The notes beneath the pieces are model-generated. The model did not search any database and was not told the DNA's origin. It saw nothing but the letters and a program-made list of their open reading frames with translations. This document shows positions 1 through 28,189 of a stretch of DNA of 28,189 nucleotides, piece after piece. A program made the position numbers and the translations under genes. The first letter of the stretch is position 1. The number at the start of each line of letters is the position of its first letter. Source of the DNA: a virus; the IMG/VR virus record IMGVR_UViG_3300028025_005737, positions 1 through 28,189 of that record; one strand, 5' to 3'.

Positions 1-45
1 GATATACAGTATTTTAAAAAATCAACCCAAATTAATGAAAGTAAC

Positions 46-486
46 ATGAGTAAAGAAAACTTAAGAATGCAAATGTTGGCTGGTATTATTACTGAAAGTC
101 AATACAAAACAAAATTGAAAAAATTTACAATTTTAGAAAACAAATTTAAGGCTGCTACTAGTAGATTAATGTTGAATGAAAATGAAGGAGAAGTATTTGA
201 CAATAACTCTTCATTGAATGAGGATGAATTACCTAATGATATCATATGGGATTGGAATAAAGCTAGAATTACCTCTGATACTGATGATAGATTTGTTTAT
301 AAAGTTTGGGGGAGAAGCAAAACATATAATTATTATGGTGAATTTTATTTAGTCAAACTTAATCCTGAGGATGAAGTGCCTGATATTACAGATAAAAATA
401 TTAGAGCAAAATATGGGGAGTTCTTATATATAGCAGAATATACAAAAGATACAGATAAATTAGTAAACGAATATAACCCCCAATAA
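46..486 (+). CDS. Unknown phage protein with NLRMQMLAGIITE-type N-terminal motif
   Basis: 146 residues, ATG start, stop TAA just before a terminator. The N-terminus (residues 5-30) carries the motif NLRMQMLAGIITESQYK followed by a lysine-rich helix; I recall this short helical motif recurring at or near the ends of proteins of large phages, but not a proven function. The rest is acidic with aromatic residues (WDW near 68, VYKVWGR near 85) and looks like a small soluble domain. The terminator directly downstream and the promoter after it separate the gene from the nuclease gene that follows. Upstream bases 1-45 show only AT-rich sequence. Confidence 0.75.
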   Translation: MSKENLRMQMLAGIITESQYKTKLKKFTILENKFKAATSRLMLNENEGEVFDNNSSLNEDELPNDIIWDWNKARITSDTDDRFVYKVWGRSKTYNYYGEFYLVKLNPEDEVPDITDKNIRAKYGEFLYIAEYTKDTDKLVNEYNPQ

Positions 487-507
487 CTCCCTTTACATAT
501 TAATACA

Positions 508-534
508 AAAGCTTGGCTCTGCCAGGCTTTTTTT
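508..534 (+). terminator. Rho-independent terminator (AAAGCTTGGC family)
   Basis: Stem AAAGCTTGGC / GCCAGGCTTT with loop TCT, one G-T wobble, followed by a T run to 534. The T run continues without a gap into GTATATTCC, the promoter-like motif. The same stem family recurs at 7788 and 13767. Confidence 0.85.
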
Positions 535-542
535 GTATATTC
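528..542 (+). promoter_or_regulatory. Promoter-like motif TTTGTATATTC fused to terminator
   Basis: The terminator T run reads straight into GTATATTC (535-542), the core shared with all other promoter-like sites here. Only five bases separate it from the ATG at 548, far less than the usual 20-45, so a transcript from here would be leaderless or nearly so. Confidence 0.5.
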
Positions 543-547
543 CGGTT

Positions 548-1492
548 ATGGCTAAAAAGAAACTACCCCAAATTGTACAGGACATTCGTAAATACAAACC
601 GAAAGACATGGACTGGGCGAACGAGAAACTCATTTCGTACTCGCAATTATCCATGTACAACGAATGCCCTAAGAAATGGTCGTTAAACTATGTAGAGGGG
701 CACAAACAATTTAGCTCAACCATTCACACAGTTTTCGGGTCTAGCATCCACACTGTAATCCAACACTACTTAACCGTAATGTACGATCAAAGCGCTGCTG
801 AAGCGGACCGCTTAAACACATCTGAAATATTTGAGGAAGCACTTCGCGCTGAATATAAGACACAATACAAGAAAAACAATAACCAGCACTTCTGTACACC
901 AGAACAACTACGTGAATTTTTCGATGACGGTATTGAAATCATCCGTGATTTCTCTAAAAACAAATCCAAACATTTCTCCAAACGTGGATGGTATTTAGTT
1001 GGATGTGAAGTACCTGTATCTAAAATTCAAAACCCATCATTACCTAACGTTGTATATCAAGGCTACCTTGATGTAGTAATGTACCATGAACCAACAGATG
1101 TAATCAAAATCATTGATATCAAAACTAGTACTAATTCATGGGGAGACAAACAGAAAAAAGACGAGAACAAGCAATTCCAGCTTATACTATATAAGAAATT
1201 TATATCTGAACTATTCAATCACCCAGTAGACAAAATTGAAATTGAATTTTTCATTGTTAAACGTAAATTATTCGAAAGTGAGGATTTCGTTATTCGTCGC
1301 ATTCAAACGTTTTCACCTCCATCGGGTAAAGTTAAACTAAACAAGGCAACTCAATCAATCGATACATTCATAAGCGAAGCATTTGATTTGAGTGGATATA
1401 AAAAAGTGGAACATAAACCAACTGTAAACGACAATTGTAAATGGTGCCCATTTCATGGTGTACATTTGTGTAGTGCAACATATAATAATTAA
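548..1492 (+). CDS. PD-(D/E)XK nuclease, Cas4/AddB-like with probable Fe-S cluster
   Basis: 314 residues. The start is the ATG at 548 (context GGTTATGG) rather than an in-frame TTG at 533 that lies inside the promoter motif. Catalytic PD-(D/E)XK signature: E154 (GCEVPV), D175 in GYLDVV, D190-I-K192 in IIDIKTS, then Q211 and Y215 in QLILYK. Cys40 (NECPKKW) together with Cys297, Cys300 and Cys308 (CKWCPFHGVHLC) matches the one-plus-three cysteine arrangement of the 4Fe-4S cluster in Cas4 and AddB nucleases. Likely a single-strand DNA exonuclease for phage recombination or end processing; no cas genes or helicase partner lie next to it. It is followed at four bases by a small unknown gene and the sirtuin. 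Confidence 0.88.
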   Translation: MAKKKLPQIVQDIRKYKPKDMDWANEKLISYSQLSMYNECPKKWSLNYVEGHKQFSSTIHTVFGSSIHTVIQHYLTVMYDQSAAEADRLNTSEIFEEALRAEYKTQYKKNNNQHFCTPEQLREFFDDGIEIIRDFSKNKSKHFSKRGWYLVGCEVPVSKIQNPSLPNVVYQGYLDVVMYHEPTDVIKIIDIKTSTNSWGDKQKKDENKQFQLILYKKFISELFNHPVDKIEIEFFIVKRKLFESEDFVIRRIQTFSPPSGKVKLNKATQSIDTFISEAFDLSGYKKVEHKPTVNDNCKWCPFHGVHLCSATYNN

Positions 1493-1496
1493 AGTT

Positions 1497-1763
1497 ATGA
1501 AATTACTAAGACCCGAAGTAGAAAAAGACATAGTCCCTTTAACTAGTTGCTCACTATTTGATATGGCTGACAACATAGCCAAAATGTGCTATAACATAAC
1601 AGAAGAAGAATATTTGAAAATACTAAACGAAGCCACTGAGGAAGAAATAGCTCATTTTGCCGTTGTATTTGATGATTCTCCTGAAAGTTTTACATTTACC
1701 GCATATAAACAGGGGCTAAGAGTGAGAAACAAATATGTGGAATATTTTAACCATAAGTTATGA
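1497..1763 (+). CDS. Unknown small acidic protein, paralogue of the gene at 22964
   Basis: 88 residues. Start chosen at the ATG preceded by AAAGTT; an upstream in-frame ATG at 1455 lies inside the nuclease gene. The N-terminus MKLLRPEVEKD and C-terminus LRVRNKYVEYFNHKL match the protein at 22964 (MKILRPEVQEQ and LNVRNKYIPYYNKN), with a similar helical acidic middle (ITEEEYLKI versus ITSDELDLI). The two are therefore diverged copies of one family of unknown role. The stop overlaps the sirtuin start as ATGA, suggesting translational coupling. Confidence 0.82.
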   Translation: MKLLRPEVEKDIVPLTSCSLFDMADNIAKMCYNITEEEYLKILNEATEEEIAHFAVVFDDSPESFTFTAYKQGLRVRNKYVEYFNHKL

Positions 1764-2422
1764 ATATAGTATTTTTTACCGGAGCAGGTATATCAGAAGA
1801 AAGCGGTATACCTACATTCAGAACAGGAGAAGACAGCATCTGGAACCGATACAACCCAGACATAGTATGTAATATTAGAGCGTGGCCCCACCACAAAGAA
1901 AAAATCCTGTCATTCTTCAATGAAGTCAGATCTTGGGTGGAAAAATGTGAACCTAACCAAGCCCACATAGACATAGCTCAACTTGAAAATACACATACTG
2001 TACATGTAATCACAACAAACATAGACGAGTTGCATGAGAATGCTGGATCCACTAATGTAATCCATGTACATGGAAATATATTTGAATGTTGCGATGTTAA
2101 CTATCACCATATTGAACCATGTCACACTGATATAAACATAGGAGATGTTCACCCTAAATCAAACTCCCAACTTAGACACAATGTAGTCATGTTTGGAGAG
2201 ATGCCTTACCATTTCACCAAAGCAATGCGCATTATATCCCAAGCCGATATACTAGTTGTTATCGGCACATCATTAAGTGTATACCCAGCGGCGGGATTAG
2301 TGGAATCATTCAAAGGACAAATATACTATATTGACCCAGAAGCTCGTTCTATAAACGATAAAACCATTGCCATTAATAAGAAAGCAACGGATGGCGTAAA
2401 AGAATTTATTTCATTAATTTAA
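1760..2422 (+). CDS. Sirtuin (Sir2-family NAD-dependent deacylase)
   Basis: 220 residues, the size of a minimal sirtuin core. The Sir2 motifs appear in order: GAGISEESGIPTFR (residues 8-21) for NAD binding, TTNIDELHENAG (85-96), catalytic His104 in HVHG, LRHNVVMFGE (138-147), GTSLSVYPAAGL (169-180) and an acidic-end Rossmann strand at IYYIDPEA. The structural zinc site looks degraded: Cys110, Cys111 and Cys121 are present but not as two CxxC pairs. Known sirtuins remove acyl groups from lysine or transfer ADP-ribose using NAD; the substrate here is unknown. A phage copy could reverse host acylation, act on ADP-ribosylated targets or influence NAD-based defence (inference). It overlaps the preceding gene by four bases. 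Confidence 0.9.
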   Translation: MNIVFFTGAGISEESGIPTFRTGEDSIWNRYNPDIVCNIRAWPHHKEKILSFFNEVRSWVEKCEPNQAHIDIAQLENTHTVHVITTNIDELHENAGSTNVIHVHGNIFECCDVNYHHIEPCHTDINIGDVHPKSNSQLRHNVVMFGEMPYHFTKAMRIISQADILVVIGTSLSVYPAAGLVESFKGQIYYIDPEARSINDKTIAINKKATDGVKEFISLI

Positions 2423-2432
2423 TAATTAAGTT

Positions 2433-2780
2433 ATGCCAGACAATAAAACATTAATACTCGAACAATTCGAACATCATAAAGGTGAGTTCATCATTATGGG
2501 AACGGATGTTGTTAGACTAGTTGCCGTTGGAGACGATGGTGAAGACTATTATTGGGTAACATATGATGGTAGAGGAGTTCACTGGCATTCATGTGTGGGT
2601 GGATTTGTAGTACTTAAAAACAAAATCGACGAACGTGACTACAATGAATTCATTCGTATAGCCAAACTAAACCATTTCGACCAAACCGACGACGAGTGGA
2701 GTGATGCTCATAAGAAACATGCTGAATATCTACCCGAAGACCACACATATTTGGCTGGAGTGTGTTGGGATATGAACTAA
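2433..2780 (+). CDS. Unknown protein
   Basis: 115 residues, ATG preceded by AATTAAGTT. The N-terminal half has the alternating hydrophobic pattern of a small beta domain (FIIMGTDVVRLVAVG, YYWVTYDGRGVHWHS), the C-terminal half is helical, acidic and rich in His and Asp. No catalytic motif recognised. It lies 10 bases after the sirtuin, so it is probably cotranscribed, and is followed by a promoter-like motif. Confidence 0.75.
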   Translation: MPDNKTLILEQFEHHKGEFIIMGTDVVRLVAVGDDGEDYYWVTYDGRGVHWHSCVGGFVVLKNKIDERDYNEFIRIAKLNHFDQTDDEWSDAHKKHAEYLPEDHTYLAGVCWDMN

Positions 2781-2792
2781 TCCAATCCCTTT

Positions 2793-2820
2793 ACATATGT
2801 ATATCCGATAATAAATATAT
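2793..2820 (+). promoter_or_regulatory. Promoter-like motif (GTATATCC variant)
   Basis: ACATATGTATATCC followed by an A/T-rich run, 20 bases before the ATG at 2826. It deviates from the consensus in one base (TATATCC for TATATTC). Confidence 0.5.
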
Positions 2821-2825
2821 AAAAC

Positions 2826-3020
2826 ATGAGTACAGCAAACCAACAATTAACATCCGTAAAAGTAGACAAAGATCTATTCGAAGAATTCAAAATAAATTCA
2901 ATCAAAATGAAATTCAGCCTTCAAAAGTTATCTGAGCGGGCAATGTTTCTATACAATACTGACCCTGAATTTAGAAAAATGATACATAAAGTTGAAGTAA
3001 ACTTGAGTAAGCCAGAATAG
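2826..3020 (+). CDS. Small ribbon-helix-helix-like protein
   Basis: 64 residues. A short strand (TSVKVDKDLFEEFK) followed by two predicted helices (NSIKMKFSLQKLSERAMFLY) fits a ribbon-helix-helix fold, in which paired N-terminal strands contact DNA in dimeric repressors. The C-terminal DPEFRKMIHK is typical of small phage proteins of this kind as I recall them. A DNA-binding regulatory role is an inference from the fold pattern; no operator could be assigned. It has its own promoter-like site and is a single-gene unit before the endonuclease at 3049. Confidence 0.72.
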   Translation: MSTANQQLTSVKVDKDLFEEFKINSIKMKFSLQKLSERAMFLYNTDPEFRKMIHKVEVNLSKPE

Positions 3021-3021
3021 G

Positions 3022-3048
3022 TTAGTATATTCCCGTTAAAATTAAGTT
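3022..3048 (+). promoter_or_regulatory. Promoter-like motif GTATATTC before endonuclease gene
   Basis: GTTAGTATATTCCC with the core at 3025-3032, then an A/T-rich stretch ending in AAGTT before the ATG at 3049. It would let the endonuclease be expressed independently of the upstream genes. Confidence 0.6.
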
Positions 3049-3972
3049 ATGTTTACTGATAAAACATTAATATTCATTGATAAGGCTAACACTAAACATA
3101 ACCATGTTTATGACTATTCCTTAGTCAACTATATTAATGCTAAGACTTATATAGACATAATATGTCCACAAAACCATACTTTTAAACAAACACCCAATGA
3201 TCATCTTAATGGTCATGGTTGTAAAGTATGTTCTGGGTGGGGTCAAATTAAATTTAATCCTGATGAGTTCATAAATCGAGCAAAGGAAGTACATGGTGAT
3301 CTATATGATTATTCAAAGTCTGAATATATAGAGCATAACACTCCCCTTATAATAATATGTCAAGAACATGGTGAATTTGAACAATCCCCAAAATCCCACT
3401 TAATCAAAAAATACGGGTGTCCTAAATGTGGGATATCTGTAAGGGTAAATAAGTTAAGGTGGTCTTTAGACAAATTCATCATTGAATCCAATAAAGTACA
3501 TAGGGGAAAATATGACTATTCAAAATTTAAATATATTACATTTGGGAGTAAATCTGAAATACTCTGTAAAACTCATGGTTTATTCCTCCAAACACCAAAA
3601 GACCATATCATCCAAAAACAAGGATGCCCCAAATGTGGATTATCTAAAGGCGAAAGCATCATCCAGTATTATCTTATAGACAACAATATCCAATATTCCA
3701 CTCAAAAAACATTCCCCGATTGTATTAATCCTAAATCAAATAGAAAATTAAAATTTGATTTTTTCATCCCCCATCTTAATATGTGTATTGAATTCGATGG
3801 TAAACAACACTTCGAAGAGGCACCACGATTCAAAAGTGAACTATCCCATATACAATATAGAGATGAAATTAAAAATAAATATTGTCTTGATAACCAAATC
3901 AGTCTTATTCGAATAAAATATTTGGATATTAAAAAAATAAGTAGTATATTAGACAATATATTTAAACAATAA
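3049..3972 (+). CDS. Homing-type endonuclease: zinc-ribbon repeats plus Vsr-like nuclease domain
   Basis: 307 residues. About three tandem repeats of 60-70 residues fill positions 5-205, each starting F..(R/K)A...H...YDYS.V.Y and ending in a zinc ribbon (GCKVC, GCPKCG, GCPKCG), the repeat seen in DUF723-type phage endonucleases. The C-terminal domain (from ESIIQYYL, near 205) contains KFDFFIP and CIEFDGKQHFEE followed by RD and LIRIKY, the pattern of Vsr-like EDxHD homing nucleases such as I-Bth0305I. It is a free-standing gene between a small regulator and a glycosyltransferase gene whose 5' end is interrupted (4071). The likely function is mobility by cutting related phage DNA nearby; the exact target is not shown by the sequence. 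Confidence 0.85.
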   Translation: MFTDKTLIFIDKANTKHNHVYDYSLVNYINAKTYIDIICPQNHTFKQTPNDHLNGHGCKVCSGWGQIKFNPDEFINRAKEVHGDLYDYSKSEYIEHNTPLIIICQEHGEFEQSPKSHLIKKYGCPKCGISVRVNKLRWSLDKFIIESNKVHRGKYDYSKFKYITFGSKSEILCKTHGLFLQTPKDHIIQKQGCPKCGLSKGESIIQYYLIDNNIQYSTQKTFPDCINPKSNRKLKFDFFIPHLNMCIEFDGKQHFEEAPRFKSELSHIQYRDEIKNKYCLDNQISLIRIKYLDIKKISSILDNIFKQ

Positions 3973-3989
3973 ACCAAAAACCAAGTTAT

Positions 3990-4073
3990 ATGTCAAACAA
4001 TTTAAAATCTACTCGTCGTCACGTTGAGAAAGAATACCGTCGCAAGATTCTTCTCATCGCTGACGACATCTAA
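3990..4073 (+). pseudogene. 5' fragment of the GT4 gene, cut off by in-frame TAA
   Basis: The ATG at 3990 (context CAAGTTAT before it) opens 27 codons ending in KILLIADDI and then TAA at 4071. Reading on in the same frame gives V-R-V-F-S-G-V-A-T-V-A-R-E, which is the continuation expected of the first strand and glycine loop of a GT-B glycosyltransferase (DDIR..SGVAT.ARE). The interruption is exactly six bases, TAAGTT, between the Ile and Arg codons. Removing it restores one open frame from 3990 to 5504. TAA is an ordinary stop in the neighbouring genes, so it is unlikely to be read as a sense codon throughout the genome. Whether this is a real mutation, an insertion scar or an assembly error cannot be decided here. 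Confidence 0.65.
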
Positions 4074-4091
4074 GTTAGAGTATTCTCTGGA

Positions 4092-5504
4092 GTGGCTACT
4101 GTCGCTCGCGAACTCGTAACAAACACATGCCATCACTACAATTATGTTTGTATTGGCGGAGCTATCAACCACCCTGAAGCTGGTAAACGTTTAGATCTAT
4201 CTGTAGATACAGCTAAAGTATCTAGAGTTGAAGATGCATCTGTATTTTTATACCCAGTAAGTGGGTATGGTGATGCTAATTTAATTCGTACACTATTAAA
4301 AACTGAGAAACCGGATGCGATATTATTTGTGACTGACCCGAGATACTATGAATGGTTATTTGCTATCGAGAATGAAATCCGTAAGCAGATACCAATGATT
4401 TACCTTCAAATATGGGATAGCCCAGTGCCATACCCACTATGGAACAAATCATATTATGAATCATGCGATATGTTATTGGCAATTTCTAAACAAACCAAAA
4501 ACATAAACAAGGTTGTGTTGGGAGACATTCCATACACGGACATAGACAACGCAATATCTAATTTTGACAGTAATGATTCAAATAGAAACTCACCTATTCT
4601 ACTATCCTACCTCCCACACGGTTTAAACCACAACACATTTAAACCATTAGACCCAGCAACACCTGAGCTAGTTGAATACAAGAACAAACTATTCAAAGGT
4701 AAAGAATATGATTTTACATTATTCTTCAACTCCAGAAACATGCACCGTAAACATGTTCCAGACACATTATTAGCGTTCCGTTTATTTTTAGACAAATTAA
4801 CACCTGAACAAGCACAAAAATGTGCTCTAGTAATGCATACCGAACCAGTAAGCGATCACGGTACAGATTTAGTTGCTGTAATTGACTACTTGTTGGCTGA
4901 TTATAAATCAAACATTTACTTCTCGACTGACCGTAATTCACCTGAAACAATGAACTTGCTGTACAATTCAACAGATGCACAGATCTTGTTAAGTAGTAAC
5001 GAAGGATGGGGGTTATCACTTACGGAAGCAATATTAGTTGGTAATCCAATCGTAGCAAACGTTCAAGGTGGTATGCAAGACCAAATGCGATTTGAAAACG
5101 AAAACGGTGAATGGCTAGATTTTACAGCTGATTTCCCTTCAAACCACCGTGGAACATATCAAAACCATGGCGAATGGGCGTTTCCTGTATTCCCGTCAAA
5201 CATTTCCATCCAAGGTTCACCTAAAACACCGTACATTAGTGACGACAGATGTAGACCTGAAGATGCAGCTGAACAAATATTCAACGTATATTCACTTGAG
5301 GCAAGTGAAAGAAAACGTAGAGGTTTAGCCGGTAGAGAATGGGCACTAAACGAGGCTGGATTCACAAGCGAAATCATGGGCGAACGTGCCATCAAAGCAA
5401 TCGATACATTATTTGATACGTGGGAACCTAGAGAAACATTTGAATTAGTAAATGCTACTTCGTATACTCCAGACACAACTAGAAACACTAAATTAATCTA
5501 CTAA
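4092..5504 (+). CDS. GT4-type glycosyltransferase, N-terminus separated by a stop codon
   Basis: 470 residues from the first usable codon, GTG, after the in-frame TAA at 4071; the intact ancestral gene would run from 3990. The protein is a GT-B fold retaining glycosyltransferase: an N-terminal Rossmann half with THE/TDPRYYEWLF- and YLQIWDSPVPYP-type segments, a central FNSRNMHRKH segment opening the C-terminal half, and the nucleotide-sugar binding E-x7-E signature in NEGWGLSLTEA (E304 and E312). Starting at 4092 it would lack the first beta strand and glycine-rich loop, so activity depends on readthrough, reinitiation with complementation, or it is lost. It is followed at 9 bases by a second GT4-type gene. 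Likely role: adding a sugar to a phage or host glycan. Confidence 0.8.
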   Translation: MATVARELVTNTCHHYNYVCIGGAINHPEAGKRLDLSVDTAKVSRVEDASVFLYPVSGYGDANLIRTLLKTEKPDAILFVTDPRYYEWLFAIENEIRKQIPMIYLQIWDSPVPYPLWNKSYYESCDMLLAISKQTKNINKVVLGDIPYTDIDNAISNFDSNDSNRNSPILLSYLPHGLNHNTFKPLDPATPELVEYKNKLFKGKEYDFTLFFNSRNMHRKHVPDTLLAFRLFLDKLTPEQAQKCALVMHTEPVSDHGTDLVAVIDYLLADYKSNIYFSTDRNSPETMNLLYNSTDAQILLSSNEGWGLSLTEAILVGNPIVANVQGGMQDQMRFENENGEWLDFTADFPSNHRGTYQNHGEWAFPVFPSNISIQGSPKTPYISDDRCRPEDAAEQIFNVYSLEASERKRRGLAGREWALNEAGFTSEIMGERAIKAIDTLFDTWEPRETFELVNATSYTPDTTRNTKLIY

Positions 5505-5513
5505 AACAAAGTT

Positions 5514-6812
5514 ATGAGTTCAAACAATCCTACATGCGTCTTTTACGGCGCGATAGATACTTTTTCAGGCTATGGCGCGAGAGCGCGCGATATTGCGCGA
5601 GCATTAATCGATATCAAAGGTGAAGAGTGGGACATTAAAATTATTTCATGTCGTTGGGGTAACACACCCCAAGGCTTCATCGAGGACAACCCTGAATGGT
5701 CATTTTTAAACGAACATATTCTTCCAAACCCACAATTAACATACAAACCGGATTTTTTCTTCATGAACACAATCCCATCCGAATTTCAAGCAATAGGGGG
5801 ATTTAATTGTGGGATTACCGCAGGAATTGAATCCACTATAGCACCATCGGATTGGGTTGAAGGATGTCAACGTATGGATTTAGTGTTAGGTTCATCTAAA
5901 CACACAGTTGATATTTTACGTTCAAGTAAATTCCATAAAGTAGACAAGAATACAAACCAAAACATCGGTTTAATTGAGTGGACTAAACAAGGCGACACAT
6001 TATTGGAAGGTGTTGACTTAAACACATACAAAGTAACAGATGTTAATTCATCCGAATTTAACCTAGACACAATACCAGAAAAATTCTGCTATTTATTTAA
6101 CTCTATGTGGGTAGGTAATGCACCAATTGGTGAGGACAGGAAAAATGTAGGCTTGCTAATTAAGTTGTTCCTTGAACTATTCAAAAACAAGAAAAATACT
6201 CCTGCACTCATCCTAAAAACAAGCACTGTTTCAGCATCGTACACAGACCGTGAAGAATTACTTAAACGAATCAATGCAATTAAAAAAACAGTTGTAGCGA
6301 ATACACTCCCAAACATCTACTTGTTACACGGTGAATTTACAGATACTGAAATCAATAATTTGTACAACCACCCAAAAGTAAAATGTATGGTTTCATTAAC
6401 CAAAGGAGAAGGTTGGGGACGTACGTTATGTGAATTTTCAGCAATAAACAAACCAATCATCACTACTGGTTGGAGTGGGCAATTAGACTATTTAAAACCT
6501 GAGTTTACTGCGCTTTTAGGCGGTACTTTAACGCCTATCCATTCATCTGCAGCGAACAATATGCTCTTAAAAGAAGCGAGCTGGTTTAGCGCTGATATTC
6601 AACAGGCATCAAACGTAATTTTAGACATGTTCGACAATTACAAGAAATATGCTGAGTTAGCTAAACGCCAGGGTTACCACACTCGAAACAATTTTTCATT
6701 CGACAACATGAAAGACAAATTGAAATCCATACTTGACGCACTACCTACACCAGTTAAACAAGTCCAATTAACGTTACCAACTTTACCTAAACTTAAAAAA
6801 ATAGAACAGTAA
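5514..6812 (+). CDS. GT4-type glycosyltransferase
   Basis: 432 residues, ATG after AAAGTT. GT-B architecture: N-terminal YGAIDTFSGYGARARD (glycine loop), GITAGIES and VLGSSKHTVDILR in the first domain, then a C-terminal domain with ILKTSTVS, the E-x7-E signature in KGEGWGRTLCEF (E299 and E307) and TGWSGQLDYL. The substrate is not predictable. It forms a tandem with the interrupted GT4 gene upstream and overlaps the next gene by one base (TAATG). The DNA of codons 11-30 is strikingly GC-rich for this genome, with four GCGCGA copies. Confidence 0.87.
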   Translation: MSSNNPTCVFYGAIDTFSGYGARARDIARALIDIKGEEWDIKIISCRWGNTPQGFIEDNPEWSFLNEHILPNPQLTYKPDFFFMNTIPSEFQAIGGFNCGITAGIESTIAPSDWVEGCQRMDLVLGSSKHTVDILRSSKFHKVDKNTNQNIGLIEWTKQGDTLLEGVDLNTYKVTDVNSSEFNLDTIPEKFCYLFNSMWVGNAPIGEDRKNVGLLIKLFLELFKNKKNTPALILKTSTVSASYTDREELLKRINAIKKTVVANTLPNIYLLHGEFTDTEINNLYNHPKVKCMVSLTKGEGWGRTLCEFSAINKPIITTGWSGQLDYLKPEFTALLGGTLTPIHSSAANNMLLKEASWFSADIQQASNVILDMFDNYKKYAELAKRQGYHTRNNFSFDNMKDKLKSILDALPTPVKQVQLTLPTLPKLKKIEQ

Positions 6813-7315
6813 TGGGAACTTCAATAGGTGTTCAAAAACACAGAATTAAACGATTAATAAATGAGGTATTAGGTCTTAATGAATTATTTGAAACCCCACC
6901 ATTTAAAACATCCTTTGATTTTGTTGAAGATGGGGGCAATATTGAATCAAGACCATTTAATGACCCAAAAAATAATATTGTCAAAGTATATTTTTACAAT
7001 TTGGGGAATGATTCATTTGAAGTTGATTTTACTTTAAATGGAAGTAGTTACTCCAACAGTAATATAACATACCCAATCCCAGAATATACTTCCCTTGTTA
7101 AAACAGTATATGCGTGTATAAACCAATTTCTTGTTGATTTTATCCCCAATGCAATAAAAGTGGAGGGAGCAGATACATTTGAAAAAATAGCTAAAGGAAA
7201 AAAAGGACAAAAAAATAGTATCTATAGATATTCAATAGATTTTCTTGATCCTCACAATAATTACTATATAAACACTAATTATGATAATGGTAACTTTGAA
7301 TTAATTAAAAAATAA
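6812..7315 (+). CDS. Unknown phage protein
   Basis: 167 residues, start overlapping the preceding stop as TAATG. Basic N-terminal helix (QKHRIKRLINEVLGL) resembling the short anchoring helices of large-phage structural or accessory proteins, then a beta-rich domain (VKVYFYNLGNDSFEVDFTL) and a conserved-looking stretch GADTFEKIAKGKKGQKN followed by YRYSIDF. No enzymatic motif is evident. The codon use is more AT-rich than that of the glycosyltransferase upstream, so it may have been inserted separately. Confidence 0.75.
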   Translation: MGTSIGVQKHRIKRLINEVLGLNELFETPPFKTSFDFVEDGGNIESRPFNDPKNNIVKVYFYNLGNDSFEVDFTLNGSSYSNSNITYPIPEYTSLVKTVYACINQFLVDFIPNAIKVEGADTFEKIAKGKKGQKNSIYRYSIDFLDPHNNYYINTNYDNGNFELIKK

Positions 7316-7321
7316 AATAAT

Positions 7322-7783
7322 ATGCAAAACGACGAAATAATTAATTGTCCTAAATCAAAAGGGGACCTTTGCTACAAAACAGAGGTATCTAAAGGTATCT
7401 ATAGTTACCTATCCCTATCCTGTGGTTTCTATTCAAACACACTACTAACCGAAGGCAGTGAATTTTACGAACAAACCGTTGTTGGTTTACCTGAGCTACA
7501 CAAAGAATTAGCGTGGAAAGACCCTGAAACCGGTTTAGTATGGTTCCCAAACCTAATCAAAAATGAACTTGGTATGATTTACGCTGGAGGTACATCAGTA
7601 GACAATTGGGGATGGGCAGTAGTAAAACAAGTAGAAATACCTGAAGCCGAACAAAAGAACCATCCAATCCCAGGTAAACCGGGAAAATACATGACTCACA
7701 AACCAGACATGGCAAACATCAAATATTTCCCAGAGCGCGACTATATTGGTGCACTTGAGGAACTTGGTGTATTACCTAAATAA
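7322..7783 (+). CDS. Unknown phage protein
   Basis: 153 residues. The N-terminus CPKSKGDLCYKTEV and SLSCGF hold three cysteines; the C-terminal half has NWGWAVVKQVEIPEAEQKN, PGKPGKYMTHKPD and a final NIKYFPERDYIGALEELG helix. This layout resembles a protein family I remember from cyanophages and other T4-like phages, without known function. It is the last gene before the terminator at 7788 and so closes the first transcription block. Confidence 0.75.
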   Translation: MQNDEIINCPKSKGDLCYKTEVSKGIYSYLSLSCGFYSNTLLTEGSEFYEQTVVGLPELHKELAWKDPETGLVWFPNLIKNELGMIYAGGTSVDNWGWAVVKQVEIPEAEQKNHPIPGKPGKYMTHKPDMANIKYFPERDYIGALEELGVLPK

Positions 7784-7787
7784 ATAA

Positions 7788-7814
7788 GAAAGCTTGGCTA
7801 AGCCAGGTTTTCTT
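7788..7814 (+). terminator. Rho-independent terminator (GAAAGCTTGGC family)
   Basis: Stem GAAAGCTTGGC / GCCAGGTTTTC with loop TAA; all eleven positions pair, two as G-T wobbles. The short T run leads directly into TTTGTATATTT. Same family as the hairpins at 508 and 13767. Confidence 0.82.
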
Positions 7815-7838
7815 TGTATATTTACTCAAAACAAAAAT
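7812..7838 (+). promoter_or_regulatory. Promoter-like motif TTTGTATATTT fused to terminator
   Basis: Core GTATATTT at 7816-7823, continuous with the terminator, then an A-rich run to the ATG at 7841. It would restart transcription for the glycan cluster. Confidence 0.6.
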
Positions 7839-7840
7839 AT

Positions 7841-8482
7841 ATGAGTCCATCTATCTCTTACTCTTTGACTGTGTGTAATGAATTCCTTGAAGTTCAACGC
7901 TTAGTGCAATTTTTGCTTCGGCACAAGCGACCACAAGACAATATTGTCATTCTATATGACGAAGCAAATGGTGATCCTGAGGTGGAGAATTTTCTCCGTA
8001 CCCATTCTGTTAACAATGAATTTATGTGGAGTAAAGGCCACTTTGACCGCGATTTTGCATCGTGGAAAAATAAACTCATTGACATGTGTAACAAAGACTT
8101 TATCTGCAATTTAGACGCAGATGAAACCCCACACGAGAACTTAATTAAGTCTCTACCAGCTGTCTTGGAATTAAATCCATCCATCGATGCGTACTGGGTG
8201 CCTCGAATCAATACTTTATCCGGTGATGAAAACGAGATAGACACGTATGTGAATCAAATTGGATGGACCATGAACGAACAAAAACACATCAACTTCCCTG
8301 ACCCACAACTGCGTATCTTTAGACGCAACCCAAACATCAGATGGGAAGGTAAAGTACACGAAACAATTAAAGGATATGAAACCATATCCAGACTACCATT
8401 CGAAGAGGAATGGAGCTTGTATCACCCTAAAACATATTTAAAACAGTTAAAGCAAAACAATTTATATGCAGGAATCAATTGA
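7841..8482 (+). CDS. GT2-type glycosyltransferase
   Basis: 213 residues; ATG at 7841 chosen over an in-frame TTG at 7814 inside the promoter motif. GT-A fold features: N-terminal SISYSLTVCNEFLEVQRLVQ, strand VILYDEANGD, and the metal-binding DxD as D92-A-D94 in CNLDADE, then YWVPRIN and PDPQLRIFRRNPNIRWEGKVHE, the C-terminal pattern of the family-2 branch that includes lipopolysaccharide glucosyltransferases. Transfers a sugar from a nucleotide sugar; acceptor unknown. It overlaps the cupin gene by 17 bases, so the two are likely translated together. Confidence 0.87.
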   Translation: MSPSISYSLTVCNEFLEVQRLVQFLLRHKRPQDNIVILYDEANGDPEVENFLRTHSVNNEFMWSKGHFDRDFASWKNKLIDMCNKDFICNLDADETPHENLIKSLPAVLELNPSIDAYWVPRINTLSGDENEIDTYVNQIGWTMNEQKHINFPDPQLRIFRRNPNIRWEGKVHETIKGYETISRLPFEEEWSLYHPKTYLKQLKQNNLYAGIN

Positions 8483-8813
8483 CATCAGACCATGGGGTAA
8501 ATTTGAAATTTTATCCGAAGGTAAAAACTTTAAAGTAAAAAAAATCACTGTATCACCACAACAACGTTTATCGTTACAATCCCACAAAAACAGAACCGAA
8601 ACTTGGGTTGTAGTTGAAGGTAAAGGCAAATTCCAGTTAAACGAATTCAGTACATCAATTTCAAACGGAAACATCGTAGTAATTCAACCAGGTGAAAAAC
8701 ATAGAATCAGTAATACTAGTAAAACTAAAGACTTAGTATTCATCGAAGTTCAGTATGGTAAATGCAATGAAAACGATATAATCCGATACGAAGATGACTA
8801 CAATAGAAAATAA
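8466..8813 (+). CDS. Cupin, mannose-6-phosphate isomerase (type II) domain
   Basis: 115 residues, a single double-stranded beta-helix domain. It matches the isomerase domain of bifunctional ManC/AlgA enzymes: RPWGKFEIL at the start, FKVKKITVSPQQRLSLQSH, RTETWVVVEGKG, then VIQPGEKHRISN and FIEVQYGKCNENDIIRYEDDY. The metal ligands appear as Gln/His in LSLQSH, Glu in RTETW and His in EKHRI. In the family this domain interconverts mannose-6-phosphate and fructose-6-phosphate, feeding GDP-mannose; a free-standing copy may do the same or modify another sugar. It sits within the glycosyltransferase cluster and overlaps both neighbours (17 and 20 bases). Confidence 0.87.
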   Translation: MQESIDIRPWGKFEILSEGKNFKVKKITVSPQQRLSLQSHKNRTETWVVVEGKGKFQLNEFSTSISNGNIVVIQPGEKHRISNTSKTKDLVFIEVQYGKCNENDIIRYEDDYNRK

Positions 8814-9657
8814 ATCACCATTAACATTTTGCATATCAACATACAATAATTTGGATTATCTTAAATTAGCTGTTCATTCCGTTAGGAAGAACAGCTTTTT
8901 TAGCGATGCTCCATTCATTATTCATGCTGAAAACTGTACTGATGGTACAGATGAGTGGTTAGAACAAAATTCGGAGCAATACAATATAACTTATTTCGTT
9001 GATAAAAACGAAGTACCTGTTGGTATAGGCGGTGGAATGAACTTTTGCGCGGACCGCGTTGAAACTGAGTATATCATGTTTTTACACTCAGATTTTTACG
9101 TTGGTAAACATTGGGACAAAGCATTACTAGATGTAATCGAACGTTACCCAAACGAAAAGTTATGGGTGTCATCCCATAGAATGGAACCAAACATGTTCAA
9201 TAATCCATCATCTAGACCAGGAACATACATTATAGACAAAGAAATACTTGGTGCATATCATCACGATTTCAAATCTAATGAATTTGAAGCATTTGCCCTT
9301 GAATTTATGAGCGCCAATGGTTCATATGAAATACCTAAAGGTGAAGGCGTATCCGGTTTAATCCGTAAAAGCGACTGGAATGAAATAGGTGGAAACGACC
9401 CTATATTTGCTCCAGCTAGTTGGGACGACATGGACCTGTTTTTAAGAATGTTAGACAATGGGTTTAGATTCATACTAACTGGATCCTCATTAGTATGGCA
9501 TTTTGGGGCTCGCGGTTCACATAGACTTGAAGAAAATGATGGTAAGTCATCTCAACGTCAAATTGAAGCAGAACAAAAGAATGTTCAAAAATGGTTGTCT
9601 AAGTGGGGAAAGCTTCCTATATTCAACGAAGTAGGAATGATTAACGGATTAAAATAG
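8794..9657 (+). CDS. GT2-type glycosyltransferase
   Basis: 287 residues. GT-A domain: LTFCISTYNNLDYLKLAVHSV, then HAENCTDGTDEW (nucleotide-binding acidic loop), GIGGGMNFCAD, and an HSD (98-100) in place of a classical DxD in FLHSDFYVG. The C-terminal part GVSGLIRKSDWNEIGGNDP, FAPASWDDMDLFLRM and VWHFGARGSH is clearly shared with the glycosyltransferase at 11827, so these two are paralogues. It starts inside the end of the cupin gene. Probably transfers a sugar during assembly of the same glycan. Confidence 0.88.
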   Translation: MTTIENKSPLTFCISTYNNLDYLKLAVHSVRKNSFFSDAPFIIHAENCTDGTDEWLEQNSEQYNITYFVDKNEVPVGIGGGMNFCADRVETEYIMFLHSDFYVGKHWDKALLDVIERYPNEKLWVSSHRMEPNMFNNPSSRPGTYIIDKEILGAYHHDFKSNEFEAFALEFMSANGSYEIPKGEGVSGLIRKSDWNEIGGNDPIFAPASWDDMDLFLRMLDNGFRFILTGSSLVWHFGARGSHRLEENDGKSSQRQIEAEQKNVQKWLSKWGKLPIFNEVGMINGLK

Positions 9658-9661
9658 TAAA

Positions 9662-10444
9662 ATGCATAAAATAGTTTTATATTGCAAGTCATATAGAAAT
9701 GATTTAGACAGAGTGGTAACATTATGTGAGAGTATAACCAAACATAATAAAGACAATATTCCATTCTATATCTCTGTACCTCGCCATGATTTAAATATGT
9801 TTGAAGCTATCCTAAAAGATGGATTTGTAAAAATCATACCAGACGATGAAATTGATCCCAACTGTGATGGATGGATAGGACAACAGATAGTAAAATCTCA
9901 ATTTTGGAAATTAGGATTATGTGAAAATTATGTATGCTTAGATTCAGACAGTGAATTTGTCCGTGATTTCTATATTAGTGATTTTATGTTCGATGAAAAC
10001 ACCCCATACACAATATGCCATGAACATAGAGAATTATTTGAATGGGCTGACAGAAATAATTTAGGTTTTGATCCTTATCAAAGTTATTTAAGAGACAGAC
10101 ATACTATCAAAAATCTATTCCACAACCCAACCCAGGTAACCCACGACTTCGGCCCATCCCCAGTAATATGGTCCAGAAAAGTATGGGAATCATTAGAAGA
10201 AAATTATATTAAATCTAGCGGCCTTACCTTTTCCCAATTAATCCAACACGTTGGTTCTGAATTTACATGGTATGGTGAGTGGTTATTACGTTCTAAAGCT
10301 ATTCCTTTGATACCTCGTGGCCCTTTATTTAAAGTTTACCATTACCGACAACAATGGATAGATGATAGAAAAAATAATATTGATTTAGACCAATTACGAA
10401 AATATTATATTGGAACTATATTCCAATCCAATTGGAAACATTAA
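9662..10444 (+). CDS. DUF6492-like putative glycosyltransferase
   Basis: 260 residues. N-terminal KIVLYCKSYRNDLDRVVTLC resembles the first strand and helix of GT-A proteins; GWIGQQIVKSQFWKL followed by YVCLDSDSEFVRDF gives a DxD-type D94-S95-D96. The C-terminal part has DFGPSPVIWSRKVWE and WYGEWLLR. This combination fits the DUF6492 family of putative glycosyltransferases by memory, without biochemical assignment. Codon use is more AT-rich than in the upstream neighbour. It follows the preceding gene by four bases. Confidence 0.75.
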   Translation: MHKIVLYCKSYRNDLDRVVTLCESITKHNKDNIPFYISVPRHDLNMFEAILKDGFVKIIPDDEIDPNCDGWIGQQIVKSQFWKLGLCENYVCLDSDSEFVRDFYISDFMFDENTPYTICHEHRELFEWADRNNLGFDPYQSYLRDRHTIKNLFHNPTQVTHDFGPSPVIWSRKVWESLEENYIKSSGLTFSQLIQHVGSEFTWYGEWLLRSKAIPLIPRGPLFKVYHYRQQWIDDRKNNIDLDQLRKYYIGTIFQSNWKH

Positions 10445-10466
10445 TTAAAATTTAAAAAATAAATAT

Positions 10467-11108
10467 ATGTTTAAAACAATTTGTGAAAATTATTCACTAG
10501 TACACAATCCTGTAACTATTACTAATGATGATAGTATATCGTTTGATGGTTCTCAAATCCAATCCGAATTTTTTCCTACTTTGGAAGAAATTGTTAATAA
10601 TTTTAAACTTAAAGGACATTACAATGATGAACTTACATTTTTAGAAGTAGGTGCTTGGAAAGGGTTATGGGGAATGGCGTTTGTTGAAATTTGTAAAGAA
10701 TTAGGAGTTAAAGGTAAATACATTACTTTAACCATGATCGATCAAGACCCAAACAACCAACCACTTTATAAAACAATTGATTGGATTAACCAACAACCAA
10801 ACATGACTGCTGAATTAATCGACTCAGATACAATGGCTGAAAACGCTTTAGATTTAGTATTGGAAAAAGGAAAATCGTTTGATGTAGTATTCATTGATGC
10901 TGGTCACAAATACCATGAAGTAATGAATGATATTGAAAAATTTGCTCCATTAGCTGATTCTATGTTATTATTTCATGATATTAAACCAATCAACACAACA
11001 GTAAATTGTGGTGTATATGAAGCCATCTGCAATTCAGATATTAAACTAGACAAAGAAATTTCAGTATTAAACGACCAAATGGGAATTGGTATTAAATTTA
11101 TTAAATAA
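10467..11108 (+). CDS. SAM-dependent methyltransferase, class I (Methyltransf_24-like)
   Basis: 213 residues. Motif I is FLEVGAWKGLWGM (58-70), an acidic end-of-strand-2 residue appears in LTMIDQDP, and FDVVFIDAGHKYHEVMNDI plus LLFHDIKP form the characteristic motif of the family-24 methyltransferases common in sugar and antibiotic clusters. In this setting it probably methylates a sugar or its acceptor; a nucleic acid or protein substrate cannot be excluded. It overlaps the following glycosyltransferase start by one base (TAATG). Confidence 0.87.
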   Translation: MFKTICENYSLVHNPVTITNDDSISFDGSQIQSEFFPTLEEIVNNFKLKGHYNDELTFLEVGAWKGLWGMAFVEICKELGVKGKYITLTMIDQDPNNQPLYKTIDWINQQPNMTAELIDSDTMAENALDLVLEKGKSFDVVFIDAGHKYHEVMNDIEKFAPLADSMLLFHDIKPINTTVNCGVYEAICNSDIKLDKEISVLNDQMGIGIKFIK

Positions 11109-11830
11109 TGTTAATAGCTACACTAAATCATAATCTCCCAGATCTCACGGATAATCTCGTAAACCAATTAAAACGAGATCCATTTTTTAATCAATGTGAA
11201 TTAGTAGTTGTAGATAACGGTTCTAAAGAACAATTAGCAAAATCAACCACCCACCGTTTAGAAAACAATGTTTTCTTTGGTGGGGGGTTTAATGTTGTTT
11301 TAGAATATTTCCTATCTACAGATCACGAATATTTATATTTTTTAAATAATGATCTAATATTTCATGGTCCATCATTCTTAACTACTTCATACAATGAAGC
11401 CAAATACTCAGATGCTACAGTATACTCACCATCGGTAATCAATGCATCTGTAGAACAATGTCATTGGAAACAAATGTGGAATTGGGGTAAAGGATTAAGA
11501 AATGTGGATTGGGTTGATTTTCAATGCCCATTGATCCACCGCAGAGTACTAGAGCAAATCAAACATTACCCCGATGAATTAATTTATGGGTGGGGATTAG
11601 ATTTCTATACAGGATGTATTACAAAACAAAATAATTGGAATACAGTAGTATCTGATAATAACACCATATGTCATTTGAATTCACAAACATTCAAACAAAA
11701 CAAGATTGATATTGGAGTAAGTGAATTTTGTCAACAAGCAGATTTAAGAATGAATAATTTCTTTTTGAATTCTGAGTTTAAAGACGTATATTTCGAATTA
11801 AGAAAACACGGAGAAACCTATAGCATATGA
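11108..11830 (+). CDS. GT2-type glycosyltransferase
   Basis: 240 residues. Short GT-A N-terminus: MLIATLNHNLPDLTDNL, VVVDNGS (nucleotide-binding aspartate), FGGGFN, and LNNDLIF as the metal-site strand with N-N-D rather than DxD. The middle holds CPLIHRRVLEQI and YGWGLDFYTG, where an acidic residue could be the catalytic base. The stop overlaps the next gene as ATGA. Likely part of the same glycan-building operon; acceptor unknown. Confidence 0.84.
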   Translation: MLIATLNHNLPDLTDNLVNQLKRDPFFNQCELVVVDNGSKEQLAKSTTHRLENNVFFGGGFNVVLEYFLSTDHEYLYFLNNDLIFHGPSFLTTSYNEAKYSDATVYSPSVINASVEQCHWKQMWNWGKGLRNVDWVDFQCPLIHRRVLEQIKHYPDELIYGWGLDFYTGCITKQNNWNTVVSDNNTICHLNSQTFKQNKIDIGVSEFCQQADLRMNNFFLNSEFKDVYFELRKHGETYSI

Positions 11831-12981
11831 TCAGTTTAATATTACCATCGTACAACAACTTACAGCACGTGCAAAACGCATATGCTTCAATTAAAAAACA
11901 TGCTCCTAAAGCAGAAGTTATCTTATTAGATGATGGTTCAACTGATGGAACGTGGGAGTGGATGATACAACAAGAAGGATGTATCCTATACAGAAGTGAA
12001 GAACGTGTAGGTCATACTATACTATATGATAAAGGTATTAGTTTAGCTACAAAAGACATTGTAGGAATCATCCACGCAGATATGATTTTAGGACCTAACT
12101 ACATTGAAAATTTAGTTAAACATATCAAACCAGGAACAGTTGTATGTGGTACTAGAATTGAACCACCATTACACCCTGAAGGAAAGGAAAAAATCATTCG
12201 TGATTTTGGTATGGATTTTGATACTTTAAACATAGATGCATTCGAAACGTTTGTTACCGATGCACAGATCGAATTTAAAGACCAAACATCTAAAGGGATG
12301 TTCGCGCCATGGATCATATACAAGAAAGATTTTCAAGCCATAGGAGGACACGATCCATTATTTGCTCCATTCCCATATGAAGACTCAGACATATTCCAAC
12401 GTTGGATATTAGCTGGATATAATTTAATTCAATCTAGAGATGCATTTGTATATCATTTAACGTGCCGCGGACATAGATGGAACGATAAAGTAGGCACAGA
12501 CGACGATTACTTTAAAATAGTATCCAAACGAGCACAACGTAATTATTTACGTAAGTGGAAATCATGGATCAAAAATGATGAATTCCAGTACCCAATCACC
12601 CCACCAGTATACAACATAGCATATATTGTGAAAAACTGCAATTTAGCGTTGCTATCAGCGTTTGAACCATGGTGTGACAGGATTTATATTGAGGACGATA
12701 TGCAGGTGTTATACTCGCATTATCTTGACCAGGAACAACCAAACACCACCTACGACTTATCCAAACGTGTATTTAATTTAAAAAACAATGATCCAATTGG
12801 TGAAAATGACATAGTAATTGAATTCGACGTTCGCTTGCTAACCCAAGAAAACATTCGTGTATTACAACAAATGCCAGAAATCATTAAAAATAGTGGAAGT
12901 GTAGGAACATTTGAACTAGACATATTTAAATTAAATATCCAACACATTGAGGATTTATCTCATGAACTAATTAATATATAA
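11827..12981 (+). CDS. GT2-type glycosyltransferase with C-terminal extension
   Basis: 384 residues. The N-terminal 240 residues are a GT-A domain: MISLILPSYNNLQHVQNAYA, VILLDDGSTDGTWEWM, IIHADMILG (H83-A-D85) and GGHDPLFAPFPYEDSDIFQRW. Residues from about 250 (ITPPVYNIAYIVKNCNLALL) form an additional acidic alpha/beta region that looks like a second, possibly degenerate, domain. It shares the GG(N/H)DP.FAP and RG.H segments with the gene at 8794. Final glycosyltransferase of the cluster, followed at two bases by small unknown genes. Confidence 0.88.
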   Translation: MISLILPSYNNLQHVQNAYASIKKHAPKAEVILLDDGSTDGTWEWMIQQEGCILYRSEERVGHTILYDKGISLATKDIVGIIHADMILGPNYIENLVKHIKPGTVVCGTRIEPPLHPEGKEKIIRDFGMDFDTLNIDAFETFVTDAQIEFKDQTSKGMFAPWIIYKKDFQAIGGHDPLFAPFPYEDSDIFQRWILAGYNLIQSRDAFVYHLTCRGHRWNDKVGTDDDYFKIVSKRAQRNYLRKWKSWIKNDEFQYPITPPVYNIAYIVKNCNLALLSAFEPWCDRIYIEDDMQVLYSHYLDQEQPNTTYDLSKRVFNLKNNDPIGENDIVIEFDVRLLTQENIRVLQQMPEIIKNSGSVGTFELDIFKLNIQHIEDLSHELINI

Positions 12982-12983
12982 AA

Positions 12984-13169
12984 ATGGAAACATATATTTA
13001 CTTTAGCGCTTATGATTCAAACTCAGAGCCTATAAACAAAATCAAAGCAAACAATGCATACGAGGCAACTGAAAAATTCGCTGCAATGAAGCAACTCCCA
13101 CTAGATGAATTCATATCTATATTTAATGTAAAAGCATATGGAGAAGAAACAGACCAAACACCTATCTGA
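12984..13169 (+). CDS. Unknown small protein
   Basis: 61 residues. The sequence TYIYFSAYDSNSEPINKIKANNAYEATEKFAAMKQLPLDE reads as strand, strand, helix, similar to small phage proteins with a substrate-free alpha/beta fold; no motif is recognised. It starts two bases after the glycosyltransferase stop and its end overlaps the next start by 32 bases. Confidence 0.65.
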   Translation: METYIYFSAYDSNSEPINKIKANNAYEATEKFAAMKQLPLDEFISIFNVKAYGEETDQTPI

Positions 13170-13518
13170 TTTAATTGGTAAAGGTGTTGAAATTAAACAA
13201 AAAACGGTATCCCCTAAAAAAGCAGAAGAGCAATTTTTCCTTAGACTAATTGAAACTTTATGTATCATTAGTGAAAGATCTATGATAGCATTGGATTTAG
13301 GTATAAACCTATTTGAATATGATATGGGATATATGGAAGTAATTGAAAATTTACTTGCTAAAACATACGGAGAAATACCATCCTCCGTTATTTTATGGTA
13401 TGTATTCGAAAAGACAACAGAACATGGGGAAGAATGTAACATCATTGACGAAAACGACGTAGAACATACTATTAAAACCCCGAGACAACTATATAAATTT
13501 ATCAAACAATATGAATGA
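13138..13518 (+). CDS. Unknown protein
   Basis: 126 residues. Lysine-rich N-terminus (EKKQTKHLSDLIGKG) followed by a mainly helical acidic body (EEQFFLRLIETLCIISERSM, MEVIENLLAKTYG) and an end TPRQLYKFIKQYE. No recognised family. The start lies inside the preceding gene (32-base overlap) and its stop overlaps the zinc-finger gene by eight bases, so the three are probably one translational unit. A later in-frame ATG near residue 49 is possible but would remove the conserved-looking helix. Confidence 0.68.
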   Translation: MEKKQTKHLSDLIGKGVEIKQKTVSPKKAEEQFFLRLIETLCIISERSMIALDLGINLFEYDMGYMEVIENLLAKTYGEIPSSVILWYVFEKTTEHGEECNIIDENDVEHTIKTPRQLYKFIKQYE

Positions 13519-13768
13519 ACCAACCCCTTGCGTACATTGTAAACAACCAATCAACCCACTACGCATAAAAGCACTTCCTGGGACTAGAACATGTGTTGAA
13601 TGTTCAACTACCGGAGCCAAACGTGGAGTTACTACAATGTTTGGCAGTAAAGATCACACCTGGACCGATGTAGTATTTATGGAGCAATCGCAATATGAAA
13701 AATACGAAACAGTCAGTAAGAAACACTTAGATATTGTAAATCCAAAAATATCAGAAGAAGAAGAATAA
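13511..13768 (+). CDS. DksA/TraR-type C4 zinc-finger protein
   Basis: 85 residues. Cys7-x2-Cys10 and Cys28-x2-Cys31 flank NPLRIKALPGTRT, which is the DksA/TraR zinc-finger signature (CxxC, I.P.R..A.PGT..C..C). The long coiled coil of true DksA is absent; the C-terminal part is short and acidic (EEEE end). Family members bind RNA polymerase near the secondary channel, so a transcription role for a phage-coded version is plausible but unproven. It is the last gene before the terminator; its stop codon forms the first bases of the hairpin stem. Confidence 0.83.
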   Translation: MNEPTPCVHCKQPINPLRIKALPGTRTCVECSTTGAKRGVTTMFGSKDHTWTDVVFMEQSQYEKYETVSKKHLDIVNPKISEEEE

Positions 13769-13792
13769 GCTTGGTTTTACCAAGCTTTTTTT
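13767..13792 (+). terminator. Rho-independent terminator (AAGCTTGG family)
   Basis: Perfect nine-pair stem AAGCTTGGT / ACCAAGCTT with TTT loop and a run of seven T, which leads into GTATATTC. It begins within the stop codon of the zinc-finger gene. Confidence 0.9.
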
Positions 13793-13812
13793 GTATATTC
13801 AATAAAAACAAA
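13786..13812 (+). promoter_or_regulatory. Promoter-like motif TTTGTATATTC fused to terminator
   Basis: Core GTATATTC at 13793-13800 directly after the terminator T run, then an A-rich leader to the ATG at 13817. Confidence 0.65.
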
Positions 13813-13816
13813 AGAT

Positions 13817-14473
13817 ATGCCAAGAGCTTTCCATTTACCAAAAGAAATGATTCTAGCCGCAATGACTCAAACCAAATCAGTCCATTCCGCAGCGAGATAT
13901 TTGAATTGTTCTTATCAACATATTAAAAAATACATGTTAGCGTATACTGATGAATCGACAGGTAAATCATTATTCGAAATACATAAAAACCAAAGCGGTA
14001 AGGGTATACCTAAACACTTAGCTAGCCCTCACCCAAACGCAACAGTGTTACCTCCCATCTTAAAAATAATCAATGGTGAAGTCTCAGCATCACATTTCCA
14101 CCCAGACAAAATCAAGGCGAGTATGATTGAATCTGGGTATATGAAGGAAGAATGTTATGCTTGTGGGTTTGCGCAACGTAGAACAATTGACCATAAACCA
14201 CCATTATTGCTGAATTTTATAGACGGTAATAAAACACATTGGGGTTTAAGTAATGTTCAATTGTTATGTTATAACTGTTACTTCTTGTACGTGGGTAATG
14301 TGTTTACTAAAAGCGACGTACAGTTAATAGAATCAGGCAAGCAAGGTCAATTTCATTCCGACTATGTTCATTTTGAACTAGATGAATATCATTTAGATAA
14401 GTTGGATGAATTAGGTGGGTGGAATGATAGTGTTGATGATGATCCTTATTCTTTGGTTTCGAAGAGAAAGTAA
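13817..14473 (+). CDS. HTH plus HNH endonuclease-like protein
   Basis: 218 residues. Residues 12-40 (LAAMTQTKSVHSAARYLNCS then YQHIKKYML) form a helix-turn-helix. A zinc-bound HNH module follows: Cys113-x2-Cys116, D125-H126 in RTIDHKPP, N146 in LSNVQLLC, and Cys151-x2-Cys154. The final histidine of the classic motif is not obvious (YFLYVGN follows), so cleavage activity is uncertain. It may be a free-standing mobile endonuclease or a resident phage DNA-binding nuclease; the acidic C-terminal tail is not typical of homing enzymes. First gene behind its own promoter-like site. Confidence 0.82.
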   Translation: MPRAFHLPKEMILAAMTQTKSVHSAARYLNCSYQHIKKYMLAYTDESTGKSLFEIHKNQSGKGIPKHLASPHPNATVLPPILKIINGEVSASHFHPDKIKASMIESGYMKEECYACGFAQRRTIDHKPPLLLNFIDGNKTHWGLSNVQLLCYNCYFLYVGNVFTKSDVQLIESGKQGQFHSDYVHFELDEYHLDKLDELGGWNDSVDDDPYSLVSKRK

Positions 14474-14485
14474 ATATTTATAAGC

Positions 14486-14965
14486 ATGGAATTAGAAAAT
14501 ACCTTTTACGACCCTATCAATCATATATATCCAGGGGGAAGAAAAAAATTTAAAGAAGAATATCCTAAATTAGGGTTAATGAACCCTCGTTCTTTGTATC
14601 ATGATGCTGAAATGATGAATGAAATTGAATATGGATCTATCCCCTCTGATTTTTTCCATATTCCAACCCCCTCCAAAGCATATTATGTTATCCTAACAAA
14701 ATTCTTGAAACGAATTGAAAGGTATGGGTTAGCTAATAGATTAACTAATAGAGAAGATTATATTACGTTATTTTTGGAAGGTTTTAAGTTTGATGGAATG
14801 TTAATTGACTGCACAATACTTGAAGTTGATTTGGATAAAGTTAATAATATTAAAGTATACCAGAAAAAAGGAACTACTAACCAAATAATTTCAGTTTTTC
14901 AAAATATTCCACCTATTTATATTAGGGTAGTAGGAGAAGTAGAAGTAAATCCGTATATTAAATGA
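14486..14965 (+). CDS. Unknown protein
   Basis: 159 residues. Features include an aromatic N-terminus (FYDPINHIYPGGRKKFKEEY), MNPRSLYHDAEMMNEIEYG and a beta-rich end (IYIRVVGEVEVNPYIK). No catalytic motif or family is recognised. It lies 12 bases after the HNH gene and overlaps the next small gene as ATGA. Confidence 0.7.
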   Translation: MELENTFYDPINHIYPGGRKKFKEEYPKLGLMNPRSLYHDAEMMNEIEYGSIPSDFFHIPTPSKAYYVILTKFLKRIERYGLANRLTNREDYITLFLEGFKFDGMLIDCTILEVDLDKVNNIKVYQKKGTTNQIISVFQNIPPIYIRVVGEVEVNPYIK

Positions 14966-15120
14966 AGCCATCTAAGAAGCATCAACGTATAGTTAAAGAT
15001 TACGAAAAACAAAAAGAAAAACACTTAGAACGGATTGCAACCAAGTTACTTAAAGATGATGAACGTAACCAAAAACTCAAGAACAAACCAATTGATCCAG
15101 GGTTTTTAAATTTATTTTAA
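14962..15120 (+). CDS. Unknown small lysine-rich protein
   Basis: 52 residues, ATG overlapping the preceding stop (ATGA). The first 40 residues are a highly charged helix (KKHQRIVKDYEKQKEKHLER) rich in Lys and Arg, ending in PIDPGFLNLF. Probably soluble and nucleic acid- or protein-binding by charge, but no family is recognised. The gene ends one base before the next ATG. Confidence 0.65.
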   Translation: MKPSKKHQRIVKDYEKQKEKHLERIATKLLKDDERNQKLKNKPIDPGFLNLF

Positions 15121-15121
15121 T

Positions 15122-15418
15122 ATGGCAAGTGAGATTACAGTATTTAATAGTGATGAATTCGAAGAGTTAATCACTAATCGTGATGTGAGAATTGCTCAAG
15201 CATTGGTAGATACAATTCTATCCAATCTAAAGGGACGTAAACGTCATTTGCATGCTCTATCAGTATTGGTAGAACAGGAACAAACAATATATGATATTAC
15301 AGTGGACAGGAAGGAATTTATTACCACACTAAAGCAAAACCTTCCCATATTTGAGGAAAAGGAACTGTATGAAGTATGTGCTGAAATAAGAGACGCACTC
15401 ATATTACTAGAAAAATAA
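15122..15418 (+). CDS. Unknown protein
   Basis: 98 residues, mostly helical (DEFEELITNRDVRIAQALVD, EEKELYEVCAEIRDALILLEK) with a basic patch KGRKRHLHAL in the middle. No recognised family. It is the last gene of the 13817 unit, immediately before the terminator at 15423. Confidence 0.7.
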   Translation: MASEITVFNSDEFEELITNRDVRIAQALVDTILSNLKGRKRHLHALSVLVEQEQTIYDITVDRKEFITTLKQNLPIFEEKELYEVCAEIRDALILLEK

Positions 15419-15422
15419 ATTT

Positions 15423-15452
15423 AAAGCTCCGTTAAGGAGCTTTTGTTTTTCA
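15423..15452 (+). terminator. Rho-independent terminator
   Basis: Stem AAAGCTCC / GGAGCTTT with loop GTTAA, followed by TTGTTTTT. Unlike the other strong terminators it is separated by about ten bases from the next promoter-like motif. Confidence 0.85.
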
Positions 15453-15459
15453 AAATAGA

Positions 15460-15498
15460 TTTCGTATATTCAAGCATATTAAAAAATAAAATAAGGTT
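15460..15498 (+). promoter_or_regulatory. Promoter-like cassette TTCGTATATTC
   Basis: TTTCGTATATTCAAGCATATT followed by a long A-rich run and AAGGTT before the ATG at 15499; core 15464-15471. The downstream GCATATT element is shared with the sites at 15732, 26513 and 28077. Confidence 0.72.
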
Positions 15499-15717
15499 AT
15501 GAAAGAAACGATTATTACCGACGAACAATTACTAGATGTGTATATGAAAGGATTCATTGACAGTTTACACGACATGCCTCCTCAACCATTAGAGACGTCA
15601 CTCGAACAAAAAGCATATCAATTAGGTAGAATTGATGCTTTAATTGGAGATGAAATCGAAGAACACGATTACCAATCCAACGAAGAAATACTCTCTCAAA
15701 TTAGAGGACAGAGATAA
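15499..15717 (+). CDS. Unknown small acidic protein
   Basis: 72 residues starting MKETIITDEQLLDVYMKGF, mainly helical, with SLEQKAYQLGRIDALIGDEI in the middle. No recognised function. It is a single-gene unit between two promoter-like cassettes. The coding DNA near its start (ATTATTACCGACGAA) is nearly the same as the sequence found upstream of the promoter motifs at 26513 and 28077. Confidence 0.75.
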   Translation: MKETIITDEQLLDVYMKGFIDSLHDMPPQPLETSLEQKAYQLGRIDALIGDEIEEHDYQSNEEILSQIRGQR

Positions 15718-15727
15718 TTAAAATCTC

Positions 15728-15776
15728 ATTCGTATATTCCAGCATATTAAAAAATAATAAATTAAAAAATAAGGTT
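15728..15776 (+). promoter_or_regulatory. Promoter-like cassette TTCGTATATTC
   Basis: CATTCGTATATTCCAGCATATT with core 15732-15739, then an extended A/T run and AAGGTT before the ATG at 15777. Confidence 0.72.
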
Positions 15777-16574
15777 ATGAAAGTAGTAGAAAGAAAAGTT
15801 GAAACAAGAGGTAGAAAACCAAAACAAAAAAACGAAGTAATGTTTAATCCAAACGATGTTAAGTTATTTAGAGGTAGTGATTTATCGTTTAGTGATTCAT
15901 TATTTAAACCGTTTAAAACAAACACTGAGTTAGATATTATTTTATCTACTGATGGTGGGTTGATGCCAGGTATTAATTTAATTATAGCTGGAGGACCTGG
16001 TTCCGGTAAAACTACAGTAGTTCTGGACATGATGTCTAAGTTTACTCAGCAGGGGTTGAAGTGCCTTTATGTGAGTGCGGAAATGGATGAAATTGGTCAC
16101 TACAAGTACTGTAAAAGAATGCCTAATTTTGGATGTGTTCAAACGTTGTTTTTAAAGGAATATCAAGATAACATAAAGGATGTTTTAGAATACGTGTTTT
16201 CGTTAGGATACGATATAATAGCAATTGATTCTATTGCTGAGGTATTAGAAATGTATAAATCGTTATATAAAACAACTGAATATGCTGCTGAGTCATGGTA
16301 CTTAAAGTTGCAGGACAGAATGAAAAAAGGTGATAATGAATTATCATATAATACTTCATTCATTAATATTCAACAAGTTACTAAAAATAACGATCATAAA
16401 GGATCAAATCGATTAAAACATAATGTTGATGCTTTTAGTACAATTGAGCGAAGTAAAGACGGTTTAGAAAGATCAATGCACTTCGAGAAAAACCGTGACT
16501 GCGATAAAGATTTCAAAATATTCTTTTCAATATACAAAGATGGAGTTCATTACGCTTTTGGAGGAGAAGAATAG
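15777..16574 (+). CDS. RecA/RadA/DnaB-superfamily ATPase
   Basis: 265 residues. Walker A is GGPGSGKTT (72-80) and Walker B is DIIAIDS (near 146-152); a helix with CLYVSAEMDE between them supplies the catalytic glutamate position of RecA-fold ATPases. This most resembles the RadA/DnaB-type core with no zinc finger or Lon domain. The N-terminus has a basic RGRKPKQK stretch close to an AT-hook, which could contact DNA. Possible roles are DNA strand exchange, branch migration or helicase loading. It is a single gene with its own promoter-like site upstream and another downstream. Confidence 0.85.
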   Translation: MKVVERKVETRGRKPKQKNEVMFNPNDVKLFRGSDLSFSDSLFKPFKTNTELDIILSTDGGLMPGINLIIAGGPGSGKTTVVLDMMSKFTQQGLKCLYVSAEMDEIGHYKYCKRMPNFGCVQTLFLKEYQDNIKDVLEYVFSLGYDIIAIDSIAEVLEMYKSLYKTTEYAAESWYLKLQDRMKKGDNELSYNTSFINIQQVTKNNDHKGSNRLKHNVDAFSTIERSKDGLERSMHFEKNRDCDKDFKIFFSIYKDGVHYAFGGEE

Positions 16575-16576
16575 AA

Positions 16577-16634
16577 GGACAAGTTTATTACCGATTAAAT
16601 TCGTATATTCAATCATATTAAAAAATAAAACATT
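16577..16634 (+). promoter_or_regulatory. Promoter-like cassette with upstream TTATTACCGA element
   Basis: GGACAAGTTTATTACCGATT precedes TTCGTATATTC (core 16603-16610), then CATATT and an A-rich run to the ATG at 16635. The upstream part is shared with 26486 and 28049. Confidence 0.7.
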
Positions 16635-16760
16635 ATGAGTTGTTCAGGCGGTAAGTCAGTGAAAAAAGGAAGGTATAGTAAATCTCAAAACCTTCAAAAA
16701 CCAATCGATTACACTATCGATAAAAACGGAAATATTAAACCAATATACACTAAAAAATAA
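16635..16760 (+). CDS. Unknown small basic protein
   Basis: 41 residues, ATG preceded by CATT. It begins MSCSGGKSVKKGRYSKSQ, strongly basic, and ends with a polar tail (DKNGNIKPIYTKK). No membrane segment or known motif. It sits between a promoter-like cassette and the DUF932 gene, six bases before that gene's ATG, so they are probably cotranscribed. Confidence 0.65.
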   Translation: MSCSGGKSVKKGRYSKSQNLQKPIDYTIDKNGNIKPIYTKK

Positions 16761-16766
16761 AACGTT

Positions 16767-17510
16767 ATGAAAGCAAAATTTATCCCAGTAAACAACAATC
16801 TAGACAAAGCAATTGCATTTGCTAACACACTAGATTCAAACAACATTAGAAACGTACAAAAAATACAAACACCGCAACACTACATTGAAACGTTAGATGT
16901 AGTTAAAATGCTTCAAAATGAAGGGTGGGAGTTAAGTGGTGTTGATGAATATAGAAACAAGCAACGTAAAGTAGTATCTCACTTTTTACAATTACATCAC
17001 AATGATTTTCAAATAGTTACTAACGGTAAAAGAGATGCTGTTGCCTCTATCACACTTTCAAATAGTTGTAACGGAAAAAAACCGTTAGAAATGAGTCTAG
17101 GTGTGTATCGTCAAGTATGCTCAAACGGATTAATGGTACGTGAGGAATTTGCTACTGAACGATTCAGACATATTCAAATCGATTATAATAATTTAGTAAA
17201 TAAACTTAATTTATTTGGTAATAAAGTTGATAAGGTTTTAAATAAATTTAATAGCTTAAAAGAGCATACATTGAGTGATAACTTAATGAGACAATTTGCT
17301 ATAGAAGCAGCTTCATTACGATTCACACCAGAGGAAGTAAATAGTAGAGTTGAAGATTTACTTAGAGTAAGTAGATTAGAGGACGAAGGTAATAATTTAT
17401 GGGCTGTTTACAACCGTGTTCAAGAAAACCTAACACATGACGTAAGAAATCCAAATATGGACATAAAATTAAACCAGCAATTATTTGCTTTAGCTGAAAA
17501 CTACATGTAA
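16767..17510 (+). CDS. DUF932 family protein
   Basis: 247 residues. The hallmark region runs from VVSHFLQLHHNDFQIVTNGK through ASITLSNSCNGKKPLEMSLG to VYRQVCSNGLMV, which matches DUF932 proteins of phages and plasmids by memory. The C-terminal half is helical (LNKFNSLKEHTLSDNL, RFTPEEVNSRVEDLLRV) and ends with LNQQLFALAENYM. Family members are widespread in phage and plasmid early regions and their biochemical role is not established. It is the last gene before the GCAA-loop terminator at 17520. Confidence 0.84.
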   Translation: MKAKFIPVNNNLDKAIAFANTLDSNNIRNVQKIQTPQHYIETLDVVKMLQNEGWELSGVDEYRNKQRKVVSHFLQLHHNDFQIVTNGKRDAVASITLSNSCNGKKPLEMSLGVYRQVCSNGLMVREEFATERFRHIQIDYNNLVNKLNLFGNKVDKVLNKFNSLKEHTLSDNLMRQFAIEAASLRFTPEEVNSRVEDLLRVSRLEDEGNNLWAVYNRVQENLTHDVRNPNMDIKLNQQLFALAENYM

Positions 17511-17519
17511 AAAAGGACG

Positions 17520-17541
17520 AGCACCCGCAAGGGTGCTTTCG
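17520..17541 (+). terminator. Hairpin terminator with GCAA tetraloop
   Basis: Stem AGCACCC / GGGTGCT closed by a GCAA (GNRA-type) tetraloop. The T run is only three bases before C and then merges into the promoter motif TTTCGTATATTC. Confidence 0.72.
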
Positions 17542-17566
17542 TATATTCCAGTATATTTAAAAACAG
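17537..17566 (+). promoter_or_regulatory. Promoter-like motif TTCGTATATTC fused to terminator
   Basis: Core GTATATTC at 17541-17548 begins directly after the hairpin, then CAGTATATTT and an A run; ATG at 17568. Confidence 0.65.
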
Positions 17567-17567
17567 A

Positions 17568-17735
17568 ATGAAAAGGATTTATAGGAAAGTAAGAAAATAT
17601 TTTGAAATAGAGAAGGTATGTCAACATAAATTTGATATTAAGGAGGTGTTAGATATGGATTGTGATCCAAAATGTATACACTGCGGAGTACTATTATATG
17701 ATTTGACAATGGATAAAATTAAACTAAAAATGTAA
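17568..17735 (+). CDS. Unknown small cysteine-containing protein, possible zinc-binding
   Basis: 55 residues. Basic N-terminal helix (MKRIYRKVRKYFEIEK), then Cys-x-His and later CDPKCIHCG, giving a possible zinc site of one Cys-His pair and two or three cysteines. The short length and pattern resemble small phage zinc-ribbon proteins. It lies four bases before the next gene's start and shares its promoter-like site. Confidence 0.65.
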   Translation: MKRIYRKVRKYFEIEKVCQHKFDIKEVLDMDCDPKCIHCGVLLYDLTMDKIKLKM

Positions 17736-17739
17736 GGTT

Positions 17740-18066
17740 ATGAAATTTAAAGAATTTAAAAAAATTATTAAAACGTATAAACAAACCGTTAAACAATTTG
17801 ATGAATTGTATGATTTGGGTTTTGATTTTTTAGAAAATGAAAAATTCCCAGTATGGGCAGGTTTAGACAATCTTTTAATGTTAACATTTGAAAGTCATTA
17901 CGATGAAAAAGGAGTTGATTGGATAAATTGGTTCATTTATGACAATGACTATGGAACTAAGGGTTTAACAGCAAATGATGGAGATTTACCAATCTGCTAC
18001 GATTTAAAATCACTACACGAATATATTAAACAATATAAAAAATATGAGCAAGTTAAAACAAATTAA
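17740..18066 (+). CDS. Unknown conserved-looking phage protein
   Basis: 108 residues. N-terminal basic helix (FKEFKKIIKTYKQTVKQFDE), then LYDLGFDFLENEKFPVW and an acidic aromatic stretch VDWINWFIYDNDYGTKG. I recall this pattern from large-phage proteins of unknown role. The C-terminus overlaps the next gene by 23 bases. ATG preceded by AAGGTT. Confidence 0.75.
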   Translation: MKFKEFKKIIKTYKQTVKQFDELYDLGFDFLENEKFPVWAGLDNLLMLTFESHYDEKGVDWINWFIYDNDYGTKGLTANDGDLPICYDLKSLHEYIKQYKKYEQVKTN

Positions 18067-18382
18067 AATTAATACAAGTGAGTTTGCATCACTAATGACC
18101 GAAATGAACGAACCATTTAATTGGAAATTATTGAGGGAAGATGATGGTTTAGTCAATAAATCAACGGATATTAAATGGATCGAATGGAATGAAGATGGAA
18201 CATTCAAATCAGAACATAGTGAACCAGCTATAGGCAGATCGTTATTAATGTCACCATTTAACCGATATTTCACATGGCATACAACACCAGTCACTGCATT
18301 TAAACCAATAGACAACGGATTTATGTTTGTAACTAAAAATAGTAATTATACATTAACCAAAATACATGAACCTTCAGTTTAA
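18044..18382 (+). CDS. Unknown protein
   Basis: 112 residues, ATG within the previous gene's end. A beta-rich domain is suggested by FNWKLLREDDG, IKWIEWNEDGTFKSEH, YFTWHTTPVTAF and NGFMFVTKNSNYTLTKI. No family recognised. It overlaps the preceding gene by 23 bases and the following small gene by 17 bases. Confidence 0.72.
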   Translation: MSKLKQIKINTSEFASLMTEMNEPFNWKLLREDDGLVNKSTDIKWIEWNEDGTFKSEHSEPAIGRSLLMSPFNRYFTWHTTPVTAFKPIDNGFMFVTKNSNYTLTKIHEPSV

Positions 18383-18545
18383 ATTTGATGGAAAAACATA
18401 TGAATGTGTGGGCGAGGGTAAAGAATTCCAATACACACAATTCCAGTTCCTATTAAAAGAACAAGAATATACAACATTAAAACACAGAATAATTAATCAA
18501 ACTAAAGATTTTGGAGAAGGTGTATTTTTAATTGAAATAAAATAA
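18366..18545 (+). CDS. Unknown small protein
   Basis: 59 residues, ATG start within the end of the preceding gene. The sequence NLQFKFDGKTYECVGEGKEF and GEGVFLIEIK suggest a compact beta fold with a short helix (FLLKEQEYTTLKH). No motif recognised. Coupled by overlap to the gene upstream; the next start is six bases downstream. Confidence 0.62.
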   Translation: MNLQFKFDGKTYECVGEGKEFQYTQFQFLLKEQEYTTLKHRIINQTKDFGEGVFLIEIK

Positions 18546-18550
18546 AAGTC

Positions 18551-18769
18551 ATGGAACCAAACAATTCACCTAGAAGGTTATCAATTTTTGATCAAATTGA
18601 AGACCGCATTAATAGATCGGATACTAACATGTGTAATTTATTAAACTATATAGACACAGAAATTGATAAACGTAAACGTTTATCCGAAGTATCAAACGAT
18701 CCTAGCTACTACCATGGAATGGTAATGGCATTATTAGATATACAAGAATTCATTTTAAAAAATAAATAA
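18551..18769 (+). CDS. Unknown small protein
   Basis: 72 residues starting MEPNNSPRRLSIFDQIEDR, then an amphipathic helix (SDTNMCNLLNYIDTEIDKRK) and a C-terminal helix (MVMALLDIQEFILKNK). ATG preceded by AAAGTC, a variant of the usual start context that also occurs at 23217. No recognised family. Confidence 0.68.
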   Translation: MEPNNSPRRLSIFDQIEDRINRSDTNMCNLLNYIDTEIDKRKRLSEVSNDPSYYHGMVMALLDIQEFILKNK

Positions 18770-18771
18770 TT

Positions 18772-18936
18772 ATGAAACTATTTTTACAACGCTTACTATA
18801 CATAATAATCTCATTTATTTGGAGTTTATTATTAATCACACTCGTTTTACCGGTGTTTTTATTCTTAATAACTGGATTGAGATGGGGTGAAGTATTAGAT
18901 TATTCATATTATAAAATATTTGGTCATGACTATTAG
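18772..18936 (+). CDS. Small membrane protein
   Basis: 54 residues, ATG after AATT. A hydrophobic stretch from LLYIIISFIWSLLLITLVLP to FLFLITG can span the membrane once or twice; the positive N-terminus (KLFLQR) suggests N-in. Family unknown. The start resembles the truncated gene at 28115 (M-x-LFL-x-R). Its stop overlaps the next gene's start by 11 bases. Confidence 0.66.
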   Translation: MKLFLQRLLYIIISFIWSLLLITLVLPVFLFLITGLRWGEVLDYSYYKIFGHDY

Positions 18937-19174
18937 TGAATTAATTAGTTATTTATCCACAATGGATGGTAATTTAGAAGTATATATTCAAGGATATGAA
19001 AGTGGATTCAGGGATGTAGCTGAAGACAGAATTGAGAATATTGAGGTATGTAGAGATTATTATAAACCTGATGGTAATTGGTGGGATGGCGATCATGAAG
19101 ACGCTCATGCCGTTGGTCGAGTAGAATATACTTCAAAATATGATGTTAAAAAAGGAATTGTTTTTGGTAGATAA
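18926..19174 (+). CDS. Unknown protein
   Basis: 82 residues, start at ATG 18926 rather than the TTG at 18920. N-terminus MTISELISYLSTMDGNLEVY is typical of small phage and bacterial proteins that begin with TV/TISELIE..L. The middle GYESGFRDVAEDRIENIEV forms strands and an acidic helix, and the end has HEDAHAVGRVEY. Function unknown. It overlaps the small membrane protein upstream and ends just before a promoter-like cassette. Confidence 0.7.
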   Translation: MTISELISYLSTMDGNLEVYIQGYESGFRDVAEDRIENIEVCRDYYKPDGNWWDGDHEDAHAVGRVEYTSKYDVKKGIVFGR

Positions 19175-19175
19175 A

Positions 19176-19203
19176 ATTCGTATATTCCATTAAATAAAAA
19201 GTT
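19176..19203 (+). promoter_or_regulatory. Promoter-like motif TTCGTATATTC
   Basis: AAATTCGTATATTCCATT with core 19180-19187, then AAGTT before the ATG at 19204. Drives the split thymidylate synthase unit. Confidence 0.72.
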
Positions 19204-19539
19204 ATGGCAAATAATTTAGACAAACAATACACAACATTACTGCAAGACATCTTGGATAACGGTCATCAAAAAGGTGACCGTACAGGAACGGGAACTATAT
19301 CAGTATTTGGTAGACAGATCAGACATAAGATGTCAGAAGGATTTCCACTTCTTACCACAAAGAAAATGTATATGAAAGGAGTTATTGCAGAATTATTATG
19401 GTTCTTACGTGGTGATACAAACATTAAATTCCTTGTTGATAATAATTGTCATATTTGGGTAGGAGATTCCTTTTCTAACTACATGAAGGAATATGAAAAA
19501 TATAAACAATCTCAAGAAAATGTTGAGAAGGAATGTTAA
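19204..19539 (+). CDS. thyA: Thymidylate synthase, N-terminal part (split gene)
   Basis: 111 residues. It contains the conserved N-terminal ThyA segments: [17 protein letters not shown] (dUMP phosphate-binding arginine), [39 protein letters not shown] and the start of the following helix, [14 protein letters not shown]. The protein then ends after about 15 polar residues ([10 protein letters not shown]). The catalytic cysteine and the rest of the fold are in the separate frame starting at 20387, with a GIY-YIG endonuclease gene between. The site is an exposed linker between conserved blocks, so the two pieces could fold together into an active enzyme, as shown for the phage Aeh1 NrdA split. 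Activity of the split form here is inference. Confidence 0.85.
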
Positions 19540-19576
19540 ATTTGGAATTTTCATATATTTATAATAAAATAATATT
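19540..19576 (+). promoter_or_regulatory. AT-rich leader with weak promoter-like motif before endonuclease
   Basis: 37 bases between thyA-N and the endonuclease start. TTTTCATATATTTATA resembles the genome's promoter core (CATATATT for CGTATATT). Too short to hold a group I intron core. Confidence 0.35.
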
Positions 19577-20383
19577 ATGAGTGTAGGGATTTACAAAATT
19601 ACAACCCCAAGTGGTAAAATTTATATTGGGCAATCAACTAATCTTGAAAAAAGAGAAGATGATTATATAAAACTTAGATGTGGTAAACAACCTAAACTGT
19701 ATAATTCTCTTAAAAAACACGGATGGGAAAAACATAAATTTGAAATAGTAGAAGAGTGCATTGTAGAACAATTAAATGAAAGAGAAATATATTGGGGATT
19801 ATACTATGATGTTTTAGGAGAAAATGGTCTAAATTTAAGATTAGGAGATGCTAATGGGTTATGTAGTCAAGAAACTAAAGATAAAATAGGTTTATCTAAC
19901 TCGGGACCTAAACCTAACGGGTTTAATCAAAAATTAAGTAAACCCGTTTTACAATTTGATAAACAAGGTATCTTGATAGCCGAATATACTTCATATAACA
20001 ATGCAGTTAAAATTACAGGTTTACGTTTAGCTGAAGTTTTAAGAGGAGCTGCTAAAACCGCAGGTGGATTTATTTTTAAATACAAAGATGACTGGGATGG
20101 AAATCCACCAATGATAAAACCCCATGGTAAAATAGGTAAACCGTCGTCTCTTAAGGGTAGGGTTAGCCCCACTAAAGGTAAATCAATAAATAAAAAGCCC
20201 AAAACAGAAGAATTTAAAAATAAGTTAAGCAAACCCATATTACAATTAGATTTAGAAGGTAATATTATATATGAATTTAAATCACAAACTGAAGTAAAAC
20301 AATTATTAAATATAGACCCTCAGAATGTTTTAAGAGGAAAAACTAAAACAGCAGGTGGTTATAAATGGAAATATAAAATATAA
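19577..20383 (+). CDS. GIY-YIG homing endonuclease with NUMOD modules
   Basis: 268 residues. The nuclease domain has GIY at 4-6 and YIG at 16-18, the catalytic arginine at R26 and glutamate at E70 in NEREIYW, as in I-TevI. The DNA-binding tail contains SQETKDKIGLSNSG (NUMOD3-like), then two NUMOD1 modules: KPVLQFDKQG..NAVKITG...VLRGAAKTAGGF.FKY and KPILQLDLEG..VKQLL...VLRGKTKTAGGYKWKY, linked by a second NUMOD3-like stretch. It is inserted within the thymidylate synthase gene with no room for an intron, so it probably moves by DNA cleavage and repair. In-frame with the following thyA piece across TAA-GTT-ATG. Confidence 0.92.
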   Translation: MSVGIYKITTPSGKIYIGQSTNLEKREDDYIKLRCGKQPKLYNSLKKHGWEKHKFEIVEECIVEQLNEREIYWGLYYDVLGENGLNLRLGDANGLCSQETKDKIGLSNSGPKPNGFNQKLSKPVLQFDKQGILIAEYTSYNNAVKITGLRLAEVLRGAAKTAGGFIFKYKDDWDGNPPMIKPHGKIGKPSSLKGRVSPTKGKSINKKPKTEEFKNKLSKPILQLDLEGNIIYEFKSQTEVKQLLNIDPQNVLRGKTKTAGGYKWKYKI

Positions 20384-20386
20384 GTT

Positions 20387-21190
20387 ATGAAATTTAAAAA
20401 AGAAGATTTACATGAAAGTGGCAGACCACTCACACAAGAAGAATTCATAAACAAAATCAAAACAGATGATGAGTTTGCTAAGAAGTGGGGTGATTTAGGC
20501 CCCGTATATGGTAAGCAATGGAGAGAGTGGAAACAATTTATCCCATATGATGTAACATCCGAAAATTGTAAAGTCGCTGTTAAAATAACTGACCAAATAG
20601 CAAATGCAATCCATCACCTAAAAACAAACCCAGACGATAGAGGTATCATCGTTTCAGCTTGGAATGTTGGTGAATTAAATAATATGGTTTTACGACCTTG
20701 TCATTATGGATTTCAAGTTTATACAAGAGAGTTGAGTAATGAAGAAAGATGTAAATTAGCTGTTAATGAAGGATGGATGGATAAATCCGTTTTAGACGAT
20801 ATAGATGGCGTAAACCACATACAAACTACTTGGACTTTAAATGCTAATAATACCCCAACAAGAGCAATCTCATTGATGTGGAATCAACGAAGTGTAGATA
20901 CTGGGTTAGGGTTAGGTTTTAATATAGCAAGCTATGGATTGCTATTAGAAATAATAGCAAAAGAAGTTAATATGGTTCCTGATGAACTCATAGGGAATTT
21001 AGGAGACGTGCATTTGTATTTGGATCATGTAGAACCAATTAAAGAACAATTAAATAGAGATCCATTTAATCTACCTAAATTAAAAATTAAGGATAAACAG
21101 GTGAATGATATCTCTCAATATATTGTAAGTGATTTTGAATTGATTGATTATCAATTCCACCCGCCCATTAAACTTCCATTATCAAATTAA
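20387..21190 (+). CDS. thyA: Thymidylate synthase, C-terminal part (split gene)
   Basis: 267 residues. After a linker beginning MKFKKEDLHESGR come LTQEEFINKIKTDDEF, KWGDLGPVYGKQWR, NPDDRGIIVSAWNV, the active-site cysteine C105 in LRPCHYGFQVY, MWNQRSVDTGLGLGFNIASY and GNLGDVHLYLDHVEPI, all core ThyA elements. It lacks the N-terminal region carried by 19204-19539. The residue before the catalytic Cys is Arg-Pro rather than Pro-Pro. ATG preceded by TAAGTT, whose TAA is the endonuclease stop. It is presumably translated on its own and pairs with the N-terminal fragment to make dTMP. Confidence 0.88.
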   Translation: MKFKKEDLHESGRPLTQEEFINKIKTDDEFAKKWGDLGPVYGKQWREWKQFIPYDVTSENCKVAVKITDQIANAIHHLKTNPDDRGIIVSAWNVGELNNMVLRPCHYGFQVYTRELSNEERCKLAVNEGWMDKSVLDDIDGVNHIQTTWTLNANNTPTRAISLMWNQRSVDTGLGLGFNIASYGLLLEIIAKEVNMVPDELIGNLGDVHLYLDHVEPIKEQLNRDPFNLPKLKIKDKQVNDISQYIVSDFELIDYQFHPPIKLPLSN

Positions 21191-21191
21191 C

Positions 21192-21449
21192 ATGAAACTA
21201 GAACTACAATCCACCGAATCCTCATACCGCTACGAAGTATATTTCCAAAAACAACATTTAGGTTATTTTTATACTGAAATAGACGGTTTTTGGGTATTTT
21301 GGGCTAAACAGCAAGGCTACTGGAATGAATTCAGTTTAAGAATGATTGCTGATAAACTTGAGGAAATGAATAAACCTTACATTGATGCTTATTCTGACTA
21401 CGATTTAACAAGTAATTTATCAAAACATAAGGTAAACACTAAACCATAA
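21192..21449 (+). CDS. Unknown protein
   Basis: 85 residues, ATG at 21192 one base after the thyA stop. Beta-rich with many aromatics (YRYEVYFQKQHLGYFYTEI, GFWVFWAKQQGYWNE). No family recognised. Its 3' end overlaps the end of the convergent minus-strand gene by 52 bases, so transcription here is antisense at the tail. Confidence 0.65.
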   Translation: MKLELQSTESSYRYEVYFQKQHLGYFYTEIDGFWVFWAKQQGYWNEFSLRMIADKLEEMNKPYIDAYSDYDLTSNLSKHKVNTKP

Positions 21450-21784
21450 ACTACTCTAGCTATAAGTGCAGCCCATATTATATTCAGTGAACCAAATTTC
21501 AATAATGGTAAACCAATAAACAGGAATGTGTTACGGTAAAATTTAAACAAGTGCCATGCATCTGTTGTAAACACAAATATAGTTGACGAACCTATAAATC
21601 GTTCAGTTTTTAAATCTTCTTTCCATTTATTAACCCACGATTTAGTTGGATTCCAAAACTCTTGTTTGTATTTTGCTTGTGAGAATATAGATCGATCGAA
21701 ATGGAATTGTGTTTTATCCATTATTGCTTCAGCTACTGCTGATACAGCAACTAATGTTAATCCTAAAATAGTAAATAGTATCAT
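21398..21784 (-). CDS. Membrane protein, convergent to upstream gene
   Basis: 128 residues. N-terminal hydrophobic helix (LFTILGLTLVAVSAVAEAIM), a soluble aromatic middle (FWNPTKSWVNKW, RFIGSSTIFVFTTDAWHLFK), and two hydrophobic segments near the end (FLFIGLPLLKFG, LNIIWAALIARVVYGLVF). I recall this layout from Bacteroidota phage membrane proteins. It is the second of only two minus-strand genes and starts one base after the stop of the gene at 21786. Overlaps the plus-strand gene at its 3' end by 52 bases. Confidence 0.75.
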   Translation of the reverse strand: MILFTILGLTLVAVSAVAEAIMDKTQFHFDRSIFSQAKYKQEFWNPTKSWVNKWKEDLKTERFIGSSTIFVFTTDAWHLFKFYRNTFLFIGLPLLKFGSLNIIWAALIARVVYGLVFTLCFDKLLVKS

Positions 21785-21785
21785 T

Positions 21786-22046
21786 TTATTTTATTTTAAA
21801 TATATTTTTAAAGTTAGCTACGAAAGGCATGTCTTGCCCGTTATGCTCTAATTTGTATTTTTCATTTTTAGTAATAATTGTCCATATGATATTACCAATG
21901 AATGCACCATTAGCAGCAACACCTGCACCAATTAAACCATACCACTCTACACCATCGTAGTACCAATTAGATACTTGAGACCAGTACGCAATAAACAAAA
22001 ATGTAGTTACTATCCAGTAAACCGCATTAACTAAATTGTTTTTCAT
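21786..22046 (-). CDS. Membrane protein
   Basis: 86 residues from the start chosen at 22046 (context AAATTATG), rather than an in-frame ATG at 22064. Two hydrophobic segments, VNAVYWIVTTFLFIAYW and YGLIGAGVAANGAFIGNIIW, point to a two-helix membrane protein. Together with the gene at 21398 it forms a divergent two-gene unit, transcribed away from the promoter-like site at 22095. Function unknown. Confidence 0.75.
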   Translation of the reverse strand: MKNNLVNAVYWIVTTFLFIAYWSQVSNWYYDGVEWYGLIGAGVAANGAFIGNIIWTIITKNEKYKLEHNGQDMPFVANFKNIFKIK

Positions 22047-22128
22047 AATTTTATATTTTATCATAAATATATTTGGCTCTTAAAATTAATATTCGTATAT
22101 TCAATTATAATTTAAAAACATAAACAAA
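22047..22128. promoter_or_regulatory. Divergent promoter region
   Basis: On the plus strand TTCGTATATTC (core 22095-22102) faces the gene at 22129. On the minus strand CCAAATATATTTATGATAAA lies upstream of the 22046 start and resembles the core more weakly. Confidence 0.6.
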
Positions 22129-22371
22129 ATGGCAAAAGTAATATTAGAATTCGATTCGATCGAAGATCAAGACGATATCCAATCCGCAATTAACGGATAT
22201 AAGTGGAAACTAGCTATATGGGACCTAGATCAAGAACTTAGAGCAACCACTAAATATGGTAAATCTCACATTAGTAGTACTGAAGCATGTTCAGTAGAGG
22301 ATGCTGTTGCTGAACGTTATAGAAACATGATTAGGGAAATATTATCAAGTTACGGATTAATGATGGATTAA
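22129..22371 (+). CDS. Unknown phage protein
   Basis: 80 residues starting MAKVILEFDSIEDQDDIQSA, a strand-helix layout familiar from small phage proteins of the same size, with WKLAIWDLDQELRATTKYG and a C-terminal helix ERYRNMIREILSSYGLMMD. No function known. First gene of the right-hand unit after the divergent promoter region. The ATG context here is AACAAA rather than the usual AAGTT. Confidence 0.75.
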   Translation: MAKVILEFDSIEDQDDIQSAINGYKWKLAIWDLDQELRATTKYGKSHISSTEACSVEDAVAERYRNMIREILSSYGLMMD

Positions 22372-22372
22372 T

Positions 22373-22540
22373 ATGAGCGATTTACCAAACCATACAGAAA
22401 CCGGAGAAACATCAACCGGTCCTAAAGACGGATCAATTATTGTAAACAATAGAATCATCAGATGGAAAACTGATGGTAGTGATATTATAGAGGTGTACCT
22501 ATACACCCGTGAAGGTGAATTTATTAAACAACTATTATGA
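22373..22540 (+). CDS. Unknown small protein
   Basis: 55 residues. Polar N-terminus rich in Thr, Ser and Gly (SDLPNHTETGETSTGPKDGS), then a strand-rich end (IIVNNRIIRWKTDG, IIEVYLYTREG). No family recognised. Starts one base after the preceding stop and overlaps the next gene as ATGA. Confidence 0.63.
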   Translation: MSDLPNHTETGETSTGPKDGSIIVNNRIIRWKTDGSDIIEVYLYTREGEFIKQLL

Positions 22541-22962
22541 AAATGTATTACGGATCACTTAAAAAAGACAAAGAAACATCACTGTACTATATCTTTGATA
22601 TAGTGCGTGGGGAACAAGTACCTATCCATTTAGAACAACAATCTGTATTCAATGATGATTTAATTGGAAATGGTTTTAAATATTTTATAGGGGATAGATT
22701 TGGCGAAGCATTAGTCATAATCACTGAACCCCATGTAATATCACATTCATCTGATTTAGAGTATCATTTTTCATTAAAACCAAATGAAATTGAACATTTA
22801 GAGTCACTAAAGGAATCAGTTAAAGTACTTTATGAGCATGTAGGAAGCTATTCACTCCACTTCACACCAAACGAAAACGGGGATAGATCAGTATACGTTA
22901 GATTCAACCATATTAACATTATTAAAGATATCACAGATAGATCAAACCCATTAATTTCATAA
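22537..22962 (+). CDS. Unknown protein
   Basis: 141 residues. Mostly beta with the segments YYGSLKKDKETSLYYIFDIV and FKYFIGDRFGEALVIITEP, then a helix PNEIEHLESLKESVKVLYEH and a final beta pair. No motif recognised. ATGA overlap with the gene upstream; the next start follows one base after the stop. Confidence 0.72.
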   Translation: MKMYYGSLKKDKETSLYYIFDIVRGEQVPIHLEQQSVFNDDLIGNGFKYFIGDRFGEALVIITEPHVISHSSDLEYHFSLKPNEIEHLESLKESVKVLYEHVGSYSLHFTPNENGDRSVYVRFNHINIIKDITDRSNPLIS

Positions 22963-22963
22963 T

Positions 22964-23212
22964 ATGAAAATATTAAGACCCGAAGTACAAGAACAACCAG
23001 CATCCCGGGATTTATTAGGTTTAGTGGATGATGCTATATATGAAATGTTCAACATAACTAGCGATGAACTAGATTTAATTTGCCAATCCGCAGAAGATAA
23101 AGAAATGGATCAATTTGTACTAACCGAAAAAGCAACATTCACAGACATCCGTAACGCTTTAAACGTTAGAAACAAATATATCCCATATTACAATAAAAAC
23201 ATAAAAACATAA
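22964..23212 (+). CDS. Unknown small acidic protein, paralogue of the gene at 1497
   Basis: 82 residues. MKILRPEVQEQ at the start and LNVRNKYIPYYNKN at the end match the protein at 1497; the middle FNITSDELDLI aligns with YNITEEEYLKI there. A divergent duplicate separated by about 21 kb. Function unknown. It is followed at four bases by the lipoprotein gene. Confidence 0.78.
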   Translation: MKILRPEVQEQPASRDLLGLVDDAIYEMFNITSDELDLICQSAEDKEMDQFVLTEKATFTDIRNALNVRNKYIPYYNKNIKT

Positions 23213-23216
23213 AGTC

Positions 23217-23528
23217 ATGAAAAAATTATTAACCTTATTATTTGTAATAACAACTATGAATAGTTGCGTTACAGACAAACACATATTGTCATCAGCTGAA
23301 AAATTCCAATGGTATCACAGAAATGACACTATATTCCACAATTTAATTCCCGTAGCTGTCCTAACCCACATGGAAATCGAATTATATAAAGGTGACCAAA
23401 CCAATGAACTATGCTTTGACCAATTAAGCGATACATTAGGAGACGATCATATCCAGGGGCTAATTGACTTTGTACACACAAGATACCCAAACTACAAAGT
23501 ACAAATCACAACCCCACACCATCGTTAA
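23217..23528 (+). CDS. Putative lipoprotein
   Basis: 103 residues. The signal sequence MKKLLTLLFVITTMNSC ends in a lipobox-like MNSC with Cys17, after which the mature chain would be lipid-anchored, in line with Bacteroidota lipoprotein export. The remainder (AEKFQWYHRNDTIFHNLIPV and DDHIQGLIDFVHTRYPNYKV) is a small soluble domain. Phage lipoproteins in other systems block superinfection; that is only a suggestion here. ATG preceded by AAAGTC. Confidence 0.75.
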   Translation: MKKLLTLLFVITTMNSCVTDKHILSSAEKFQWYHRNDTIFHNLIPVAVLTHMEIELYKGDQTNELCFDQLSDTLGDDHIQGLIDFVHTRYPNYKVQITTPHHR

Positions 23529-23570
23529 CAAACGTCTATTACCGACGAAAACTTGGATACCATAAAATAA

Positions 23571-23598
23571 ATTCGTATATTCGATCAAATAAAAAGTT
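23571..23598 (+). promoter_or_regulatory. Promoter-like motif TTCGTATATTC
   Basis: Core GTATATTC at 23575-23582, then AAAAAGTT before the ATG at 23599. About 40 bases upstream, TATTACCGACGAA (near 23537) matches the element near other cassettes. Confidence 0.68.
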
Positions 23599-23700
23599 AT
23601 GTTAAATGATATAATTATGGCTTCAATACTTATTGTACTTGTGTTTGTATACATAATAAAAGTATTCAATGATGAAGACCAAACACCCCCATTTGCATGA
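23599..23700 (+). CDS. Very small membrane protein
   Basis: 33 residues. One hydrophobic segment (IIMASILIVLVFVYIIKVF) fills the middle, flanked by a short acidic tail NDEDQTPPFA. ATG after AAGTT with a promoter-like site directly upstream and ATGA overlap into the next gene. The size is below usual annotation limits, so the call depends on the start context and coupling. Confidence 0.55.
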   Translation: MLNDIIMASILIVLVFVYIIKVFNDEDQTPPFA

Positions 23701-23954
23701 ATCCATATTCACAACAAGTTCAAGGTAAGGGTAGGCCGGCTGAGGAACCAATTATAACTGTAATTGTATTTAAGAAAGGAAAAAAAACATATATATCAAC
23801 GTTTCCAAACATGATTATTGACGACATTTTAGATTCATCTAAACGTAAACCATTAATTCCAAATGAATATGAAATTGTTGATGCTGGGATTGGAAAGTCG
23901 TTCGTTGAACGGTATATGAAGCAGTGGAAAGTAACTAAAATTAACGCGATTTAA
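23697..23954 (+). CDS. Unknown protein
   Basis: 85 residues. Polar start with a GKGRPAEEP segment close to an AT-hook core (GRP), then a beta hairpin (IITVIVFKKGKKTYISTF) and an alpha/beta end (EIVDAGIGKSFVERYMKQW). No family recognised. Coupled to the upstream 33-residue gene by ATGA. Confidence 0.7.
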   Translation: MNPYSQQVQGKGRPAEEPIITVIVFKKGKKTYISTFPNMIIDDILDSSKRKPLIPNEYEIVDAGIGKSFVERYMKQWKVTKINAI

Positions 23955-23956
23955 AC

Positions 23957-24172
23957 ATGGAACTATATAAACACAACGACAAATGTTATCTTGTAAGAAG
24001 ACGCATTAGTCACGCGCATTTTACAAACAAAGAAGGACAGTTAGATGCCGATAAAATTAAAGCATGGAGAGACTATTTACCATATGTAGACCACGTTTTA
24101 AGAACAGAAACACATTATTTATTTGTAGAAACAATCCAGGATGCTGAAATTATTGAAGAAATGGTGGGCTAA
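23957..24172 (+). CDS. Unknown protein
   Basis: 71 residues. Reads as beta-alpha: YKHNDKCYLVRRRISHAHFT then GQLDADKIKAWRDYL and an end of HYLFVETIQDAEIIEEMVG. No motif recognised. It starts two bases after the preceding gene; its 3' end overlaps a possible 21-codon frame at 24153. Confidence 0.7.
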   Translation: MELYKHNDKCYLVRRRISHAHFTNKEGQLDADKIKAWRDYLPYVDHVLRTETHYLFVETIQDAEIIEEMVG

Positions 24173-24218
24173 ACACATCGTTGCTGAATGTCCAAAAGAA
24201 TTAGATGATTTATTTTAG
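24153..24218 (+). CDS. Possible 21-codon peptide (TTG start), uncertain
   Basis: A short frame beginning at TTG and reading M-K-K-W-W-A-K-H, then IVAECPKELDDLF, with the stop inside the terminator stem. The basic, Trp-rich start and acidic end look like a real peptide pattern I recall from related phages, but there is no start context in favour. It overlaps the end of the gene at 23957. Confidence 0.25.
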   Translation: MKKWWAKHIVAECPKELDDLF

Positions 24219-24243
24219 GCGACAAGAAATTGTCGCCTTTATT
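24217..24243 (+). terminator. Rho-independent terminator with GAAA tetraloop
   Basis: Perfect nine-pair stem AGGCGACAA / TTGTCGCCT with GAAA loop followed by TTTATTTG. The next promoter-like motif begins 25 bases later. Confidence 0.87.
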
Positions 24244-24259
24244 TGTCTTACCAAATAAA

Positions 24260-24294
24260 TTTTCGTATATTGATTAAAATTAAAAGGTTATAAT
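24260..24294 (+). promoter_or_regulatory. Promoter-like motif TTTCGTATATTG
   Basis: Core GTATATTG at 24265-24272, one base off the consensus, then AAAAGGTTATA and ATG at 24295. Confidence 0.6.
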
Positions 24295-24528
24295 ATGATA
24301 ATAAGTTTTTTAGGATTCATTGGATTTGTATGTTCAACCATAATCATCCTGTACTGTTTAGGTTTAATATGGTTAACAATAGTAGACAAATTTGAATATA
24401 TTAACCTAAAAGAAGTATGGTTAATTTGCATACATGGAGGGTTATTATTAGTTGCTCTATCTTATATTTTTTTAATCATAAGAATGGGGTGTTATTTTGG
24501 AGGTATTATTATTAATGATTTTAAATAA
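24295..24528 (+). CDS. Two-helix membrane protein
   Basis: 77 residues. Hydrophobic segments IISFLGFIGFVCSTIIILYC and VWLICIHGGLLLVALSYIF flank a short charged loop (VDKFEYINLKE). The start is the ATG at 24295 after AAGGTTATA, five bases further than the usual spacing. No family recognised. First gene of the unit behind the terminator at 24217. Confidence 0.74.
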   Translation: MIISFLGFIGFVCSTIIILYCLGLIWLTIVDKFEYINLKEVWLICIHGGLLLVALSYIFLIIRMGCYFGGIIINDFK

Positions 24529-24533
24529 AAGTT

Positions 24534-24794
24534 ATGACATTAGATGCAAAAACAGAAGCTTATAAGCTTATTAACGAAACACCACTAAACAAACAACCAG
24601 ATGACCTAATGGGGTATGCGGGGTTGAGACAAATTGAAGATACAATAATGTTAGTGGAAATGGCAATTAGCGATGTGTTAACAAGTGAGGATAGTATTAA
24701 TTTTTACCATGAAGTACTAAACGAATTGTATGGTAAATATAGCCAGGCACTACAAAACACATCAACTTATAAACCTAGAATCGAATTATCATGA
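24534..24794 (+). CDS. Unknown protein
   Basis: 86 residues, mainly helical (DAKTEAYKLINETPLN, LRQIEDTIMLVEMAISDVL, YHEVLNELYGKYSQALQN). No family recognised. ATG after AAGTT; the stop overlaps the next start as ATGA. Confidence 0.72.
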   Translation: MTLDAKTEAYKLINETPLNKQPDDLMGYAGLRQIEDTIMLVEMAISDVLTSEDSINFYHEVLNELYGKYSQALQNTSTYKPRIELS

Positions 24795-24970
24795 ACGCAA
24801 GAGTAACTAGAAAAAAATTGTACTTCGAAACAGAAATGTTATCACCATTTATTCCCGAAGTAACACAATTGCAATTTTTACCTCGTAAAAAGAAAAAAGC
24901 ATTGAAAAAACAAATTTCAATTAAATTTGTTAAAATGTTAAATGAATGGATTGTAAACGGTAGACCATGA
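24791..24970 (+). CDS. Unknown small basic protein
   Basis: 59 residues with a lysine-rich centre (LPRKKKKALKKQISIKF) and a C-terminal helix KFVKMLNEWIVNG. Strongly basic, so perhaps nucleic acid binding; no motif recognised. Coupled to both neighbours by ATGA overlaps. Confidence 0.65.
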   Translation: MNARVTRKKLYFETEMLSPFIPEVTQLQFLPRKKKKALKKQISIKFVKMLNEWIVNGRP

Positions 24971-25377
24971 AAGTAAGTTTTGATTTTGATTCGACATTAG
25001 ATAGACCATCGGTACAAGATTTTGCTAAAACGTTGATTAACGATGGTATTGAGGTATGGATCATAACTAGTAGAATATCTATTGAATACGCTAAATCAAA
25101 TCTGGATCAATTTACTATTAATCGTGTTGATAAAGCTAATCATAAGTTATTTAGAATAGCGGATAATTTAGGTATAAAACGAGAACACATTCACTTCACT
25201 AATACTCAATTTAAAAGTGATTTTTTAGCAAATAAAAACTTTATATTTCATTTAGATGATGATTCGGATGAATTAATCGCTATACTAGAAAGTGGAGACA
25301 GTTGTAAACCAGTTAATGTAAATCATTTTGAGTGGGAACAAGATTGTAAATTACACATAAACAAAAATAAACCATGA
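24967..25377 (+). CDS. HAD-like phosphatase
   Basis: 136 residues. Motif I of the HAD superfamily is FDFDSTLD with D6 and D8 as nucleophile and general acid, motif II is the Ser/Thr in VWIITSR, Lys in the helix around FTNTQFKSDF is a candidate motif III, and HLDDDSDEL carries the motif IV acids. Short for the family, without an obvious cap domain, close in size to phage-type 5'(3')-nucleotidase-like proteins. Substrate unknown. Stop overlaps the next gene (ATGA). Confidence 0.82.
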   Translation: MKVSFDFDSTLDRPSVQDFAKTLINDGIEVWIITSRISIEYAKSNLDQFTINRVDKANHKLFRIADNLGIKREHIHFTNTQFKSDFLANKNFIFHLDDDSDELIAILESGDSCKPVNVNHFEWEQDCKLHINKNKP

Positions 25378-25559
25378 ACGAATTAAGAGACGCCATAGTA
25401 TCCCAACCAAATAATATCCAGTACCCATCTTACGATGAATCTGATTTAGGTAATGAAATAGGGATTGTGTTAGGAATGTCATTAAATCAAGAACTAATTG
25501 AGACATTCATGGTGGGATTAAAACACGGAATATCATTATCCTATGGAACGCACGATTAA
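25374..25559 (+). CDS. Unknown small protein
   Basis: 61 residues starting MNELRDAIVSQPNN, with an acidic middle (YDESDLGNEIG) and helix ETFMVGLKHGISLSYG. No family recognised. Overlaps the HAD gene by four bases and the next small gene by 17. Confidence 0.65.
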   Translation: MNELRDAIVSQPNNIQYPSYDESDLGNEIGIVLGMSLNQELIETFMVGLKHGISLSYGTHD

Positions 25560-25680
25560 AAAATTCAGTTTGGCTACTGTCAATCAGACAATAAACATGA
25601 TTAAACTAATCGATCCAAACAACAACAGCGGGTTAATTGGATTTTGGAACAATGTAAAACTATATATCGAAAAAAAATGA
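25543..25680 (+). CDS. Unknown small protein
   Basis: 45 residues. It reads RTIKKFSLATVNQTINMIKL then DPNNNSGLIGFWNNVKLYI, with no hydrophobic run. Starts inside the preceding gene and overlaps the DUF1653 gene as ATGA, which supports it as a real translated frame despite its size. Confidence 0.55.
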   Translation: MERTIKKFSLATVNQTINMIKLIDPNNNSGLIGFWNNVKLYIEKK

Positions 25681-25892
25681 AAGGATACCCACAACCAGGA
25701 GAAATTTGGCACCACTATAAAGGTGGTAAATATGAAATAATCGCTATGTGTAACCACACAACAACAGATGAAATATTAGTTATTTATAAATCATTATCAT
25801 TTGGTGGTTTCCATGCTCGACCATACTCTGAATGGCACGATGATGTTAAAAGGAGTAATGGTTTTACAGTAAATAGATTTTATAAATTATAA
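25677..25892 (+). CDS. DUF1653-like protein
   Basis: 71 residues, ATG at 25677 coupled to the preceding stop; a longer in-frame TTG start at 25644 is not supported. The core GEIWHHYKGGKYEIIAMCNH, TTDEILVIYKSL, FHARPYSEWHDDV follows the DUF1653 pattern G.Y.HYKG..YEV...A.HTET.E.LVVY..L.....W.RP...F. Function unknown; family members are small single-domain proteins in bacteria and phages. It is followed by the only stretch with a strong Shine-Dalgarno-like AAGGAG. Confidence 0.78.
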   Translation: MKGYPQPGEIWHHYKGGKYEIIAMCNHTTTDEILVIYKSLSFGGFHARPYSEWHDDVKRSNGFTVNRFYKL

Positions 25893-25975
25893 AAATCAAC
25901 CTACAATGCATATCAAGGAGAGTGAACTTCCGAACAAACACAGGTAATAGAAATGAGCTAACTATTGTGGTTTTT
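25893..25975 (+). other. Intergenic stretch with AAGGAG and tiny frame
   Basis: 83 bases with no confident gene. It contains a 13-codon ATG frame at 25906 and an AAGGAGA sequence followed by GTG at 25922, the only strong Shine-Dalgarno-like element noticed. That GTG frame runs on through the terminator and the promoter motif into the SWIM gene, which makes it an unlikely N-terminal extension. Confidence 0.3.
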
Positions 25976-26004
25976 AATGGAGGACGTGAGTTCTCCATTT
26001 TTTA
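25976..26004 (+). terminator. Rho-independent terminator with GTGA tetraloop
   Basis: Stem AATGGAGGAC / GTTCTCCATT, ten pairs including one G-T, closed by a GTGA (GNRA) loop, followed by a T run that ends in TATTCGTATATTC, the next promoter motif. Confidence 0.85.
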
Positions 26005-26037
26005 TTCGTATATTCCATTATATTTAAAAATAAAGGT
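25998..26037 (+). promoter_or_regulatory. Promoter-like motif TTCGTATATTC fused to terminator
   Basis: Core GTATATTC at 26008-26015 five bases after the T run, then CATTATATTT, an A run and AAGGTT before the ATG at 26039. Confidence 0.7.
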
Positions 26038-26038
26038 T

Positions 26039-26482
26039 ATGTTACACGAACTCCACATCGAATACAAAGACGGTAGAATCGAACACAAAATAATACACAC
26101 CAATCCAGGTGAACAAATCACTATTTACCCACAACGTGATGGTATTAAGTTTGCTAATCATAAACCGTTTAAATATAGAGTACCCGCTCATAATTACTTA
26201 CCAGTAACTATAGTGCGTTTTGCTCATACTAATACTTGTAAAATATATCCTGCAAACATTGAATGTCACCCTAAAACCAAAATCAGTGATGTTGAGGTAA
26301 TTGAGAAACGAGTAAATAAGCCACGTGAGGAAAAACCTAAAACATGGTTATTTGATAGTTCAAGTGGTACTGGAAAATATGAGGTAAGAATGACTCCGTA
26401 TGGATTGAAATGTAATTGTATGGGGGCTATTAGATCGAAACAGAATTGTAAACATATTAAAGAGGTGAGAGAAATACTTTAA
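26039..26482 (+). CDS. SWIM zinc-finger-like protein
   Basis: 147 residues; ATG at 26039 after AAGGTT. C-terminal SWIM signature: C125-x-C127 in LKCNCMGA and C137-x-H139 in QNCKHIKEV, the CxC...CxH arrangement of SWIM zinc fingers that bind DNA or protein. The N-terminal part is strand-rich (LHELHIEYKDGRIEHKII, YLPVTIVRFAH), then a lysine-rich linker. A small stand-alone SWIM protein suggests a nucleic acid-binding adaptor (inference). Single-gene unit between two promoter-like sites. Confidence 0.8.
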   Translation: MLHELHIEYKDGRIEHKIIHTNPGEQITIYPQRDGIKFANHKPFKYRVPAHNYLPVTIVRFAHTNTCKIYPANIECHPKTKISDVEVIEKRVNKPREEKPKTWLFDSSSGTGKYEVRMTPYGLKCNCMGAIRSKQNCKHIKEVREIL

Positions 26483-26485
26483 TAA

Positions 26486-26541
26486 AGGACAATGATTATT
26501 ACCGATGAATTCGCATATTTAAGCATATTAAAAATAAAATT
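26486..26541 (+). promoter_or_regulatory. Promoter-like cassette with upstream element (GCATATTT variant)
   Basis: AAGGACAATGATTATTACCG precedes TTCGCATATTT (core 26513-26520), then GCATATT and an A-rich run with AATT before the ATG at 26542. Two mismatches from the core consensus. Confidence 0.62.
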
Positions 26542-26943
26542 ATGGAAAATAGAATAAAAATTGGAGATGAATGGTACGTTAAAGAATCATCAATAAACAA
26601 AACAGAAGAGTCAATCCATATTGATGCAACTATGTCTCAACACATAATATTTGAAACAGATGAATGCTGTTTTGATGTATCCAGAATATACAGAGATGAT
26701 GAAGAAACATTTTATGATGATGTATCTATAGAATTTACAGATAAACGCCCGGCCGATAGAGAAGATTGGAAAACAGAGTATTGGGACAACAATACATGGA
26801 TGATAGGGGTGTTAGCTGATGATGAAATAGCATTAAACGGGGCTAGAGAATCATTAAATGAAAAAGGTATTTTAGAATTAAAATACGTTATTAGACAATT
26901 AATTAATAAAGGTTGGATTTCAAAAGTGATTAATCATGGATAA
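26542..26943 (+). CDS. Unknown protein
   Basis: 133 residues. Acidic and beta-rich N-terminus (KIGDEWYVKESSINKTEESI, CCFDVSRIYRDDEETFYDD), followed by a helical end (LKYVIRQLINKGWISKV). No family recognised. The stop overlaps the next gene start by eight bases. Confidence 0.72.
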   Translation: MENRIKIGDEWYVKESSINKTEESIHIDATMSQHIIFETDECCFDVSRIYRDDEETFYDDVSIEFTDKRPADREDWKTEYWDNNTWMIGVLADDEIALNGARESLNEKGILELKYVIRQLINKGWISKVINHG

Positions 26944-27157
26944 GCACGAAGAATTAGACAATTGGGAAAACGTCCGTTACCGAATGAAACATGAAGGCAT
27001 AGAATATTGCTTTAGACATTATAGTGATTTTAGGGAAATTGATGACCAAGCATTCCATTTACTCAGAATGTTTATAGTTGAGGCTATGGAAAAAATGGAA
27101 ACGTTAGTTCATAATAGAATCGATGAATTAGAAAATCAAATATCAGAAGATGAATAG
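26936..27157 (+). CDS. Unknown conserved-looking phage protein
   Basis: 73 residues, all helical: NWENVRYRMKHEGIEYCFRH, YSDFREIDDQAFHLLRMFIV and a coiled-coil-like end. The order WENVRYRM..EG..YCF.HYS.F.EI recalls a small family seen in large phages, without function. Overlaps both neighbours. Confidence 0.78.
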   Translation: MDKHEELDNWENVRYRMKHEGIEYCFRHYSDFREIDDQAFHLLRMFIVEAMEKMETLVHNRIDELENQISEDE

Positions 27158-27320
27158 TGAAATTAAAAACTGTGTTGGTGAAATAATTGATATGTTATGT
27201 AATAGATCAGGATTCGATGATTGGTGGTTTAACCTTAACGATGAATTAGAAAAGGAAATCACAGACGAATTAGAAGAAATTGTTAAAAAACGATTTAATA
27301 AAATAAAAACATATGAATAG
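27150..27320 (+). CDS. Unknown small acidic protein
   Basis: 56 residues: SEIKNCVGEIIDMLCNRSG, then FDDWWFNLNDELEKEITDEL and EEIVKKRFNKIKTYE. Acidic and helical, DDWW segment likely buried. No family assignment, although the pattern is frequent in large-phage genomes. Overlaps the preceding gene by eight bases and the next by eight. Confidence 0.68.
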   Translation: MNSEIKNCVGEIIDMLCNRSGFDDWWFNLNDELEKEITDELEEIVKKRFNKIKTYE

Positions 27321-27609
27321 CGAAGAAATATCACGAGTGTTTGCTCGTATCGAAAGATTAAGGGATGAAGGTAAATTACCTCAAATCACCCCGGAAGACT
27401 ATGAAAACGAACCAACAGCACTAGCCTTCACACCATATGATGACGGATTTCACATATCCGAACCAAACGCCTATTACCGACGAGACGATTTATACCGAGC
27501 GTTTGTAACTGGGTATAAAATGGGTCTATTAGAAATAGATGAATTACAGTTGGATGCTGAATTTATCATATTTAAAGAAAGATTAGATAGTGAGGACGAA
27601 GATATTTAA
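27313..27609 (+). CDS. Unknown protein
   Basis: 98 residues. Helical N-terminus (NSEEISRVFARIERLRDEGK), a middle with FTPYDDGFHISEPNAYYRRD and a C-terminal helix (LDAEFIIFKERLDSEDEDI). No recognised motif. Within it, the coding sequence TATTACCGACGAG (near 27473) matches an element found outside genes elsewhere. Confidence 0.72.
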   Translation: MNSEEISRVFARIERLRDEGKLPQITPEDYENEPTALAFTPYDDGFHISEPNAYYRRDDLYRAFVTGYKMGLLEIDELQLDAEFIIFKERLDSEDEDI

Positions 27610-27613
27610 ATTC

Positions 27614-27648
27614 TAGTTCGTATATTCCCGATATAAATAAAGAGATAT
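27614..27648 (+). promoter_or_regulatory. Promoter-like motif TTCGTATATTC
   Basis: Core GTATATTC at 27620-27627, followed by CCGATATAAATAAAG and the ATG at 27650. Confidence 0.7.
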
Positions 27649-27649
27649 C

Positions 27650-27853
27650 ATGACTGATAGAGCAAAACAAACATTACGAAACTATATTAATGATGTAGGT
27701 GGTATTGAATCATTTCCTAAAGGTAAAAGATTGACATACCTTAGAGCATGGGTCAGAATGTTAAATAGTTGGGAATTAACGGGATGTTATGATAAAATGG
27801 AATCCTTTTATGATTTTACAATTAGTGACAAACCAATAATACCTATAAAATGA
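27650..27853 (+). CDS. Unknown protein
   Basis: 67 residues: helical N-terminus (RAKQTLRNYINDVGGIES), then KGKRLTYLRAWVRMLNSWEL and a short end YDFTISDKPIIPIK. ATG after GATATC rather than AAGTT. No family recognised. The stop overlaps an alternative ATG of the next gene (ATGA at 27850). Confidence 0.7.
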   Translation: MTDRAKQTLRNYINDVGGIESFPKGKRLTYLRAWVRMLNSWELTGCYDKMESFYDFTISDKPIIPIK

Positions 27854-27858
27854 TAGTT

Positions 27859-28059
27859 ATGAAAACAGCAATAGAATGGTTACAGAGTCAATTTGAGAAT
27901 ACTGATGACACAGAATTAGTTTCTATGAACATTGAGGTTTGGTTTAAAATAGCCAAAGAAATGGAAAAGCAACAGATAATTAAAGCGAATGAAGAAAATA
28001 TGATGTCATTCACCGATGGAGAACAATACTACAACGAAACCTTCAACAAAGGACAATGA
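27859..28059 (+). CDS. Unknown protein
   Basis: 66 residues from ATG 27859, preceded by ATAGTT; an ATG at 27850 that overlaps the preceding stop would add MIV. Starts MKTAIEWLQSQFENTDDTEL, then a helical VWFKIAKEMEKQQIIKANEE. The opening resembles short phage proteins I recall. Function unknown. Last complete gene before the window end. Confidence 0.7.
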   Translation: MKTAIEWLQSQFENTDDTELVSMNIEVWFKIAKEMEKQQIIKANEENMMSFTDGEQYYNETFNKGQ

Positions 28060-28114
28060 TTATTACAGACAAATTCGTATATTCCAGCATATTAATAATT
28101 AAATAAATAAAATT
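28049..28114 (+). promoter_or_regulatory. Promoter-like cassette with upstream TTATTACAGA element
   Basis: AAAGGACAATGATTATTACA followed by TTCGTATATTC (core 28077-28084), CAGCATATT, an A/T run and AATT before the ATG at 28115. Almost identical to 26486 upstream of its core, and overlapping the 3' end of the gene at 27859. Confidence 0.72.
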
Positions 28115-28189
28115 ATGATACTATTTTTATTAAGAGTGATACTAACGATTGTTTGGATTCATACAATGTGTCCTATATGTGTGTTATTC
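28115..28189 (+). CDS. Truncated small membrane protein (runs off window)
   Basis: 25 codons present, ATG after AAATT. It starts MILFLLRVILTIVWIHTMCP, which is hydrophobic and suggests a transmembrane helix. The first residues resemble the small membrane protein at 18772 (M-x-LFL-x-R). The window ends inside it. Confidence 0.5.
   Translation, partial: MILFLLRVILTIVWIHTMCPICVLF

Follow-up and report, generated by a model that had tools for sequence, protein, structure and literature searches.

The window analysed here, the whole 28,189-nt stretch of DNA in IMG/VR virus record IMGVR_UViG_3300028025_005737, contains a GT-B glycosyltransferase (GT) gene in which the six bases TAA-GTT (4071-4076) come after codon 27 (Table 1). 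The frame begins with ATG 3990 and reads MSNNLKSTRRHVEKEYRRKILLIADDI up to the TAA, which is followed by GTT and then by RVFSGVATVAREL, and it continues until 5504; the sequence after TAA-GTT, running to this last stop, is RVFSGVATVARELV. The reading KILLIADDI-stop-V-R-V-F-S-G given in an earlier note on this DNA was confirmed by translation and by two other loci, L001 (95% amino acid identity) and L002 (86%), which have the same stop and GTT. Since the site recurs in contigs from other metagenomes, the stop and GTT are real, and the assembly error that the note had offered as one explanation was excluded.

Table 1. Features of the interrupted glycosyltransferase locus in the window
Feature	Position	Strand	Basis
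Small conserved upstream gene, constant locus neighbour	2826..3020	+	Gene order common to carriers and L032
Free-standing homing-endonuclease-like gene (treble-clef/DUF4379, DUF723)	3049..3972	+	Pfam; position upstream of the element
ORF1, GT N-terminus MSNNLKSTRRHVEKEYRRKILLIADDI, 27 codons and TAA	3990..4073	+	Frame translation; homologue alignment
5' stem-loop, arms about 4015-4036 and 4045-4067	4015..4067	+	Ends directly ahead of take-off codon
Proposed take-off codon ATC (Ile)	4068..4070	+	Last sense codon ahead of stop
In-frame stop TAA adjoining take-off codon	4071..4073	+	TAA, TAG or TGA here in all elements
Proposed landing triplet GTT	4074..4076	+	RTY (CTA if take-off is CTT) ahead of resume codon, 11/11 gap sequences
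ORF2, rest of GT-B/GT4-like glycosyltransferase, 475 codons from resume codon AGA	4077..5504	+	Pfam; omega; homologue fold

ORF2 matched the Pfam family Glycos_transf_1 (9e-8), and the fold predicted for an uninterrupted homologue, L007, was GT-B (pTM 0.83), with Foldseek matches of this model to 3oy2 (3e-14) and to GT4-type enzymes in the PDB. As modelled, the two-domain fold with a C-terminal Glycos_transf_1 region assigns the protein to the GT-B (GT4-like) enzymes, and locates the junction to the loop that follows the core strand beta-1 (beta1-alpha1 loop). DD[IL]-R stands without a stop or extra residues in 78 of the 80 homologues closest in IMG/VR; homologues with two residues at the junction, which the note had named as evidence against an insertion, were not found among these 78. 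The GT of L032, which is closely related and lacks the endonuclease upstream, begins MENKLGYVPKDQRKKILLIADDIRVFSG with no insert, and in Flavobacterium phage immuto, a cultured relative of the carriers, the gene is uninterrupted and has neither a stop nor a strong hairpin. An origin of ORF1 from another gene was rejected, as a peptide search of known phages gave only the ordinary GT homologues in phage immuto.

Interruptions of other kinds were also seen in this gene. In L032 (6150-6790) a different endonuclease-like gene divided the GT at the domain linker, and the second half had a restart codon; in L153 and L154 the GT lay in overlapping ORFs about 160-168 codons into ORF2, at about the place of L032's linker, with no endonuclease between. 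A mid-gene split similar to that of L153 and L154 in Microcystis phage Mel-JY01 (L181) was rejected as the same element, being another kind of interruption. In L002, which carries the proposed bypass, 31 residues of the N-terminal domain were lost in frame from ORF2 (6050-6065), which may impair the enzyme.

The gene order PD-(D/E)XK nuclease, small gene, endonuclease (where present) and GT was alike in carriers and L032. The product of the homing-endonuclease-like gene in the window has 307 residues (Pfam DUF4379 2.6e-8, DUF723 2.2e-6) and is called an endonuclease by family and position only. Elsewhere in the window a phage-encoded Sir2-family protein (1760-2422, Pfam 3.6e-36) was identified, and thyA (19204-21190) lay in two ORFs, 19204-19539 and 20387-21190, the second with its own ATG, with a GIY-YIG endonuclease gene (19577-20383) between the halves. 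The TAAGTT at the thyA junction, which had been connected with that in the GT, is put down to chance, the window containing 30 copies against 30.15 expected.

The same architecture at the same gene position was found in 25 contigs, the window included, which were collected from IMG/VR through KILLIxDDI-stop, the ORF1 peptide and the looser pattern RxKI...DD[IL]-stop, each match being read. Common to them is an ORF1 of 25-29 codons ending in DDI or DDL, a strong hairpin ending beside its last codon, a stop, a gap, and the sequence from the conserved Arg onward. The stop came directly after the take-off codon in 25/25 contigs, with TAA, TAG and TGA all used; the take-off codon was ATT, ATC or CTT in all elements, and every ORF1 allele preserved the beta-1 strand RKKILLxxDD[IL] with hardly a change as far as the junction. 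Eleven gap sequences were present, with lengths of 5, 6, 8, 9, 39 or 41 nt by the T4 convention: ATC taaGTT AGA (window, L001, L002), ATT taATT AGA (L152, L154-L158, L161, L163, L164), ATT taGTC AGA (L153), ATT tgaGTT AGA (L162), CTT tgaCTA AGA (L159), ATC taaaaATT AGA (L172, L174), CTT tgaggCTA CGA (L179), ATT tgaggaATC AGA (L173, L175, L177, L178), ATT tgaagaATT AGA (L176), and gaps of 39 nt (L180) and 41 nt (L170), each ending in ATC and followed by AGA. The frame is kept by gaps of 6, 9 and 39 nt and shifted +2 by those of 5, 8 and 41 nt, so that the two sides could not be joined in all of them by any one readthrough or frameshift. A hop to the triplet ahead of the Arg would restore the family sequence in every case.

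Carriers fell in several separate clades of a GT tree in which uninterrupted homologues were sampled around the window, as expected of a mobile element. L156 and L161 had identical ORF1 and an ORF2 dS of 1.2, which indicates that carriers exchange the cassette, so that the alleles are not independent. The window and L002 were identical over 74 nt around the site, which is suggestive and not decisive, as cassette transfer would also account for it, and another 75-nt run occurred at 9634. In a survey of the loci collected up to then, hardly any other sense-strand gene had an in-frame stop, which argues that such stops are not tolerated at random in these phages. Second copies of the element elsewhere in the carrier contigs gave no convincing match, weak opposite-strand matches being the palindrome itself, and two patterns searched in bacterial and archaeal genomes gave no true match, the five matches of the second pattern being unrelated.

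The 57 bases up to the stop in the window form a stem-loop with its 3' foot against the last codon; the earlier note missed this hairpin and the relatives with other gaps. Over codons 1-27 it had an energy of -21.9 kcal/mol, and 0/2000 synonymous recodings were equally stable. The ILLIADD codons in its 3' arm differed from those of L032 at nearly every synonymous site, a comparison which indicates that the protein KILLIADDI was kept while the RNA changed. All 15 hairpin alleles lay between -19.5 and -29.1 kcal/mol, with synonymous z of -5 to -9 (the hairpin of L155, taken from its longer record, had -27.1 kcal/mol), and no strong hairpin was present in the 78 uninterrupted homologues (minimum -13.3, median -7.4 kcal/mol). 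Over 13 gap-free aligned alleles, 83% of stem cells were in standard pairs versus 21-49% with the strands slid, and 7 stem pairs had changes on both sides. The lower part of the stem, about 9 bp, adjoins the take-off codon, and its closing could shift the mRNA over a distance similar to the short gaps. The 5' stem-loop of T4 gene 60 is not unusually stable in the synonymous test (z -0.7), so this test is no proof of a hairpin motor. Two more strong hairpins of the window, which rank with its most stable 57-mers, occur in open genes of the glycosyltransferase region (8851-8920 and 11230-11310), with no stop adjoining.

A 10-bp GC hairpin inside the gap (-18 kcal/mol) was found only in the two long gaps, with equal spacing, beginning 6 nt past the take-off codon, and would cut the effective distance to about 15-17 nt. 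The motif CCCCCTTG-N9-AAGGGGGAAAAG was common to both gaps (L170 9338-9366, L180 3319-3347), the two carriers being only distantly related, and occurred nowhere else in IMG/VR, which suggests a mobile gap hairpin.

As far as pairing can be judged from the sequences, one rule fits all gaps: the tRNA that decodes the last codon of ORF1 is able to pair also with the triplet ahead of the Arg. An RUY landing triplet followed an AUY take-off codon in nine gap sequences and CUA followed CUU in two, the latter pair occurring in two loci far apart in the GT tree (L159, L179). The first two bases of landing and take-off were identical in 8/11 gap sequences, and the other three, that of the window among them, had G for A. 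By chance, RUY is expected at a site with a probability of 0.07 and CUN with 0.05; as the alleles are related, these values were not multiplied into one probability. In the window AUC and GUU are not identical, and re-pairing of tRNA-Ile GAU with GUU would need two G-U wobbles beside one U-A pair. The landing triplet is probably a leftover native Ile or Leu codon, and its match to the take-off codon may be partly due to ancestry and not to selection.

ORF2 is under purifying selection. Omega of the window versus L001 and L002 was 0.03-0.09 in both domains; this value is open to the objection of a late cassette, because of the identical ORF1 and diverged ORF2 of L156 and L161. The objection was answered by two other comparisons: L157 and L158, with a common element, differed in ORF2 by about 10.5 synonymous versus about 1.5 nonsynonymous changes (P about 1e-5), and L170 and L177, with gaps of 41 and 9 nt, were diverged in both ORF1 and ORF2 (ORF2 dS 1.5, omega 0.09). 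From selection and homology, a single protein is predicted to be made from the two disjoint ORFs.

The putative endonuclease gene lies directly beside the altered target gene, by which the locus would be a homing-endonuclease-linked mobile cassette. A family of the DUF723 type was directly upstream in the window, L001, L153, L157/158/164, L159, L161/163, L172/174 and L176, often overlapping the GT start, and an HNH-like gene took its place in L170. Only a 3' remnant (last codons) was left in L152 and L156, with possible remnants in L154 and L155. Neither endonuclease nor remnant was found at the locus in L002, L162, L173/177, L179 and L180; L002 has the insert and lacks the endonuclease also across the rest of its 37-kb contig. 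Because several carriers have a remnant only or no endonuclease, the bypass could outlive the nuclease. The element was not found beside other relatives of the endonuclease. It probably arose in the endonuclease's homing cassette, and protection from the neighbouring endonuclease is a plausible origin of the interruption, as argued for T4 (PMC5009743).

Very likely, the stop and GTT form a coding gap which ribosomes would bypass in a programmed stop-hop, with the 5' hairpin as the driving element. The ribosome would read ORF1 to AUC 4068-4070, with UAA then in the A site, and the peptidyl-tRNA-Ile would detach from AUC. The stem-loop just behind the ribosome would refold as a motor, pulling the mRNA backwards, and the tRNA would re-pair with GUU 4074-4076, six bases on. 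Translation would restart at AGA 4077, giving one glycosyltransferase of 502 residues with the normal DDI-R junction of the family. The element would travel with the free-standing homing endonuclease and outlive it. It is likely that the loci together form a phage family of hairpin-driven hops, in which the gap of a single gene evolves between 5 and 41 nt and natural in-frame stop hops (6, 9 and 39 nt) are included.

Termination followed by re-initiation, in which a 27-aa ORF1 peptide would be released and a separate ORF2 protein started at the triplet ahead of the Arg or at GTG 4092, is improbable. Split genes with their own restart codons are known in these phages (the window thyA, the L032 GT) and the distance from stop to restart is short, but the restart triplets would be GTT, GTC, ATT, ATC or CTA and never ATG, and the product would lose the core strand beta-1, which ORF1 keeps in every allele. 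A little less probable still is a broken gene, in which stop, gap and recoded 5' end merely shield the DNA from the endonuclease and no glycosyltransferase is made. The endonuclease linkage and the L002 deletion would fit it; against it, in carriers ORF2 has stayed open and purifying selection acts on it, including between carriers with a common element, and protection of DNA needs neither a covarying RNA hairpin nor a tRNA-compatible landing triplet. The scar of a lost endonuclease insertion, one option of the earlier note, is likewise disfavoured, if taken as a bare scar in a dead gene, by purifying selection on both sides and by the conserved hairpin.

A readthrough of the stop in the window, which would give DDI-X-V-RVFSG, combined with other mechanisms at the sister loci, is very improbable. 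The window insert happens to keep the frame on both sides of the stop, which is not the case in the relatives with 5-, 8- and 41-nt gaps, and these frame-shifting elements have the same hairpin, position and endonuclease. Readthrough would also lengthen a loop that has extra residues in no homologue; other window genes end in TAA, and no suppressor tRNA was found in the window. The programmed event in the earlier suggestion of programmed readthrough was therefore retained and the readthrough dropped, since the sister gaps change frame. Removal of the gap bases at the RNA level or by transcriptional slippage is hardly to be credited: the protein outcome would be the same and nothing direct favours it, while the gap sequences are not slippery runs and no known RNA family (Rfam) was found in the window. 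We know of no bacterial mechanism that excises 5-9 nt.

The stop-hop proposed for the GT gene has its nearest counterpart in T4 gene 60, where programmed translational bypassing over a 50-nt gap is linked to mobA (PMC11194080, PMC5009743), the 5' stem-loop is thought to be a motor pulling the mRNA (PMC5009743), and the nascent peptide and a take-off loop are also needed (PMC11194080). Read with the same script, gene 60 (NC_000866) had take-off GGA, stop TAG, landing GGA and resume codon TTA. Alike in both are the stop directly after take-off, the landing triplet directly ahead of the resume codon, the stem-loop 5' of take-off (here in all 15 alleles), the shortness of ORF1, with 46 codons in T4 and 25-29 in the GT genes, and the free-standing homing endonuclease nearby, against which the gap may have protected (PMC5009743). 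Unlike the topoisomerase gene of T4 with its Gly codons, 50-nt gap and MobA, the present sites are separate in sequence and have a glycosyltransferase, Ile or Leu codons, many alleles and lengths of gap (mostly 5-9 nt) and a putative endonuclease of the DUF723/treble-clef kind; the 5' hairpin is much stronger and adjoins take-off, and short-gap members lack a gap hairpin. A take-off stem-loop holding the take-off and stop codons was not found, the short gaps, the window's included, being too short for it, so the GT sites would be a variant and not the T4 element itself.

Synthetic stop-hops were obtained with +5 and +6 steps in reporter constructs with matched codons (Weiss et al. 1987, reviewed in PMC5009743), and no natural in-frame stop hop was known to the 2016 review (PMC5009743). 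The GT sites resemble them in that nine bases across the stop would encode one amino acid and in the +5 and +6 steps, and differ in that the codons of the window are only wobble-matched. The byp elements of Magnusiomyces capitatus, 81 sites in many genes, are read by mitochondrial ribosomes, and mRNA context is not believed to matter for their bypassing; the GT sites lie in one gene, with a conserved hairpin. In T4-like phages, intergenic seg/mob endonuclease genes lie beside their targets and spread by co-conversion of flanks (PMC2988022); the position is the same here, with cleavage putative and the nuclease family different. No earlier report of this GT bypass family was found in the literature searched, which lay mostly outside subscription journals.

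Knowledge of high-efficiency bypassing in phages comes almost entirely from T4 gene 60; with the 15 hairpin alleles and 11 gap sequences that single case would become a comparative system. Natural variants would then show how the length of the gap, the hairpin, the stop codon and the match of the codons trade off against each other, and small reporter constructs could test it. The family would also be a warning that automatic annotation takes such genes for broken ones. If the proposed hop is true, natural in-frame stop hops exist, which the 2016 review gives as unknown (PMC5009743), and a second, separate bypass site is linked to a homing endonuclease, with the bypass having outlived the endonuclease in several phages. 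Such a case would add weight to the view that recoding sites arise through homing endonucleases.
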